Under the pieces are notes generated by a model. That model was not told the DNA's origin, made no database searches, and saw only the letters and a list, made by a program, of their open reading frames with translations. DNA of 64,000 bases from the NCBI GenBank assembly GCA_903892355.1, contig CAITIE010000106.1, positions 1-64,000 on the forward strand, written 5' to 3'. The stretch's first letter is position 1. Each line of letters opens with the position of its first letter. Positions 1 to 64,000 of the stretch are shown here, one piece after another. The position numbers were made by a program, and so were the translations under genes. This stretch comes from an uncultured Pirellula sp. (GTDB lineage: Bacteria > Planctomycetota > Planctomycetia > Pirellulales > Pirellulaceae).

Positions 1-172
1 AAGGAGTAGCTTGGCCCGGCACTCCAGCGAGAACCTGCTGATACAGGCGGTTCATAGCCCCCAGGAACTTGGCATCGGGCTTCCCTGACGAGAAGTTCAG
101 ATAACCGAGGACTTGGCATAGATCCTCTTCTTTTGCAGTCTCTGAGATTTCGACGGTCACGGGGGCCCTCAC
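1..172 (-). CDS. Conserved hypothetical protein, 3' part missing (window edge)
   Basis: An open frame runs off the left edge of the window. Reading the minus strand from a GTG at 172 gives VRAPVTVEISETAKEEDLC and continues without a stop through a stretch containing LGYLNFSSGKPD and FLGAMNRLYQ. A second in-frame GTG at 160 is an alternative start. The residue composition is that of a real soluble protein, and the style resembles proteins conserved in Pirellulaceae, but I do not recognise a domain. Only about 57 residues are visible. No clear Shine-Dalgarno sequence precedes either start. The function is unknown. Confidence 0.6.
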   Translation of the reverse strand, partial: MRAPVTVEISETAKEEDLCQVLGYLNFSSGKPDAKFLGAMNRLYQQVLAGVPGQATP

Positions 173-352
173 CTGGGGATTAATTGGGCGTAATCGTATG
201 TCCAGGTGCCCGATCGCGGAAGTGCTTTTCGGCCCGTTATACCCCCTATAAAAGCCACCTTTCCCCCCGTGCATGAGCATTTGCGCAAGGGAAGCCGCTA
301 GGAAACAGGTCTGGCATTGGTCGCGGGATTCGCCTGAAGGCTGTTACCCACG

Positions 353-384
353 AAAAAAAACCGAGCGAATATGTACTCGCTCGG
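353..384 (-). terminator. Rho-independent terminator of the TPR-like secreted protein gene
   Basis: On the minus strand, CCGAGCGA and TCGCTCGG form an 8-bp stem around an 8-base loop (361-384). The stem is followed directly by eight T residues (360-353). It lies about 110 bases downstream of the stop of the 493-1191 gene, so it should end that transcript. The four 15-bp repeats sit between the stop and the hairpin. Confidence 0.85.
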
Positions 385-410
385 CTTTGGAGAAATTTAT
401 TGAGCCAGTC

Positions 411-470
411 GTCAGCGGTGTGTTCGTCAGCGGTGTGTTCGTCAGCGCTGTAATCGTCAGCGCTGTATTG
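411..470. repeat. Tandem repeat, 4 x 15 bp
   Basis: Four head-to-tail units lie at 411-425, 426-440, 441-455 and 456-470, based on gtcagcgGtgtGttc. The first two are identical and the last two differ at a few positions. They lie in the 3' untranslated region of the 493-1191 gene, upstream of its terminator. Confidence 0.9.
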
Positions 471-492
471 CGGAGGACGAAGGCATGCGAAA

Positions 493-1191
493 CTAGTTGC
501 CGAACGGATCGTCGCTGGCAGGTGGAGGATTGTTGTTCCCTCCGAACGGATCGTCTGCGGCAGGAGCGTCGTTTCCTGGTTTCGGAGCATCGCCCGAGAA
601 CGGATCGTCGCTAGGTGCTGGAGCCTTCTTTGCTTCCTCAGGCATTGGAACAGGCGTTCCCTTGTTCAATTCCGAGTTGTCCTTGAAGGGATCGTTGGCA
701 CCTGGGACCGGAGCGGGGGCAACGTCTGGAGCGCGAGGTGGTACTACGACCGAGCCTGAACGGAGAGACTCGTCATACCGCATCTTCTGCATTTCGAGGT
801 ACTTGCTTCGGGAGGCTAGCCGAGCTTTGCGACGAATGCCTTCGATCTGGCATCGGACCGCTCCTTGAACGCGCTCGAGAGACTTGCCGACATTCACGAC
901 CTTCTTGCCATCAATCTCCAACTGTGCCGCTTGTTCAAAATCGGATTGCCCTGCTTCAGGACTTCCGGAGATTGCTGCTTGGCACAAGCCACGGAAGTAG
1001 TAGGCGCGAGGATCGGCGCTTCCTGCAGCGATGACGTCATTGAGGATCTGCTCAGCCTTGGTCACGTCCCCGCGGTAGTATTCATGGATCGCTCGGCCGT
1101 ACATCTCGTCCAGTGGGTCTTGGGCAAAGGAAGGGATAGCCGCAAATGCGGCGAGCGCGAAACCTGTCAAAGTGGTGAATCTGAATTGCAT
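493..1191 (-). CDS. Secreted TPR-like protein with DPF-repeat tail
   Basis: The protein starts with a signal peptide (basic start, hydrophobic FALAAFAAIP, cleavage after SFA). A helical segment of about residues 25-100 follows, with TPR character (AIHEYYRGDVTKAEQIL, AYYFRGLCQA). The last third is a low-complexity Pro/Ala/Asp region carrying four DPF motifs (NDPFKDN, DDPFSGD, DDPFGGN, DDPFGN). An in-frame ATG at 1215 lies eight codons upstream; I chose 1191 because it begins the signal peptide cleanly. The gene stands alone, reads away from the membrane protein at 1426 and has its own terminator. A role in the periplasm or envelope is inferred; the exact function is unknown. Confidence 0.8.
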   Translation of the reverse strand: MQFRFTTLTGFALAAFAAIPSFAQDPLDEMYGRAIHEYYRGDVTKAEQILNDVIAAGSADPRAYYFRGLCQAAISGSPEAGQSDFEQAAQLEIDGKKVVNVGKSLERVQGAVRCQIEGIRRKARLASRSKYLEMQKMRYDESLRSGSVVVPPRAPDVAPAPVPGANDPFKDNSELNKGTPVPMPEEAKKAPAPSDDPFSGDAPKPGNDAPAADDPFGGNNNPPPASDDPFGN

Positions 1192-1425
1192 AAGTTCATT
1201 GGTCCGTAAAAACATCGGGATGGCCCTAACGATTGGGTTTTATACTACTTGCCGGCCGCTTAGTTGCAAATAAATTGCCGATTCCTCGTTCATTTGCTCT
1301 TCGGGACTGAAAGATCGAAGGCTGGGGAACGAATTCGGGGGATAACTAGGCTGGGTTGAGCGGGCAGGGGTGAGTTGCTAGGGGTGAGCGTCTGGGGGAT
1401 CACGGAATCCAGTACGGGGAGCGGG

Positions 1426-2568
1426 ATGGTTTTTCGAGTTTTGGCGAGAGTTCTGGCCGGTTTTAGAGGGGTTTGGAGGGTCTCGGTGCGGGCGATTTGT
1501 TTGGTCCTGCTCCTGAGCGTGGTCGCGACCGTGCCGATCCTTCAATTTGCAAGTTTAGGTTACATGCTGGAGTCGGCCAGCAGAATCGCGCGAGGGATGC
1601 CACTCCGCTCCTGTTTTCCTGGGGGGGAAACCGCTAAAAAGATGGTCCTGAGCGGTCTTTTTCTCGCCGTTTCATGGTTGCCGGTTTGGCTTGTGACCGA
1701 TTGGGGGTATAGCGCCGAACTCATGGATCCAGGATCTACGTTTGCGCTTCGATTTCGGGTAGGTGCTAGGGTGCTGGCAGTTCTATGGGTCGTTTGGTCA
1801 GGATGGGCCCTTTTCCGAGGCGGTCGCTGGTATCACTTTTTGTGGCCGGCTCCGAAGCGTTTTATGAGGACTGTCTTTCGACTCGAATCATGGCGAGAAC
1901 TCGAAGATCGGTGGTGGGATTTGGTGGTCTCGCTACGGCTTACGTATCTGATGAAGCTCGGATTCTATGCTTCGATCGGCGCGTTGCTTTGGTTGCTGAT
2001 ACCCGCTGTGCTGATCATTGTTGCCCTCAATGGCGGTGCTAACAGCCCAAGCAACGGCTCAAATCCGGAGGGGTTTCTCGGGTTGATCGGGCTCCTCGGT
2101 GCGATCAGCATGTGGTGGGTTCTTCAAAAACTGCCTTTCCTTCAAATCCATATGGTTAACGAAGGCAAGTTGCGAGCGATGTTGGATCGTGCAGCGATTC
2201 GGAATGCATTTCGGAGGGCGCCGTGGGCCTTTTGCATTGCGATGGTGGTTCTCGTCCTCCTTTCCATTCCGCTCTACCCACTGAGGATCGAGTCGATCCC
2301 GTCCCAGCTTCGATGGGGGCTCGCTCTCTTTTTCGTTCTTTTCATGTTCCCAACCAAACTTCTGGTTGGTTGGGCGCTTCGACGGAGTCTCACTAGGACC
2401 AAACCGGTTCATTGGTTTTGGCGTTGGATGGCTTGGGTCCCTATGGTCGGCTCGATCGCAGTCTACGTGGGATTTTTATACCTTGCGAAGTTTACTCTTT
2501 GGGAAGGAGCCGCAAGTATCCTGCTGCAGCATGCGTTTCTACCACCCGTCCCGTTCTATTTACGATAG
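1426..2568 (+). CDS. Polytopic membrane protein of unknown function
   Basis: About 380 residues with roughly six to eight hydrophobic segments, including ICLVLLLSVVATVPILQFAS near the start and LLWLLIPAVLIIVALNG in the middle. Long cytoplasmic-looking basic loops separate them. The LGYMLESASRIARG stretch after the first membrane segment resembles planctomycete membrane proteins of unknown function. The frame is open from a TTG at 1375, but the ATG at 1426 has a better upstream context (GGGGAGCGGG) and gives a shorter, basic N-terminus. The stop codon lies inside a 17-bp tandem duplication. I see no enzyme motif, and transport is not demonstrated. Confidence 0.8.
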   Translation: MVFRVLARVLAGFRGVWRVSVRAICLVLLLSVVATVPILQFASLGYMLESASRIARGMPLRSCFPGGETAKKMVLSGLFLAVSWLPVWLVTDWGYSAELMDPGSTFALRFRVGARVLAVLWVVWSGWALFRGGRWYHFLWPAPKRFMRTVFRLESWRELEDRWWDLVVSLRLTYLMKLGFYASIGALLWLLIPAVLIIVALNGGANSPSNGSNPEGFLGLIGLLGAISMWWVLQKLPFLQIHMVNEGKLRAMLDRAAIRNAFRRAPWAFCIAMVVLVLLSIPLYPLRIESIPSQLRWGLALFFVLFMFPTKLLVGWALRRSLTRTKPVHWFWRWMAWVPMVGSIAVYVGFLYLAKFTLWEGAASILLQHAFLPPVPFYLR

Positions 2569-2587
2569 AGTTCTATTTACGATAGAG
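2554..2587. repeat. 17-bp tandem duplication across a stop codon
   Basis: The unit ttctatttacgatagag occurs twice in a row (2554-2570 and 2571-2587). The first copy contains the TAG stop of the membrane protein gene and the second begins the 3' flank. Confidence 0.92.
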
Positions 2588-2639
2588 CAACGAATGTTTT
2601 ACGAAATGCGACTTAAGTCGTTCATTCATGTTTTTCGTT

Positions 2640-3815
2640 TTATCGCACGAAAAGACGCTCAACGAGGTGGGTTGCAACAAGCCTGATACGGTAGAGTCGC
2701 ATCAGGGCATTTCGGATCAATTGGCGGATAGGCATCGTTGGAAGCGCGGATGCCTTTTGAATATCCTCTGGGCCATGCGGCCAGTCGCGAATGCGTTCGA
2801 CGTAGCGTTCGACCCATGATGTTTCGTTGGGAAAGAGTGTAATTCTTTCCAGCCATCGTTCTGGGATGCCTTGCACACCACGCTGAATACCACATAAGCA
2901 ACCTGCTATTGTTGCCGCATTGGACATGTTCCCACCCAATCGGAGAATCTGGGTGATGCAGCGTTCGTAGCTCTGGGGAACTCTCGCCCATGCGTAGATT
3001 GCGATCAATGCGCTATCGACCATGTTGCCATTGAGCCCGTTCGGGTATCCGAGGCTTGCGGCAGCTTTGGTGAGTGAACAACGATCTTTAAAGAGCTTCT
3101 CGAGCATCTCTAAACGTACGTTGATGCCTTCATCCTTCGTCGCCCTCAGCAGCATCGGAAAGATTTCTGGATTGGAAACCGCGTAACGCGTGCGATGCAT
3201 CTGTGCCATCTGCGCTGCGATCGCGACGAGCATTGCTGCTTGGCAGACGTTGTCATCACGACTTGAAAGTAGGGTTGAGCGTTGAACCCATCGGAGTGCG
3301 GAATCGTTGTGGCCTTGGAGGACGACGCTCAAAAGGCTAGCGCGCACCATAGGGTCGTTCCCATACGATGCGATCAAGTGATTCCTCGATTGGGTGACGG
3401 TACGGTAGATCCATGAAGCGATCGAGCGGATCGGCTGGGATAAACGATACCAATTCAATCGACGACGCAGCGCATCGGCAAAATCGTCGACACCCGCGCG
3501 CGACCGCAATACCGATTGGATCGTCATGAGCTGAGAATGCGTTCGATGGTTCGGCCAAGCCCGCGGAGGAAGTCGGAATTTTTTGGAACGTCGCAAACGT
3601 CGCAGCGCGGTTTTTCGGTCCAAGGTTCGATGGACTTGGCTGAGGGCTTCCGCAGTGGCGCCTCCCAGAAGCACTCCGGCGATGGCTTCTTCGCGGCGGG
3701 CTGTCGGAATGATGGTCGACCAAGAGATCGGAGACTCACCCGGGCTGCGACCTTGTTCGCGCACCGAAAGTGTGGCTCCTCGTGAAGTTCGTGGGTACGA
3801 TTCTGGGGGTGACAT
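2640..3815 (-). CDS. ADP-ribosylglycohydrolase-family protein lacking the metal ligands
   Basis: The fold signature is clear. Near the N-terminus there is REEAIAGVLLGGATAEALS, matching the family start G-x-LLG-x-A-x-GDALG. A helical middle has ALRRRLNWYR, and the C-terminal third has LGGNMSNAATIAGCLCG followed by a glycine loop and IPERW, matching the family LGGDTDT-x-AAIAGALxG ... IPxxW. The acidic residues that bind the two metal ions are absent: GDALG is TAEALS, the T-D-D-T site reads RTHSQ and GGDTDT reads GGNMSN. It is therefore probably a catalytically dead ARH-fold protein, or one with altered chemistry. The frame is open upstream to 3929; the ATG at 3815 is chosen because the upstream part is poorly protein-like. 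It is convergent with the membrane protein gene at 1426-2568. Confidence 0.8.
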   Translation of the reverse strand: MSPPESYPRTSRGATLSVREQGRSPGESPISWSTIIPTARREEAIAGVLLGGATAEALSQVHRTLDRKTALRRLRRSKKFRLPPRAWPNHRTHSQLMTIQSVLRSRAGVDDFADALRRRLNWYRLSQPIRSIASWIYRTVTQSRNHLIASYGNDPMVRASLLSVVLQGHNDSALRWVQRSTLLSSRDDNVCQAAMLVAIAAQMAQMHRTRYAVSNPEIFPMLLRATKDEGINVRLEMLEKLFKDRCSLTKAAASLGYPNGLNGNMVDSALIAIYAWARVPQSYERCITQILRLGGNMSNAATIAGCLCGIQRGVQGIPERWLERITLFPNETSWVERYVERIRDWPHGPEDIQKASALPTMPIRQLIRNALMRLYRIRLVATHLVERLFVR

Positions 3816-4136
3816 CGGAATCGGTGGTCGTAGGTTCAAATCGTGGGCGTTTGGGTGTGAGCTTATCCAGGGGAGAGTCGGATCGACGGCAGGGTCGGAT
3901 CGACACACCCACGTGTTTAGGAATGCCAAAGCACTTTTCAGCGAAAATCGCAGTCAAGTTTGCAGGCTGGATCCGCTAAAACTAGCCTACGCACAATCAG
4001 TCCCGATCCCACGGAAATCCGACCAACATGTTGCCGCTATGTTAGGCTTAATGCGTCACAACTGCTACAATCGGTGCAAAGGTCAGAGGTCGACTCCCTC
4101 CCGATCCATCTCCAGCAAAGAACATCTGAGGTTGCC
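3816..4136. other. Intergenic region between divergent genes
   Basis: About 320 bases separate the ARH-like gene (minus) and the dioxygenase gene (plus), so promoters for both should lie here. The only structure I see is an 11-base direct repeat gtcggatcgac at 3877-3887 and 3894-3904 (17-base period). No clear promoter boxes were identified. Confidence 0.5.
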
Positions 4137-4838
4137 ATGCGTTCTCAAAACTCACGACGTCGATTTTTGGTCCAAGCGATATCCGGTAGCGGCGTTGGGT
4201 TGTGGATGGCTCGCACGGCGTGGGGGAATTTCATTCCGCCAACAGCAGCGCAGACCAAAGGTCCTTTCTACCCGGTACCAGAGATCGAAAAGCAAAAGTA
4301 CTTCGATGCGGATCTCACGCGTTTGGATGCCAAATCTCCGGTTGCCAACGGAGAGCAAATCGCAGTGCGAGGGGTTATTCTGGATATGGATGAGAAGCCC
4401 CTCGACCAGGTGATCGTAGAGGTGTGGCAGGCGTGCGAGACAGGGCGGTACAATCATCCGCAAGACCGCAACGATCGGCCGATGGATCCTAACTTTCAGT
4501 ACTGGGCACGAATGGTCACAGGTCCCGATGGGACGTTCTCGATCCGAACCATCCTGCCTGGTAAGTACCCCGGACGAACGCCTCACTTGCATTATCGGAT
4601 CGTTGCACCGAATCGAAGTGAGCTCGTAACACAGATGTACTTCGAGGCGAACCAAGAGTGGAATCGCAAAGATGGCATCTTTATGGATCTCAAGCCTGAG
4701 CAGCGGGCGGCGGTAACGATCGGGTTGGCAAAAAAGCCGATCGCAGCGAATGATCCCAAAAGTGAACAACTTCCAACGGGAGATTTCCGGATTGTTTTGG
4801 GGCCTCGCAGCGACTCGAAATCAACCCAGCCTATGTAG
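4137..4838 (+). CDS. Exported intradiol ring-cleavage dioxygenase
   Basis: A 233-residue non-haem Fe(III) dioxygenase of the catechol 1,2-/protocatechuate 3,4-dioxygenase superfamily, which opens catechol-type rings between the two hydroxyls. The N-terminus has a Tat-type signal (SRRRFLVQ, hydrophobic run to residue 30). QTKGPFYP at 39-46 is the usual beginning of the catalytic domain. The iron ligands are visible: Tyr105 (GRYNHP), Tyr122 (FQYWAR), His150 and His152 (PHLHYR). The ATG at 4137 is chosen because it starts the Tat signal; the frame is open further upstream to 3960 without protein-like features. No second subunit gene or aromatic pathway genes lie nearby, so the substrate is unknown. 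Confidence 0.9.
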   Translation: MRSQNSRRRFLVQAISGSGVGLWMARTAWGNFIPPTAAQTKGPFYPVPEIEKQKYFDADLTRLDAKSPVANGEQIAVRGVILDMDEKPLDQVIVEVWQACETGRYNHPQDRNDRPMDPNFQYWARMVTGPDGTFSIRTILPGKYPGRTPHLHYRIVAPNRSELVTQMYFEANQEWNRKDGIFMDLKPEQRAAVTIGLAKKPIAANDPKSEQLPTGDFRIVLGPRSDSKSTQPM

Positions 4839-4856
4839 TTCGATCACCGTTTCCGG

Positions 4857-4903
4857 TGGCGGCTTTTCGATTATCCAGGGGCGACCAAAACCGCCTTTTA
4901 GCT
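4857..4903 (+). terminator. Possible terminator hairpin of the dioxygenase gene
   Basis: GGCGG at the left and CCGCC at the right can pair across an A/T-rich, partly complementary interior, and the right arm is followed by TTTTAG. The stem is imperfect, so this is weak. It lies between the dioxygenase stop and the convergent PEP-CTERM gene. Confidence 0.3.
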
Positions 4904-5641
4904 ACACTTGGTTCGGCGTTTGCGTCGAATCCAGCCCAAGCAGCCTCCGGTTGAGACCACGCTTAGAAGTGCAATAGACGATGGCTCTGGCACGCCAGCA
5001 GCAAACGTGAACACGCCAGTTCCGGATAGATTGCCAAGAGTTTTGTGATTCCCGGAAATCCCTAATTCAACTTGGTAGATTCCTTCTCGCGAAAACCCCA
5101 AAAAGAAGTGCTCGTGCCCACCTGCAGTTTGCGTGAACGCGTCAGCGACGGTTATCCCGTCGCTTGTCGCGAATCGGACGGTGGGAGTCCCAAAGGACTC
5201 GGACCAGAGCGAAAAATTTCCTCCCGTTGGAGCCGAAACCACGGAAACGAGGTTCCAGGTCAATTGCCCGTTCCAGTCGGCCGGATCCAAGTCCTCGAGT
5301 CCCCAACCTAAGAACGGCTTGTTCGGTTCAACAAAGTCCGCCAAGTACCAAATGCTGTCGGTGGGGGCACCTAAAAAATCCCAAGACGAACCGCTTGGCC
5401 TCAGGATGGGTGGGCCAGCAACAAACACACTGTGGTCGGTGGGCGCATACTCACCCGCTGGAATCGTTCCTCCGCCAGCCGCATCGACAGCGTCTTCAAA
5501 GTGAAAGTGCAGTTCGAGCTCATTGGTGTTTGTGAGCGCAACCCCAATATCACCGTGCCCGCCGATCCAAAGGTCTGCTTTTGCTGGATTAGAGATTGCA
5601 AACCCACACCAAAATAATCCTAAAACTAGGCAAAATCTCAT
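4898..5641 (-). CDS. PEP-CTERM surface protein with choice-of-anchor M-like domain
   Basis: A 247-residue exported protein. Residues 1-22 form a signal peptide ending in AKA. The body fits the choice-of-anchor M/surface-anchored repeat pattern: GHGDIGVAL, LELHFHFE, then DSIWYLADF, GGNFSLWS, VRFATSDGIT and GGHEHFFLGFSREGIYQVEL. The C-terminus is a PEP-CTERM sorting signal, VPEPSSIALLSV followed by a hydrophobic stretch and RRKRR. Such proteins are processed by an exosortase at the membrane, but no exosortase gene is in this window. It probably sits on the cell surface or in the matrix. The gene stands alone. The ligand is unknown. Confidence 0.85.
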   Translation of the reverse strand: MRFCLVLGLFWCGFAISNPAKADLWIGGHGDIGVALTNTNELELHFHFEDAVDAAGGGTIPAGEYAPTDHSVFVAGPPILRPSGSSWDFLGAPTDSIWYLADFVEPNKPFLGWGLEDLDPADWNGQLTWNLVSVVSAPTGGNFSLWSESFGTPTVRFATSDGITVADAFTQTAGGHEHFFLGFSREGIYQVELGISGNHKTLGNLSGTGVFTFAAGVPEPSSIALLSVVSTGGCLGWIRRKRRTKCS

Positions 5642-5806
5642 GCTGGAACCCCTCGAACGGTCAATTGGAAAGTTTTCTTTTGCAATTTAGTTGCATCTGG
5701 TGTTTGTGTCAAGTGAATTCCTATTGCACAAGCAGGGTTTTTCGCGTGCAATAGAAGTGTCGTTTTTAAAAAGGGCGGTATCGAGGGCGAGAAAGGTGGG
5801 GCGGGA

Positions 5807-6934
5807 ATGAGTATGCAAAAGAATGGTACTGCCATTAGGAAGGCGTTTACGTTGGTTGAGTTGCTCGTAGTCATCGCAATCATCGGTTTACTGGTTGGGT
5901 TGCTACTGCCTGCTGTGCAGGCAGCACGTGAAGCAGCAAGGCGGATGCAGTGTTCGAGTAATATTCGGCAACTGGCATTGGCGATTCATAACTATGAATC
6001 TGCATTTAAAACGATGCCTCCAACGATTACAGGCTCGGGAGTACCTGGAGATCCTCGAGGTAGCGGTCTGTACAGTTGGTTAGCGATGATTTTGCCCCAT
6101 GTGGAGCAGGGGCCTCTTTTCAGTCGATTGGACTTTTCTGTACCGATGACCAGCGCGATTGTTGGCAGCACTCCCAATTATCTGAAGCTAGAGATTCGTT
6201 CGGACCATCGAAACGCAACGGTGGCTGGAACCCGAGTTTCGACGTTCTTGTGCCCATCAGATCCGTGGTTGCAGACGACTTACGCTGGCACCGCTTCGCC
6301 GGCTCCGGGAAGTTATGCGGGAAACCTTGGTTGGGTACGGCAAACAACTGGAACACAGGGGCTGGATCCGCAATTGCTCCAAACCAATGGGGCGATGCCA
6401 ATTGCGAATCCAGCGGATACAAACCGATCGTGGTATAAGTCCACAATGTCCTTTCGGGACTTTACCGATGGAGCATCTAATACGGCGATGCTCTCGGAGA
6501 GGGTGATCAACAGTCTTGTTCCCGTCCGAGGAGGTTTTGGCTTCTATATGCCTAAAGGGCCCAGCAGTGTGATGTCCTACTGCGGCGGTTCGGGTGCAAC
6601 GCGTTCGTTGCCGCAGTGGGTTGCTTATTGTGATGGAGTTACTACTCCAGATCCTGTTTACTCAGCTCCACACGGAAAAGCTTGGATTTCTGGATTAACC
6701 CTTGCAGGTAATCTGTACATGCATGTTCTGATGCCCAATAAAAGGAATTGCCACGTATACGGTGGTGAGGCGAACGGTAACAACATGGTAACGGCCAGTA
6801 GCATGCACGGGAGTGGCGTGCATGTAGTTGCGGCAGATGCACACGTTGACTATGTAAGTCTTTCGGTAGATTCAAAAGTTTGGTGGGAGATGGGCTCGAG
6901 AAACGGTGGGGAATCAACTTACCGACCCGAATGA
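5807..6934 (+). CDS. DUF1559 protein with type IV pilin-like N-terminus
   Basis: A 375-residue member of the family expanded in planctomycetes. The N-terminus has the prepilin methylation motif [20 protein letters not shown], followed by [20 protein letters not shown] and LALAIHNYESA, the standard DUF1559 opening. The globular part has LCPSDP and DGASNTAMLSERV, and the C-terminal part has MHGSGVHVVAADAHVDYVS, which fits the family H-x9-DG region. It is thought to be exported and to form pseudopilin-like or surface structures; the function is not established. ATG 5807 follows GAAAGGTGGGG. A second family member lies at 13736. No pilus assembly genes are adjacent. Confidence 0.92.
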   Translation: MSMQKNGTAIRKAFTLVELLVVIAIIGLLVGLLLPAVQAAREAARRMQCSSNIRQLALAIHNYESAFKTMPPTITGSGVPGDPRGSGLYSWLAMILPHVEQGPLFSRLDFSVPMTSAIVGSTPNYLKLEIRSDHRNATVAGTRVSTFLCPSDPWLQTTYAGTASPAPGSYAGNLGWVRQTTGTQGLDPQLLQTNGAMPIANPADTNRSWYKSTMSFRDFTDGASNTAMLSERVINSLVPVRGGFGFYMPKGPSSVMSYCGGSGATRSLPQWVAYCDGVTTPDPVYSAPHGKAWISGLTLAGNLYMHVLMPNKRNCHVYGGEANGNNMVTASSMHGSGVHVVAADAHVDYVSLSVDSKVWWEMGSRNGGESTYRPE

Positions 6935-6991
6935 AGGCGGTTTGGTTTACGCTGCTATCCTGATGTGCATATCGAGGCTGTTCAACAACGA

Positions 6992-7678
6992 TTAGCCATT
7001 TTCAAGTACCCATTGCGCAGCGAAACAGTTCAGTTCCGCCGCATTGGCCAGATTCAGCTTGATCTTCAGCTTCTCGCGATACGTATCGATGGTGTGAACG
7101 CTGAGAAACAGCTTTTTGGCAATGGCGCCCGTCGTGTTGCCTTGCCCGATCAATGTAAGCACCTCCAATTCCCGATCGGATAGGTTTTCTACGGGAGACT
7201 TGCCCGGTTCGACCATTCCCCCGATATGGCTTTTGAGGATCCGGTCGGTCATCTCTGGGCTTAAATAAGTCTTTCCCTCGAGCACCGTATGAATGGCGGT
7301 GATCAATGTCTCGCGTGCTGTCTGTTTATTGAGATACCCCATCGCCCCAGCTTGCAAGGATCTCTCGGCATATACGCCTTCATCGTACATGGAGATGACA
7401 AGCATTTTTATTGTTGAGTTGCGTTCGCGAAGTCGTTTGATGAGATCGATCCCATGCCCGGTTTTTAGCGATATGTCGACAATCACCAAGTCAGGGCAGA
7501 GTTCACTGATGAGTTGCAGCGCTGGTTCGACATCGTCGGCCTCTCCGCACACAGCGAGTCCAGGTTCGTGGGAGATTTGCGTGGCCATTCCGTCGCGCAA
7601 CATGGGATGGTCGTCGACGATAAAGATCCTGGCGGTATGCGACTTGTTATTTTTGTTGTTGGGCATGCCATTCTTCAT
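6992..7678 (-). CDS. NarL/FixJ-family response regulator
   Basis: A 228-residue two-component response regulator. The receiver domain has the acidic pair in IVDDHP, the phospho-acceptor Asp68 in LVIVDIS and the conserved Lys region NKQTARE. The C-terminal LuxR-type helix-turn-helix is DRELEVLTLIGQG ... FLSVHTIDTYREKLK. It should bind DNA when phosphorylated by the kinase encoded just upstream. ATG 7678 has a strong Shine-Dalgarno AGGAGG eight bases upstream, which decides the start over a GTG at 7723. The start lies within the kinase gene, whose stop ends at 7647, so the two are coupled. The target genes are unknown. Confidence 0.95.
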   Translation of the reverse strand: MKNGMPNNKNNKSHTARIFIVDDHPMLRDGMATQISHEPGLAVCGEADDVEPALQLISELCPDLVIVDISLKTGHGIDLIKRLRERNSTIKMLVISMYDEGVYAERSLQAGAMGYLNKQTARETLITAIHTVLEGKTYLSPEMTDRILKSHIGGMVEPGKSPVENLSDRELEVLTLIGQGNTTGAIAKKLFLSVHTIDTYREKLKIKLNLANAAELNCFAAQWVLENG

Positions 7679-8789
7679 TGTGAATCCCTCCTCGAAAGAC
7701 TTTGCAAGCCAACAGAGTTCCACCGTTTTCGACAGGTGCGATGCTCAGATTACCACCAATTAGTCCAGCGCGATACTGCATCGTCTTGAGTCCCATGCCG
7801 GTCTTTGATGTTGGGGGATCGAAACCGCAACCATCATCGGCAACCTTGAGTACGAGATGGCCATTTTCAACTCCGAGTTCGATGAGTATATGCTCAGGCT
7901 TTGCGTGTTTTAAAGCATTGGTAACGGCTTCTTGTGCGATTCGATAAAGATGCGTTGCGGTGCTGCTGTCGGAGATAGTGATTGGTTCTTCGCATTTGAA
8001 GGCGCAATGGACCGATTTCAAATTGTCTGTCCTCGCAGCCAACTCACGTAAAGAATCCATGAAGCCGTTGGAGTCGAGTCGGGTAGAAACCAAATCCTTC
8101 GAGATGTCGCGGATTTCCTGGTGGGCACGCGTCAATCCGGCGAGTATCTTGCGCGAAAGATCCCTGAAGGGTTCGACAATACCTGCAGGAATCGACTGTG
8201 ACTCACGATTGAGGTTATTGAGAAGTGTCTGCGCCAGCATCCCAATACCTGCTAGTTCCTGTTGAACACTGTCATGCAGATCTTGTCCGATACGGAGTTG
8301 CTCATTATCGGCGATGGACAAAATATCTCGCTGGAGGTTCTTGCGCTCGCTGATATCTCGGATAATCCCCGTGAACAGTCCCAACTGGCCCACTTCACTA
8401 ACTGCCAGATCGACGGGAAAGATCGTACCGTCCTTACGTTTTCCCATCGCCTCGCGACCGCTCCCGATGATCTTCGCTTCCCCGGTGGCAAGGTATCGCT
8501 TCAAATATTGTCCATGTTCATGGCTATACGGGGTCGGCATGAGAATGCTTACATTTTGGCCGACCAATTCGTTGGGGCCATATCCAAAAATACGCTCCGT
8601 CGCAGGATTTGCTGAGACCATGATCCCACGTTGATCAATGGTGATGATCGCATCGGAAGCAGTGCTAAGAATCGCTCGCAATTGCGCTTCCCGTGCCCTC
8701 AATGCATCTTCTGCGCATTGGGTCTCGTTGGTTTTTGGAGCATCGTCGCTGCGATCTGACGGGGAGAGTAAGGAATCATCTGGGCGCAT
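7647..8789 (-). CDS. PAS-domain sensor histidine kinase (HisKA_3 type)
   Basis: About 380 residues with no membrane segment, so probably cytosolic. A FixL-like PAS domain covers roughly residues 32-147 (AILSTASDAIITID, ANPATERIFGY, KRKDGTIFPVDLAV, FTGIIRDISERK). The dimerisation/phosphoacceptor motif is GQDLHDSVQQELAGIG with His172. The HATPase_c domain has the N-box AQEAVTNALKHA, the G1 box DDGCGFDPP and the G2 box GMGLKTM. This is the NarX/DegS class that pairs with LuxR-type regulators, as in the overlapping downstream gene. Haem binding is not assured: the PAS domain resembles FixL in its C-terminal part only. A TTG at 8813 is an alternative start. Confidence 0.94.
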   Translation of the reverse strand: MRPDDSLLSPSDRSDDAPKTNETQCAEDALRAREAQLRAILSTASDAIITIDQRGIMVSANPATERIFGYGPNELVGQNVSILMPTPYSHEHGQYLKRYLATGEAKIIGSGREAMGKRKDGTIFPVDLAVSEVGQLGLFTGIIRDISERKNLQRDILSIADNEQLRIGQDLHDSVQQELAGIGMLAQTLLNNLNRESQSIPAGIVEPFRDLSRKILAGLTRAHQEIRDISKDLVSTRLDSNGFMDSLRELAARTDNLKSVHCAFKCEEPITISDSSTATHLYRIAQEAVTNALKHAKPEHILIELGVENGHLVLKVADDGCGFDPPTSKTGMGLKTMQYRAGLIGGNLSIAPVENGGTLLACKVFRGGIHNEEWHAQQQK

Positions 8790-8846
8790 GGGGGGCTCTG
8801 GATACTCTACCAAAGTCTGGAGTCAGGGTGGTTTCCATGCGGTTGG

Positions 8847-8874
8847 TTCGCTCGCATGAATTCGCTCGCATGAA
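8847..8874. repeat. 14-bp tandem duplication
   Basis: ttcgctcgcatgaa occurs at 8847-8860 and again directly at 8861-8874, in the remains of the esterase pseudogene upstream of the kinase gene. Confidence 0.9.
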
Positions 8875-8889
8875 AACGATTAGTCCTTC

Positions 8890-9268
8890 AACGATAACGC
8901 CCTCTACCGGAACAGCTTTGGCGCGAATTCCCTTAAGATATTCGCGCCAGACGATCCACGTATGGGGCGCCGTCCCGTTCAGTATACTCGACATCGAATT
9001 GGTGACGGCGGAACATATCCACGGTCGGTTGCGATGTTTTCACCGGAAAATCGTCTTTGCCAGTGGCGAACCAGAAAACCTTGAGATCTTTCTTGAGTCC
9101 GGTGTCGTCGAGGATCCGAAAGGTAACGCGACCCTCGCCCACTTCGGGGGAAACAACCCACGGTCCTTGTTGGAACTACGCATGGATCGATGCAGTGAGA
9201 CTGAAGAACAGTGCGAGTCCGCCTAGGATCCCAAGAGAACGTGCGAGTAAGCTATTGAAGAGTTGCAT
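8890..9268 (-). pseudogene. Decayed esterase (enterochelin esterase-like) remnant
   Basis: The minus strand from ATG 9268 reads a complete signal peptide, MQLFNSLLARSLGILGG ... SIHA, then a TAG. In the same frame beyond the TAG come the mature start of an esterase-family protein (VVSPEVGEGRVTFRI) and then, at once, the C-terminal part (KDLKVFWFATGKDDF, VDMFRRHQFDVEYTERDG). Around 8962-8972 the frame shifts by one base and continues as APHTWIVWREYL, corresponding to the family end GGHTW-x-x-WRxYL. The catalytic core with the nucleophilic serine is deleted (roughly 200 residues expected). So there is one in-frame stop, one internal deletion and one frameshift. The 3' limit is approximate, since the second frame stays open to 8776. 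It is clearly non-functional as an esterase. Confidence 0.85.
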
Positions 9269-9368
9269 GTCATCTACGCTGAATAAAGATTGACGTAGCG
9301 ATGCGTACCGACCTTTTAGCTGCCGATGAACAACCAAGCGGCAATGATCGCAAAATGCCTGCGATGTC

Positions 9369-9989
9369 TTAGTTTGCTAACGGGGTTCTCGGGAAGTGCT
9401 TCACGCCTGGGAATGTGGCGATAACCGATCGCCCAATCCATTCCATCGCGTGCGTCCACATCATGTTCTCATCGGCGAATACCAACTGCGGTATAGCAGG
9501 CATCACGTGCCACTCGCCTGCAACAATCTCTTCTTCGAGTTGCGATTTGCTCCATGTCGCATGCCCGATAAACCAACGTAGATGTTCCGGAGTGAGCGTC
9601 GCCAACTTCTTCAATGTGTCGACTTGCGCGGACATATAAACGCCGTGATCATTGCCCCCCTCAGCGAGCGTTGAATCGTTGTGCAGCGCGACAATGGGGC
9701 CATTCTGAGGTCCACCGAAATTGAAGTGGAACGGCGGCAAATGAGTTAAGTCGGTTCCTTGGAACTCTTGGCTGCCAAGCAACGCGGCCAGGACTGGTTT
9801 GGGATCGATCGCCATCGGTCGATTCAGCATGATGCCTACGGTCGAATCATCGCTATGCTCAACAATCAAGCAGACAGCGTTGGCGAAAAGAGGATCGGTC
9901 ACCGACGGCGTGGCCGCCAAAATGCAGCCCGCCAACGAAACCCGGTCTGGCGCTTCGCTTTGGTTTGATTTGGAAGGAATCCTGCTCAT
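9369..9989 (-). CDS. YqgE/AlgH family protein (DUF179)
   Basis: A 206-residue protein of the YqgE/AlgH family, which is widespread and structurally known but lacks a settled biochemical role; AlgH was linked to alginate regulation in Pseudomonas. Family features are LAGCILAATPSVTDPLFA near the start, VCLIVEHSDDSTVGIMLNRP, then FNFGGPQNGPIVALH and HLRWFIGHATWSKSQLEEEI. ATG 9989 is used because family similarity begins right after it; the frame is open upstream to 10319 without similarity. It is about the usual family length and is encoded alone between the pseudogene and the membrane pair. Confidence 0.92.
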   Translation of the reverse strand: MSRIPSKSNQSEAPDRVSLAGCILAATPSVTDPLFANAVCLIVEHSDDSTVGIMLNRPMAIDPKPVLAALLGSQEFQGTDLTHLPPFHFNFGGPQNGPIVALHNDSTLAEGGNDHGVYMSAQVDTLKKLATLTPEHLRWFIGHATWSKSQLEEEIVAGEWHVMPAIPQLVFADENMMWTHAMEWIGRSVIATFPGVKHFPRTPLAN

Positions 9990-10140
9990 ATCAGCAAAAC
10001 CCGTAAAGAATGACTCGCGACAACACCCAAAATTGACAGCCAGCGGCTGAAACTGTGTTTCAATTGTGCAATTGTCGTGCCAATGGAATAGACGTTCGTC
10101 GGACCGACAAGGTTCGCGTTTCGCGGTAACTCGGTTGTCT

Positions 10141-11079
10141 TCACTCGTTTTTTGAAGTCTTGACGGGATTACGACGCTTGGGCCATTTGAGCCAAACCAG
10201 TAGGCCTGCCACGGCCACCGCTGTGATGAGGACCCATGTCCACTCGGTTCGCTTGCCGATCTCCTCCGCGATCGGTTTGGCGATTTGGCTGCTCGCGACC
10301 TCGGCCACTTGGATCGCACCGTCTAGGAAGGGCTCGGGGTTGGCGACGAAGGCGGCCAGCGTGGTTCCGGTGAGCAGGGCGAGTTTGTTTCGCCAAACGA
10401 AGTCCATAGCGCGATCCCCGTACTTGCCAAGGATCGCCAACACATCGGTATTGGTGGCGAGTGAGCGAGTGCTCGGGTCTTCAGCGAGGATCGCCAGGCG
10501 GCGTCCTCCTTGCGCGGTCAATTGATTCAATGCGGCCACCGATGGCTTTCCCGATTGCGCTAAAACTTTCTCGGCGATGGTTCCGTGACGCATCAGCGAT
10601 ACTCCAGCATCATCCCCCAGGTTCGCGATGAGACTTCGCCGAGCTGGGTTCTGAACCGCCCAAATTGCGTCGTCACCGTGGCGCGCCAGCATGCGAGCAA
10701 CCACGACCGACTCTTCACCCGCTTCCTCCATCAACGTCACTGCCCGCGGTCCAACGCGAGTGATTGCTTCGCTCCCTTCTGTCCCCAGTTTCGCCAGCAA
10801 AGGCTGCACCCGTGTCGCCAAACGGTCCGCGCCTTCCTCAGCAACTTCTTTGGTGAACTTCTTAGAAATCTGTTCGACCAGTTCGCGAGCCACCGACAAT
10901 TTGCCTTGGCCATAGACCGGTGCTGCAGAAACAGAGATGCCCATCCATGCCGTGATGATCGCTACAGGAAGGATCGCAACCGGCATGACCGCGATGGGTC
11001 GATCCCCAATGCTGCGACTTGTTTGATGATCACTTCGATGACCACTTCGTCTGCGCATGTTGTCTTGTTGGTCCTGCAT
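10141..11079 (-). CDS. Membrane-anchored protein of unknown function (second gene of a pair)
   Basis: A 312-residue protein. An N-terminal hydrophobic stretch (PVAILPVAIITAWMGISVSA) is probably a signal sequence. A helical, charged middle follows, with repeated leucine/alanine-rich segments (ELVEQISKKFTKEVAEEGAD, VVVARMLARHGDDAIWAVQ) that look like HEAT-type or coiled helices. A C-terminal membrane segment (WVLITAVAVAGLLVWLKWP) ends in a basic tail. It would lie mostly outside the cytoplasm, anchored at the C-terminus. ATG 11079 has AAGGAG nine bases upstream, which favours it over the ATG at 11145. It lies 110 bases downstream of the next gene on the same strand. No homologue with a known function is recognised. 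Confidence 0.75.
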   Translation of the reverse strand: MQDQQDNMRRRSGHRSDHQTSRSIGDRPIAVMPVAILPVAIITAWMGISVSAAPVYGQGKLSVARELVEQISKKFTKEVAEEGADRLATRVQPLLAKLGTEGSEAITRVGPRAVTLMEEAGEESVVVARMLARHGDDAIWAVQNPARRSLIANLGDDAGVSLMRHGTIAEKVLAQSGKPSVAALNQLTAQGGRRLAILAEDPSTRSLATNTDVLAILGKYGDRAMDFVWRNKLALLTGTTLAAFVANPEPFLDGAIQVAEVASSQIAKPIAEEIGKRTEWTWVLITAVAVAGLLVWLKWPKRRNPVKTSKNE

Positions 11080-11189
11080 CGCCCAATTCTCCTTGTCATC
11101 TGACTGGCTGTCATTCGCGTGGCTCACACTCCCGTGGATCGTCAATTTCCCGGGATCCGTGTGCCAGTCGGTGGTGCCGCTGCGTTGTT

Positions 11190-12191
11190 CTAATTTAGTG
11201 CGTTTTGTAGCATCTCGTCCACTGCGGTTCGTCGTACCGCCTCGCGTTCCAAAGCAATCTTGCGAAACAAACCGCGAAGTCCGGGGGTTTGTTCATCTCC
11301 ATCGCAGATCAGTTGATGGAGGGATCCTAAATGATCTGCTAGTTGGAGGGCGAGTTCGATTTCCGGATCAGCCCACCAATCCCACAATCGCGTCACCAAT
11401 TGGTCGACCACCAAGCTTGCCAATAATCCAACTCCTAAAGTAGCCCAACTCGACGCGGCCCCTGCGCTTAAAATGCCACCGGAGACTCCGAGCCTGATGG
11501 CTACCTGCGCTAATACTTCTCCAGCCAGCAGCGATACCAATTGCGTGTTTACATTAGCATATAGATCGCTTCCTGCTTTCTCGGATGCGTTTGAGAGCGC
11601 TTCGTCGAACTTGGTTGATAGCGTCTCTTGATCGATCCCATGCAAGCTCTCGAAACCAGGCAGATCCTCGATATCGGCTCTCATATCGACCAGCATTTCG
11701 TTTTCGATGTCTCGAACTCGAAGGATGTAATCACGGATCGTCTGTTCGATCGCCCGTTCCAAGTCCCGCGACGATAAAACTTTGGATTCGAACTCCTGCT
11801 TCAAGAATGCTTCGTGCTCACCTCCACGACGCAGCGGGATGGCATCCAAAACCATTTTCCATTTGCTGGTCCCGCCAAGGCATACCGCAGTGAATGGGAG
11901 TATCCCATCGTGGGCTTTGGCAAAGAGGGGATCGATGCTGGGGAAGTCGTTCAGTGCCAGTTCTTCGGTCCGCTCCTTGGCTCGCAGCAAGTGAACTGCC
12001 AGCCGCTGCTTGGCCTGTGCAATCCTTTCCTCGCGACTCGGAGGAGGCGGTTCCACCGCAACCATCGAAACCGTTTCCCGAGTGGAGGCGTTCCTTGCTC
12101 CGTTCCAAAAATAACCAAGTGAGCCAACGAAGCAGATCGTGGCCAGTAGCAGCCACCCGAGGTTGCGTTTCCAGTTTCTGGCAAGTTTCAT
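11190..12191 (-). CDS. Membrane protein of unknown function (first gene of a pair)
   Basis: A 333-residue protein with a basic N-terminus and one membrane segment (LGWLLLATICFVGSLGYFW). A charged helical region follows (EERIAQAKQRLAVHLLRAKE), then a glycine/alanine-rich hydrophobic segment around residues 235-275 (LGVSGGILSAGAASSWATLG, LLASLVVDQLV) that could insert into a membrane. An acidic, helical C-terminus ends the protein. It is read in the same direction as the 10141-11079 gene, so the two probably form an operon. ATG 12191 is chosen because it places the basic residues directly before the membrane segment; ATG 12242 is possible. The function is unknown. Confidence 0.75.
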   Translation of the reverse strand: MKLARNWKRNLGWLLLATICFVGSLGYFWNGARNASTRETVSMVAVEPPPPSREERIAQAKQRLAVHLLRAKERTEELALNDFPSIDPLFAKAHDGILPFTAVCLGGTSKWKMVLDAIPLRRGGEHEAFLKQEFESKVLSSRDLERAIEQTIRDYILRVRDIENEMLVDMRADIEDLPGFESLHGIDQETLSTKFDEALSNASEKAGSDLYANVNTQLVSLLAGEVLAQVAIRLGVSGGILSAGAASSWATLGVGLLASLVVDQLVTRLWDWWADPEIELALQLADHLGSLHQLICDGDEQTPGLRGLFRKIALEREAVRRTAVDEMLQNALN

Positions 12192-12444
12192 AACCCGATT
12201 CCAGTTGCTTGCGGCATGCCCGTAGGTTGCATATCTGTGCAATGCATTATGAACGTTACGAACCCTAAAAACGGACCTGAGTTCCTGGCGTTCCCTTGTT
12301 TCAATCCAGTTTGGTTCACCATCTGCGAATCGTTTTCTCGATCGAGATTATTGGTTCGTATGGGTCCAAGAACACCTATCCGCGACCTTTCCAAGTATCG
12401 ACCTAGCACATGGATGTGCTATCGGATTATTTACCGAAGCCACC

Positions 12445-13530
12445 ATGGTTCCAAATTTTATTCAGAAGCCGATCGGCGCCGTAACTCTATTGGGAACCGC
12501 CATCGGGGCTCCCTACGCGATTTTTGAGACCGACGCGGGGACTTCCGCACGGGTGGTGGTTCAGCAGTGGATGGACCCAGCCACGGCCCCCGCAGCTCCC
12601 TCTTGGGCTGGGGATCCCAATCAAATGCCCGCCGTTCCGGCGGCAGCCCAAGTCAATTCCTTTCCGATGACAGGCGCTTGGACAGTTCCAACGGGCACGC
12701 CTATTGCCGGGGGGGCTGTTCCTCCCGTTGCGAATGCCTACCCGGGCACGAGTTACCCCGGAACCATCTATCCAGGGGCTGCGCCGAGTCCGTTCGGAGC
12801 TGTGGTTTCCCCGGTTGCGACTTCTTCACCGGTAACAACTGCGGTTCCTGCTATTCCCTCGGCAGCGGGAAACGGCCAAGTTTTCTTTTCAGGAAGTGCT
12901 CCGTCACAGTATGCCGCAAGTCCCCAATACGGTGCTAGTCCACAATACGGTGCTAGTCCCCAATACGGTGTTAACGCACCAGAGGGGAATCCTACTCTTG
13001 GTCCTGCTGCAGGTGCTGGCCCAGGTCCAAGCTTGAGCGGGGGCGAAATCCATGATTTACGAGAAGTCGTACGGTTTGATATTACTCCTGCGCAAGTGAC
13101 CCAGCGTTTTTCACGGGTTACCACCGTATTGTCGAATGTGCAGATGGATGGACTGCGAGTACCCGTTGTCACTGGAACGTTGCCGACCGATATCGCTGGC
13201 ACCCTCACGTACTATTTCGATGCCAACAAAACGGTCCAACGCATCCAGCTTCACGGGACCACTGGCGACCCTTCGTTGATCGCAAACCTTATGGTTGAGT
13301 ACTACCGATTGAAACCGGAACAGAGCCTCGGTGGGCAGCTTTTTACGACGCGATGGAACAACCGAGTGACCAGCGTCATGCATGTCACACCGGCACCGGT
13401 GGTTTACGCAGGGGCCAGCAACGCGAGATTCGCGGTTTTTCTGGAGCTGAATCAGCCTTCGAGCCAATACGCGCTGAGCGAAGAGGCATCGCAAACGCTT
13501 GGGCAGACGCAAGCGACCCAGCGTTGGTGA
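12445..13530 (+). CDS. Planctomycete protein with Pro/Ala/Gly/Tyr-rich centre (possibly DUF6690)
   Basis: A 361-residue protein. The N-terminus (PIGAVTLLGTAIGAPYAIFE) is a short hydrophobic stretch. Residues about 40-200 are low-complexity Pro/Ala/Gly/Tyr, with repeats of SPQYGA. The last 160 residues form a conserved globular domain (VVRFDITPAQVTQRFSRVTT, GTLTYYFDANKTVQRIQLHG, RWNNRVTSVMHVTPA) of the type found in a planctomycete-specific family that I believe is DUF6690. The domain assignment is from memory and moderate. It may act in the periplasm. The gene stands alone. No enzyme motif is visible. Confidence 0.78.
   Translation: MVPNFIQKPIGAVTLLGTAIGAPYAIFETDAGTSARVVVQQWMDPATAPAAPSWAGDPNQMPAVPAAAQVNSFPMTGAWTVPTGTPIAGGAVPPVANAYPGTSYPGTIYPGAAPSPFGAVVSPVATSSPVTTAVPAIPSAAGNGQVFFSGSAPSQYAASPQYGASPQYGASPQYGVNAPEGNPTLGPAAGAGPGPSLSGGEIHDLREVVRFDITPAQVTQRFSRVTTVLSNVQMDGLRVPVVTGTLPTDIAGTLTYYFDANKTVQRIQLHGTTGDPSLIANLMVEYYRLKPEQSLGGQLFTTRWNNRVTSVMHVTPAPVVYAGASNARFAVFLELNQPSSQYALSEEASQTLGQTQATQRW
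12919..12972 (+). repeat. In-frame 18-bp repeats coding SPQYGA
   Basis: Three adjacent copies of agtccccaatacggtgct (12919-12936, 12937-12954, 12955-12972), nearly identical, extend the low-complexity centre of the protein by six residues each. Confidence 0.85.
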
Positions 13531-13735
13531 TTTTGGGTTGGGTATCCTGGGTTTGCATTCTTTTGCCGAAGGACTGGGATTTGGACAGTTCTGCGACATC
13601 CTCTTCCTAAGAATGCCTCTTTTTTGTCCAGACGATTCTCATTCCTGTGAGGCAATCTACCATGGTATTGGTCTCTGCGGTTCGCCCCAATTGACCCAAT
13701 TACTCCATCGGTCGTCCTAGAACGTCTGACGTTTC

Positions 13736-14767
13736 ATGAAATCACGCAACCATCGCAGGCTCGCGTTTACGCTTGTTGAACTGCTCGTCGTCATCGCCAT
13801 TATCGGGATCTTGGTTGGCCTGCTGTTGCCGGCTGTACAAGCGGCTCGCGAGGCGGCCCGCCGGATGTCCTGCAGCAATAACATTCGGCAGCTGGGATTG
13901 GCGATGCACAACTATGAAGCTGCGGTCAAGCGGATTCCGCCGAGCGCTTGCATCAACCCCAAGGTTACGACGAATGCATCGTGGAGTATTCACGGACGGC
14001 TTTTCCCATACCTTGAACAAAACGTGCTTGCCAATCAAATCGACCTGAGCAGGAACTGGTCGAATTACCCGGTCCTGAGCCGGTATCGAGTCCCAACCTA
14101 TGTATGCCCTTCGGATCCCCGATCGGACATCACTCGCGACACCAGTGCGACAGGTAGCTCCGTTCAGTTCTTCCTTTATCCCACCAATTACGCGTTTAAC
14201 CTAGGCTCCTGGTTCATCTATGATCCTGTCAGCAATCGCGGTGGGGACGGGGTAACTCATCCGAACTCCGAACTGCGGTTTGCCCATGTCGTGGATGGGC
14301 TGAGCAAGACGCTATGGGCGGCCGAAGTGCATTCATGGCAAGCGTACACGCGCAATGGCGGCCCCCCGACGACCTCTATGCCTCAATCCATTGCAGAAGT
14401 CGCCGTTCTCGCGAATAGCGGCTTGAAGGACCGTATCCTTCCAGATCGAACTGGGACTGGCCGTACCGAATGGACCAATGGACACTCACACCACAGTGGC
14501 TTTACGGTGACCCTGGGACCTAATACCTTGGTTCCGTTCACTTTCAACGGGGTTGTGTACAACATCGACTACAACTCCCAGCAAGAGGGGTCCAGTACCA
14601 CTCGACCCAGTTATGGAGTGTTGACGTCGCGCAGTTGGCACGGCGGCTTAGTCCACGTCTGCTTGATGGATGCTTCGGTTCAGCCGATCAACAACAACAT
14701 CGACCTTCGCATCTGGCGAGCCCTCGGAACGCGGGCAGAAGCAGATTCGTCAGAACTCGAGCAGTAA
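13736..14767 (+). CDS. DUF1559 protein with type IV pilin-like N-terminus (second copy)
   Basis: A 343-residue paralogue of the 5807 protein. It opens with the prepilin motif [20 protein letters not shown] followed by [20 protein letters not shown] and the LAMHNYEAA segment. The centre has VCPSDPRSD and [19 protein letters not shown]. The C-terminal [19 protein letters not shown] matches the family end motif. The beginning is nearly identical to the other copy while the body has diverged, which is typical of this expanded family. It is expected to be membrane-inserted or exported; the function is not established. ATG 13736 starts the basic residues before the pilin-like helix. Confidence 0.92.
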
Positions 14768-14779
14768 TCAGCTGTCAAT

Positions 14780-15334
14780 TCAGCTGCTGGCCGCGGGCCG
14801 ATTTCCTGTCGACGTCTTCAAAAGGGATTCCAGCAACGGTATGTCGCGACCGATCGCAGTGACACCCAGAAATTTCTCGACGTTGGCAGCCAGCTTGGAA
14901 CCTTCCAATCCTTCGGGAGCATGAAGATAAAACAATCGCTCTGCGAGTGAAAACTCTTCCGTTGGCGATTTCGCAACCTCGATCGCTCGCAGGTTTGGCT
15001 CTATGGTTGGTTGAGATAGGAAGAAACAGTGGACGGTTTCTGGCGACGTCGAGGCCTTGAACGGATTGCCAGCGATCGCGGATTCCAGCGACGTAGGACT
15101 TAGTAGGTGGACGTATGGTTTGAGAACGTGGCGAGCTTCCAGCCTTCGAGCGATCTTTTGTGCCATCGAAGAGATCGAACGCGTCGATGATTCGAAGACG
15201 ATGTTGCCGGATTGGTGGAGGATTCGCACGTTTTCAAAATCCAGCGAACGCATATCGCGTTGCAAATCCGAAAACGACAGCGCGGTTTTGCCGCCGATGT
15301 GAACACTTCTCAGCAGAGCGATCCAGGTTTGCAT
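14780..15334 (-). CDS. DUF1697 family protein
   Basis: A 184-residue cytosolic protein. The opening MQTWIALLRSVHIGGKTAL (family: LLRGINVGGKN) and LRSLDFENVRILHQSGNIVF (family: GF.NVRTYIQSGNVVF) identify DUF1697. The family is common and of unknown function. It lies 46 bases downstream of aspS on the same strand and could be read through from it. ATG 15334 starts the conserved block directly. The length agrees with the family norm of about 180. Confidence 0.9.
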   Translation of the reverse strand: MQTWIALLRSVHIGGKTALSFSDLQRDMRSLDFENVRILHQSGNIVFESSTRSISSMAQKIARRLEARHVLKPYVHLLSPTSLESAIAGNPFKASTSPETVHCFFLSQPTIEPNLRAIEVAKSPTEEFSLAERLFYLHAPEGLEGSKLAANVEKFLGVTAIGRDIPLLESLLKTSTGNRPAASS

Positions 15335-15380
15335 AGTTATTTGGGGCCTAACCGGTTACCGTGAAATCAAAGGTACCTGG

Positions 15381-17174
15381 CTAGCTTCCTGGATTGGCTG
15401 ATTTCTTTGGATCGCCAACGATCGCGATTCGCAATTCACGCAGTTGTTTTTCGCTGACATAGGATGGCGCTCCCATCATGAGGTCTTCCGCTTTTTGATT
15501 CATCGGGAAGAGGATGACCTCACGGATGTTCGGTTCGTCTGCCAGCAGCATCACGATTCGGTCTACCCCTGGCGCGGATCCGCCGTGGGGAGGTGCACCG
15601 TACTTGAATGCGTTGATCATTCCACGGAATTTCTCGTCCACGACGCTTTGGTCGTAACCCGCAATCTCGAATGCTTTGTACATGATCTCGGGTTTGTGAT
15701 TTCGAATCGCTCCGGACGAGAGTTCGATGCCATTGCAAACGATGTCGTACTGGTAAGCGAGGATGTCGAGCGGGTCCTTCGACTCGAGAGCTTCCATTTC
15801 TCCTTGAGGCATCGAGAACGGGTTGTGGCTGAAGATGACGCGTTGGTCGAGTTCGTCCCATTCGTACATCGGGAAATCGACGATCCAGCAAAACTTGAAG
15901 GTGTTTTGTTCGATAAGATCGAGTTCGGTGCCAACGCGAGTTCGCGCGAGGCCTGCGAGTTTTGCTGCGTTGCCAGGCTTGTCGCAAGCGAAAAAGACTC
16001 CATCGTTTGGGCCGAGACCCATTTTCTCAACGAGTTGTGCCACACGTTCTGGGCCTAGGTTCTTCGCAATACCGCCACCTTCACCACCTTTGAAGTTGAT
16101 GTAGGCCAATCCTGCAAAACCTTCATCGCGAGCCCATTGGTTGGTCTGGTCGAAGAAACTTCGGGGACGTGGTCCCGCGTTAGGAGCAGGGATCGCCCGC
16201 ACCACGGACCCGGCATCGATGCTCTTTGCAAAGACCGCGAAAGGGCCATCCTTAAAAATCTCGGTCACATCGGAGATCACGATCGGATTTCGGAGGTCGG
16301 GTTTATCGGACCCGTACTTGAGCATCGACTCTTTGTAAGCAATCCTCGGAAATGGTGGCTTCGTGACACTGCGGCCTTTGGAAAACTCATCGAACACGCC
16401 GTAGAGGACAGGTTCGATCGCGGCGAACACGTCCTCCTGGGTGACGAAGCTCATCTCGAAGTCGAGCTGATAGAACTCGCCTGGCGAGCGGTCGGCGCGA
16501 GCATCCTCGTCTCGAAAGCACGGTGCAATTTGGAAATACCGATCGAATCCGGCCACCATCAAAAGCTGCTTGAACATCTGCGGTGCTTGGGGCAACGCAT
16601 AAAACTTTCCGTGGTGAATCCGCGAGGGTACCAAAAAGTCGCGAGCCCCTTCTGGGCTTGATGCGGTCAAAATCGGGGTTTGGAACTCGGTGAATCCTTG
16701 GTCGATCATACGTCGCCGTAGGCTCGAGATAACTTGGCTCCGTAGAACGATGTTGGCGTGCAGTTTTTCACGCCGCAGATCCAGGAATCGATTCTTCAAT
16801 CGGATTTCCTCCGGATACTCTGCGTTGCCGAAAATCGGGAACGGCAATTCGGCGGCCTCCGAAAGGAGCACGACGCTTGCCGCTTTTACCTCGATCTCAC
16901 CGGTAGGAAGATCCGGATTCACCTTGTCGGCGCCGCGCGAAAGTACTTTCCCTTCGATTCGGATCACCGATTCGAGCTTGAGAGACTCGGTCAATGCGAA
17001 CGCATCGCTATCTCTATCCACGACCACTTGAGTGACTCCATGGTGGTCTCTCAAGTCGACGAACAGCAGATTGCCGTGATCCCTTTTGCGAAACACCCAA
17101 CCCGACAACCGAACCGTTTGCCCGACATGGCTGGAACGGAGCTCGGAACAAAAGTGCGTACGGTAAACGTGCAT
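15381..17174 (-). CDS. aspS: Aspartate--tRNA ligase
   Basis: A 597-residue class IIb aminoacyl-tRNA synthetase of bacterial type, charging tRNA-Asp (or tRNA-Asx) with aspartate. The N-terminal OB-fold anticodon domain is at 1-110 ([20 protein letters not shown]). Motif 2 has [17 protein letters not shown], and the GAD insertion domain is in the middle ([17 protein letters not shown]). Motif 3 is [19 protein letters not shown] near the end. The SPGEFYQLD form of motif 2 is longer than that of Escherichia coli and is also seen in alphaproteobacterial AspRS. Whether it discriminates tRNA-Asn cannot be told here. The start is two bases after the secDF stop, so the genes are cotranscribed. Confidence 0.97.
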
Positions 17175-17176
17175 GC

Positions 17177-20100
17177 TTAGGAAACTTTCGCGGCAGCTCG
17201 AGCAGCTTGTTCTCGTTTGGACAACCAGAGAAGAATCGGGGCTGCGACGAAGATAGAACTGTAGGTACCGACGAGGATCCCGATCAGCAAGCAGAATGCG
17301 AACCCGTGAATCCCTTCACCGCCCCAGATGTACATGAGCAAAATGGCGACGATGGTCGTCGACGAGGTCAACAGGGTACGGCTCAAGGTCTGAGTCACGC
17401 TCGCGTTGATCATCTTCTCGGTCAAGTTCGGACTCTTGCCTTTCACTTCGCGGATTCGGTCGAACACCACGATCGTGTCGTTCAGCGAGTAGCCGATGAT
17501 GGTCAAAATCGCCGCAACGATCGTCAGGGAGATTTTGAAATCGTCGAGGAGCAAGAACCCGAAGGGCTTGAACAACCAGTGGCTGATCGCGATGCACGCA
17601 ATGGTGATGAGAACGTCGTGGATCAAGGCGATAACAGCGGCGATGCCGTAGGAGACTTTGTTGAATCGGAACCAAATGTACATGGTGATGAAGACTAAAC
17701 TCAACAGCAGACCTGCGATGGCGCGTTGTTGCATTTCGCCAGCGACCCGTCCTTCGATTTTGCTGAACGACTGGAATACAGGTTTGGTTCGGACTTGTTC
17801 AGCCATCTTGCTGAGAATCGCGGAGGTGGTTGGTTCGTCGAATGGGAGCTTCGCGTTCCAGCGGGTGTAGCCGACCTCAGAACTTCGGTTCCAGTTGGTT
17901 GCATCGGTAGGTTCCAGCTCGATTTGAGCCTCGACCAACGTCTTGCCAGAATCGAGTGCCGCCTTGACCAACCCTTCAGCGACCTGGGATGAGTTCAGCT
18001 TTGCGGCTCCCTCTCCCTTCGTCGCGCGGAAGGTAAGTTCTGCGTTGGTGTAGATCGTCGGAATCGTCGGTGCGACTTCTGCGGCGCCGATGCTCGGCGG
18101 AATCGAAGTTGCTTCAGCAACAGGTGCGGAAGCCGGTTCCGTTGCCGCAGCGGGTGATGGCTGCTCGGGAGTTACCGTTGGAGTTTGGGTGTCCGCAGGG
18201 GTAGAAGCGGGGTCCTGATAGGAGACCATTTGGACCTTGCGGTTCCGCAGCCAGTTGGACTGGCTCGTCCCCAGGATCTTTGCATCCATGTCATAGGTCA
18301 CTAGGGAAACACCCGATGCGCCCGAGAAGTTCTTCAAAAGGCGATCCTTGACATCCGCCTCATCTTTGAGGGATACGTCGAGCTTGTAGACGGAGTTCTT
18401 GTCGAACTCCTTCATTTCTACGTTGGTCAAGGTCGTTTGGATCGGCAGGCCGTTCTTGTCTTCGCTGAACGCCTTGGTCGCGATCTCACGAACCTTGTCT
18501 GGCTCGAGCCCCTTGTCCAGGACGAAGACGACTGAGGTGCCACCATTGAAGTCGATATCGAGGATCTCGCGACCTCGGAGGAACGTGGCGATCAATCCGA
18601 TCAAAATCAACAAACTGGAAAGGGTGTAGCAAACATTGCGATACTTCAAGAAGTCGATGTCGCCGAGGCCAAACAAAGCACGCTTGCCAGCGTTCACATA
18701 GTCGGACATGCCCAACCAAGCGAATCCCCATCGTTCTGCGACTTCGAACATCTTGTGAGCAAAAAAGACGGCGGTGAACATACTGATCGCCAATCCGATA
18801 ATCAGAGTGATCGCAAAGCCTTTGATCTGCTCGGTACCGACATAGTAGAGGACCACCGCGCTGATGAGAGTGGTGAGGTTCGAGTCGAAAATGGTCGTCC
18901 ATGCGCGATCGAACCCGTTGCGGATCGCCATACGAGGCGTCGCTTTCTTTTCGGTTTCTTCCCGAATACGCTCAAACACGAGGACGTTCGCGTCGACGCT
19001 CATACCGACCGACAGCACCAACCCTGCCAAACCGGCGAGGGTGAGAGGTTGTCGGAACAGCATCATGCACGCGAGGATCATCAACAGGTTCAAAACGAGA
19101 GCAATGGTCGCAATCACACCAGAGAATCGGTAGTAAGCGATCACGCAGAGAATGGTCATGACCAACGATGCCAAGCTCGCAAACCTGCCTTTGTCGATCG
19201 CGTCTTTACCCATGCTGGCACCGACAATGTTTTCGCTGATCGGTTCCTTGCTAATGGCGCCTGGCAAGGAGCCTGAGTTCAAGATCTGGACGAGGAACTC
19301 AACGTCCTTGAGGGTAAACGCACCTTGGATAACGCCTTCACCGCGGATCGGGCTGTTCAGATTTGGAGCCGACAAAACAGCGCCATCGAGGAGGATCGCC
19401 ATACGACGCTTGAAACCGGTGTTGGGCATCGGTTGGTTCGCACCGGTCAGTTGCAGCATCTTTTCAGCACCGCCGGCGGTCATGGTGAATGCGACTTCGT
19501 AGTTTCCGTTCTTTCCGAATTCGACCTTGGCACGTGACAGATCGGAACCGTTGACCACCGTGTACGGCTTGCCACCCTTCTGCAGGGACAGCAGCATATC
19601 GACTTCCTTGATACCTTGGCCTTCAAGCCATCGTTCGAAGTCGCCAGCGCGACCGCTGATCACTGGATTCAAGATCGTTCCTTTGCGGGCGTCCCGAATG
19701 GTGTCACCGGGTTCATAACCCTCGATCTGCCGTGCACCGTTCTGCTCAGCACCGCGGCCCAATCGTCGCCAGATACCTGAAACTTCCTCTTTGCCGGTCT
19801 CTTTGTTGACCAAATAGACATCGGTGCGCATCCGTATGTCTGCGTTCAGATCTTCCGCTTGGGTTCGGGCTGCTTTGATCAAGTCGTCGTGGTCGTTTTG
19901 GTTGGCGACGATACGGAACTGCAGGATCCCCGCGTTGGTGATCTTGCGCTTGACTTCCTCGATCTCCGAGGCTTCCACGTCGGCGATCACAATCTCGATC
20001 TTGTCGTCGCCGGCTGGTCGAACCACCGACTCGTTCATACCGGACGGGTTAATTCGGTTTAGAAGGGGAGCTACGAAGTCCTTTGCGGTGACTCGCGTTC

Positions 20101-20425
20101 CGGAGTTTCCTACCGTCGTCTGGTCGATCTGATAGATCAAATTGGTTCCACCCTTGATGTCTGGGCCCAATTTGAGCGTACCCGTCGCCAGCACGATACC
20201 CGTCGCGATCATCGCGAGCAGGATCCAGCTGAACGCGCCCGCGTACGTAGGCATTTTCAAACCCGTTGAAAGAAGTTTGCCCAATACAAACGGCACGATC
20301 ACCGCGAGCAAAAACAATCCAACGGATAGCAGTCCCGACGAATCGGTAACCGTCGAGGTCCCTGACCCAAGCGCAGGGGCCTGAGACGATTGTGCGAGCA
20401 CAAAGCTAAGTAGGCTTTCCAACAT
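17177..20425 (-). CDS. secDF: SecD-SecF fusion, protein translocase accessory subunit
   Basis: A 1082-residue fusion that uses the proton gradient to help SecYEG release exported proteins on the outer face. The SecD half has an N-terminal membrane segment, the periplasmic P1 domain ([28 protein letters not shown]) and five membrane helices with [20 protein letters not shown]. The SecF half begins about residue 610 ([15 protein letters not shown]) and ends with [20 protein letters not shown] and more helices. Fused SecDF proteins are often nearer 750-850 residues; here the SecF periplasmic part has an unusual Pro/Ala/Thr-rich insertion at about 735-785 ([20 protein letters not shown]). It lies seven bases after yajC and two before aspS. 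Confidence 0.96.
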
Positions 20426-20432
20426 TGATCTC

Positions 20433-20927
20433 TCAGTCCTTCTTTACGACTCGAATCGTATCGCGATTCACGGTCAATTTTGCATTTGTGTTTTCGTCAA
20501 CGCGAATGGTAACCGTCCCTGAATCGCTGCTGATGTTTGAGATAACCCCATGAACACCAAACGATGTGACCACGCGGTCATTCTTTTTCAAGTTCGCCAA
20601 CATCTGCTCCTGCTCGCGCTGCGCTTTCTTCGAGGAACGTTGTCCAGGAAGAACGATCAATAGATAAAACGCCACCATGAACAGGAGTAGAAGCGAAATT
20701 GGACTTGAAAAAAACTCCAACCAAAATTCCTGCGATAAGATCGAAAGCTCTCGCTTCGATGTCCTTTGCACAACACGACCTTCCGAGTCCGCCGCGACCA
20801 CAGGTGCGGAATCAACCGAAGTCACCGCCGGTGATGCTTCGTTCGACGGCTCCTGTGCGGGGCCGTGGAATGCCATCAAACCCAGCAACAGGCAGCCTAT
20901 CCAACCGCTTACTTTCGGAATGCCCAT
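20433..20927 (-). CDS. yajC: Preprotein translocase subunit YajC with N-terminal extension
   Basis: The last 90 residues are typical YajC: a membrane helix (LLLLFMVAFYLLIVLPGQR), a basic segment, then LKKNDRVVTSFGVHGVI and VDENTNAKLTVNRDTIRVV. YajC associates with SecDF, encoded directly downstream. Unusually, about 75 residues precede the helix: a signal-peptide-like hydrophobic run (IGCLLLGLMAFHGPA) and a Ser/Ala/Val/Glu-rich stretch. Standard YajC proteins are near 100 residues; this one is 164. A GTG at 20966 would add 13 residues. The extension would put a linker outside the membrane before the canonical helix. Confidence 0.93.
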   Translation of the reverse strand: MGIPKVSGWIGCLLLGLMAFHGPAQEPSNEASPAVTSVDSAPVVAADSEGRVVQRTSKRELSILSQEFWLEFFSSPISLLLLFMVAFYLLIVLPGQRSSKKAQREQEQMLANLKKNDRVVTSFGVHGVISNISSDSGTVTIRVDENTNAKLTVNRDTIRVVKKD

Positions 20928-21236
20928 CGGGCTTGCTGATGCTCCAGACGAAATACGAAAACCCACAAAATCACAAGAATCGAGCAGTGTACGGCGAGTG
21001 AAAATTCGTCACAAGTCCAACAGGGCGGGGAAAACCCTCGATGGGCGGCAGAACAGAACCCCCAAAGATCACAATTTATCCAGCCGGTAAAGACTCAAGA
21101 GTCGATATAGCTTTTGCCGACAAGGGACGATAAAGTCCACGCCGACGACCTGTCTCGCCATGACCAAGCTTCCCTTGGGACCACCTATGGCGAGCCGATT
21201 CCCAAGGATGGGATCCTGCAGAAAGGAATCATTCCA

Positions 21237-22895
21237 ATGCCAGACGCGCGTACCATGCACAGCCCTTATCCCTCTGGACAAGGTGCCGCATCCGTTCCCG
21301 TGCTATTCACCCTTCCCAACGTTCAGCCAGTGATTGCGGCTGCCAGCGTCAATCCGGAAGGGGTAGCCAGGGCTTCGCGTCCCGCCACCGAATTGGAGGC
21401 AACAACCCTGCAGGCAAAAAACCCGGAGGCAACAAACAACGCCCCCAACACGTCGTTAAACACCCACACAGGATCGGCCTCAGGATCCGCAAGTCCATCA
21501 ATAACAAGTACTTACGGGAAGAAGTCGCCTGGTTCTGGATCCAAAATTGGGCATGTTACCAACGCGTTGATCGGGGTTCTCTTGCTGGCGGTAGTTTCGT
21601 TAACCATCCGCAACTTTGCCCCAACCAAGTCCGTTTCAGGGAACAACCCGGAGCCCAGCAACGCCACGGCAATACTAGCTACTTCTTCCTCCGCGACTTC
21701 TCCCGCAGCTTCTCCCGCGACTGCTCCCGCGACCTCCCAATCGGCCGTAAACGCCGCCTCCGTCCCCACGGGGACTCACACCGTTACCGCTCCGGTCCTG
21801 GTTGCTTCGAAGCCTAGTGATATTCGACATTCTGATGCTGCGGCTCCTGGAATTGGCGGCGTTGATGCCCCGGCCGATTCCATTTCAAGCGTCTCGGAAA
21901 AAAATTGGAGATCCTCATCGACCCAGGAGGCTTCCGAGGAGAGCTCGGAAGAACCGCCAGAAAGTCGCGAGGAAAATCTGGCGGGAAGCGCGTCGAGCGT
22001 CCCAACGGTTCCAACCTTATTGCCAGCCAAAGAACCAAAGGCGGGCTTGGGAGGGGGTGCCACGCTCCAGTACCCGCAACCAGCCAATGACGGCTCTGCG
22101 GTGGCCACGGGCCCCTATGGCACCAATGCAGCAACTATCCCCGCAGAAAATACCCCTGCACTGAGCAGCACGAGTTCAAACAGCGTTGCATCGAGCAACC
22201 AAGACCTGAATGAATCTGCCGCTGCAGGTTCACCGCAGCCTCGGGGTAACGTATCGCTGACCAGCGGTCCCAACCGTTATGCTGGGAACTCGTCGACGGG
22301 GATCCCCAACGCGGTTGACTCCGACACCCCGAGCTTAAACACGCGCGACATGATCAATCTCCGAAATGGCCAACGATCTGCAAAAGGGATCGTAGGAGGA
22401 ACGACGACGGTCCGAAATCCGGCTGCTCGGGGTCAAGAAGCGATGAACCCGACTCAATCGATGTTGATGTCTGGGGAAACATATCCGCCGGTCCGAAAAC
22501 ACTACGAGCCGATCAACATTCCCTCCAATGGGACACAAGCTCCAGCGGCTTATCAGCCCGTGTATCAGGCGGCTCTGCCGTCAAACACTGCCCCGTCAAA
22601 CACTGCCCCGTCAAACACTGCCCCGTCAAACACTGCCCCGTCAAACACTGCCCCGTCAAACACTGCCCCGCAACCGGGGGGCTTGACCAATGGTCAGGGA
22701 ATCGCGACGAGCGGCAATGTGATCACGCAACCGAGAGTTCCATATTCGGGCAGTGCACTCTCCGCTGGAAGCCCAGCCCCTGCTGCTCCGAGCAATGCAA
22801 CTCAGCAGCGACCATTGCAACCGTACACGCCGCTAACACCAACGCTTCCGATGCCTGATGGTTCTGGGTTGGCTCCGCCAACTCCGAATCGTTAA
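21237..22895 (+). CDS. Ser/Ala/Pro/Asn-rich membrane-anchored protein
   Basis: About 552 residues. A low-complexity N-terminus of about 95 residues is followed by one membrane segment (ALIGVLLLAVVSLTIRNFAP). A very long, disordered Ser/Ala/Thr/Pro/Asn-rich tail, presumably outside the cytoplasm, completes it. The tail includes six perfect copies of SNTAP. ATG 21237 has GAAAGGA nine bases upstream and is preferred over a start at 21114. It is the first of three plus-strand genes (next start 99 bases after the stop), ahead of a MinD/CpsD-like and an ExeA-like ATPase. It may be a wall-spanning or polysaccharide-associated anchor, but this is inference from context and composition. Confidence 0.7.
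   Translation: MPDARTMHSPYPSGQGAASVPVLFTLPNVQPVIAAASVNPEGVARASRPATELEATTLQAKNPEATNNAPNTSLNTHTGSASGSASPSITSTYGKKSPGSGSKIGHVTNALIGVLLLAVVSLTIRNFAPTKSVSGNNPEPSNATAILATSSSATSPAASPATAPATSQSAVNAASVPTGTHTVTAPVLVASKPSDIRHSDAAAPGIGGVDAPADSISSVSEKNWRSSSTQEASEESSEEPPESREENLAGSASSVPTVPTLLPAKEPKAGLGGGATLQYPQPANDGSAVATGPYGTNAATIPAENTPALSSTSSNSVASSNQDLNESAAAGSPQPRGNVSLTSGPNRYAGNSSTGIPNAVDSDTPSLNTRDMINLRNGQRSAKGIVGGTTTVRNPAARGQEAMNPTQSMLMSGETYPPVRKHYEPINIPSNGTQAPAAYQPVYQAALPSNTAPSNTAPSNTAPSNTAPSNTAPSNTAPQPGGLTNGQGIATSGNVITQPRVPYSGSALSAGSPAPAAPSNATQQRPLQPYTPLTPTLPMPDGSGLAPPTPNR
22581..22670 (+). repeat. Six perfect 15-bp repeats coding SNTAP
   Basis: The unit tcaaacactgccccg occurs six times without a mismatch, in frame, near the C-terminus of the low-complexity protein. 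Perfect identity at synonymous sites points to recent expansion and likely length variation between strains. Confidence 0.95.
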
Positions 22896-22994
22896 TCGAT
22901 ACGTGTTGCGTCGGATCGATCCGGTCCACGGAACCAGAAGAACTCAACCATCGACTTATTCGCAACTTTTCAGAACGAGCGAACGGAAACTGTC

Positions 22995-24854
22995 ATGAGC
23001 AACGTCAATCAAGCCTTCCTTCGCGCATACTTGAAGCATCGAGCTGCGAACGGAATCGGGGTTAATGAACCTCAGCCTCAATCGAACGCACAACCTGAGA
23101 TGACACCTTCGTTCTCTGCATCTCAAAGAACATTCAGCGACACGCAGGCTCCGAAAGCGACGCCGATCCGTTTGGGTGAGAATCATCGCGGTCGCATTGA
23201 TCCTTCCCATTCGGCAGTCACGGGTTCGCATCTTGCGACCCCATACCAGAAGTCCTCTGCGGTACCTCAACCATCGGTCAATCATGCCACCGGCACGAAC
23301 CATCCATCCACTGCAACCCATCCATTACCGATGTCCAGACCGGCACCCGCAACGGCTCCGTTGCCGACTGTGGTCCCCGTTGCATCGCCATCGGTGGCGG
23401 AACCTACTTCACTTCGACCCAATGTTTGGTCTCCATTGGGTGTGGAACGAGGTATGAAATCGACGGCTACAAGCACGTCATCGCCCGCCGTAACGCGTAA
23501 CGCCGTTTCTGCCGTTCCCTTAGAAGCAACACTGCAGCGACCCACGCAGCCAACGATGCAACCGGCAGCGGACGAAACACCTAGTCCAAGTTTAGAAACA
23601 TTGACAAAGGCGTGGTCCAAGCAGCGTGCTCCTGCATTGAAGGATCTCAAGCCTCGCTCGCCCGCACCAGACGACCTTTCTGCTCCACCGCGACAAACAT
23701 TACCACAGCAACAAACCGCACCGGTGGTTTCTCCGGCGGAAACCGATGTTCCCCATGGGCCTGTTGCACCTGTTCCACCTGTTTTCCGAACGCTCGATGG
23801 CAAGCGACTCCGCCTCGATTCATCGGTGGTGCGTGCTAACAATACATCGACTCCGCCTGCAACGCCGGCTGTCGAGCTGAACGATCCATCGCCAACATCG
23901 GTGGATGATTTCGGTATCGCTGACGTACGCAATCACCGAGAGGTCACTCCGGCTCATCCTTCGCAACAAACGCGTATAGACGCACCAATTGCCCGCGGCT
24001 CGAGCGTGCCGCACTGGATGGTTCCAGAAGAGATTAAATCCGTTCAAGAGTTCACGGTAACACCGCAGCCCTTTCCGGTTCATACGCAATCCGAACCCGT
24101 GGCGAGAGAAGCCACACGAGAGAGTCATCGGAACACGGCAACGACCTCCAAAACAGTCGATCGGCAACAGTTACAGAGTTTACCGCTCCCCGTCGCGTTC
24201 GCGGCGAGTTGGGAAGTCGATACATTCTTCTGGCCTGAAGTTCTCATGCATTTGGAGCGGTCGAACCCAAATAGTTTCCGCGAGATCGGATATCACTTGG
24301 CACAAGCCAATACGTCTGGTCTGAAGGTTATGGCGGTCACCAGCGGAGAACGTGGCGTGGGTCGCAGCACGGTTGCGATGCACATGGCCCGCTCTGCCTC
24401 CGCAGCAGGCCTCAAGGTTGCCTTGGTCGATGCGGACGCATTCACTCCAAGTCTCGTCGATCAATTGCGACTGGACGTTCAATTGGGCTGGCAAAGCTGC
24501 TTGTTCGAAGCCGTACCGCTCGAGGAGATCGCCGTTCACTCTGTTTCCGACAACGTGACGCTGTTTCCACTGACGAGCACTCTGTCCCAAGAACAAGTGC
24601 ATGTGAATCTACTTCGCATTTCGAAATTGATTCGCCGCATCTCCACCGCATTTGATCTCGTCATTCTCGATTCAAGCCGATTGAATTTGGACCAACGCGA
24701 CTTGGCAGGTGTTTCTTCGGATTCAGCCGTGGACGCTGCAGTGGTGGTTGTCGATTCGGAGCTGAGTATCAAAGAGAAAATTGATTCCGCGATCAGTATT
24801 CTGCAAACGATGGGATTGGGTTCGATAGGACTGGTGGAAAACTTCCGAGCGTAG
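22995..24854 (+). CDS. MinD/CpsD-like P-loop ATPase with long proline-rich N-terminus
   Basis: A 619-residue protein. Residues 1-400 are disordered and rich in Pro, Thr, Ser and Gln. The last 220 form a P-loop domain of the MinD/ParA/CpsD class: deviant Walker A SGERGVGRST at about 449-458, with Arg where Lys is usual; KVALVDADAFTPSLVDQL as switch I/Walker A' region; FDLVILDSS as Walker B; and VVVVDSELSIKEKI. In Wzc/CpsD-type systems this domain regulates polysaccharide polymerisation. There is no C-terminal tyrosine cluster, so kinase activity is doubtful. The ExeA-like ATPase starts 14 bases downstream. The pairing resembles ATPase pairs in exopolysaccharide/PEP-CTERM loci, but no glycosyltransferases lie here. 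Confidence 0.82.
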   Translation: MSNVNQAFLRAYLKHRAANGIGVNEPQPQSNAQPEMTPSFSASQRTFSDTQAPKATPIRLGENHRGRIDPSHSAVTGSHLATPYQKSSAVPQPSVNHATGTNHPSTATHPLPMSRPAPATAPLPTVVPVASPSVAEPTSLRPNVWSPLGVERGMKSTATSTSSPAVTRNAVSAVPLEATLQRPTQPTMQPAADETPSPSLETLTKAWSKQRAPALKDLKPRSPAPDDLSAPPRQTLPQQQTAPVVSPAETDVPHGPVAPVPPVFRTLDGKRLRLDSSVVRANNTSTPPATPAVELNDPSPTSVDDFGIADVRNHREVTPAHPSQQTRIDAPIARGSSVPHWMVPEEIKSVQEFTVTPQPFPVHTQSEPVAREATRESHRNTATTSKTVDRQQLQSLPLPVAFAASWEVDTFFWPEVLMHLERSNPNSFREIGYHLAQANTSGLKVMAVTSGERGVGRSTVAMHMARSASAAGLKVALVDADAFTPSLVDQLRLDVQLGWQSCLFEAVPLEEIAVHSVSDNVTLFPLTSTLSQEQVHVNLLRISKLIRRISTAFDLVILDSSRLNLDQRDLAGVSSDSAVDAAVVVVDSELSIKEKIDSAISILQTMGLGSIGLVENFRA

Positions 24855-24868
24855 GACGGATAGACAGC

Positions 24869-25708
24869 ATGTATGAATCGCACTGGAATCTCAGCGCCTT
24901 CCCATTCGACAATCGTTTCGATTCGGAGTTTTATTACCCATCTGAATCGCATCACGCGGCTTTGCTCAAGCTGATGTATTCGATTGAAACACGAAGATCT
25001 GCGGCGTTGCTGTGCGGTGATTCGGGCATGGGTAAGTCGATGTTGGTCGAAGCTGCCATCGCGCAATTGCCGGAATCGATTTCCCCAGTCCTCCGCGTGC
25101 CGTACCCGGCCATGCCTCCGGACCAACTGGTTCGATACATCGCCAGGCAAGCGGCTCCGTATGAGCCGGGAGAAGCGAACTTGGACGTCGGTACCTCGAT
25201 CGAAGCGATCGAGCGATTCTTAAGGCATAATCTCAGCGATGGCTATCACGCATTGCTGGTGATCGAAGAATCCCATCTCTTGGAATCCAGCGGCTCCCTA
25301 GCCGCGGTTCGAATGCTGCTGAATCTTGCTTCTGAACAGTCCGCTTCAGAATCGGCGTGGTCGATCTGCCTGGTTGGAAACATCCCCACGGTTGGGCATC
25401 TGGCGCGTCACCCCGAACTCGAAGATCGAATTGCGGTACGATGTGTTTTGGAACGATTCAGTCTGGATTCCACCGTGGCGTACATCGAACATCGGTTGCG
25501 TGCGGCGGGAAGCAATCGTCCGACACCTTTCTCCGAGCGAGCCCTCGAGGCGCTCCAGCTCCATGCGGCTGGGATCCCCCGCCGCATCAATCGGTTGTGC
25601 GACATGGCGATGATGATCGGCTACGCTCAGGACCTTCAGCAGATCGATGAGTCGGTGATCGATTTGGCGCAGCAAGAACTCTCCGCACGGATCTTATACG
25701 CTGCGTGA
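24869..25708 (+). CDS. ExeA/GspA-like AAA ATPase
   Basis: A 279-residue ATPase of the ExeA/TniB-like class. It starts with the family opening MYESHWNLSAFPFDNRFD (compare the Y-x-x-FGL-x-x-x-PF pattern) and YPSESHHAALLKLMYSIE. Walker A is CGDSGMGKSM at about residue 50; Walker B is ALLVIEESHLL; a sensor region has ICLVGN. The C-terminal lid contains AAGIPRRINRLCDMAMM, typical of these ATPases. There is no peptidoglycan-binding domain as in full ExeA. Family members act in secretin assembly or in PEP-CTERM/exopolysaccharide export. Its place directly after the MinD/CpsD-like gene suggests one complex. Confidence 0.88.
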   Translation: MYESHWNLSAFPFDNRFDSEFYYPSESHHAALLKLMYSIETRRSAALLCGDSGMGKSMLVEAAIAQLPESISPVLRVPYPAMPPDQLVRYIARQAAPYEPGEANLDVGTSIEAIERFLRHNLSDGYHALLVIEESHLLESSGSLAAVRMLLNLASEQSASESAWSICLVGNIPTVGHLARHPELEDRIAVRCVLERFSLDSTVAYIEHRLRAAGSNRPTPFSERALEALQLHAAGIPRRINRLCDMAMMIGYAQDLQQIDESVIDLAQQELSARILYAA

Positions 25709-25713
25709 CTCTG

Positions 25714-26100
25714 TCAAATCAAGCCGGCGTTTTGAAATCTCAAGTAACACCAATAGATGACGCCTGCGCATGCTCCTATCAGCATCAGCGTGTATGCGAT
25801 GTTAACGATCGACCAGACGATTTTCTCTGTCGTCGTGAAGGCATAGCTCAGCCACAGTACCGGTAGTCCCAAAAAACCGGTTACGCAAAACAGGAGCAAT
25901 AAAATCCACTTGCGATTGGAGAGAAGTTGCTCCCATTGAGACTGCGGGCGCACTCGCCGCGAGTTTGCGACCCCAAGTGTTTCCCCTGGAGAATGATCGG
26001 GTGTGCTGCCCACGGATGGGCTCGAACGCGACTTCGAACCGCTGTCAAAACGTGACCTGGGATCGGGGAAGGAACGATTTGGAGAGGGTTCGTTGCTCAT
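25714..26100 (-). CDS. Small two-helix membrane protein of unknown function
   Basis: A 128-residue protein with a hydrophilic, Ser/Pro/Arg-rich N-terminal half of about 65 residues and two membrane segments (WILLLLFCVTGFLGLPVLWL and YTLMLIGACAGVIYWCYL). Its start is 28 bases downstream of the metallo-hydrolase stop on the same strand, so it may be cotranscribed with it. It converges with the ExeA-like gene with a gap of five bases. No family is recognised. Confidence 0.7.
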   Translation of the reverse strand: MSNEPSPNRSFPDPRSRFDSGSKSRSSPSVGSTPDHSPGETLGVANSRRVRPQSQWEQLLSNRKWILLLLFCVTGFLGLPVLWLSYAFTTTEKIVWSIVNIAYTLMLIGACAGVIYWCYLRFQNAGLI

Positions 26101-26106
26101 CGCTAC

Positions 26107-26137
26107 TCATCACTCGGGTAGATCGTCATCACTCGGG
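26107..26137. repeat. 12-bp direct repeat (19-bp period) across a stop codon
   Basis: tcatcactcggg occurs at 26107-26118 and 26126-26137. The second copy contains the stop codon of the metallo-hydrolase gene (26129-26131, minus strand); the first copy lies in its 3' flank. Confidence 0.85.
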
Positions 26138-26911
26138 CAATCGGCCCTCGGCAATTTCTTGCTCCCATTGCTTCATCAATGGCCAATCGATGGCGCAGGT
26201 TCCAAAGTCGGACAAGTGCAAGTAGCCGCGCAGACGCTCTAAAACCCGGTCGATCATTGCAGGATCTTTGCGGAAGTAAGGGCCGTGGCTCGGGAGCAGC
26301 CATTCGATTTCCGAATCGCGGATCCGCTCGAGGGAGCGAATGAACGAGGGAATGTCGCTGCCATGGTGCGCATCGATGGCCCCTACTCCACCGTCCCGAT
26401 AGATGTTGTCGCCACTAAAGAGCAAGTTGTTCAATCGGAATGCGAGTTGGCTGTCCGCATGTCCCGGGGTCGACCACACCTCAAGCTTCAAGCTGCCAAT
26501 TTCGATAATGCTACCTTCGTTGAGCTTGTGCTCGACCTGCACAGGAGGCATCGCTTCGGAGATCCCTTGAGCGTCGATTTCTGCGAATGTCTGCAAGCGA
26601 TCCCCGGTCTCGAGCAATTGCGCGGCTCGGGGATGAGCGGTTACAGTGGTCTTGAGGATTTGTTTCGCTTTCGCAAAGCCTTGGCTGTGATCCACATCTG
26701 CATGTGTCGCAATCAGTGATTTGCACTTGGAAAGAGGAAAGTCCAAATCGCGGATCAAATCGATCACTTCCTCGACGGTGTCTTCATAGCCAATGTCGAG
26801 CAGGACCCACTCGTCTGCATCGTAGACCAAATAGACGTTGCAACCAATCAGGTGACCGGCTTGAACGTTCAATTCGATAACATTTGGGAAGATAGGCTTG
26901 CGGGTGATCAT
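26129..26911 (-). CDS. Metallo-beta-lactamase-fold hydrolase
   Basis: A 260-residue single-domain hydrolase. The metal site motif is IATHADVDHSQG (H-x-D-x-DH variant H-A-D-V-D-H). Other metal-site regions are WSTPGHADSQLAFRL with LFSGDNIYRDG, and a C-terminal LLPSHGPYF. The LYLVYDADEWVLLDIGYEDT opening is typical of glyoxalase II-like proteins. The substrate is not known; glyoxalase II-type thioesters, N-acyl lactones and persulfides are all possible for this fold. No signal peptide. ATG 26911 lies at the start of similarity. Confidence 0.88.
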   Translation of the reverse strand: MITRKPIFPNVIELNVQAGHLIGCNVYLVYDADEWVLLDIGYEDTVEEVIDLIRDLDFPLSKCKSLIATHADVDHSQGFAKAKQILKTTVTAHPRAAQLLETGDRLQTFAEIDAQGISEAMPPVQVEHKLNEGSIIEIGSLKLEVWSTPGHADSQLAFRLNNLLFSGDNIYRDGGVGAIDAHHGSDIPSFIRSLERIRDSEIEWLLPSHGPYFRKDPAMIDRVLERLRGYLHLSDFGTCAIDWPLMKQWEQEIAEGRLPE

Positions 26912-26991
26912 GCGAGAAATTCAAAGGAAGAGAGATTCGGCTCGATACGTGGTTGGATCAGCACCCAAGGTAACAAACACCTGCCATAGCC

Positions 26992-27951
26992 TCAAGGATC
27001 GTTGGTGCGCTCTCGAGCCTTTGCGGAGTTTCGCCACTGCCGGATAACTTCAAAGACTAAGATCGAGCCACTCACCGATGCATTGAGGGAATCGATGACC
27101 CCTCCCATGGGAATGTGGACGGATGTTACACCCTGGTTTGACCAGCGATTCTCTAGACCCAATGCTTCGTTCCCGATAACAATCGCGGTTCGAGTAGGGT
27201 ACGGGACCTCGGAGTAATCGATCCCGCCATCGGCCCTTGCAGCGAATAGGGCCACCCCTCTCCCATCCAGCCATTTTCGGACTTCCGATTCCGTACCAAC
27301 TCCCATGGGCACTCGGAAAATCGCCCCCAAACTCGAACGAATCGCATTCGGATTCCAAATTTCGCACACCGGATCGCTCATCAAAACCGCGGTAGCGCCG
27401 GCTGCATCCGCCGTGCGCAGGATCGCTCCTAGATTCCCTGGTTTTTCCATCCGGTCCAACACGAGGAACAGTTGCGGAGCATCGGGGACTGTCACCGATG
27501 AGCGACCCACGATGCGTTCGTTCAGGGTTTCGATGCTGGTATCAGGCATCCTCGCGACTGCGATTTCACCTAAGTCCCTATCGCCATACTGTAGTTTGGA
27601 CATCGCTTGCGGGCCGAGCAATGTGATCTTCAGCCCGGGGAATCGCTTGCGCCATTCGTACGCATTCAAGGCCTCTTGATAGCGCTGCGATGCTCTGCCT
27701 GAATCTGCTACGCTGCCTGAATCTGCTACGCTGTCTGAATCTGCTACGCTGCCTGAATCTGCGAGGAACAATTCGAGCCGCTCTGCGAGGAACAATTCCG
27801 CGCATTCAATCCCTCCAGCAACCGCATGCTCGATGTTCGATGCACCATCGATCACGATGCATCCTTCACGCTTGCGATCGCGCGCGTCCCTTAACGATGC
27901 GACCCATTTCACGCGGGGATTGCTTGGGCTGGTGATAACCTCAAACGACAA
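26992..27951 (-). CDS. TrmH/SpoU-family RNA 2'-O-methyltransferase
   Basis: A 319-residue SPOUT methyltransferase that transfers methyl from S-adenosylmethionine to a ribose 2'-OH in tRNA or rRNA. The N-terminal substrate-binding domain begins ITSPSNPRVKWVASLRDARD. The catalytic part shows motif 1 (LDRMEKPGNLGAILRTADAA), motif 2 (AIVIGNEALGLENRW) and motif 3 (HIPMGGVIDSLNASVSG), forming the knot. The start is TTG 27951. The N-terminal domain carries an unusual insertion of repeated (A)DSxSV units coded by four 18-bp repeats, at a position where homologues have a short loop. The tRNA-Leu gene lies just upstream on the same strand. Confidence 0.93.
   Translation of the reverse strand: MSFEVITSPSNPRVKWVASLRDARDRKREGCIVIDGASNIEHAVAGGIECAELFLAERLELFLADSGSVADSDSVADSGSVADSGRASQRYQEALNAYEWRKRFPGLKITLLGPQAMSKLQYGDRDLGEIAVARMPDTSIETLNERIVGRSSVTVPDAPQLFLVLDRMEKPGNLGAILRTADAAGATAVLMSDPVCEIWNPNAIRSSLGAIFRVPMGVGTESEVRKWLDGRGVALFAARADGGIDYSEVPYPTRTAIVIGNEALGLENRWSNQGVTSVHIPMGGVIDSLNASVSGSILVFEVIRQWRNSAKARERTNDP
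27695..27766 (-). repeat. Four in-frame 18-bp repeats inside the methyltransferase gene
   Basis: ctgcctgaatctgctacg occurs at 27695-27712 and 27713-27730, with near-identical units at 27731-27748 and 27749-27766. On the minus strand they code (V)ADSGS/ADSDS units. A further partial duplication, tctgcgaggaacaattc, follows at about 27759-27799. Confidence 0.9.
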
Positions 27952-28003
27952 GTAACGGCCTCAGCGGAAGGGAGGTTGTTCCCAAAGGGGGCGATGCGGT
28001 AGT

Positions 28004-28066
28004 GCGGACGGGGCGATAGCGCGGACGGGGCGATAGCGCGGACGGGGCGATAGCGCGGACGGGGCG
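28004..28066. repeat. GC-rich 17-bp tandem repeat, 3.7 copies
   Basis: gcggacggggcgatagc occurs at 28004-28020, 28021-28037 and 28038-28054, with a further partial copy to 28066. It lies between the tRNA-Leu gene and the start of the TrmH-family gene, both on the minus strand. Confidence 0.93.
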
Positions 28067-28111
28067 GTGCCTGTGCACCCAACGGGCAAATTGCCATGCG
28101 GGCATGTTCAG

Positions 28112-28193
28112 TGGCCACTCGGGGAGTCGAACCCCGACGCCTTGCGGCACCAGATCCTAAGTCTGGCGTGTCTGCCAATTTCACCAAGCGGCC
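28112..28193 (-). tRNA. trnL: tRNA-Leu (anticodon UAG)
   Basis: The minus strand reads GGCCGCTTGGTGAAATTGGC at the 5' end. The acceptor stem GGCCGCT pairs with AGTGGCC (one G-U). The anticodon stem is CCAGA/TCTGG around loop CTTAGGA with anticodon TAG (28159-28157). A short variable arm (GTGCCGCAAGGCGT) with a TGCC/GGCG-type stem fits class II leucine tRNAs. The T arm is CGGGG TTCGACT CCCCG. The discriminator is A and CCA is not encoded. It decodes CUA/CUN leucine codons. Confidence 0.95.
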
Positions 28194-28303
28194 ATTAACA
28201 CTTCGCCACAGTCTAATATCCCAGCTCAGGAATGTCGACCGATACTTCTCAAGAACCTGCCGCCACGTGGGTACATGCCGACTAATTGACGATTTCTAGA
28301 AAA

Positions 28304-29065
28304 TTAGCGAGGCGTTGGTTTTCGCCACTGCGCATTGGGGTCGACAACCGTATCGCTGAGGCTTCCAGAACTAGATGGGGCTACAGAACTAGATGGGGCT
28401 ACACTCGGTTGGGCCGAGACGCTCGATGCGGAAACGACAGGAGCCGGGGTGTTGCCGGAGACAACCGGAGGCAAGGGAAGAGGGTCCTGGACTGCGGCGG
28501 TCAAAACTTCGCTCGCCTGCGCGACGCCTTGGCCGAGCCGGTCGATCCGCGCGCTCGCTTGCTGGACACTGCTGTTGATCGCATTGGTCGACTTATTGAT
28601 CGCATTGCTCGATTGCTGCAACGCGTTGGTCACGTTTTGGGTGACTCCAAAAACTTGATTCTCCGCCGCGGCGATGCCGTCAACCAGCGGGTTGCTGGGA
28701 AAGCTGCTTTGCGTGGTTTTGTTGCCCATATTAAGGCCACTCGGGGTCACGCCACTCGGGGGCACAAAAGGTTGATTTGCGGTGGGTTGATTTGCTGAAG
28801 GGGAGCCTATGGACGGCTGACCGACGGTACCCGAGTAATTGGTAGGCCCTTTGGTTGTGCCTAGCGAAGGGGGAGGAACTCGGGTGGCTTGGTTCCATCC
28901 ACCGAGTGGATTTCCGGACAGCGGGTTTCCTTGGCACCCTAGCGTCGCTCCTGCCAGAGTTGCCATCGAGCCCGCCACGAGGAGCCGAAGGGTATGTCGC
29001 TTCTTCGGCGAAACCCTTTGATGGCGTGCACTGCAGCTTCCATTCGTGTTTGGCATTGGTCTCAT
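28304..29065 (-). CDS. Probable lipoprotein with Asn/Ser-rich helical region
   Basis: A 253-residue protein. A basic N-terminus is followed by a hydrophobic stretch (LLVAGSMATLAGATLGCQ) ending in a cysteine that could be lipidated, although the lipobox is not perfect. The body is low complexity: repeated NPL-G, SANQPTANQP and VPPSGVTPSG. A helical segment follows (FGVTQNVTNALQQSSNAINK) with heptad-like spacing and a Ser/Val-rich end with a duplicated APSSSV unit. ATG 29065 has AAAGGA seven bases upstream. It is probably exported and envelope-bound. No domain is recognised. Confidence 0.72.
   Translation of the reverse strand: MRPMPNTNGSCSARHQRVSPKKRHTLRLLVAGSMATLAGATLGCQGNPLSGNPLGGWNQATRVPPPSLGTTKGPTNYSGTVGQPSIGSPSANQPTANQPFVPPSGVTPSGLNMGNKTTQSSFPSNPLVDGIAAAENQVFGVTQNVTNALQQSSNAINKSTNAINSSVQQASARIDRLGQGVAQASEVLTAAVQDPLPLPPVVSGNTPAPVVSASSVSAQPSVAPSSSVAPSSSGSLSDTVVDPNAQWRKPTPR
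28367..28402 (-). repeat. In-frame 18-bp tandem duplication
   Basis: agaactagatggggctac occurs at 28367-28384 and 28385-28402, coding the doubled APSSSV unit at the C-terminal end of the lipoprotein. A similar 15-bp near-duplication (gccactcgggg...) lies at about 28736-28766 in the same gene. Confidence 0.9.
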
Positions 29066-29407
29066 GGCTCAGTCCTTTGGGAGCATTTCTGAAAGGAGGG
29101 AAACCCCGGACCGGGGTCCCAAAGAGGACAATACGGTTCCCGCGAAGTCGATCGCAAGACGGAAATCGCCAACCGGTACGGAAACCGCTGCTACTTGCGA
29201 ACTTGGAGAAGCTGCGTAATTTCGATCCGGGGCCAATCGGGGTGTCCAGGTTCTGCGCGCAGCAAGTTTCAGTTTCGATTACCATTACGCGTCTTAGATT
29301 TGGCAAGCGACTGATTCCAGCGGGATTTCGGGACGACCTCGGGTTCCCCGATGGACTGCTTGCACCGATCCGCCACACCAACAATTGCAATCCTAGAGGA
29401 GCTTTGG
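29066..29407. other. Intergenic region between divergent lipoprotein and POT genes
   Basis: About 340 bases. A GC-rich near-palindrome, accccggaccggggt, sits close to the lipoprotein start and could form a small hairpin. Promoters for both genes should lie here, but I could not identify boxes with confidence. No open frame here looks like a gene. Confidence 0.5.
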
Positions 29408-30952
29408 ATGAGCCAAAACCCTTATGAATCGTCAGAGCACGCACATAGCATTCCGTCGGAACCAGAGGTGGGTACGGATGCGTCAGGTCACGTGGCACCT
29501 CCACCAGGAGAGTTCCTGGGGCATCCAAGTTCGCTGTGGATGCTATTCTCGACGGAGTTTTGGGAGCGATTCTGCTACTACGGGATGCGAGCGATCCTCG
29601 CGGTGTACGTTGCCGAAACCTTCTTCAACACACTCGATGACGCGGCGGCAAAAAAGGAAGCGTCATTGACGTATGGCGGGTTTACATCTTTGGTCTACGC
29701 CACAGGCATCTTTGGTGGGTTTATCGCCGACCGTATCCTCGGCTACCAACGCTCGATCCTGCTCGGTGGATTGTTGATGGCGATCGGCATGTTCATCTTG
29801 CTTGTTCAAAACCTGCAAACGTTTTTAATCGGCTTGTCGGTCTTGATCGCAGGGAACGGTCTCTTCAAACCGAATATCTCGTCGATGGTCGGAAAGCTCT
29901 ACACTCCGAACGATCCGCGTCGCGATTCAGGGTTTACGATCTTTTATATGGGGATCAACGCAGGTGCGTTCTTTGCTCCGATCGTCTGCGCCACATGGAT
30001 TGGGGCGAACTATGGACGGCAATATGGATTCCTCGCGGCAGGCCTGGGAATGATTTTGGGGATTATCATTTTTCACTTCATGTCGGGTATGCTCGGAGAG
30101 GTTGGCAAACCCCCCAAAGGCAAAGAAGGATTCATTCCGATGAACCTGGTTTTTCTCGGCGCCTTCGCGATCGTTCCTATCAATTACTTTTTGCTGAGCA
30201 AAAGCGACATTCTCGGGTATGTTCTCATGGCCATGATGGTCGGCTTGAGCATCTACTTTGTGGTCAGTGGCATCAACAGTGGCGACCGTATCCAAAGCCA
30301 GCGTTACGTCGCGATGCTAATTCTGTTCTTTGCGAATATTCTGTTCTGGGCTCTCTTTGAACAAGCGGGTTCTTCGCTGAACTTTCTAGCCAAGGACTAT
30401 GTCGATGCGCCGTTTGACTTTTCATTGTTCCAAAGTTTCAACGCACTGTTCATCATCGCCCTGGCCCCAGTCTTTGCGGCTCTTTGGCCATGGCTCGATA
30501 AAAGGAATGTAAACCCGTCCATTCCCCGGAAATTTGCAATTGCTCTGATCTCTTGCGGGCTCGGCTTCTTGGTCTTGGTCATGGCCATCCAAGCGACCCA
30601 ACCGGGGGAGAAGATCGCTTGGACGATCCTTGGGCTCACCTACTTGATCCACACCGTCGCCGAACTTTGCTTGTCACCAATCGGATTGTCGATGGTGACC
30701 AAGCTCGCGAAACCAAAAGAAGTCGGGTTGGCGATGGGGGGCTGGTTCCTCTCTACCGCGATGGCCAATTACTTCGCAGGTGTGATCGCAGCGATCGCTT
30801 CTGGTGGAGGTGGTGAGCACGGCGAGCAAGCCAGTTCGCTCGCCCAGTATGCGACGGTCTTTTCGCAACTGTGGTGGCTCGGAGCGATCATTGGCGGGAT
30901 CTTCTTTTTTGCAGCTCCACTGATCAATAAACTCATGCACGGTGTCAAGTAA
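29408..30952 (+). CDS. POT/PTR2-family proton-coupled peptide transporter
   Basis: A 514-residue major facilitator protein that imports di- and tripeptides with protons. It has about 12-14 membrane helices. Family motifs are FWERFCYYGMRAILAVYV (the E-x-x-E-R-F/Y-x-YY-G region), GGFIADRILGYQRSILLGG (loop 2-3), and FYMGINAGAFFAPIVCATW (PTR2 signature). AELCLSPIGLSMVTKLAKP lies in the C-terminal half. ATG 29408 has GAGGA upstream; a longer frame to 29351 lacks similarity. The OPT-family transporter starts eight bases after the stop, so the two are probably cotranscribed and serve peptide uptake together. Confidence 0.95.
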   Translation: MSQNPYESSEHAHSIPSEPEVGTDASGHVAPPPGEFLGHPSSLWMLFSTEFWERFCYYGMRAILAVYVAETFFNTLDDAAAKKEASLTYGGFTSLVYATGIFGGFIADRILGYQRSILLGGLLMAIGMFILLVQNLQTFLIGLSVLIAGNGLFKPNISSMVGKLYTPNDPRRDSGFTIFYMGINAGAFFAPIVCATWIGANYGRQYGFLAAGLGMILGIIIFHFMSGMLGEVGKPPKGKEGFIPMNLVFLGAFAIVPINYFLLSKSDILGYVLMAMMVGLSIYFVVSGINSGDRIQSQRYVAMLILFFANILFWALFEQAGSSLNFLAKDYVDAPFDFSLFQSFNALFIIALAPVFAALWPWLDKRNVNPSIPRKFAIALISCGLGFLVLVMAIQATQPGEKIAWTILGLTYLIHTVAELCLSPIGLSMVTKLAKPKEVGLAMGGWFLSTAMANYFAGVIAAIASGGGGEHGEQASSLAQYATVFSQLWWLGAIIGGIFFFAAPLINKLMHGVK

Positions 30953-30959
30953 TCGAACC

Positions 30960-33278
30960 ATGGAAAACACACAGGAACCAGGCTTTAAACCCTTCATCGC
31001 TGATGAAGAAAACATTCCGGAGTTCACCTGGTTTCCGATCGTGGTCGGCGCACTGCTGGGTATCGTCTTCGGTGCGTCATCGATTTACTTGGTGTTGAAA
31101 GTCGGACTAACCGTGTCCGCTTCGATCCCCGTCGCGGTTCTGTCGATCACGCTCTTTCGCGCGTTTTCCAAGATCACGGGTCTTCGCAAAACGACCATCC
31201 TAGAAAACAACATCGTGCAAACGACCGGATCGGCGGGGGAGTCGCTCGCCTTTGCCGTCGGGTTGATCATGCCCGCCCTGCTCCTGCTGGGGTTCGATAT
31301 CGATGTCGTTCGGGTGATGACGGTCAGTGTCTTTGGTGGTCTGCTCGGGATCCTGCTGATGATCCCTCTTCGCCAAGCCTTCATTGTGAAACAGCATGGC
31401 AAGCTCACGTTCCCCGAAGGCAAGGCTTGTGCGGAAGTCTTGCTGGCGGGTGAAAAAGGTGGAGCCACGGCGTCGATGGTCTTCACGGGGTTCGGGCTCA
31501 GCTTCCTGTACCAGTTCTGCATGCAAGCCCTCCATCTGTGGAAGGAGGTCGCTGCCGCGGCCCTTCATTCGGCAACTGCGGCTGGCAAAACGATCGGGCT
31601 CAAAGGAGCAACGATTAGTATGGAACTGTCCCCATCGCTTTTGGGTGTCGGTTACATCATCGGTCCGCGCATCGCCAGTATCATGGTCGCCGGAGGTGTC
31701 CTCGCCTACCTCGTGATCAGCCCGATGATCGTCTTCTTCGGTGATGCATTAACGACGCCCCTCGAACCCGGAACCAAGCTCATTCGCGACATGAGCGACA
31801 ACGAGATCCGAGGCAGCTACATCCTGTATATCGGCGCGGGTGCTGTCGCCGCAGGTGGTATCTTGAGCATGCTCAAGGCATTGCCGATCATTTTCGGCGC
31901 TATCATCACCAGCTTTCGTGATCTGTTCTCCGCCCAAGCTCGCGAGTCCGGGTTGCGTCGCACCAACCGGGATATCCCTCTCCCGTTGGTTTTGGGGGGC
32001 AGCATCCTCCTGGTCTTCGGTTTGATGGCGGTCCCGCAATTAGGTCTAGGTTTCAACGCGACCGGTATCGCCGGAGCCATCATGATCGTGGTCTTCGGTT
32101 TCCTGTTTGTGACCGTAGCATCGCGTCTCACCGGTGAAATCGGATCTTCTTCCAATCCGATCTCGGGCATGACCGTGGCCACGCTCCTTTTGACTTGCTT
32201 GATCCTTTTGGTCCTCGATGGTTTTGGCATCGTGACGATCAACAAAGAAATCAAACTTACGGCCCTCACGATCGCAGGGGTGGTTTGCATCGCCTCGAGC
32301 AATGGTGGAAGCACCGCCCAAGCTCTCAAGACGGGGCATTTGCTGGGGGCAACTCCCAGCTCCCAGCAGTGGGCCATCTTGATCGGTGCCTTCACCTCGT
32401 CGTTGGTCGTCGGCTTGGTACTGCTCGCCATGAACGAAGCCAATACGACATACAGCAAAAAGGCTGTCGAACCATACAGCGAGATTCGTATCGACACCAC
32501 GACGCTTCCCGCCGCCAAAGACACTGTCCATTCAGGTCAGTATGCCGACGATAAAACCGAGTACTTCGTGTTGAATCTAGGACGGGCTGAAACCGGCGGG
32601 CAACTTCCCCCCGGCAAGTACTTGATCGATGAAACGGGCAAGCCGGTTTATCTGGTCGATCCAGCAGTGAACGGCTTGTTGAAAGAGGACGACAAAGGAA
32701 ATCCGACCAGCAAGTTCGACGCTCCTAAGACGGTGCTGATGCAGTTGATCATTGATGGTATCCTCGACCAACGCTTACCTTGGGGGCTCGTGTTGATCGG
32801 TGTCTTGATCGCGGTAACGCTGGAATTGAGCGGTGTCGCTAGCTTGCCGTTCGCGGTCGGTGTCTATTTGCCTCTCGCGGCGTCGACCCCAATCTTTGTG
32901 GGTGGATTGATCCGCGCTTTCGCCGATCGCAGGTTCCGCCGTCGCGCAGGCAACCAAGCCAATGAGAACTCCGAGGACGATTCGAGCCCAGCGGTGTTGC
33001 TCAGTTCGGGCTACATCGCTGGTGGTGCTATCGCTGCGGTGCTGATTTCGTTCATGAACTTCCGCCCCGAGTTGCTGGAGAAAATCAGCTTGGGAAAAAC
33101 AGCGGCAGAGTTCACCGGGAAAATCACAGAATGGGTGGTGGGCCAATTCCCTGCCGATTGGTCGGTGTTGCTTACCCAAGCGGTCGGGCTAGTGCAGACG
33201 CTGGCACCCTTTGCCCTGCTCTGTTTGGTAATGCTCGTCGTGGCGAATTTAAAGTCGCCTAAAGAATCGCAAGCCTAG
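30960..33278 (+). CDS. OPT-family oligopeptide transporter
   Basis: A 772-residue polytopic protein of the OPT superfamily, which moves oligopeptides or metal-chelator complexes. Typical family features are PEFTWFPIVVGALLGIVFGA at the start, TTILENNIVQTTGSAGESLA (the conserved NNIVQTxGSAGE motif) and LTFPEGKACAEVLLAGEKG. ASSNGGSTAQALKTGHLLGA, further on, is also a family block. About 14-16 membrane segments are visible. A hydrophilic insertion at about 510-600 carries several charged residues. ATG 30960 is preferred over GTG 30942, which overlaps the upstream stop. The 3' end overlaps the convergent rpoN gene by four bases. Confidence 0.94.
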   Translation: MENTQEPGFKPFIADEENIPEFTWFPIVVGALLGIVFGASSIYLVLKVGLTVSASIPVAVLSITLFRAFSKITGLRKTTILENNIVQTTGSAGESLAFAVGLIMPALLLLGFDIDVVRVMTVSVFGGLLGILLMIPLRQAFIVKQHGKLTFPEGKACAEVLLAGEKGGATASMVFTGFGLSFLYQFCMQALHLWKEVAAAALHSATAAGKTIGLKGATISMELSPSLLGVGYIIGPRIASIMVAGGVLAYLVISPMIVFFGDALTTPLEPGTKLIRDMSDNEIRGSYILYIGAGAVAAGGILSMLKALPIIFGAIITSFRDLFSAQARESGLRRTNRDIPLPLVLGGSILLVFGLMAVPQLGLGFNATGIAGAIMIVVFGFLFVTVASRLTGEIGSSSNPISGMTVATLLLTCLILLVLDGFGIVTINKEIKLTALTIAGVVCIASSNGGSTAQALKTGHLLGATPSSQQWAILIGAFTSSLVVGLVLLAMNEANTTYSKKAVEPYSEIRIDTTTLPAAKDTVHSGQYADDKTEYFVLNLGRAETGGQLPPGKYLIDETGKPVYLVDPAVNGLLKEDDKGNPTSKFDAPKTVLMQLIIDGILDQRLPWGLVLIGVLIAVTLELSGVASLPFAVGVYLPLAASTPIFVGGLIRAFADRRFRRRAGNQANENSEDDSSPAVLLSSGYIAGGAIAAVLISFMNFRPELLEKISLGKTAAEFTGKITEWVVGQFPADWSVLLTQAVGLVQTLAPFALLCLVMLVVANLKSPKESQA

Positions 33279-34768
33279 CTTTGTCGCGACCAGTCGCGGC
33301 GTTGGCGACTGCTCGGGATCCCCATCTTCTTACGGTACTTGGTGATCGTTCGACGCGCTACACCCATCCCTTCCTTCTTGAGCTCATCGACCAGCTCATC
33401 ATCGCTCAGCGGATTGGTCTTGTCTTCTTTATCGATGATCTCTTGGAGTTTCAATCGGATCGTTTCGTACGCGACGTCTTCGCCGTCAGCGCTTTGCGTT
33501 CCGAAGACAAAGAAGCGTCGCAGCGGGAAAATACCGCGAGGGGTTTGGATCCACTTGTCATCGACAGCGCGAGAAACCGTCGTCACATGCACCCCGACTT
33601 GGTCAGCGATCTGCTGCATCTTCAGAGGTTCAATCGCCTCGGGACCCTCGTCGAGGAATTTCTTTTGATAATCGACGATGGCTTGGGAAACACGCGTCAG
33701 TGTTCGTCGTCGCTGCTGGATCGACTCGATCAACCACTGAGCGCTCCCCACTTTTCTCTTGATGAACTCTTTCTCTTCGTCGGTGGCTTTAGGGTCCATC
33801 AACCGCCGACGGTAGTATTCGCTGATGCGGAGATTGGGTAAGTAATCGTCCACCAGTCGAACTGTATAGACCCCTTCGTCATTCTGCTCGACGATCACAT
33901 CTGGGGTAACTAAAGGTACATACGTTTCCATGAACGATGCACCAGGTTTTGGATTGAGTTTGTGGAGCTCTTCGCGAATCTTCTGGATCATCTCGATCGA
34001 GTATCCAGTCTTCTTTTGAATCGCGAGCATGCGATTCTCTGCGAGATCATCGAGATGCCCGTTGATGAGCACCCGCATTTTGTCGCTGAACTCCATGTCG
34101 TCCCGAAGCTGATTGAGCAAGCATTCGCGGAGATTCCGTGCGGCGATGCCTGAGGGTTCCAGCGATTGAACCACGGCCAGTGCCGCTTCCGCTTTGGCGA
34201 CATCCCCAGGCTTGTGATCGGGCGGGAGCATATCGATCAGCGATGATTTGAAATAGCCGCCATCCCGAGCGTCCAAGCACGAAACGATTCGCTCTGCAAT
34301 CCGCTCCACGTCATCGTCGATATCCAACTCGGCGAGTTGGTGAAGCAAGTAGTCATTGAGGGACTCGGGACGCTCCATAGCGTTCGCCATCAAGTCGTGC
34401 TGGCGATCCCCCTCTTCCTGAATCCGGTTGCTCGACCTTCGGAAATCATCGAAGGTGTCCGGCATGTCGTTATCCATATTGGCGAGGCGTTCGAAGTCCT
34501 CGGCATTGCTGGAGTCGTCTTTGACCACCAGCTCTTTTTCGTCTTCGGTGCGCGAGGTCACAGCGCTCTCGTCAGATTCCCCTTCCTCGTCCGGAAGAGT
34601 CTCGTCGCGGTCGGTGACCTCCAGCATCGGATTCTCCTCCATCTCCTGCTCGATCCGCTCTTGGAGAGCCATGATCGGCAGCTGGAGAATCTCCATCGAC
34701 TGGATCATCCGTGGAGCCAGTTTCTGTGTTTGTACTTGTCGCGCTTCGAGTCCGAACGAAAGACGCAT
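33275..34768 (-). CDS. rpoN: RNA polymerase sigma-54 factor
   Basis: A 497-residue sigma-54. The Gln/Leu-rich activator-interacting region I is MRLSFGLEARQVQTQKLAPR at the start with SMEILQLPIMALQERI. An acidic region II follows. The core-binding and helix-turn-helix parts include GVHVTTVSRAVDDKWIQTPR. The RpoN box ARRTITKYRKKMGIPSS near the C-terminus contacts the -24 element. It recognises promoters of the -24/-12 type and needs enhancer-binding ATPases. ATG 34768 is the start of region I. It is divergent from the GluQ-RS gene. Confidence 0.97.
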   Translation of the reverse strand: MRLSFGLEARQVQTQKLAPRMIQSMEILQLPIMALQERIEQEMEENPMLEVTDRDETLPDEEGESDESAVTSRTEDEKELVVKDDSSNAEDFERLANMDNDMPDTFDDFRRSSNRIQEEGDRQHDLMANAMERPESLNDYLLHQLAELDIDDDVERIAERIVSCLDARDGGYFKSSLIDMLPPDHKPGDVAKAEAALAVVQSLEPSGIAARNLRECLLNQLRDDMEFSDKMRVLINGHLDDLAENRMLAIQKKTGYSIEMIQKIREELHKLNPKPGASFMETYVPLVTPDVIVEQNDEGVYTVRLVDDYLPNLRISEYYRRRLMDPKATDEEKEFIKRKVGSAQWLIESIQQRRRTLTRVSQAIVDYQKKFLDEGPEAIEPLKMQQIADQVGVHVTTVSRAVDDKWIQTPRGIFPLRRFFVFGTQSADGEDVAYETIRLKLQEIIDKEDKTNPLSDDELVDELKKEGMGVARRTITKYRKKMGIPSSRQRRDWSRQS

Positions 34769-35040
34769 TATGACATTCCAATGGGTTTAACCGACACTCG
34801 TCTCGAACGCCCTAGAAACAGCCCGCCTTTACATTCCGGCAAGCATCCCAGGGGGTCCTCCGTTAACCGACTTCTATTACTCTATCACCGAAATGCACAA
34901 TAGTGCAGTCTTGAAAGTAAAACTTTCATTAAAACGGAACGCAATTTGCTGGCATGGCTTTAAGTGGTTGGAATTTATGGGATTTCACGAGAATCGATGG
35001 GTCTTTGTCTAAGATTGGGGTTGGCATTCAGGATGGACAC

Positions 35041-36012
35041 ATGGCTATGGAAGTCACAGGTTTTATGAATAGGTCCAATTACATCGGTCGGCTGGCTCCT
35101 TCGCCGACAGGGGCTCAGCATGTTGGAAACGCTCGGACCTTTTTGGTGGCGTGGCTTCATGCCCGTTCGCGCGGTGGAACGTTGCTGCTGCGTGTTGAGG
35201 ATCTCGACACGCCGAGAACGAAGGAGTGGGCTGGCGATCAAGCCATCGAGGATTTGGAATGGCTCGGACTCGACTGGGATGAGGTTGCAGACCTTCAGTC
35301 GCTTAGGGAGTCTCGTTATTGCGAAATCTTAGGGGAGCTAAAGTCCCAGGAGGTGGTTTATCCATGCTCATGCACTCGGAGTGAAGTCGAAGCGAGTTCG
35401 TCAGCGCCGCATGAGTCTCAACTCGATGGGGCCGTCTATGCGGGGACGTGCGCGTCGCGTTCGGCCAGCGATGCCGTCGACCTTGATGCCCGGGGTGTCC
35501 GTTACGCATGGCGATTCCGAATACCGGAAAGCACTCCAGCGTGGAGCGACGAGTTGCACGGTCAGCAATGGCTCGATGCGCGTAAGCTCCTCGGCGATTT
35601 CGTGGTGGCTCGCAGTTATGGCCCGACGGCCTATCAACTCGCGGTCGTTGCCGACGATCATGACCAATCGATCACGCATGTGGTTCGAGGCGACGACTTG
35701 ATCTACAGCACGTATCGGCAGCACGCGATCTATCAAGCACTAGGATGGCCATCGCCACGAATGCTGCATGTTCCCTTGGTGATCGGTCCGGATGGGAAGC
35801 GACTCGCGAAACGGCACGGGGACTCCCGCCTATCGTTGATGCGCGAAAAAGGACACGGGCCAGAATCGCTTCTGGGTGAGCTGGCTCATTCGTTAGGCCT
35901 TCTCAAATCCATTCGACCGGTGACCGCGGAAGAATTGCTATCGATCGTAGGATCCCGCGATGATTGGTTACGAACGATTCCGCGTGTGCCCTGGGTCTAC
36001 AATCCGCAGTGA
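35041..36012 (+). CDS. gluQ: Glutamyl-Q tRNA(Asp) synthetase
   Basis: A 323-residue truncated glutamyl-tRNA synthetase paralogue lacking the anticodon-binding domain. It attaches glutamate to queuosine in tRNA-Asp. The opening GRLAPSPTGAQHVGNAR contains the HIGH-type motif HVGN. LRVEDLDTPR follows. A zinc site is formed by CSC and, after an insertion, YAGTC. The KMSKS-like motif is GKRLAKRHGD. ATG 35041 has AGGA seven bases upstream; ATG 35047 and 35065 are alternatives, the last beginning the conserved part. The length is close to the family norm of about 300. Confidence 0.93.
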   Translation: MAMEVTGFMNRSNYIGRLAPSPTGAQHVGNARTFLVAWLHARSRGGTLLLRVEDLDTPRTKEWAGDQAIEDLEWLGLDWDEVADLQSLRESRYCEILGELKSQEVVYPCSCTRSEVEASSSAPHESQLDGAVYAGTCASRSASDAVDLDARGVRYAWRFRIPESTPAWSDELHGQQWLDARKLLGDFVVARSYGPTAYQLAVVADDHDQSITHVVRGDDLIYSTYRQHAIYQALGWPSPRMLHVPLVIGPDGKRLAKRHGDSRLSLMREKGHGPESLLGELAHSLGLLKSIRPVTAEELLSIVGSRDDWLRTIPRVPWVYNPQ

Positions 36013-36023
36013 GAGAATCGATC

Positions 36024-37151
36024 TTACAATCGGCCGCGCCAACGCGTTTGGATGCGGAATGCTTTCATTCCGAGAGCTAGCCACTGCAAGGCGACGAACC
36101 ATGCGACAGAAATGGGATGCAACAGCGCGCCGAGGAACGACTGCGAGAACCGTTTCGCGGCCCAAATCCTCGGGAACCATGCCAAGACGCACCCTGCCAA
36201 AATTAGTACCCACATCCATGGGCTCGCACCATACGCAATTGCGGCTGCCAAGAGCACGGCTGGCAGGACTGCTCCTCCGATCAGTAGCACTGTGAATGGG
36301 CCAATAAGTTTTGGGTTAGCGATCCCCTCGGTGGCGTTTTTGAGCAACCCCCGAATGACTTGGGAGAGGGATTGGTACATCCGAACGCGCGCGATGTCGG
36401 TCGCATCGAAGATATCGCTCATGAAGCCGGCTCTTCGAAAAGCCTTAGGGAGTTGAATCCCGTCGTGCCGTGACGATGCGATGGCGGAGTGCCCGCCCAC
36501 CTGCATGTACGGCTCTCGCATCGCTAAAAAAAGTTGACCACAGCCTGCGGCAAATCCCGGTTGAGCGCTCGATCGCATTTGATCGATCGGTAGAAAACCG
36601 ATCAGTACGTAGTGCATGAGGGGGATGAGTAGCTTTTCTGCAAAGGTACCTGTTTCCTGATACGGGAATCCACTCACCAATGGCGATTGGCGAAGGTTCT
36701 GTTCCGCGACAATACGCGTAATCGCATCGTCGTTGAGTCGAACATCCGCATCCAAGAAAAGAAGGCGATCAAAGCGGGCGTGCGACGCGAGTTGCCAACA
36801 CGCGTTTTGCTTTCCATTCCAACCTTCCGGCAACCCTTTGGAACCGACGAGTCGGACGCGTGAGTCGCTCGCCGAATAGGCATGAACGATTTCGGCGGTC
36901 TTATCTTCGGAGGCATCATCCATCACAATGACTTCGATTTGAGGATGCGTTGTTTTCAGGATAGATTCCAAAGCGGGCCCGATACTCTGCTCTTCATTCC
37001 GAGCCGGTATCAGCACGCTGACTGGAATCCCCCGAGCTTCGGCCAGTCGATCCGCCGCACTGCAGGCTCGCTGGAAACGCGGCATATTTCGAATGAACAT
37101 CAATGCTGGGAGAGACGCTAAGGCCACAGCGACGAACGCAGCGATCAACAT
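36024..37151 (-). CDS. Family 2 glycosyltransferase, probable carotenoid-acid glycosyltransferase (CrtQ-like)
   Basis: A 375-residue membrane-associated GT2 enzyme. It has an N-terminal membrane segment (LIAAFVAVALASLPALMFI), then VSVLIPARNEEQSIGPALES, EVIVMDDASEDKT and the metal-binding DxD in LLFLDADVRL. An EGWNGKQNACWQLA donor-site region and three to four C-terminal membrane segments are also present. This layout is that of CrtQ/HpnB-like glycosyltransferases. Being last in the run with an ALDH, a CrtN/CrtP-type oxidoreductase and an acyltransferase, it is likely to glycosylate a C30 carotenoid carboxylic acid, as CrtQ does in staphyloxanthin synthesis. That role is inferred from context. 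TTG 37193 is an alternative start. Confidence 0.82.
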   Translation of the reverse strand: MLIAAFVAVALASLPALMFIRNMPRFQRACSAADRLAEARGIPVSVLIPARNEEQSIGPALESILKTTHPQIEVIVMDDASEDKTAEIVHAYSASDSRVRLVGSKGLPEGWNGKQNACWQLASHARFDRLLFLDADVRLNDDAITRIVAEQNLRQSPLVSGFPYQETGTFAEKLLIPLMHYVLIGFLPIDQMRSSAQPGFAAGCGQLFLAMREPYMQVGGHSAIASSRHDGIQLPKAFRRAGFMSDIFDATDIARVRMYQSLSQVIRGLLKNATEGIANPKLIGPFTVLLIGGAVLPAVLLAAAIAYGASPWMWVLILAGCVLAWFPRIWAAKRFSQSFLGALLHPISVAWFVALQWLALGMKAFRIQTRWRGRL

Positions 37152-37218
37152 GGAACCATCGCTTTCAGGATGCACTCTTGATAGAAACAACAACCAAGAC
37201 TCAATGCGCTATATTCTT

Positions 37219-38022
37219 TTAGGACTCGGACTGTGATTCCGGCTTCTTGGTGACCGTGGAATGGCGAGGATCAAACGGTCGACCTTGGAACCAAGCCGTC
37301 CAGGATCGCATCGAATCGTACCATGAGGTACTCGCGGCACGCGGTGGAATCAAATACTCAAAGGCTTCGATTCGGCGGTGGATGACGGCTTGAGCTAAAT
37401 CCTTTTGGTTGCTGCGCATCGCCTCTTCGAGTTTCTCTGCGCATTGCTTTTTATTGCTGGCTCCATCGAAGGAGACCGCTTCGCCGAATCGCACCAACAC
37501 CATCGGACGAGGCTCTTCCCAAAATGGATATTCGATGGCTAAAGGCACAAACAGGACCCGCTCGGATGTGGCTGCCAAATGCGCTAAACCTGGCATCAAC
37601 GGCTTGTTATGATCGCGGGCGTCTGCGAACTGGCCTTCGGGGGTAATCCAGATCGAGGCTTTGGGATTGGAAAGGATGTCTCTCGAGGTGCGCAAAAACT
37701 CCGCGGCGCCTTGGAATCGATCTAATTCCAATCCGTAAAAGCCGAGCTTGCGAAAGATACCATACGCATTGAGGGCCACCGCATCGATCGGTGCGTAGAA
37801 CGTTCGATCAGGGAAGTAGGCTTTGTTCAAAAGCATGGCGACGATCGGGTCCCACCAGCCAACATGGTTGGCAAAAACCATCATCGAATGATCGTTCCGA
37901 ATCATTGCTGATGGGGAGGTTGCGAACTGGACCCCAAAGGCCGTGAAGCGTTTCGTGACCATATTGCGGGTGTAACGGCAGAAACCGTCGACCAGCCATT
38001 TTTTCGGTTCTGGTACCGCCAT
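37219..38022 (-). CDS. LPLAT-family acyltransferase, probable pigment acyltransferase
   Basis: A 267-residue acyltransferase of the PlsC/LPLAT superfamily. The catalytic HX4D motif is NHVGWWD at about residue 53, and the acceptor-binding block is WITPEGQFAD. RVLFVPLAIEYPFWEE resembles the fourth block. There is no clear membrane helix except a short hydrophobic part. It lies between the CrtN/CrtP-type gene (72 bases upstream) and the glycosyltransferase gene (67 bases downstream), so it could acylate the sugar of a carotenoid glycoside, the step done by CrtO in Staphylococcus. A phospholipid role cannot be excluded on sequence. Confidence 0.82.
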   Translation of the reverse strand: MAVPEPKKWLVDGFCRYTRNMVTKRFTAFGVQFATSPSAMIRNDHSMMVFANHVGWWDPIVAMLLNKAYFPDRTFYAPIDAVALNAYGIFRKLGFYGLELDRFQGAAEFLRTSRDILSNPKASIWITPEGQFADARDHNKPLMPGLAHLAATSERVLFVPLAIEYPFWEEPRPMVLVRFGEAVSFDGASNKKQCAEKLEEAMRSNQKDLAQAVIHRRIEAFEYLIPPRAASTSWYDSMRSWTAWFQGRPFDPRHSTVTKKPESQSES

Positions 38023-38094
38023 ACGATCTTTCCGATGTGGCCCTATTCCTCAGGGGTGAATGGTTGCGAGTGCTACAGAGTAATGCGACTGCGA

Positions 38095-39657
38095 TTACGC
38101 TTTTGCAGCAATCTTCCGATCCAATTTGCCTGTCTGCACATCACCATCGACCGTATCCCCTGCGATCCATCCGCTCATCATGACCATTGGCATTCCCGGC
38201 CCTGGATGCGCGGCACCGCCTGCCAAATAAAGTCCTCGAAGATCTTTCGAACGGTTCGCGGGTTTAAAGGCACCGACGAATTTCCCATGGCTGGCCAAAC
38301 CATAGATGGCGCCGTTGAGTACTCGGTATCGTTTGTGGATACCCTCTGGCGTGAGCGAACTCTCGGTGACAATTCGATCTCGGATACCCTTCATCCCACC
38401 AGTGCTTTCGAGCTTGTCAAGGATCACCTCGCGGTACTCAGGTAGCATCTTGGACCAATCATGATTGGGGCGAAGGTAGGGAGTATGAACCAAGATATAG
38501 AGAGCTTCACCCCCCTCTGGAGCGACACCTGGTTCGGTCGCAGCGGGTGCACAAACGTAGGCTGTCGGATCCGGCGCTGGTTTGCCTTGTCGGTAGATGT
38601 AATCAAACTCTTCGTGTGGGTCTTTGGAGAAGACGAAGTTATGGTGCAGGAGGTGTTCGTAGCGTTTCTTTAAGCCCAAGTAGAGAACAACTCCCGAGCA
38701 AGCTGGTTCGTAACCGCGGCGTTTGTCGAATCGCTTTTGAGCGTTGGATCCGCTGAGCAACTCACGGTGTGTCCGGACCGAATCGCAATTGGAAACAATC
38801 GTATCGAAGGGGTATTTGTCGCCGGTGGTTGTCGTCAGGCCTGTAACGCGAACACCGTCGTTCTGAATCGAAGCAACATCGGTGCTGGTTTTGAACTCGA
38901 CACCCAATTCACGGGCGAGCTTTTCAAGGGCCACGGGCACGGCGCGTGTTCCTCCCATCGGGTACCAAACCCCCTCTTGGGTTTGCATGTGAGCGATCCC
39001 GCAAAGGACGGCTGGTGATGCTTCGGGTGAGGAACCGACGTATTGAGTGAAGTGGTCGATCATCTGAGCGGCTCGCTCGTCCTTGACACACGAGCGAACC
39101 AAACCTGCCACCGATCGACCCATGCGAAGGCTGAGTACATCCTTGAGCACCGATGCTGAGAATGCACCGCCGACCTCCATCGTGTCCCCGATCCCACCCA
39201 CGCTTCTCCAAAAGAAAAATTTGTCAGAGACTTCATGCAGACGCTTGGAAATTTGCATGAAGCGGTCGTACCCAGCGCCGACTCCGGGGACCGGCGAAAA
39301 CCGGTCCAGGTTCTGCTTCATCGTTTCGGTGTCTGCAACTAGATCCAAAACCCCTCCGTCTTGGAAGAAGCATCGCCATTGCGGGTCGAGCAGGACCAAG
39401 TCCATGTAGTCTTCGACACGTTTTCCCGCCTCTGCGAAAATACGTTTCAGCACCGAGGGCAACGTCAGAATCGTGGGCCCCATGTCGAATCGGAAACCAT
39501 CCTGATGGTGGACTGCGGCCTTTCCACCCACCCACTCATTTTTTTCAAAAAGAGTGACTTTATGGCCCCGAGCTGCCAATGTGCATGCGGCCGCAAGCCC
39601 AGCCAAACCACCACCTACCACCGCTGCGTTCACCACGCGTCCACTTCGCTCAATCAT
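38095..39657 (-). CDS. CrtN/CrtP-type carotenoid desaturase or oxidase
   Basis: A 520-residue FAD-dependent amine-oxidase-fold protein of the phytoene desaturase family. The N-terminal Rossmann motif is AAVVGGGLAGLAAACTLAA, followed by LFEKNEWVGGKAAV and DMGPTILTLPSVL. The C-terminal family signature is LYLAGGAAHPGPGMPMVMMSG. In the C30 pathway, CrtN dehydrogenates 4,4'-diapophytoene and CrtP oxidises the terminal methyl group. The adjacent aldehyde dehydrogenase suggests CrtP-type chemistry, but the two cannot be told apart safely by eye. Its start overlaps the end of the ALDH gene by eight bases, implying translational coupling. The squalene/diapophytoene-forming genes are not in the window. 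Confidence 0.87.
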   Translation of the reverse strand: MIERSGRVVNAAVVGGGLAGLAAACTLAARGHKVTLFEKNEWVGGKAAVHHQDGFRFDMGPTILTLPSVLKRIFAEAGKRVEDYMDLVLLDPQWRCFFQDGGVLDLVADTETMKQNLDRFSPVPGVGAGYDRFMQISKRLHEVSDKFFFWRSVGGIGDTMEVGGAFSASVLKDVLSLRMGRSVAGLVRSCVKDERAAQMIDHFTQYVGSSPEASPAVLCGIAHMQTQEGVWYPMGGTRAVPVALEKLARELGVEFKTSTDVASIQNDGVRVTGLTTTTGDKYPFDTIVSNCDSVRTHRELLSGSNAQKRFDKRRGYEPACSGVVLYLGLKKRYEHLLHHNFVFSKDPHEEFDYIYRQGKPAPDPTAYVCAPAATEPGVAPEGGEALYILVHTPYLRPNHDWSKMLPEYREVILDKLESTGGMKGIRDRIVTESSLTPEGIHKRYRVLNGAIYGLASHGKFVGAFKPANRSKDLRGLYLAGGAAHPGPGMPMVMMSGWIAGDTVDGDVQTGKLDRKIAAKA

Positions 39658-41383
39658 TCGATTTGCTTCTTTTTCGTTGCAAAAGTATCGCTTGCACTAT
39701 CTGGCGGATCCCGCCAAACCGCCTGCGGAGTCCTCGCCCGTGTAGTAATTGTAGCAATCCGTCCAGCAGCTGTTCATCACCCGGCATCGGGAGTTGGGAG
39801 TGGGGTAACCAGTTTCCTACTCGCGTGGCGACCACTTTGGCCGTCGTCATCGCCAGCAAACCTTCGTTTCCACGGGTGACCCCAAAGCCACTTTCCCCTC
39901 GGCCCCCGAAAGGAAGCCTCGGATCCGCCGTTGGAACGATAAGGTCATTAATGGTGATGGTTCCAGCGGAAACCAGCGGTACCAGTCTCAATGCATCCTC
40001 GTTGGGCCCGAAGATCGAGACCGTCAACGCATATGGGCACTGCGAGTCGGCCTTGAGGGCATCGGACCATCCATCTACCGGCACCACCATCACCAGTGGC
40101 GCAAAGATGTCCTGCGAATAGAGCTTCATATCGGTGGTGACATCGGTTAGAACCACATGCCCCGTCGTGACAAATTCCGGCTCGGCTCCAGAGTTTTTGG
40201 TCGCATCGCGAGCATCTCCGGAAACGATACGAGCTCCTTTAGCGATCGCGTCGGCAACACCATCCCACAATTTGTGGTACGTCGCCGCAGGAATCTTTGT
40301 TCGCCATTCTCTCTGCTCGGGCGCGTTCAAACGCTGCTCGAGGAGCCGGTGAAATACTTCGGATATCTTCCTCGGTACAAACACCCTGCGAGCGGCCATG
40401 CATGTGGCTCCTCCGTTGAGTCTCAACGAGAAGCGAAGCAAATCGCAGACGCGGTGCATGTCGGCTCCGGGGAGCACATAGACCGCATCGCACCCACTCA
40501 ATTCCATCGTGGCCGAAGTCAACGACCCCACTGCTTGGTTCAAGACCGTGCGACCACTCTGACTACTACCGGTCAACACGATATGGTCGACCCCGAGATC
40601 GATCGCTAGCTTGCCAGCATCGACTGAGCTGTCCAGTAGAACTAGCAACCCGTCCGGGACCCCCGAACGGACGAGCAACTCAAGCAACAGGCGAGTCACC
40701 GCTTCGCACCCAGGCGCCGGCTTGACCACAACTCCATTGCCAGCAATCAACGCCTGCAAGATCTGCACGCCCGTCAAGAAGATCGGGTAATTCCATGTCC
40801 CTAGAATAAGTACAAGTCCGTGTGGCACGCGGTGGACCACTGAACGGAGTCGCCCCAACCACATGGGTGCGTTTCCATCAGGATGACGCGAAGCCAGGAT
40901 GCGCGGTGCGGACCGTTGCAACCAACGGGCAGCATCGGCGAGTGGCAGCAATTCGGAACTCAGTGTTTCCCGGTAATCGGTCCGCATCGGGCTGGTGATG
41001 GCTGCAGCCAACGATTCCCGATTTTCGACCAGCAATGCGGCGAACGAAGCGATCGCAGAGCATCGCGAACGAACCTTCAATTGGCTCCAGGACAATTGAG
41101 CTTGATAAGCCCCAGCGAATCCAGCTTGAATGGCATCGCGATCCGTCTCGTAAGGTTGAATATCGATAGGTTTCAGAGCAGAACGCGGTCCAGACGAAAT
41201 CCGTTTATCACCCGCATCCCCGCGTGGGCTGCGATCTCCCGAAGTGCGCTCTACCAAACCGAGCTTGTGCGAACTGGGATTGTCCGAGCTTGGATGATTC
41301 AAAGGTTCAGTCTCTGACAACTTGTCCATCGCCGTTGTCGTGCTCGCTTCCTCGGGGCCATTTGCTTGGGGCGAATGACCCAT
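39650..41383 (-). CDS. Aldehyde dehydrogenase, probable carotenoid aldehyde dehydrogenase (AldH-like)
   Basis: A 577-residue NAD(P)-dependent aldehyde dehydrogenase. The N-terminal 70 residues are low complexity and hydrophilic. The catalytic part has LILGTWNYPIFLTGVQ, VVVKPAPGCEAVT, IVLTGSSQSGRTVL (cofactor turn), MELSGCDAVYV (catalytic Glu) and GGATCMAARRVFVP (catalytic Cys). Near the end DLIVPTADPRLPFGGRGESG is typical of fatty/terpenoid ALDHs. First in the four-gene run, it is likely to oxidise a diapocarotenal to the acid, as AldH does in staphyloxanthin synthesis; other aldehydes are possible. Confidence 0.87.
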   Translation of the reverse strand: MGHSPQANGPEEASTTTAMDKLSETEPLNHPSSDNPSSHKLGLVERTSGDRSPRGDAGDKRISSGPRSALKPIDIQPYETDRDAIQAGFAGAYQAQLSWSQLKVRSRCSAIASFAALLVENRESLAAAITSPMRTDYRETLSSELLPLADAARWLQRSAPRILASRHPDGNAPMWLGRLRSVVHRVPHGLVLILGTWNYPIFLTGVQILQALIAGNGVVVKPAPGCEAVTRLLLELLVRSGVPDGLLVLLDSSVDAGKLAIDLGVDHIVLTGSSQSGRTVLNQAVGSLTSATMELSGCDAVYVLPGADMHRVCDLLRFSLRLNGGATCMAARRVFVPRKISEVFHRLLEQRLNAPEQREWRTKIPAATYHKLWDGVADAIAKGARIVSGDARDATKNSGAEPEFVTTGHVVLTDVTTDMKLYSQDIFAPLVMVVPVDGWSDALKADSQCPYALTVSIFGPNEDALRLVPLVSAGTITINDLIVPTADPRLPFGGRGESGFGVTRGNEGLLAMTTAKVVATRVGNWLPHSQLPMPGDEQLLDGLLQLLHGRGLRRRFGGIRQIVQAILLQRKRSKSND

Positions 41384-41514
41384 TTTCCGAATATTGGGTT
41401 ACCTTGATCCACCAGTCTCAAAGTATACCACGCCTTGCAAAATCGTCTGCAAGCACTGGGCTTAGAACCGGCTTTCGTCGACCATTTTAAGGTCCAAATC
41501 ACCCGTCGTTTGTA

Positions 41515-42756
41515 TCAAGAACCTTCATTTTTCGCGCTGGTGGCTTTACGCAATACTCGCAAAAAATTGCCGTAGAGAACTTTGTGGATGGACGCTTCGT
41601 CGTAACCTCGGCGGAGCATCAACTCGGTGATGACGGGGTACTTAGATACATCCTCCATCCCAACGGGTAATTTTGAGATGCCGTCGAAATCGGAACCCAG
41701 ACCAACATGGTCGATGCCAGCGACCTTGATGACTCGTTCGATGTGATCGACGATGATCTCTGCATCCCCTGCTGGATATGGATGGCTTGCTTGCCATTGC
41801 TTGAGCTCTCGGTCTTGATCCTCTCTTGAACCGGGATACTTGCGACGCAACTCGCGTCTCACGGAGGCCATCTCCTTTAAAATAACTGCCGATTCGGGAA
41901 CCACAAACCCCGAAAAGAAGTTGATCAAGACAACTCCGCCGTTGTCGGGTAATTTCGCCAATACGTCGTCCGGTACGTTGCGTGGATGATCGGCTACTGC
42001 TTTGGCGGACGAGTGGGAGAAAATGACAGGAACTGCGGCGACTCGCAACGCATCGTGCATGGTCGCAGGAGAAACGTGGGAGAGGTCTACCAGCATTCCC
42101 AATCGATTCATCTCCCGCACGATCTCTTCGCCGAACTCGGAGAGTCCATCGCTCTTCGGAGCATCCGTGGCCGAATCTGCCCACTCGAGTGTATCGGCGT
42201 GAGTCAGTGTCATGTACCGTGCACCTAGTTCGTAGAGTTGTCGCAGCTTGCCGATCGATCCCTCGATGCTGTGGCCACCCTCCATCCCGATCAGCGATGC
42301 GATTTTTCCGGTAGCGCGAATCCGATCGACATCCTCGGCGTTGCAGGCTAACTCGAAGACGTCGGGATAGCGAGCGACAATTTTCTTCACGAGCTCGATT
42401 TGCTCGCAGGTTGTCTGAAACGCGTTGCCTGCGGCGATCGTGTCTACAGGCACAAAGACCGACCAAAACTGGGCCCCAACATTGCCAGCCTTCAATCTAG
42501 GGATATCTGTGTGAAGCTTAGGCTGCGCGGTGCGGATGTCGAAGTCGTCGAACAAACGAGGCGCCTTGGATCGCAGTTCCCAAGGCAAGTCATTGTGTCC
42601 ATCAAAAACATAACCCCTTTGATGAATGGCCATCGCCTGTTCGGAAACCGTAAAACGATCCTTGGAATCCTGCGCCCGAGCGGAGATGGAACTCGCCGCC
42701 GAAACGGCAGCCAAACATATCGCGTTTATGTATCGCTTCCAATTCGACAATCGCAT
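41515..42756 (-). CDS. Exported membrane dipeptidase (peptidase family M19)
   Basis: A 413-residue zinc dipeptidase of the renal dipeptidase family. The signal peptide is NAICLAAVSAASSISARA. Zinc-site motifs are GHNDLPW (H-x-D), IGMEGGHSI (bridging Glu), LTHADTLEWADSAT (His) and PVIFSHSSAKAV (His). HVGLGSDFDGI lies near the end. It cleaves dipeptides, possibly D-amino-acid containing ones from the wall, outside the cytoplasm. It stands alone on the minus strand between the ALDH gene and the giant TPM-like gene. The length agrees with the family. Confidence 0.94.
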   Translation of the reverse strand: MRLSNWKRYINAICLAAVSAASSISARAQDSKDRFTVSEQAMAIHQRGYVFDGHNDLPWELRSKAPRLFDDFDIRTAQPKLHTDIPRLKAGNVGAQFWSVFVPVDTIAAGNAFQTTCEQIELVKKIVARYPDVFELACNAEDVDRIRATGKIASLIGMEGGHSIEGSIGKLRQLYELGARYMTLTHADTLEWADSATDAPKSDGLSEFGEEIVREMNRLGMLVDLSHVSPATMHDALRVAAVPVIFSHSSAKAVADHPRNVPDDVLAKLPDNGGVVLINFFSGFVVPESAVILKEMASVRRELRRKYPGSREDQDRELKQWQASHPYPAGDAEIIVDHIERVIKVAGIDHVGLGSDFDGISKLPVGMEDVSKYPVITELMLRRGYDEASIHKVLYGNFLRVLRKATSAKNEGS

Positions 42757-42825
42757 GGCTAGCCCCTTCGCAATGGATCTAATTTCCTAATGACATTAGC
42801 AGCGCAGTAATAACCAACTTCGTAG

Positions 42826-45800
42826 TTACCAGCCCGATCGGCTGAACCCTGAGGAATCGTCTCCCGAGGACGAGCTTCCGCCGCCGGAAAAACCTCCACC
42901 TGAGGAAGAGCCCCCACCGAAGCCGCCGCTACCGCCACCGCCACCGAAGCCGCCGCCACCGCCGAAAACGCCTCCACCAAAACCGCCGCTATTCCCCCAG
43001 GAACCACCGGAGCCGAAGATGGAAGGCCCGGTGCCGATGATGATGGTATCGTTTCGACGGGCTCTGCGTTCTCGTTCAAGTCTCTCCGCGCGCATCTGCG
43101 CTTCGATCCTGCGATTTTGGACCTCGCGTTCCATCTTTTGGATGGCGAGCTGGGACGCTTGCAACGCTTGATTGCTCAATTCGAGCACAGCGGCGTACTG
43201 ACCTCGCTGCAGATTGGCGCGAGCTGCTTCGAGTTGTCGTACGCCTGGGGAATCGCTGATTCGTAGTCCCCACGGACCTGTCCAATGCTCCGCCTTGTAA
43301 ACCGATTCCGAGGCTGCTTGGAACGCAGACAGCGCTGCGTTGGCTTGCTGCAATTCCGAGCTCAATTGGCGGGAGATCTCCGACAAATCGGACTGCGTCT
43401 CGGCCGCTCGTCGTCCGACTTCCTCCCAGTCGCCATGTTCAGCTTCGATGCCCCGCTGCACTGCCGTGACCGCTCGCTCCAAACTATCCACACGTCGAAC
43501 TCCCTCGGTCGTTGCTGGGGAATCGGGAATGTTGTCTGTTCGGGATTGCTGAACGAACTGCTTGGCCACATTCCATTGCCGAACAGCTCCATCCACTGCT
43601 CGGGATGCTTCTGCATAGCCATGCCGATCCGAAACAACCATGCCCTCGAGTTCGGCGATACGCTTCTGAAAGAAAAGCAGTAGTTGCGCGAACTCGAACG
43701 GATTGGTCCCGTCGGTCGTGTTGCGATACTTCGACTGGACGGATTGTAGCTGTTCTCCCAATGCATCGATTTGCTGGATCGTGGGGATCGTGACCATGCG
43801 ATCGCGGCGATAGTCTTGGAGATGCTGGATATCGGATATGCATTTCACCAGCGACTTTTGATTTTCGACCACTTGACGCTCGAGCTGCTGCAAATGCTCA
43901 TCGACGCGATCGAGCCTTCGGTCCATTTGCGTCAGCAATTCTCCTGCTTGTTGCAATTCCCCGACCGCCTGCAGCACCATTCCTTGTCGGAACTTCGATT
44001 GTGCTGATGCCTGCAGCCGATCGCATTCGGTCGCATAGTCTTGCGCGTGTTCGAGGAGCTGTAGCGCGTGATCACCACCCAGGTCGAGCGATTGATGGGG
44101 GGCAGTGACCATATCCACCGATCCATCGCTCTCTGCATTGGTAACCGACGGCTTTACTTCGGGTTCGACCCAGTTCGCGTCAGCAATCAATGCGACAGAA
44201 TAAGCCAACTGAAGGGCTGCCGACGAATAATTGCGTTCCGCGTTTCGGACCATCAGAGCCAATTGCTTGCTCCGCTGTACGATCTGCTGCAATCGGCTTC
44301 GTTCTTTAGCAAGGCTCGATTCGAACTCTTTTGCGGATGTCTTGGAAGCCTCGATCCATTGGTTGGCCCGTTCCATTTCTGAATCGCATCCTTGGATGGC
44401 TGAGCGGCATGCATCGATCTTTCCCTGACGCAACATTGTAATTGCAGCCTCCAAACTCTTTCGAGCGAGGGCATGCGCGGTGTCGGGGTTCCAAGCAGGC
44501 TCGACGAGGACTTGCGACTCGTTCAATTTCAACTGGCTTGCGAGTTCTTTACGGGCCCTCTGGATTTCTTGGGGCATGTGCTCGACGCGAGGTTGCGTGG
44601 TGTCCCTTAAAAGTTCCGCCAATTCGACTGCTTGCTTCGTTTGCCCCACCAGTGCAACCATCGATTCTTTAAGGTCTGCAAAGCCCCCGGCTATCGATTG
44701 CGTGATAGCTTGCTCGAACAATCTGTCGGCCGCGCTCGATCGGGCTCGCATATCGGATTCCAGCCAAGCGGTGGGGTATCCCATCGACTGAAGTTTTTCA
44801 GACATCGATTTGAGGTCTGGCAAAACATTCTTGCGGAAATCGAGGATCCACTCCCCTAATGCCTTGGCTTCGTCGAGCTTGCGTCGTGCATGGCGAATTG
44901 GTCCTTCCATCGCTGAAACCGCATCGAGTGTCGACTGGGACTCTGCATCTGCCAGATCGCTCTGGACCGAGGGAATGAGAACATTGAAGTAGCTCGGAAC
45001 GGGAAACCAACCATCCGCGGACGCATTCGCAATGCTCTTTTCTTGATCGAGCGAGCCTTGCAAGTCGACTTGGCAGCGATTGAGTTCGTCGTTGACACGA
45101 GTGAGAGAGTCTTCGATCAGTTTCAATGCGTTGCCCGCTCGCTCGCGCCGCGACTGGATCGCACCATAGATTTCATCGAACGTCAAAATGACTTCGTCTG
45201 GAACTTCGCTCGGGATCGGCTCGTTCGCTTCCTGGGCTCGCTTTTTGAGGATGTCCATCGCCACCCTAGGGATCCCAGTCGCGCGAGAGAACTTGAGCGG
45301 TTTCCCGGAAATCTGTCGAACACTTTCTTCGAATCGCGAGCTGCTAAACGCATTCACGATTTGGTCCCAAACGCCGTTCGGATTGACCAGATCCTTTGCC
45401 TCGGAGAGAACGCGTCGAATCTCTTTTGACATGATGAATAGGTCATCGATATCGTTGATGGCGCCTTCGCCGAGTTCTCGTGTTCGCCCAGTATACCCGC
45501 GCTGTGCGATCCGATCGCGAGATCCAAGCAGATCGGCGCTCTGCGTGAAGAGTTGGTCGAGTCCATCGGTCTCTTTAGCGACCGACGCCTCGCGCGTCTT
45601 TAGATTGTCGATGGCTCGATCCATGGCTGGTTTGCGTTTGCGATGAAACAACCACAAGATCACGGCCACAATTGCAGCCAGAATACTGGCGATCGTTCCG
45701 ACGACCTGACGAACCAGCTTTGCGTTGGCGTTGGCCGCTTCCATGCGTCGATTTTCTTCGTCGATGCGGCGATTGCCCTCGGCGATTTTCGTTTCAGCCG

Positions 45801-46959
45801 TACGCAGCGTCTCAGTGAGATCCATGTCTCCGTTGAGGTATTTCTTATTGGCGGCTGCGAGCACCTCGCGAAGGTCTTTGAGAGGTCCTGCGGCTACCCC
45901 ATTGGGCGCATTGGCGAGCGGTCCAAATTCCGCCTCGAGTTCCTTGCGATTGGCCTCATACCCGCGAGAGGCTGCATAGGCGTTCAGGTACGAATCGATC
46001 TGAGTCCCTAGTTGCTTGATCGTTTGGTGGGACTCTTTGGCGTTCTCCAAATTGAGTGGCACCCGGATCTCCGAAATTCGTTGTCGCCATTCTTCAATAT
46101 CTGGTTTTGCAAGCGCGCCTGTCGCGTCAGGATGTTGTGCTCGAAACGCAATACTTTCTTCACCAACCTGGTCGAGTAACTCGGTCAAGTGGCTCAGTCC
46201 TTCTTTGGCGATTTGCAGATCCCGTTCTTTCTCCAACGCTTGAGTTCGAGCCGCTTCGGCTTCGGAAGTGATGATCCGATCTAATCGTTGATTGATGGTT
46301 CGAACGGTTTCTTTAACTGCATCCACCACGCGACCGCCTCCTCGCATCGCGCGAAAGGCGGGTTGGTCCAATTCACCGATCCATTTCGATCGCCCCAGTC
46401 CGCGGCGATCCTGGGCCTCCGAGCCAAAATAACTGAACTTGCGTTCTTTAAGAAACAACACGAACATCGCGCCGTCGGTTTCATGGGTTGCCGGATTTTC
46501 GAGCTTGCCAAAACCCGTACGATTGGTAAGTCCTTTGCCCAGCGCGAACTCCACTGCATCCATCCCAAAATAGGAACGTCCATCGGGAGCCACGTAGTAC
46601 TCACCGCTTGCTTCCTCCATCAAGACCACGGTCCAATGTGGTCCTTCTTTGCTCAGCCACTGCTGCAGTTCAGCGAGTCCCGCAGCAGGTACCCCGAGAT
46701 CACCTTTGACGTAAAGATGTTTGTCTTCGCTCCATTGATCGATCACATCGTTGACCGACTCAATGGATACATAGCCAGTTGTCCCCTTGTCTACAGTTAA
46801 CTTGTCTACAGTCGACTTGTCTCCCGTTAACTGTGCCGTTGCGATACTTGGAAACGCGATGGTATACCAACCAGCGAGAACCAGAAGGAACGATGCGATG
46901 AGATGAACCCGTGTCCTGAACCAACTCGGATGGTTTCGTAGCATCAAACTGTGAATCAT
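42826..46959 (-). CDS. Giant coiled-coil membrane protein with TPM-like N-terminus and Gly/Ser-rich end
   Basis: A protein of 1377 residues. After a signal sequence (LIASFLLVLAGWYTIAFPSI) comes a 180-residue domain (LAELQQWLSKEGPHWTVVLM, DGAMFVLFLKERKFSYFGSE, GGGRVVDAVKETVRTI) with the outline of a TPM domain. A membrane segment follows near residue 430 (VGTIASILAAIVAVILWLF), then about 850 residues of coiled coil, and a tail of GGGGFGGGGGSGGFGGG and SSGW type like that of YgcG/TPM proteins. TPM proteins are usually 250-600 residues. ATG 46959 overlaps the stop of the upstream B3/B4 gene as ATGA, which decides the start. TPM assignment is moderate; the role is unknown. Confidence 0.75.
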   Translation of the reverse strand: MIHSLMLRNHPSWFRTRVHLIASFLLVLAGWYTIAFPSIATAQLTGDKSTVDKLTVDKGTTGYVSIESVNDVIDQWSEDKHLYVKGDLGVPAAGLAELQQWLSKEGPHWTVVLMEEASGEYYVAPDGRSYFGMDAVEFALGKGLTNRTGFGKLENPATHETDGAMFVLFLKERKFSYFGSEAQDRRGLGRSKWIGELDQPAFRAMRGGGRVVDAVKETVRTINQRLDRIITSEAEAARTQALEKERDLQIAKEGLSHLTELLDQVGEESIAFRAQHPDATGALAKPDIEEWRQRISEIRVPLNLENAKESHQTIKQLGTQIDSYLNAYAASRGYEANRKELEAEFGPLANAPNGVAAGPLKDLREVLAAANKKYLNGDMDLTETLRTAETKIAEGNRRIDEENRRMEAANANAKLVRQVVGTIASILAAIVAVILWLFHRKRKPAMDRAIDNLKTREASVAKETDGLDQLFTQSADLLGSRDRIAQRGYTGRTRELGEGAINDIDDLFIMSKEIRRVLSEAKDLVNPNGVWDQIVNAFSSSRFEESVRQISGKPLKFSRATGIPRVAMDILKKRAQEANEPIPSEVPDEVILTFDEIYGAIQSRRERAGNALKLIEDSLTRVNDELNRCQVDLQGSLDQEKSIANASADGWFPVPSYFNVLIPSVQSDLADAESQSTLDAVSAMEGPIRHARRKLDEAKALGEWILDFRKNVLPDLKSMSEKLQSMGYPTAWLESDMRARSSAADRLFEQAITQSIAGGFADLKESMVALVGQTKQAVELAELLRDTTQPRVEHMPQEIQRARKELASQLKLNESQVLVEPAWNPDTAHALARKSLEAAITMLRQGKIDACRSAIQGCDSEMERANQWIEASKTSAKEFESSLAKERSRLQQIVQRSKQLALMVRNAERNYSSAALQLAYSVALIADANWVEPEVKPSVTNAESDGSVDMVTAPHQSLDLGGDHALQLLEHAQDYATECDRLQASAQSKFRQGMVLQAVGELQQAGELLTQMDRRLDRVDEHLQQLERQVVENQKSLVKCISDIQHLQDYRRDRMVTIPTIQQIDALGEQLQSVQSKYRNTTDGTNPFEFAQLLLFFQKRIAELEGMVVSDRHGYAEASRAVDGAVRQWNVAKQFVQQSRTDNIPDSPATTEGVRRVDSLERAVTAVQRGIEAEHGDWEEVGRRAAETQSDLSEISRQLSSELQQANAALSAFQAASESVYKAEHWTGPWGLRISDSPGVRQLEAARANLQRGQYAAVLELSNQALQASQLAIQKMEREVQNRRIEAQMRAERLERERRARRNDTIIIGTGPSIFGSGGSWGNSGGFGGGVFGGGGGFGGGGGSGGFGGGSSSGGGFSGGGSSSSGDDSSGFSRSGW
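46786..46830 (-). repeat. Three 15-bp repeats coding TVDKL units
   Basis: cttgtctacagttaa (46786-46800), cttgtctacagtcga (46801-46815) and cttgtctcccgttaa (46816-46830) are adjacent and in frame. They encode GDKSTVDKLTVDKG just after the signal peptide of the giant TPM-like protein. Confidence 0.88.
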
Positions 46960-47594
46960 TGGATTGCAAATCGCTCTATGCTTTGTTTCAACTCGGACGC
47001 CCAATCGTCCATCCATTCTTGGGGAATCCCTTCGTTCGGGCCATATAGAATACACACGATTTCGCTCACCGTCTCGGTAATCTTACCCGCCATCGAATCT
47101 TTCACCGGGCTCCCCAGCGGTTCCGCCGCATCGAGGCCACCACAAACGGTGATCAAACCATTCAGGTCGAGTTCTTGACCGCCCGAGTTGAATACGTATT
47201 TTTCCTCACGTCGTCCAACTCGGACCCGCAAGGCATCCGGGAAGCGGGATTTGTCGAGCATCGAAATGGGAAGACCGATCCGAACCGAAATGGCATTCAG
47301 ACAATCCACGGCTGGGTTGATCCGAGGGAAATTGCCGTCGTTCAGACACCTCAGCAGATATTCCTGTGCCGGTTTACTCCGCCCGGAGGGTTTGAAACCA
47401 CCGCGGCGCAACAAACCTCGAACGGCTTCGCGCCGCGATTCCCACTCAGGGGTGATCACTTCCGCTCGGGCCGCCGCCAGCTGGTCTTCGATCCAGGAAT
47501 CGAACTCGTGCGACGCGGTAAATCGATTCAGGCCCGCGACTTCACAGGTGCCTAAACACAAATAATCCAACGCGTTGATCACAGGCAGCGGCAT
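46956..47594 (-). CDS. B3/B4 tRNA-binding/editing-domain protein
   Basis: About 212 residues. The centre matches the B3/B4 domain of the phenylalanyl-tRNA synthetase beta subunit and its stand-alone relatives: LLRCLNDGNFPRINPAVDCL, NAISVRIGLPISMLDKSRF and VTITVCGG-like beta strands. KITETVSEIVCILYGP, near the end, is the usual terminal block. Stand-alone B3/B4 proteins are thought to clear mischarged aminoacyl-tRNA or free adducts. ATG 47594 has GGGGAG eight bases upstream, favouring it over upstream starts at 47609 and 47633. The stop overlaps the next start as ATGA. Why it is coupled to a membrane protein gene is unclear. Confidence 0.8.
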   Translation of the reverse strand: MPLPVINALDYLCLGTCEVAGLNRFTASHEFDSWIEDQLAAARAEVITPEWESRREAVRGLLRRGGFKPSGRSKPAQEYLLRCLNDGNFPRINPAVDCLNAISVRIGLPISMLDKSRFPDALRVRVGRREEKYVFNSGGQELDLNGLITVCGGLDAAEPLGSPVKDSMAGKITETVSEIVCILYGPNEGIPQEWMDDWASELKQSIERFAIQ

Positions 47595-47734
47595 ACGAAA
47601 ACTCCCCATCCTCTGAACAGAGCCCCAAGTCAAAGCTCCCCGAAAACAGCCACAAACAGTATTGCCAATTCGGGGCTGTTGGTAGCAATCCGAGAGTTAT
47701 GGGGGATAGGCTCGCCAAATGCAAGGCACAGCAT

Positions 47735-47748
47735 GGGGCAATTGCCCC
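47735..47748. other. Palindrome between two minus-strand genes
   Basis: ggggcaattgcccc is a perfect 14-base palindrome, flanked by gcat and tgca. It could be a weak hairpin or a protein-binding site. It has no T-run, so it is not a standard terminator. It lies between the end of the aldolase-like gene and the B3/B4 gene. Confidence 0.5.
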
Positions 47749-47819
47749 TGCACTTGAGCCGTGGACTGAATCGTATAACGATCTGCGGTAACAGAAATTG
47801 CTAGGTGTGGATCGCCGTT

Positions 47820-49115
47820 CTAAAGATCCATGCCGAAAGCATGCCGCAGTTCTCGAAGTTTCGAGTCGTCCATTGTTGTCAATTGACCAATACAGCGAGC
47901 GTTGATTATCGCTTCGGCAGTCGACTCGAGGACTTCCAACCGATCAAACGTGTCCAGGATGCTCATGCCCGCGACGACGACGCCATCGTTCTCGACAATA
48001 GCCGCGGGGGAGCGGAGGCTGACCCACTGGTCGATCGATTTCTCACCCACTCCGTATTGGACTCCAAAGGGTAGTGTTTGCACGTCACGGAGAAAAATGT
48101 AGCTCTCCGGAATCGTGCGTGCATCGAGCATGGTTGCCGTGATGCTGAACGCGGTTGCGTTCACTGGATGGGCAAAGACGATGGCTTGGACATCGGGATG
48201 TGTGCGATAAATGGCTTGATGTTGTCGTGTCGCACGGCTTGGGATTTTTCCCGGTTCATGTGTTTCACCATCGATCAGTACCAGATCTTCGACGCCGAGG
48301 AGTTCGCGATCTTTCTGCGATGGCGTGATGAGGAATGAGTCTCCGTGGATACGTGCAGAAAAACTTCCTTCGGTGCTGATCAACAGTCGTTGTCGGCAAC
48401 CTCGTTTCAGGAATAGGATTAGCTGCTGACGAAGTTCTTGCTCCTTGGCAGTGACATTGGGTGCTTCGGATGCATTCATGTGCAACGTGCGATCGCGAGC
48501 CATTTGCAATTGATCATCGGTCAGATATTGCACCTCACCCAGTCGAGATGCTTTGATCAATGTTTTGCTGGCGAATTCAAAGGCTTCAAAGCGCTGGAAC
48601 GCTTGGGCGAGGGAGCCTCCTCCGACGACCACTCCATGATTTTCGAGGATGACGCTGTCGCAACCTTTTCGGAACTCGGCAGCGATATTCTTACCCAAAA
48701 CATCGCTTCCCGGTAAAGCATACGGAGCGAATCCGACGTTCCCGCACATGAGTTCAGCTTGCGGAAACAATCGCGTGTTGGGTTTTTTGTGGCAGATGCT
48801 GAAGGCGACCAAGCCGACAGGGTGCGCATGGACGATGCCGAGGATATCCTTGCGGTGTTTGTAAATAGCTTGATGAAACGGGAACTCGGAGGAGGGTCGG
48901 TGTCGACCCTCGATCGTGCCATCGGCGTGTACGCAGACGATATCGTCTCGCGTGAGGTTTCCTTTATCGACTCTCGCAGGTGAGATCCAGATATCCCCCT
49001 TGGAATCCCGAATGGATAGGTTCCCTCCCGAGGTTGTGGTCATGCGGTAGCGGTAGATACGCTCCATGGTCTGCATGATCTCATCGCGTGGATGAATCAA
49101 CGACCTGTTTAGCAT
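47820..49115 (-). CDS. Tandem class II aldolase/adducin-domain protein
   Basis: About 431 residues containing two class II aldolase/adducin domains in a row. The first (about 10-200) keeps a full metal site: [20 protein letters not shown] and [14 protein letters not shown]. The second (about 225-425) has the same order of blocks, but [13 protein letters not shown] lacks one His of the HxHP pair and [11 protein letters not shown] has Asp in place of His. So the second half probably does not bind zinc and may be structural. Family members split or epimerise sugar phosphates (fuculose, ribulose). Which substrate is used is unknown. ATG 49115 is preferred over the start at 49181. Confidence 0.86.
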
Positions 49116-49232
49116 GCGATTCCTCTCACTTTGGTACTGACTGGCATCGAACTGGGCATCATCAACACGTTGTACTGTCACTGCGGATCCACCTATGCTG
49201 GGTGTATTTCCTGAACCCCGTTCCTTCGGAAG

Positions 49233-52200
49233 CTACGCGGCGCGTCGATTTTCGCGTCGAACGACTTCCCCTTGATCGTTCACTTCCTCAAATTTAACCG
49301 CAACCTGGCGCGACACACCGCTTTCCTGCATGGTGATTCCGTAAATCATGTTGGCGACGGTCATGGTTTTCTTACTGTGGGTGACAACGATAAATTTCGT
49401 GGTGTCGAGGAACTCGTTGAGAACCGTTACAAAACGTCCGATGTTGGCTTCGTCGAACGGAGCATCGACTTCGTCGAGGATACAGAAAGGGCTAGGCCGA
49501 TATTGGAAAAAGGCCATGATCAACGCAACTGCCGTGAGGGCCTTCTCGCCACCGCTGAGCAAGCTATTGCTGAAGGTAGTTTTTCCTGGTGGAGTGGCGA
49601 TGATTTCGATCCCGCTCTCAGGGTCGTCGGGATTTTCAAGAACAATGTCAGCCGATCCGCCACCGAACGATTTGCGGTAGAGCGTTTGAAAGTTGGTTCG
49701 GATCGTTTCGAGGGTGTTCAAGAATAGGTCTTGTGAATCCTCATCGATTTTTTGCATCGTCTTAATCAAGCTCGATTTGGCGTCGATCAAGTCTCGCTCA
49801 TGCCCGGCCAATTTGTCATACCGCGACTGGAGTTCATCCAATTCATCGAGAGCCTCCATGTTGACGCTACCTGCGGAAGCAATCTCCTGACGCAGTTGGA
49901 TGAGTTGGGCTTCGATGCTATTTCGATCCATCTCCTCGATGCGCAATACCACAACTGGCACATTCGCATCCTCAGAGGTTGGGTGATGAGGATCGACGCT
50001 GTCCAGGTCTCTGTCCGATGCTTGGACCGATTCGTCTCCATTGTCCCCATGATTGCCGTCATGCGATGCAATTTGTTCGGTGGTGGCCACTCTCAATGCA
50101 TCTTCGTGCTCCAAATCAACCTGGTATTCATCTCGGTACCTTTCGATAAGTTCGCTGCGTTCCCGTTCCAGTCGTTGATGTTCCTCGTCGTGAGCTGCGA
50201 GGCGATCGAGCAGCTTGTCGAGTTGGCGATGTATCTGCTCGCATTCCTTCCCTTTATCAGCCACCGAACGTTGCTGCAGTTCGATCGACTCTGCGATATC
50301 GGTACGTTCTTGTTGGATGGCCGCGAGCTTCAAATTGGTAGACGTGATCCGTTCTTGAAGCTCCGCAACGGCGGTTTCGGCCGAGCGAATCTTTTCCGCG
50401 AGTGTTGCCAAGAGCGCTTTGGCTTGCTCCACATGCGTGGTCCGTTCCGTCGCATCGTGAAGCAGTTGGTCCAAGGTAACACGCATGCCGTCGACACGTT
50501 GCTCAAGCCTGGCCAGGTCGACTCGCTGATTGGTGAGCTCATTCTGGCTCTCGCGGATTTCAGCATCCAATTGGCGAACATCGGACTCGAGGGTCAAGAT
50601 GGATTCGGCATGCTGTGCCTCGGAACTCTCGAGTTCGAGGATGCGTTTGCGGGCAGCTTCGAGAGATTGCTGGACAACGGCGAGGGTTGCTCGCTTCTCA
50701 TCCAGTCCCGATTGGATGGTCGACATTTCCTTTCGGTCGGCAACCATTCGATCTCTCATGGACTGAAGCCGTTGCTCGGCGGCAGCCAGCCGACGGCCAG
50801 CTTCGTAGACTTGCTTATCAGCGACTTGAACGGCATCCGCTGCTGATACCATTTCCTCTGCGATGGCAGATGCTTGCTGGCGCTCGACATCGAGTGTTTG
50901 CTGCAAATGTTCGATCTGTTCATTTGCGGCTTGCATTTCGCTGCGCCGCGAAACCAACCCCAGCCCCGTTTGCAACGATCCGATCGTGATGCTGCCATCG
51001 CTGTCTATTAATTGGCATTCTGCGGTGACGAATCGCAGGCCGGCTCCGCGAAAATGGCTCAAATCAAGAGCCGTGGAAAGTGTTTCAACAAACCATGTCG
51101 TCCCGAGCAATGCGCGGACAAGTGGTTCATGCTCAGAGTCGAATCGGACCAAACGGTCAGCTCGGCCGACAACACCTCGCAAACCGTCCAACTGGATTTT
51201 TTCACCCGTCCTGCGTGAGGGAAGGCGATCCAAACGGAGTAGCGTCACTCGCCCTTCAGCCTGCAATCGACCTTCGTTGATCCAGTCGACCAATTGCCCG
51301 TCCGAAAGGACGATCGCATCGGCATGAGTCCCTAGGGCAACGTCGACCAATGGGGCGAGGTGCAAATCCGTGGTGATCAAATCCGCGACGAGACCGCGGA
51401 TCGACTTGACACCCGAGGCCATGCTCGGATTGGATTCCGCGAGCGATTGCGCAGAGCGCATCAACTGCTGACCGCCGCGGCCTGCACTCGCGAACTGCTC
51501 CTCGAGTTGGGAGAGGACCAAAAGCCGCTCTCGCACTCCTTGGATCCTGGCTTGAATTTCGAGGAGTTTCTGTTGGATGCTTCGTTCCCGATCGGTGACC
51601 TCCGCGAGTTTTTCTTTCGCTTTTGTTTTGCTCGTCTCAGCCGCAGTCGCTTCCGTTTGCGATTGTTCGACCTCAGCAGCAGCGACGGAGATTTGAGCAT
51701 TGCGAACTGCGATATCCGCTTCGCGAGCACGGATATCTTGTTCGCCTTCGTGCAGCTCTTGAACGATTCGATCTTGTTGGGCTTCGTGGGACGCAGCGTC
51801 GTATCGCGTCTGCGACAAGGCATGGCGTACACCTGCTGCGAGGCCTTTTTGGAACTCGAGAGACTCTCGTAGGTCGATCAACGCCTTTTCTCGCTGTCGA
51901 AATTGAGATTCGAAGAGCAATATAGCGTCTTCGGTCTCTTGACGTTCGAGATCGAGCTGCTGTAGATCGGTTTGCCGCTGTTGGATCTCCTCCTCGCTCA
52001 TCGAAACACGTCGTTCGAGTGTTTCGATCCGATCGAGTAAGCCCTTCTGTTCCTCGGTCCACTCGGAATGCCGCTGGCGAGCTCCTGCCAGTTCGCTGGT
52101 CGCTTGGATGTGCTCGCTTTGCAGTTCTACGATCCGGTCTTGGATCGATTGCAACTGTTCCTTGGTTGCCGCGAGCTCTTCGGAAACCTTGCGATGTTCG

Positions 52201-53003
52201 CCTTCGCGGGTTTCGGATTGCAATTGCAGACCATCGCGTTGAGTCGCAGCTGCTGCGATTTGTTGCCCAATCCCTTCGATCCGCTTTTGGATGTCTCGAA
52301 CATCAAGCAGTCCGAGTTGGGTCCGTTTGACGATCAGTTGGCTACTGAGCTCACGATATCGTTGGGCTTTGGACGCTTGACTTTTCAAGGTCGACAGTCG
52401 CTTGCCCACTTCATCAACGATGTCTCGCAATCGGATCATATTCTGATCGACGCGTCCCAATCGCCGTTCCGCCTCGGCCTTCTTCGCCTTGAACCTCGAG
52501 ATTCCCGCTGCTTCTTCAAAGATCCCCCGTCGATCCTTGGCCGAAGACTGTAGCAGACGATCGACCTTGCCCTGCTCGATCAAGCTATATGCATCGACAC
52601 CGACTCCGGTCCCACGGAACAGTTCGCGGACATCCTTGAGTCGGCATGGGCGGCCATTGATCGCATACTCTCCTTCGCCGCTCCTGTAGACGCGGCGGCT
52701 GACCTGCACTTCGTCTTCATCGTAGGTGAGGATTCGGGTTCGATTGTCGAGGACCAAAATCACTTCAGCGCTGTTGGCAGGCTTGCGGCCACCTTCAGCG
52801 GACCCCTTGAAGATCACATCGGTCATTTCCGCCCCGCGGAGCGCCTTGGCACTTTGGGCACCGAGCACCCACTTGACCGCATCGACCACGTTTGATTTCC
52901 CGGATCCATTGGGGCCGACAACGACTGTGATGCCGTCAGGAAAGTCGAAACGAGTCCGATCCGCAAAGCTTTTGAAACCAACGAGCTCAAGCGCTTTCAG
53001 CAT
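49233..53003 (-). CDS. smc: Chromosome segregation protein SMC
   Basis: A 1256-residue structural-maintenance-of-chromosomes ATPase that compacts and segregates DNA with ScpA and ScpB (neither is in this window). The Walker A is GPNGSGKSN at residues 30-38. A long coiled coil leads to the hinge at about 520-660 (LVADLITTDLHLAPLVDVAL). After a second coil come the signature LLSGGEKALTAVALIMAFF and Walker B FCILDEVDAPFDEANI. An unusual acidic insertion (QIASHDGNHGDNGDESVQAS) lies near residue 985, in the second coil. ATG 53003 begins the family-standard MLKALELVGFKSFAD. Confidence 0.97.
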   Translation of the reverse strand: MLKALELVGFKSFADRTRFDFPDGITVVVGPNGSGKSNVVDAVKWVLGAQSAKALRGAEMTDVIFKGSAEGGRKPANSAEVILVLDNRTRILTYDEDEVQVSRRVYRSGEGEYAINGRPCRLKDVRELFRGTGVGVDAYSLIEQGKVDRLLQSSAKDRRGIFEEAAGISRFKAKKAEAERRLGRVDQNMIRLRDIVDEVGKRLSTLKSQASKAQRYRELSSQLIVKRTQLGLLDVRDIQKRIEGIGQQIAAAATQRDGLQLQSETREGEHRKVSEELAATKEQLQSIQDRIVELQSEHIQATSELAGARQRHSEWTEEQKGLLDRIETLERRVSMSEEEIQQRQTDLQQLDLERQETEDAILLFESQFRQREKALIDLRESLEFQKGLAAGVRHALSQTRYDAASHEAQQDRIVQELHEGEQDIRAREADIAVRNAQISVAAAEVEQSQTEATAAETSKTKAKEKLAEVTDRERSIQQKLLEIQARIQGVRERLLVLSQLEEQFASAGRGGQQLMRSAQSLAESNPSMASGVKSIRGLVADLITTDLHLAPLVDVALGTHADAIVLSDGQLVDWINEGRLQAEGRVTLLRLDRLPSRRTGEKIQLDGLRGVVGRADRLVRFDSEHEPLVRALLGTTWFVETLSTALDLSHFRGAGLRFVTAECQLIDSDGSITIGSLQTGLGLVSRRSEMQAANEQIEHLQQTLDVERQQASAIAEEMVSAADAVQVADKQVYEAGRRLAAAEQRLQSMRDRMVADRKEMSTIQSGLDEKRATLAVVQQSLEAARKRILELESSEAQHAESILTLESDVRQLDAEIRESQNELTNQRVDLARLEQRVDGMRVTLDQLLHDATERTTHVEQAKALLATLAEKIRSAETAVAELQERITSTNLKLAAIQQERTDIAESIELQQRSVADKGKECEQIHRQLDKLLDRLAAHDEEHQRLERERSELIERYRDEYQVDLEHEDALRVATTEQIASHDGNHGDNGDESVQASDRDLDSVDPHHPTSEDANVPVVVLRIEEMDRNSIEAQLIQLRQEIASAGSVNMEALDELDELQSRYDKLAGHERDLIDAKSSLIKTMQKIDEDSQDLFLNTLETIRTNFQTLYRKSFGGGSADIVLENPDDPESGIEIIATPPGKTTFSNSLLSGGEKALTAVALIMAFFQYRPSPFCILDEVDAPFDEANIGRFVTVLNEFLDTTKFIVVTHSKKTMTVANMIYGITMQESGVSRQVAVKFEEVNDQGEVVRRENRRAA

Positions 53004-53121
53004 GGCTGGTCCACGGGGTCCGATTCGAGTGAAGACGGGAAGGGAGGAAAAAGGGGGCGATCAAAAACCTGTGGCAGTGACGGCATCGTCGCCCTCGTGG
53101 TGACTCTCCGTCCAAAGTGTT

Positions 53122-54981
53122 TTATAAATCGCTTTCATCGTCAGCCGACGACTCGGATGACTCTGTGGCCTCGGATGTTTTCCTAGCCGATTTTTCGGAT
53201 TTCTTCGAAGTCCAAGATGAAAGGGAGAACCAACTCGCATCCGTTTCCTCTTCCGTTTCGGTTTCGTTTTTTAGTTGAAGAGAATCCAAAGAATCTGCAT
53301 CGATATCGGTTGCTCCATCGCGATCGTAGACTCGTCCTGCTCGTGGCCTAGGATTGATCGCCACAGGTACTGAAATTTGGTCGGTCGCATGCAACTGATC
53401 CAACATGTGCACGACGTCAGCGTACTTGCCCTCGATAGTCGGGATCCCCTTGAGGATCGATGCCAAATCGCTCGATACGACTGCTTGCAAGATCTCCCCA
53501 GTCTGCAGTCGTTTTGCCATTCGGACCATCCCATTGGACATCGGGATTAAACGCATGGATGGGGATGGGGCGAAATCTTTCTTCAGATGGATCACTGGGT
53601 TGCTTCCGAACAGCACAATCTCCTTGGTTTGCTCGAGAGAGACGGTTACCAATGGGATTTGGCTGGGAATATGAACGAACGAACAGACTTCTCCGACGTT
53701 GGCACCTGCGATCAACGGATCGCGTGGATCTCGTTGCCGCATCGCCCAAAGGGCCCCATACCTAACTTCCGGGACCGCCTCTTGCAGCAATTCTTCCAGT
53801 GCGACTCGGGCTTCCGGGCATTCGTTAACCGCTAAACCTATCAAGCAGACTGGCCGGAATGCGGGTTCAAATCGCACCATGTTTTGCAGTACAGGAACGC
53901 ACTCTGGGCTATCCATGTAGGCTAGGCTATACGCGGAGTGAAAGCGTACCTCGACATCGTTGTTCGACAGTCCTTCGATGAGGACTGCAGTAGCCTCTTT
54001 AGATCCGATGGCCTCCAATTCGCAAGCTGCCCGCCTCGCGTACTCACGCTGCTTAAGCAATCCTCGGCAACCCTCCAATCGTTCGGCGACTTGCTCATCA
54101 TTCTCATGGAACCCCATCGAGAGGATCGTCGACATGTAGTGCAACGGATCCAGTTTGTACTTGGGAAGTGGTTCGATCATTATCTCGCGATCGTTTTTGC
54201 CAGCCGCAACAACTTTCTGCTTGCCGGCATTTTGGTAGAAGAAGCGGCGGTTGATCGCTTTCTCCATCGCTCGAATCACGAACACATGCTGATACTCATT
54301 TGCCAGATAGATCGCCATCTTCGGCGTGTCGAGCAGTTTGGCGCCGCCAATGATCACGGCTCGCAGTGGATCGACCTCCGTGCTTCCCTCGATTACCGAA
54401 GGTGGGATGACGATCAAATCACCCGATGCGAGTGCCTTTTCGTTGGTTGAGCGATTTTTTCCTTCGATGTTTGAATATTCGCGAAGCGAGGCGGGCATCA
54501 ATACACCCTCCCGTAAATCCGTCGCATTGCATTCGTCGGAACACTCGATGAGAACGTCTAAACGATCTCCCTTCTGATCGCAAGGATTCGCGAATAACCG
54601 AACCTTTACCGTCGCAGTCGATGGGGAATCGAGAACTTCCTGAGGATTCAAGACGTCGTGTCGGCGCAATTCCTCCAGCATGAACTCCCGCTGATTGCTC
54701 GGGCGCACAATGCCTCCTGTACCGGGGAGATTGCTGATCAATCCCAAACTGTCGTAGCGGCGCGTGTGCAAACCCGATGCCCTCGCAACCTCGCCGATCA
54801 AGCGAGGGCGGTCGGGATCCCTCATCTTTTCCTTGATGAGCTCGATATCGATCTCATACTGCTCCTTGCGATTCCGCTGCATCCACGACTGGCAACCAAG
54901 ACTGGAAAGTACGAGGAGCGTCGCGACCAGGGAACAGGTGACACGGAGCCTACGGGAACGTGACTGAGCATTTGATTTCAT
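53122..54981 (-). CDS. FlgI-like lipoprotein with HEAT-like repeats
   Basis: A 619-residue protein. The N-terminus is a lipoprotein-like signal (LVATLLVLSSLGCQSW). Residues about 55-300 resemble the flagellar P-ring protein FlgI: SLGLISNLPGTGG (FlgI: GLVVGLNGTGD), VKVRLFANPCDQKGDRLDVL and DLREGVLMPASLREY. The next part has HEAT-like helical repeats (AVLIEGLSNNDVEVRFHSAY, ALEELLQEAVPEVRYGALWA). The C-terminus is acidic and Ser-rich. No other flagellar gene is nearby, so a flagellar role is unlikely here. It may be an envelope ring or scaffold protein. A similar planctomycete family is annotated as FlgI-like, from memory. Confidence 0.75.
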   Translation of the reverse strand: MKSNAQSRSRRLRVTCSLVATLLVLSSLGCQSWMQRNRKEQYEIDIELIKEKMRDPDRPRLIGEVARASGLHTRRYDSLGLISNLPGTGGIVRPSNQREFMLEELRRHDVLNPQEVLDSPSTATVKVRLFANPCDQKGDRLDVLIECSDECNATDLREGVLMPASLREYSNIEGKNRSTNEKALASGDLIVIPPSVIEGSTEVDPLRAVIIGGAKLLDTPKMAIYLANEYQHVFVIRAMEKAINRRFFYQNAGKQKVVAAGKNDREIMIEPLPKYKLDPLHYMSTILSMGFHENDEQVAERLEGCRGLLKQREYARRAACELEAIGSKEATAVLIEGLSNNDVEVRFHSAYSLAYMDSPECVPVLQNMVRFEPAFRPVCLIGLAVNECPEARVALEELLQEAVPEVRYGALWAMRQRDPRDPLIAGANVGEVCSFVHIPSQIPLVTVSLEQTKEIVLFGSNPVIHLKKDFAPSPSMRLIPMSNGMVRMAKRLQTGEILQAVVSSDLASILKGIPTIEGKYADVVHMLDQLHATDQISVPVAINPRPRAGRVYDRDGATDIDADSLDSLQLKNETETEEETDASWFSLSSWTSKKSEKSARKTSEATESSESSADDESDL

Positions 54982-55374
54982 GGGTTATTGCCTGCAGACA
55001 CAGCTTGGAGTTCCCAAACACCACCCTATGGGTGCCTTATTTTGCGCTTATTGAGGGCGATTCTCGGCAGACCGCCCCTTGGGGTGGATACCTAGATTGC
55101 CTGCGTTGCGTCAATAGTGATCGTTGCGAATGCCCCCTTCTCCGTAGTTTCTCTGTGGCTTCAGGTTCTCTGTGGCTTCAGGTTCTCTGTGGCTTCTCCG
55201 TGGACGAAGGGTTCGTTCGCTGTGGGGAATTGGATAGACAGCAATTCCGTCCGAGGAGCTTGTTGGGTATCCTTACCCGCGGTTTATCATTCATCCGTTG
55301 GCGATGTATTGCTCTGTTCGTTGGATGTACCGCTCGTTGCATCTCTTGTTAAATTCGATCGGGCTCAAGGACTC
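54982..55374. other. Intergenic region with 17-bp repeats upstream of rdgB
   Basis: About 390 bases between the divergent FlgI-like gene and rdgB. It holds a tandem repeat (55149-55196). An open frame in line with rdgB runs back to 55117 through the repeat, but similarity to the family starts only after 55375. No other gene is apparent. Confidence 0.55.
55149..55196. repeat. 17-bp tandem repeat, nearly three copies
   Basis: ttctctgtggcttcagg occurs at 55149-55165 and 55166-55182, followed by a partial copy (14 bases) to 55196. It lies about 180 bases upstream of the rdgB start. Confidence 0.92.
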
Positions 55375-56025
55375 ATGTCGGAATCCCACAATCAAACTCC
55401 TGAAAAACGCTTGCTGCTCGGAACGAGCAACCGTAAGAAAATCGTCGAGCTCGAGGCCCATCTCAAACCTCGCGGGTTTACGCTGCGGACCCCTTCGGAT
55501 TTCCCCGACACCATCGATGTCGAGGAGACGGGGGCGACGTTTATGGACAATGCCCGATTGAAGGCCGTTGCACAGGCAACCGGCCGAGCGATGTGGGCGA
55601 TCGGTGAAGATAGCGGCTTGTGCGTGCCAGCCCTCGGGGGATTGCCAGGGGTGATTTCCGCCCGATTCAGTGGCACCGGTCCGTCCCTGCAAGGTGCCAC
55701 CGACCAAACCAACAACGCAAAGTTGCTGGAGGTGATGCAAGCATTCGGGCCCAATGAACGCGACGCATACTATGTCTCGACCATTGCGTTAGCAAACCCA
55801 CAAGGTGAAATCTTGATCGAGTCCTCGGGTGAATGTTGGGGGCGGATCCTATCGGCGCCGCGAGGTGAAGGTGGGTTTGGGTACGACCCGCTGTTCGAGG
55901 TCCGCGAGTATCACCGAACTTTTGCGGAACTGGGGTTGGAAGTGAAACGAGCGATCAGTCATCGCTCTCGGGCCCTCCGCCAATTCCTTCGACAACTCGA
56001 CGCCTTGGATGTTTTCCATCGATGA
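55375..56025 (+). CDS. rdgB: XTP/dITP diphosphatase (RdgB/HAM1)
   Basis: A 216-residue house-cleaning nucleoside triphosphate pyrophosphatase that removes dITP, XTP and ITP from the pool and so prevents their use in DNA and RNA. Family motifs are LLLGTSNRKKIVELEAHL (usually ATxNxxKxxEl), ETGATFMDNARLKA, AIGEDSGLCVPALGG, GVISARFSG, EGGFGYDPLF and AISHRSRAL. ATG 55375 lies at the start of the family domain with AAGGA five bases upstream. The next gene starts ten bases after its stop. Confidence 0.96.
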   Translation: MSESHNQTPEKRLLLGTSNRKKIVELEAHLKPRGFTLRTPSDFPDTIDVEETGATFMDNARLKAVAQATGRAMWAIGEDSGLCVPALGGLPGVISARFSGTGPSLQGATDQTNNAKLLEVMQAFGPNERDAYYVSTIALANPQGEILIESSGECWGRILSAPRGEGGFGYDPLFEVREYHRTFAELGLEVKRAISHRSRALRQFLRQLDALDVFHR

Positions 56026-56035
56026 GTAACCATTC

Positions 56036-57007
56036 ATGACACTTGAACCACGATGGCCCAAATACGCCTTGCGATTGGCGGCGATTCACAATTGGTTATG
56101 GGGCGCCTGGGTGATCCTTTGTCCCAACCAGCTTTTTGATTTCATGGGGATGGATCGACCGAACCACCTGTGGATCTGGCAAGGCGTAGGGATGCTGGTG
56201 GCGGTTTTCGGCATCGGATATTGGCTCGCGGCAAACGATTTTCGAAGGCATTGGCCCGTCGTCCTGATGGGCTTGGTCGGTAAACTTCTCGGTCCAGTTG
56301 GTTTCTTCCAATCCGCGATCACCGGTCAAGTTCCTTGGTCGCTGGGGCCGCTGCTTTTGATCCAAGATATCCCGTGGTGGTTTCCGTTGGGAGCGATGCT
56401 GTACCTGACATTCCGCGACCACTCCGATCCGAAAAGTCGATCGGTCGCAGGATCGCTTGCGGATTGGACGCTTGACCAAGCCAACGCGCTGGCGATAGCA
56501 ACCAACGGCAAATCGATTGCGGCGATGAGCGCCGAGCAAGACGTCTTGCTCGTGTTCTTACGTCACGCTGGTTGCACCTTTTGTCGTGAGACGCTCGACG
56601 AGCTAAGAAGTACACGTAGCGCTTGGACCGGTTTGGGGATGTTGCCGGTGGTGGTCCACATGGGGAGCGACGAGGAAGGCCGAGGCATGATGCAGCACTT
56701 CGATCTATCGGATCTCCCGACGATCAGCGACCCGGACTGCAGGCTCTTTCGAGCGTATCAATTACCGCGAGGAAACCTCTCGCAGCTCTTTGGCTGGAAT
56801 GTTTGGCTTCGCGGTTTTATCGTAGCCATCGTGAAGGGGTATGGCTTCGGAAAAATCCGAGGGGATGGATTCCAGTTATCGGGAGCCTTTTTGGTTCGCC
56901 ACGGAAAAATTATCAAGGCGAACCCATCCAAAGACGCCGCGGATAGCTGCCCGTGGAAACCGATCGTGAACGATTCGGTGTCGAGCCGTGCACCAAGATC
57001 CGTATAA
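56036..57007 (+). CDS. Four-helix membrane protein fused to a thioredoxin-like (AhpC/TSA_2, SelL-like) domain
   Basis: A 323-residue fusion. Residues 1-130 have about four membrane helices (LWIWQGVGMLVAVFGIGYWL, WPVVLMGLVGKLLGPVGFFQ). Residues about 140-310 form a peroxiredoxin-like thioredoxin fold: LLVFLRHAGCTFCRETLDEL with Cys180-x-x-Cys183, then VVVHMGSDEEGRGM and SGAFLVRHGKIIKA. The soluble part resembles the SelL-like/AhpC-TSA_2 family, in which a C-x-x-C or U-x-x-U pair reduces disulphides. The membrane half could be the quinone or redox partner, which is inference. It follows rdgB by ten bases and may be cotranscribed. Confidence 0.82.
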   Translation: MTLEPRWPKYALRLAAIHNWLWGAWVILCPNQLFDFMGMDRPNHLWIWQGVGMLVAVFGIGYWLAANDFRRHWPVVLMGLVGKLLGPVGFFQSAITGQVPWSLGPLLLIQDIPWWFPLGAMLYLTFRDHSDPKSRSVAGSLADWTLDQANALAIATNGKSIAAMSAEQDVLLVFLRHAGCTFCRETLDELRSTRSAWTGLGMLPVVVHMGSDEEGRGMMQHFDLSDLPTISDPDCRLFRAYQLPRGNLSQLFGWNVWLRGFIVAIVKGYGFGKIRGDGFQLSGAFLVRHGKIIKANPSKDAADSCPWKPIVNDSVSSRAPRSV

Positions 57008-57137
57008 GCAAGCGGACCCTCCGTCCGAGCCACGCGTGTAAGCAAGTGGCGGCTGGACGTTGGAACCTGATATCCCCCGGTGCTAGACATGATCAAGACT
57101 AGCCTAGCGATTGTTGGGATCGATTTTTCAACGAACT

Positions 57138-57157
57138 TTCTAGTATGTTCTAGTATG
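57138..57157. repeat. 10-bp tandem duplication across a stop codon
   Basis: ttctagtatg occurs at 57138-57147 and 57148-57157. The stop codon of the DUF1080 gene (57150-57152, minus strand) lies in the second copy. Confidence 0.85.
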
Positions 57158-57863
57158 TCTTCAGCATGATGTTCTTGAACTGCACCTTCATCGGTGGTCC
57201 AGCGTGGAGTTGCAAGGCGAGGACACCTTCCGCGGCCGATTTGCCTGGTTCGCTATCTTGCAATTCGGACATCAGAACATCGTTGATGTAGTGCTGAAGC
57301 ACGTTGCCACGAGCCACAATTTTGTACTTGTTCCAACCATCGAATTTGATTTGTCCCAGCAGTGCATCGGCGTCACCGGTGGAACCGATGCGGCTCTTCT
57401 TTCCATCCTTGTCGACCGCGATGATCTCGCCTCTCTCGGCCATGATCCCACGTCCGCGTTCTTCGTAGTTGATCCCCATGTATCGCTTGTTCGCGTCGAT
57501 GTCGGCTTGGTAACCACCCACGACAAACTTTTCCTTGTCGAAGACTTTGCTGCGGTACTGGATCCCGGAATTGCCACCCGCGATCTTGAACTCTAACGTC
57601 AATTCGAAATCCTTGACTGGTTTTTCGTAGACGATAAACGTATTTCCACCGATAGGTGCATCCGCTTTGTTCTCGCCGGTGATCGCCCCGTCTTCGATGC
57701 TCCAGTTGGCAGATAGGCCGGACCACCCGTTTAATGACTTGCCATCGAAGATCGAGACAGCGGCGGGTTCATTCGCCGCAGGCTTTTTGTCTTGAGCCAG
57801 AGAAACCGTGGCAGTGAACAAAGCGACTACGGCGAGAGAAAACAACATGTTGCGCGAACTCAT
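57150..57863 (-). CDS. Secreted DUF1080 protein (3-keto-disaccharide hydrolase-like)
   Basis: A 237-residue exported protein. The signal peptide is MLFSLAVVALFTATVSLAQ. The body is a DUF1080 beta-sandwich of concanavalin-like type: FDGKSLNGWSGLSANWSIED, FELTLEFKIAGGNSGIQYRS, WNKYKIVARGNVLQHYINDV and GVLALQLHAGPPMKVQFKNI. The family is expanded in planctomycetes and some members hydrolyse 3-ketoglycosides; the substrate here is unknown. Its start follows the CorC-type gene by three bases, so they are read together. Confidence 0.94.
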   Translation of the reverse strand: MSSRNMLFSLAVVALFTATVSLAQDKKPAANEPAAVSIFDGKSLNGWSGLSANWSIEDGAITGENKADAPIGGNTFIVYEKPVKDFELTLEFKIAGGNSGIQYRSKVFDKEKFVVGGYQADIDANKRYMGINYEERGRGIMAERGEIIAVDKDGKKSRIGSTGDADALLGQIKFDGWNKYKIVARGNVLQHYINDVLMSELQDSEPGKSAAEGVLALQLHAGPPMKVQFKNIMLKTY

Positions 57864-57866
57864 GAA

Positions 57867-59177
57867 TTAATCCTTCAGAGGTGAGAGGGTGAATCGTACT
57901 TTGGTCGCACGATCGTCTGATACCGATAATACTTTGGCAGTGACTCCTGGCAACTCGATCACGTCCCCCGCGACCAGAAGCCGTTCGGCTTGATGGACGA
58001 GGAGCCCCGCGACCGTGTCGACGTCAGCCTCTTCGAATTGGATCCCGAGGCGATTTTCCAAGGAATCTACGGCGGTGGATCCAAGAACCACCCAGGAATC
58101 GGGTCCGTCGGGCACAATTTCTGGCTCTTCGACATCGAACTCGTCGGCGACGTCGCCGATGATTTCTTCCATCACGTTTTCGAGAGTTACGATCCCGATG
58201 ATCATGCCATATTCATCCACCACAAATGCCATATGTTGGTGGGTGCCTTGGAAGTGCCGCAGCAATTTGCTGATCGGCATGTTCTCGGGGACCTTTTTCG
58301 GAGGTCGCATCAACGAGGTCCAGTCGAATCCTTTTTGGATATTGGCACCGGTGATGTCTTTAACGTGCAATACACCAAGAACCGTGTCGAGCGAGCCGTC
58401 GCAAACCGGATAGCGAGTGTGTTTGGTCCGGCGAATCATCGCCAAAATCGAATCGCTATCTTCATTCATGTCGATGAAGTCGATATCGTTCCTGGGGACC
58501 ATGATCCGACGGCAAACCATGTCGTCGAATTCGAAAACAGCGTTGATCAGGCTATGTTCGCTGCGAGTTAGGTTCCCGTGCACGTGAGCTTCGCGCAGGA
58601 GCGCCCGGATTTCCTCTTCGGTGTACGGGATCGCGCTCTTCGATTTTTCCGTCGCGCCCAGCAGCTTCAGGAGCCAATCGGTCGATGCGCTGAGGACGAC
58701 CATCAAGGGATAGGAGAGGATGTAAAAAATCTGAAGCGGCAGCGCGCACAGCAACAGCAAACCTTCCGGTTTACGGATCGCGAAAACCTTGGGCGCTTGT
58801 TCGCCGATCACCAAGTGCAATGCAGTCACCACGGTGAAGGAGATGGCAAATGCCACTGCATGCACTACGGATTCGGATTCCACGCCGATGGCGCGGAGGA
58901 CAGGCTCGACGAAATGGGCGAAGGCGGGTTCTCCGATCGCACCGAGGGCCAAACTAGCCATGGTGATGCCGAGCTGGCAAGCGGATAGGGAACGCTCGAG
59001 GCGCTGAGCTAACCAGCGAGCCGTCCTTGCGAAAAGACGACGCTCCGCCACCATGTGCTCAATGCGGCTAAGCCGAATCTTGACCAGAGCAAACTCGGCA
59101 GCTACGAAAAATCCATTGACGACGACCAAAACCAGGGCCGTAAGGATCTTTGCCAGATCCGGAAACCATTCAGGCAT
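57867..59177 (-). CDS. CNNM/CorC-type protein with CBS pair (hemolysin family)
   Basis: A 436-residue membrane protein. An N-terminal DUF21/CNNM domain of about three membrane helices (ALVLVVVNGFFVAAEFALVK, ALPLQIFYILSYPLMVVL) is followed by the linker EEEIRALLREAHVHGNLTR. Next come a CBS pair (VPRNDIDFIDMNEDSDSILA, MAFVVDEYGMIIGIVTLENV) and a CorC_HlyC transporter-associated domain at the end. Such proteins are linked to Mg2+/Co2+ export or resistance; the old name hemolysin is historical. ATG 59177 starts the first helix. It is upstream of the DUF1080 gene with a three-base gap. Confidence 0.93.
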   Translation of the reverse strand: MPEWFPDLAKILTALVLVVVNGFFVAAEFALVKIRLSRIEHMVAERRLFARTARWLAQRLERSLSACQLGITMASLALGAIGEPAFAHFVEPVLRAIGVESESVVHAVAFAISFTVVTALHLVIGEQAPKVFAIRKPEGLLLLCALPLQIFYILSYPLMVVLSASTDWLLKLLGATEKSKSAIPYTEEEIRALLREAHVHGNLTRSEHSLINAVFEFDDMVCRRIMVPRNDIDFIDMNEDSDSILAMIRRTKHTRYPVCDGSLDTVLGVLHVKDITGANIQKGFDWTSLMRPPKKVPENMPISKLLRHFQGTHQHMAFVVDEYGMIIGIVTLENVMEEIIGDVADEFDVEEPEIVPDGPDSWVVLGSTAVDSLENRLGIQFEEADVDTVAGLLVHQAERLLVAGDVIELPGVTAKVLSVSDDRATKVRFTLSPLKD

Positions 59178-59595
59178 CGTTAGTAGGACTAATCCTCCGA
59201 GGCGGTAACAACAAGAGCAACGAAAAAGCTCGATTTGCCACGGTCAGTGTATCTCAAAGGGTATCTCCCGTGTTGTACTCCAGCCGAAAATCCACCCAAC
59301 AAGAGCTCTTTTCCGCTAAACGGTAGATTCGACGCAATCCCCCCAGCTTGACCGATCGATTCCCGGGGATCAATTCGCCCACCTATTTCATCGTTTCGCT
59401 CAATTTCAACTCGGGGAAATCCGAAGCAAGTTGCAAACTTGGATGGCGTCTGTATTCCTTGTGCTCGCGGGTTAGCGATGTGTTTTGCGGAAATCTATCC
59501 TGCGGAACTAAATGCTTGTGCCGCGTCCACTTTCGCTCGGGATTGCCGACACCCGCTGTTTGCGATTGTCTTTCCCCATCCTTCCTTCCTGGGTA
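59178..59595. other. Intergenic region between CorC-type and BON genes
   Basis: About 420 bases between divergent genes. I see no repeat, hairpin or protein-like open frame that I can support. The frame of the BON gene extends back to 59512, but the extra part (to the ATG at 59596) has low similarity to any export signal. Confidence 0.5.
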
Positions 59596-59823
59596 ATGCT
59601 TCCTATCGTGCAATCCGCTCCTTTGCTCCACCGACTCGATACCGCCCTTCGCAGCCATCCACACCTCAACCGACAAAACGTATTCCTCGAGAGCGACCCA
59701 ACGCACGTTGTTCTTCGAGGCACCGTCGATTCGTTCTTTCGTAAGCAAATGGTCCAAGAGGCCATCCGCAAGGTGGATGGGATCACCGACGTGAAGATCA
59801 GGAACTTGATCGAGGTTAAGTAA
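59596..59823 (+). CDS. Small BON-domain protein
   Basis: A 75-residue protein with a single BON domain: helix LLHRLDTALRSHPHL, then VVLRGTVDSFFRKQMVQEAI and DVKIRNLIEVK. BON domains bind phospholipid membranes, and proteins of this kind help keep the envelope stable. It lacks an evident signal peptide if ATG 59596 is used; TTG 59512 is an alternative start. It converges with the ceramidase-like gene (45-base gap). Confidence 0.65.
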   Translation: MLPIVQSAPLLHRLDTALRSHPHLNRQNVFLESDPTHVVLRGTVDSFFRKQMVQEAIRKVDGITDVKIRNLIEVK

Positions 59824-59868
59824 CCTCGGGCTCACGTTTTTGAGAATCGAATCGGGGAACCATCGGGA

Positions 59869-61341
59869 TCACTTGGGCAGAGCTTCGGTCTGCGTCTGCT
59901 GCGACCTTGCATATTCAACCTCGCGTTTGGCAGCATCCGCTCCTAGCGGCGCGATTGATTTGGCTTCGACACCGAGCAGTTTCTGAATTGTCTTGATCAG
60001 TACTACTTCGCACTCGGGTGAAACGAGCGAGGACCTAGCCTCCATTTCATAGCCCCCTTGTTCGTAGGCGATCGCTGTTCCGATGTAGCACGGGGCATAA
60101 TCCCCGTACGCGGCCGTGGCCACAAATTCTCCTGGCAGCATTTCCGCTGCGGCCAATTGGTACTCGATAAAAAGTTCGCCCGGCAGATGGAGGATCCGTG
60201 CTGGTCCCAGCTTCAGACAACTCGCGACGATGGGGTCGCCCTCTGCGCAACGGGTTAACCAAACCCATTGGGTCGCAGCATATATCCTTTCTTTCGGTGT
60301 TTTATTAGGATCCGAGATTACGGCCATCAGAGGGTCGCGGTCCATCCTTTTGGTGGGTGGCAATCGTAACTCGCTCGTTGCCCAATGCAGATCCTGGCCG
60401 TTGATTGGGATCTTCTTTTCCTCATCCAAGGCTCGTTTCATGCCATCCGCCATCCGTTCCGCAAGAACGGGACGGTTCTCCGGTGATCCGTCATTGTATT
60501 TCCCGGCACCAACATTTCCTGCGGCTCCACAGAAATGAACATGCAGGGTGCCGGTTTCTTTTTGCCTGGCGTTGCGAGCCAATCCCGGGAAGTCGGGATT
60601 CACTTCCCCTTTTCCGTAAAAGCTTTGCGGGTGGGTGGCATAGTACGTCAGCACCGCAACCCGGTTGTCTCCATCGAAGAAGCTGATCGATCGAACCCAT
60701 GGATCGATCACTCCTTCGGGTGCGGCGCGCACCGCTGGATCTTTGGTCGCGGTCCATCGCACCGCAGCAACTTTACCATCGGCGCCTAATACGCGACGGT
60801 TGGAACCGACCCGCTCAACGGCCGCTTGTCCCAACCCGATTTCTGAAACCCGAATCGGTTTTTTGACCGCAGCATCGATTGCCTCCACCGCCCTCGCGAT
60901 GACTTGATTGGAGACGCTCGAATCAAAAATAATGCCGCTCGCACCATGCGATTTGGCAAGCGCATCGGCTGAAAAATCGCACCAGGGTGCGTCGTGTTGA
61001 TGCAAGGTGTGCACCGCGACACGCTCTGGGGTCGTTCCCGCAGCAATCGCAAGGCGTTCCCGGAAAACTCGGTTCCCCTCATTGCCGATCCCCAGCCAAT
61101 CGACCGCGCATAGCACCACAGGCTTCTCATCCGAGAGCAACACGATCCCGCGGCATCGGAGCGACTCGACGATGGCTGTGGTGGAACTGTACGGCAAGGC
61201 GCTTCCGATCGGAGGGGTTGCGTCCACATCGAACGGTGCTATCTGCAATGCCGTTGGAGGCTGCCCATGAACCATCGCCAAGGTGCATGCCAAAGTCATC
61301 AAGCAGGAACAGGATACGAACTGTGTGATGTTTCGAAGCAT
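59869..61341 (-). CDS. Exported ceramidase-like protein (neutral/alkaline ceramidase N-domain type)
   Basis: A 490-residue protein of the neutral/alkaline non-lysosomal ceramidase-like group. The signal peptide is LMTLACTLAMVHG. Conserved spots are ALQIAPFDVDATPPIGSALP (family start: AG.A..DITPP.G), VVLCAVDWLGIGN, VHTLHQHDAPWCD (metal-site histidines), LTYYATHPQSFYGKG and HFCGAAGNVGAGKYNDGS. Many planctomycetes carry such proteins without sphingolipids of the usual kind, so the substrate is uncertain. It stands alone on the minus strand and is divergent from the thioesterase gene. Confidence 0.9.
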   Translation of the reverse strand: MLRNITQFVSCSCLMTLACTLAMVHGQPPTALQIAPFDVDATPPIGSALPYSSTTAIVESLRCRGIVLLSDEKPVVLCAVDWLGIGNEGNRVFRERLAIAAGTTPERVAVHTLHQHDAPWCDFSADALAKSHGASGIIFDSSVSNQVIARAVEAIDAAVKKPIRVSEIGLGQAAVERVGSNRRVLGADGKVAAVRWTATKDPAVRAAPEGVIDPWVRSISFFDGDNRVAVLTYYATHPQSFYGKGEVNPDFPGLARNARQKETGTLHVHFCGAAGNVGAGKYNDGSPENRPVLAERMADGMKRALDEEKKIPINGQDLHWATSELRLPPTKRMDRDPLMAVISDPNKTPKERIYAATQWVWLTRCAEGDPIVASCLKLGPARILHLPGELFIEYQLAAAEMLPGEFVATAAYGDYAPCYIGTAIAYEQGGYEMEARSSLVSPECEVVLIKTIQKLLGVEAKSIAPLGADAAKREVEYARSQQTQTEALPK

Positions 61342-61532
61342 CGCTGATTTCCATAGAGGAAGAACCGAAGTACTTCACGCATTATACCAGCCGTGGCGGA
61401 GCCAGTCACAGTCGCCCCGCGTTTGAGTTCCTGGCATCGTTGCGGTACGTTATAAATTACCAAGAGAGTCTAGGTGCGATCCTGGAAATATAGCCTCAGC
61501 CATTGAATGGCCTTAAGCAGTTAGCCCACTGA

Positions 61533-62018
61533 ATGTCTGCCATGATCGAAGTCTTCTACCATGAACTCATCGTCTCCCAGGAGGATATCGATAGCCTCGG
61601 CCACGTGAATAATGTGGTGTATATCCAATGGATGCAAGACGCCGCGCTCGCGCATTCGGCGGCGCTCGGGTGGCCTGCACGGCGCTACCATGAAATGCGC
61701 GCTGGCTGGGTCGCACGGCTTCATCAAATTGAATATCTCCAACCCGCACACGCAGGGGATTTGGTGCGAGTGAAAACCTGGGTCGCCGACATGAAAAAGG
61801 TTACCTCGCTTCGGAAGTATGAAATCATACGGGTCACGACAACCGGTTCGGAAAACAGTGAGTCGGGTACCAAAGAGGTGGTTCTCGCGGTCGCTCACAC
61901 CAATTGGGCCTTCATCGATTTTACGACCCGCACTCCCAAACGCATTCCACCGCAAATCGCGTCTGCGTACCAACCGGTGACGAACATTGTCCGTAACCGG
62001 TCTGAGGGCGAGAAATAG
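61533..62018 (+). CDS. Acyl-CoA thioesterase of the hotdog (4HBT) family
   Basis: A 161-residue hotdog-fold thioesterase that releases fatty or aromatic acids from CoA or acyl carrier protein. The family motif VSQEDIDSLGHVNNVVYIQW contains the catalytic Asp of 4HBT/YbgC-type enzymes (DxxxHVNN). ARLHQIEYLQPAHAGDLVRV and TNWAFIDFTTRTPKRIP follow. ATG 61533 starts the domain; an ATG at 61542 is three codons later. It converges with pepF (ten-base gap). Confidence 0.93.
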   Translation: MSAMIEVFYHELIVSQEDIDSLGHVNNVVYIQWMQDAALAHSAALGWPARRYHEMRAGWVARLHQIEYLQPAHAGDLVRVKTWVADMKKVTSLRKYEIIRVTTTGSENSESGTKEVVLAVAHTNWAFIDFTTRTPKRIPPQIASAYQPVTNIVRNRSEGEK

Positions 62019-62028
62019 CCAGCCATTT

Positions 62029-63831
62029 CTAAATCAGCCCATCGAGTTCATTAACAAGGGTTCCAAAACGCTTGAGTGCGGTTTGGACAGGTTCGGGACG
62101 GGTCATGTCGACCCCCGCGTCTCGCAACAAATCCAGCGGATCCTTCGAGCAGCCACCCTTCAGAAAACTCAGGTACTCCTCCAGCTCCTTCTTTCCGCCA
62201 TGCATCACGCGCTGCGAGAGCGCGATCGCCGCTGACAAACCGGTCGCGTACTTGTAAACATAAAAAGCCCGATAGAAGTGTGGGATCCGGAAACACTCCA
62301 GTTGCAGCTCTGGGTCGATCGCAAAGTTGGGGCCAAAGTAATCCTTGAGCAAGTCGCCATACACCCCTTTGAACGAAGCGACCGTCAACGGTTCGCCCGC
62401 CTCGGCCATCGCATGCGTCTTCTTTTCAAACTCAGCAAACATCGTTTGGCGAACGATCGTTGCTCGTATGCTATCGATCTCATGATTGATGATCGCCGCC
62501 CGCTCGGACTTGGACGTGGTATTTCGGATCAAGTATTCCGCGAGCAATTGCTCGTTGAATGTACTCGCTACTTCCGCGACGAAAATCGTGTAATTGTAGT
62601 ATTGGAACGGTTGGTTTCTCGCAGAGTAGTAACTGTGCATGGAGTGACCCGCTTCATGGGTCAACGTGAAGACATCGTTGAGGACATCCGGTTTGTAGTT
62701 CATCAAGATGTACGGGGCGCCATCGAACGTTCCGCAACTGAATGCACCGCTCTGCTTCCCTTGATTGGGATACCGATCGCTCCATCGGCCTCGCAATCCG
62801 TTCGCGAGTACGTTTCCATACTCCTCACCCAGAGGTGTCAGTGACTTGAGCACCAACTCGACCGCTTGGTCCCATGTGTGGTGGCTCGGCACATCATTCA
62901 AAATTGGGACGTAAGTATCGTAATGGTGGATATCGTCCAACCCCATTTTTCGGCGGCGCATGTCGAAGTAGGCGTGCACCGCGGGCAATTGCTCGCGCAC
63001 GGCTGCGATCAAATTATCGTAGACACTCACTGGGACATTGTCTGCGAACAACGACGACTCGAGCGCGCTCGGGTAGTTCCGGGCCTTGGCATAGTAAACA
63101 TCCGTATGAACGCTTCCAGCCAGTGTTGCGGTCAACGTATTCTCGTGACCTGCAAACTGCGCATAGTACTGGTGGAATGCTTGTCGTCGGACGTCGCGGT
63201 TGGGGGAGATGAGCAATCCGCTGAAGGTGGCGTTGGTCAACTCGATCTTCTGACCTTCGGCGACTTCGATCTCACCAAATTTCAAATCCGCATCATTGAG
63301 TTGTCGAAATGCCTTGCTCGCCGATTGGGCCATTTCCCCTTGCATGGCCAGCAGTCGTTCTTCCTTTTGTGACAACGTATGCGCTCGGTAGCGATCGATC
63401 CGTTCCAGCACCAATCGATAGGGGTTCAAAACGGGCGATGCCATCAACTCTCGGAGTCGCTCTTCGGGGATCGCCAGAATCTCGGGACGAATGAAGCTGG
63501 CGGCTTGAGAAGCTCGCGTCGCTAGATTCTGGTACTTGGCCGAAAAGGCTTGGTAGTGGCTATTCCCTTGGTCCTCGGTGGTCTTAAGGAACGCATAGGT
63601 TCCAATCCGTTCGGCCAATCGGTCGGTCCGAACATCGTGATCCAAACAAGCCACCAGCGTTTCTGCCGAATCGGCCAGCTTGCCTGCAAAGCTCGCAAAG
63701 CCTGCGATGCATGACTCCAATTCCGCTAGGGATGCGGTCCACGCTGCATCGTCAGGAAAAAGGGTGGATAGATCCCACGTATCACTGACGGCTACTTCGC
63801 TGCGTTTCGGGTTCTTCTGTACTGTCGCCAT
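62029..63831 (-). CDS. pepF: Oligoendopeptidase F (peptidase family M3)
   Basis: A 600-residue zinc endopeptidase that cuts oligopeptides in the cytosol. The HExxH zinc motif is FTLTHEAGHSMHSYYSARN. The third ligand is in FVAEVASTFNEQLLAEY (Glu). The N-terminal helical part (WDLSTLFPDDAAWTASLAEL) and DGAPYILMNYKPDVLNDVF fit the PepF/M3B family. The length is the usual 600. It converges with the thioesterase gene. The region from 63832 to the window edge holds no gene that I can support. Confidence 0.95.
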   Translation of the reverse strand: MATVQKNPKRSEVAVSDTWDLSTLFPDDAAWTASLAELESCIAGFASFAGKLADSAETLVACLDHDVRTDRLAERIGTYAFLKTTEDQGNSHYQAFSAKYQNLATRASQAASFIRPEILAIPEERLRELMASPVLNPYRLVLERIDRYRAHTLSQKEERLLAMQGEMAQSASKAFRQLNDADLKFGEIEVAEGQKIELTNATFSGLLISPNRDVRRQAFHQYYAQFAGHENTLTATLAGSVHTDVYYAKARNYPSALESSLFADNVPVSVYDNLIAAVREQLPAVHAYFDMRRRKMGLDDIHHYDTYVPILNDVPSHHTWDQAVELVLKSLTPLGEEYGNVLANGLRGRWSDRYPNQGKQSGAFSCGTFDGAPYILMNYKPDVLNDVFTLTHEAGHSMHSYYSARNQPFQYYNYTIFVAEVASTFNEQLLAEYLIRNTTSKSERAAIINHEIDSIRATIVRQTMFAEFEKKTHAMAEAGEPLTVASFKGVYGDLLKDYFGPNFAIDPELQLECFRIPHFYRAFYVYKYATGLSAAIALSQRVMHGGKKELEEYLSFLKGGCSKDPLDLLRDAGVDMTRPEPVQTALKRFGTLVNELDGLI

Positions 63832-64000
63832 GATCGTTTAATCCGTTGATCCTAGGGAAATATCCATTGAGCCCGCATGGGAACAACAAGTTCACATGGG
63901 AGACGCTGAACCAGGTCGCACCGACATTCCATCGGCAACGCCGGTTATTCGGTAACCGCGAGTCTAATGAACTGCAAGGTTACTCATCGGTAACGCAACC

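What the first reader, a model, noticed from the sequence alone, without database searches (positions are those of the whole stretch)
2640..3815. ADP-ribosylglycohydrolase homologue that has lost all recognisable metal ligands
The fold signature is intact (GVLLGGATAEALS; LGGNMSNAATIAGCLCG; IPERW), but each site where the family has metal-binding acids or threonines is changed: GDALG to TAEALS, T-D-D-T to RTHSQ, GGDTDT to GGNMSN. The surrounding helices remain well kept, which argues for selection and not decay. It may bind ADP-ribose or a modified protein without cleaving it, or act as a regulator.
Basis: partly seen in the sequence, partly recalled or inferred. Interest (0 to 1): 0.72.

Follow-up and report, generated by a model that had tools for sequence, protein, structure and literature searches.

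The report
Conserved dead ADP-ribose hydrolase relative
A planctomycete bacterium and its close relatives carry a protein that looks like an enzyme for removing ADP-ribose tags but has lost nearly all of the known active-site residues, yet it is kept under strong selection and carries its own conserved motif, which suggests it now works by binding a partner and not by catalysis.

Summary
At 2640-3815 (minus strand) lies an intact 391-codon gene of the ADP-ribosylglycohydrolase (ARH) family (PF03747, 77.8 bits). One of six canonical metal-site residues remains; the Glu-flap glutamate and the adenine-site tyrosine are gone too. It is not a recent mutant: 26 of 27 genus genomes have the orthologue and these keep only 0-3 of the 6 residues. 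dN/dS is 0.08-0.19 (13 of 15 pairs), close to ligand-intact paralogues (0.13-0.16, 3 pairs). The gene belongs to a subfamily marked by R-x3-WPHG-x2-D-[ILV] near the C-terminus: 43 of 43 rows, WPHG in 0 of 23 paralogue rows. Some members in other genera keep all six ligands; on the tree the ligands were lost about five times (4-7 over 1000 bootstrap trees). In this genus Arg91 replaces a metal Asp and a new Asp154 appears, each in 25 of 26 rows; the one exception has Asn at both. Best reading: a maintained pseudoenzyme acting through its WPHG region. It stands head-to-head with an intradiol dioxygenase in 22 of 27 genomes, but each gene also occurs without the other. ADP-ribose binding is not supported by the sequence. 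No function or partner was shown.

The parts
2640..3815 (-). the gene: ARH-family pseudoenzyme, 391 codons (ATG at 3815, stop at 2640-2642)
   Evidence: translation; PF03747 77.8 bits; orthologue in 26 of 27 genus genomes
3642..3656 (-). residues 54-58, TAEAL: site of the family's GDALG; acid kept as E56
   Evidence: Glu/Asp in 26 of 26 genus rows
3627..3629 (-). residue R63, aligned with the Glu-flap position
   Evidence: Glu in 23 of 23 paralogue rows, 0 of 26 genus rows (alignment gappy here)
3537..3551 (-). residues 89-93, NHRTH: site of the family's S-D-D-T-E metal motif; R91 in 25 of 26 genus rows
3342..3362 (-). residues 152-158, GNDPMVR: site of the family's GNGPAMR loop; new Asp D154 in 25 of 26 genus rows
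3024..3026 (-). residue N264, aligned with the paralogues' SGY Tyr and a DraG Tyr that I take to be the adenine-stacking Tyr212
2919..2936 (-). residues 294-299, GGNMSN: site of the family's GGDTDT metal motif
2757..2795 (-). residues 341-353, RIRDWPHGPEDIQ: subfamily motif; residues 349-357 have pLDDT under 50
   Evidence: R341, WPHG and D351 in 43 of 43 rows; pLDDT; one occurrence in own genome
2646..2732 (-). residues 362-390: predicted C-terminal helix; cut short in 8 genus rows that form one tree branch
   Evidence: H362-390; alignment; tree
3816..4136 (.). 321-base gap between the divergent genes; no 8-mer shared by more than 7 of 22 gap sequences (20 genomes)
4137..4838 (+). intradiol dioxygenase (PF00775, 89.4 bits), head-to-head neighbour in 22 of 27 genus genomes
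1375..2568 (+). DUF4013 protein on the other side; found next to the gene in 4 of 15 genomes whose downstream flank is long enough to tell

Best explanation
It is a maintained pseudoenzyme. An ARH-fold protein has lost its two-metal catalytic centre, its Glu flap and its adenine contact, and is kept by selection for something other than ADP-ribose hydrolysis. Shown here: the loss is shared by all 26 genus orthologues, the gene is under purifying selection, the old pocket region carries a new conserved Arg and Asp (R91, D154), and a C-terminal motif R-x3-WPHG-x2-D-[ILV] is invariant across the subfamily, ligand-intact members included. Inferred: R91 and D154 pair up and fill the empty metal cavity; the WPHG motif region docks a partner; the protein acts by binding (scaffold or regulator), and catalysis became dispensable because that binding role was what mattered. 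The partner is unknown; the neighbouring dioxygenase is a weak candidate.
For: Six-site score 0-3 in 26 of 26 genus rows against 6 in 23 of 23 paralogue rows. Glu at the flap and Tyr/Phe/Trp at 264 in 0 of 26. NG86 dN/dS 0.082-0.192 in 13 of 15 genus pairs (2 saturated); YN00 0.031-0.234 in 14 of 15 (the two lowest have dS near 3; one error); three paralogue pairs 0.128-0.161 by NG86. WPHG, R341, D351 and R41 in 43 of 43 subfamily rows; WPHG in 0 of 23 paralogue rows. The motif as DNA occurs once in the window's genome, at this gene; in the family 43 of 241 genomes match, 40 at this gene and 3 elsewhere, against 2 for the reversed control. About five separate ligand losses: 5 in 814, 6 in 131, 7 in 38, 4 in 17 of 1000 bootstrap trees. 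The only genus row without R91 is also the only one without D154: L025, Asn at both. The stretch just after WPHG, including E-D-I, has pLDDT under 50 in both models in spite of its conservation (349-357, 334-340). PDB chains of two complexes are named as ARH relatives: mt-SAF23 (6sga) and ARHL (8xks).
Against: No partner or activity was shown. The low pLDDT may only reflect a shallow alignment (22 rows), and WPHG itself is not in the under-50 stretch. The R91-D154 contact rests on one joint substitution; no coordinates were given to measure it. The two g50 rows keep 6 of 6 ligands but lack the Glu flap and the aromatic, and two ligand-losing rows keep the Glu, so these losses are not one package. 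The 23 paralogue rows were chosen by hand from score-ranked hits, not at random. dN/dS pairs share branches. The subfamily is a clade only if the root lies on the paralogue branch; the g42 row groups with the paralogues (98/93). R41, R278 and R341 each also occur in 1-2 of 23 paralogue rows.
Confidence: 0.6

Rival explanations
1. ADP-ribose reader: the pocket still binds ADP-ribose or an ADP-ribosylated protein but cannot cleave it.
For: The fold is kept (Foldseek probability 1.00 to ARH3 and DraG); P155, R158 and G295 of the pocket loops are invariant in 26 of 26 genus rows.
Against: Metal ligands, Glu flap and adenine-site aromatic are absent from the genus rows; positions 296, 298 and 299 are among the more variable quarter of the core (entropy ranks 0.76-0.79); both metals are needed to position substrate (PMC7050489, section read).
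Confidence: 0.1
2. New enzyme: R341, W345, H347, E/D350 and D351, perhaps with R91 and D154, form a different active site with a different substrate.
For: WPHG and D351 are invariant in 43 of 43 rows, R41 and R341 too, R278 in 41 of 43.
Against: The motif is already present in ligand-intact members, so it did not arise as a replacement; the residues after WPHG are not confidently packed in either model.
Confidence: 0.13
3. Dioxygenase partner: the protein regulates, assembles or helps the head-to-head intradiol dioxygenase.
For: Head-to-head in 22 of 27 genus genomes, which is all that have both orthologues; 241-523 bases between the matched stretches (with coordinates). The other flank (DUF4013) is kept in only 4 of 15 genomes with enough sequence.
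Against: G016, G020, G021 and G023 keep this gene without the dioxygenase orthologue (three have only distant dioxygenases of 33-36% identity, G023 none; they form one tree branch of weak support, 92/24); G007 keeps the dioxygenase without this gene. In the 17 g20, g42 and g50 loci examined (0.8 to 6.8 kb upstream held in 16 of them) there was no dioxygenase match.
Confidence: 0.1
4. Slow decay: a dispensable gene drifting towards loss.
For: Repeated loss of ligands in the subfamily and absence of the gene from G007 with both neighbours kept.
Against: dN/dS 0.08-0.19, no internal stops in the 24 genus orthologues, presence in 26 of 27 genomes, invariant motif.
Confidence: 0.03

Closest known systems
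ARH2 / ADPRHL1 (vertebrate ARH-family member without shown activity)
   Same: ARH-family protein whose residues differ at the SDDT and DSDS / TDDT and DTDT sites and for which no activity was found (PMC9738213, passages seen)
   Different: Vertebrate muscle protein, 47% identical to ARH1 in that paper's table; here a bacterial subfamily with about five separate losses and a WPHG motif. I did not align ARH2 itself
DraG / bacterial ADP-ribosylglycohydrolase (PF03747)
   Same: Fold, order of motifs, GG and IPxxW landmarks
   Different: Metal ligands, Glu flap and adenine-site Tyr changed; NCBIfam DraG model 26.3 bits against a cut-off of 337.05
Ligand-intact ARH paralogue of the same bacterial family (e.g. 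L118, in a genome of the same genus)
   Same: Same Pfam family, in some of the same genomes; shares the C-terminal R-N helix start
   Different: All six ligands in 23 of 23 rows, no WPHG, separate branch 100/100
mt-SAF23 (PDB 6sga) and ARHL (PDB 8xks)
   Same: Chains named as ADP-ribosylglycohydrolase relatives inside large complexes
   Different: Eukaryotic (mt-SAF23 as a mitoribosome assembly factor is recalled); I saw only chain names and titles and did not check their ligands

Membership tests
PF03747 ADP-ribosylglycohydrolase (sequence family) | profile score above the curated cut-off over the full model | tested here: met
   77.8 bits, cut-off 26.2, positions 1-287 of 287
PF03747 ADP-ribosylglycohydrolase (sequence family) | all-helical ARH fold | tested here: met
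   AlphaFold pLDDT 83.0, pTM 0.85; Foldseek probability 1.00 in all 50 rows listed, TM by query length 0.48-0.60, rmsd 5.7-8.1
ARH hydrolase (enzyme) | two-metal centre: DDT and D-x-D-[ST] | tested here: not met
   1 of 6 canonical residues
ARH hydrolase (enzyme) | Glu-flap glutamate | tested here: not met
   R63; Glu in 0 of 26 genus rows, 6 have Asp, 8 gapped
ARH hydrolase (enzyme) | adenine-stacking aromatic (Tyr212 of DraG) | tested here: not met
   N264; Tyr/Phe/Trp in 0 of 26 genus rows. That the aligned DraG Tyr is Tyr212 is inferred from a numbering offset of five
ARH hydrolase (enzyme) | alternative acids in the pocket that could hold metal | not testable with these tools
   conserved acids at 56 and 154, but no model coordinates were given
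ARH hydrolase (enzyme) | hydrolysis of an ADP-ribosyl bond | not testable with these tools
   needs purified protein
DraG equivalog (TIGR02662) | score above 337.05 bits | tested here: not met
   26.3 bits
Tri1 ADP-ribosylarginine hydrolase (NF041672) | score above 490 bits | tested here: not met
   13.8 bits
ARH-fold pseudoenzyme (works like ARH2) | catalytic residues lost while the gene stays under purifying selection | tested here: met
ARH-fold pseudoenzyme (works like ARH2) | acts by protein binding | not testable with these tools
   no interaction data

The most novel reading that the evidence does not exclude
The WPHG subfamily is an ARH-fold module whose kept job is not ADP-ribose hydrolysis: a second site built from R41, R278, R341 and the invariant WPHG-x2-D motif does its own work (a new chemistry or an obligate partner contact), which is why catalysis could be thrown away about five times in one bacterial family while that site stayed untouched.
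Probability: 0.3. Interest if true: 0.72.

Novelty: new variant of a known kind. Interest (0 to 1): 0.5.

Why it matters
A pseudoenzyme is usually met as a single dead copy (general knowledge). Here one bacterial gene family offers living intermediates, from all six metal-site residues to none, with the same family fold and the same motif throughout. That makes a test of when and why catalysis becomes dispensable, and it points at one motif as the thing being kept. If that motif binds a partner, the family would be a bacterial counterpart to ARH2, whose function the review seen calls an area for future study.

Tried and rejected
Recent mutation or sequencing error: rejected, since 26 of 26 genus orthologues share the loss. 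Decoy for an active paralogue in the same cell: rejected for the window's genome, which has no second PF03747 match; some other genus genomes do have one. Decay: rejected on dN/dS. Alternative acidic ligands: acids conserved in at least 80% of genus rows are at 46, 56, 154, 340, 344, 350 and 351 (the window protein has Ala at 46); whether any lie in the pocket could not be measured, as the structure tool gave no coordinates. Shared operator in the divergent gap: no 8-mer in more than 7 of 22 gap sequences from 20 genomes (exact words only). Link between ligand loss and Glu-flap loss: Glu is missing in 35 of 37 ligand-losing rows and 2 of 29 intact rows, but only 4 independent pairs exist, too few for a test. 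Members outside the family: in the order search (296 genomes) I read the 15 loci L142-L156; none has WPHG, and the best hit outside the family, L142, has DDT and GGDTDT; other matches were not read. In the named genome collection 29 stretches matched the peptide pattern DWPHG[VP]ED and 21 encode a relative; the other 8 were not examined. ADP-ribosylation machinery in the own genome: one macrodomain match, no Tpt1/KptA match; other transferases were not searched. Literature (open-licence papers only; listings and starts of abstracts seen): 'ADP-ribosylglycohydrolase' with 'pseudoenzyme' 0 papers, with Planctomycetes 5, with crystallin 3, with mitoribosome and assembly 0, with 'catalytically inactive' 3; Pirellula with ADP-ribosyl 2. 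None of those listed appeared from title and abstract to treat a bacterial ARH pseudoenzyme. (chloroplast motor; pseudoenzymes in general) gave background only.

Full report
What is there. The finding's span holds one gene on the minus strand, 391 codons plus stop, open from ATG at 3815 to 2640. Pfam places it in ADP_ribosyl_GH, PF03747, over the whole model (77.8 bits, cut-off 26.2). It is the only PF03747 match in the held genome of 6.18 Mb, 96.9% complete. AlphaFold gives pLDDT 83.0 and pTM 0.85. Foldseek puts it with human and coelacanth ARH3, DraG and MJ1187 at probability 1.00, at modest TM-scores (0.48-0.60 by query length) and rmsd 5.7-8.1 in the 50 rows listed. The host family is unnamed in the tools; record titles of the loci read Pirellula, Planctomycetaceae or Planctomycetota, so I call it Pirellulaceae by inference.

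The active site. I aligned the gene with relatives and read six positions that carry metal ligands in this family: DDT (90-92) and D-x-D-[ST] (296, 298, 299). All 23 paralogue rows have 6 of 6 (one with Glu at 296, counted as kept). The 26 genus rows have 0-3 of 6, the window protein 1 of 6. Two more features are absent from the genus rows: Glu at the flap position 63 (0 of 26; 6 Asp, 8 gaps) and Tyr, Phe or Trp at 264 (0 of 26; 8 His). Position 264 aligns with the paralogues' SGY and with a DraG Tyr at chain index 217, which I take to be the adenine-stacking Tyr212 of the review PMC7050489 (section on ARH structure read). The acid of GDALG is not lost: position 56 is Glu or Asp in 26 of 26.

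Age and selection. The orthologue occurs in 26 of 27 genomes of the genus. In the genome without it, G007, the genes that flank it elsewhere stand next to each other, and tblastn found no convincing remnant (best E 0.012). Of 15 genus pairs, 13 gave NG86 dN/dS of 0.082-0.192 and 2 were saturated; YN00 gave 0.031-0.234 in 14, the two lowest with dS near 3, and one error. Three pairs of ligand-intact paralogues gave 0.128-0.161 by NG86. The pairs share branches and are not independent.

The subfamily and repeated loss. R-x3-WPHG-x2-D-[ILV] near the C-terminus is present in 43 of 43 rows: 26 of the window's genus (g1), 14 of a second genus (g20), 2 of g50 and 1 of g42; WPHG is in 0 of 23 paralogue rows. 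As a DNA pattern it occurs in 43 of 241 family genomes, 40 at this gene and 3 elsewhere, against 2 for the reversed control; the window's genome has it once. Three subfamily genomes (G024, G047, G052) escape the pattern through variants at positions 350 or 352. On a tree built without the motif columns, g1 is one group (99/95), g20 one (100/98) and the paralogues one (100/100); the g42 row sits next to the paralogues (98/93). The root was not inferred; I rooted on the paralogues. Four g20 rows and both g50 rows keep 6 of 6; ten g20 rows (1-4 of 6) and the g42 row (4 of 6) do not. Counting loss as irreversible gives five losses: g1, G053, G050 with G059, a seven-row g20 group of weak support (82/61), and g42. 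Over 1000 bootstrap trees the count was 5 in 814, 6 in 131, 7 in 38 and 4 in 17. The 23 paralogue rows were picked by hand from score-ranked hits.

What replaced the metal site. In g1, R91 takes the place of the second metal Asp in 25 of 26 rows, and D154 appears in the GNG loop in 25 of 26. The single exception is the same row, L025, with Asn at each. I infer a pair that fills the empty cavity; no coordinates were available to measure it. The former ligand positions 296, 298 and 299 are among the more variable quarter of the core (entropy ranks 0.76-0.79). In both models the stretch with pLDDT under 50 near the C-terminus begins just after WPHG and covers its E-D-I: 349-357 in the window protein and 334-340 in the orthologue of L045. 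Conserved but not confidently packed on the monomer is what an interface could look like; a shallow alignment (22 rows) could give the same.

Neighbours. An intradiol dioxygenase (PF00775, 89.4 bits; a Tat-like N-terminus by eye) stands head-to-head at 4137-4838. Orthologues of 56-100% identity occur in 23 of 27 genus genomes, and in all 22 that also have this gene the two are divergent neighbours, 241-523 bases between matched stretches (with coordinates). The other flank, a DUF4013 protein, is found in 4 of 15 genomes with at least 1.3 kb held downstream. Against a tight link: G016, G020, G021 and G023 keep this gene without a close dioxygenase, and G007 the reverse. In most g20 loci and in g42 the gene follows up to three co-directional proteins of one sequence cluster, one of which has a DUF11-like stretch just below Pfam's cut-off; I found no neighbour shared by g1 and g20 next to the gene.

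Reading. The most likely account is a pseudoenzyme that works by binding, with the WPHG motif region as the contact. The nearest known case is ARH2, an ARH-family protein without shown activity (PMC9738213, passages). PDB chain names also show ARH relatives inside two large complexes, so the fold can serve in assemblies. My searches found no paper on a bacterial ARH pseudoenzyme in the open-licence library (listings and abstract starts only).

Noticed in passing
L157 (G007) 6230-8500: In the one genus genome without the gene, the dioxygenase and the DUF4013 gene stand next to each other; no convincing remnant by tblastn (best E 0.012).
   Followed up: yes
L158 and L159 (G023, G021): The dioxygenase is missing from between this gene and the clusters CL6, CL4 and CL5 (polysaccharide-type proteins by eye) that lie beyond it in related genomes; G021 has a different 285-aa frame there.
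   Followed up: partly
L087-L102, upstream of the gene: In most g20 loci and in g42 up to three co-directional proteins of one sequence cluster precede the gene; of the three from L094 one had a DUF11-like match below the cut-off and two had no Pfam match.
   Followed up: partly
G000:C139:53259-53573 (-): A macrodomain match (33.9 bits, cut-off 22), another ADP-ribose-related protein in the same genome.
   Followed up: no
window 6992-8813 (-): Frames that look like a PAS-type histidine kinase followed by a LuxR-type response regulator (by eye).
   Followed up: no
window 5807-6934 (+) and 4898-5641 (-): A DUF1559-type pilin-like protein and a PEP-CTERM-type protein (by eye, names recalled).
   Followed up: no
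G097:C35:195067, G181:C1:5074975, G227:C70:76620: The WPHG DNA pattern also occurs in three genomes away from any matched ARH gene; not examined.
   Followed up: no
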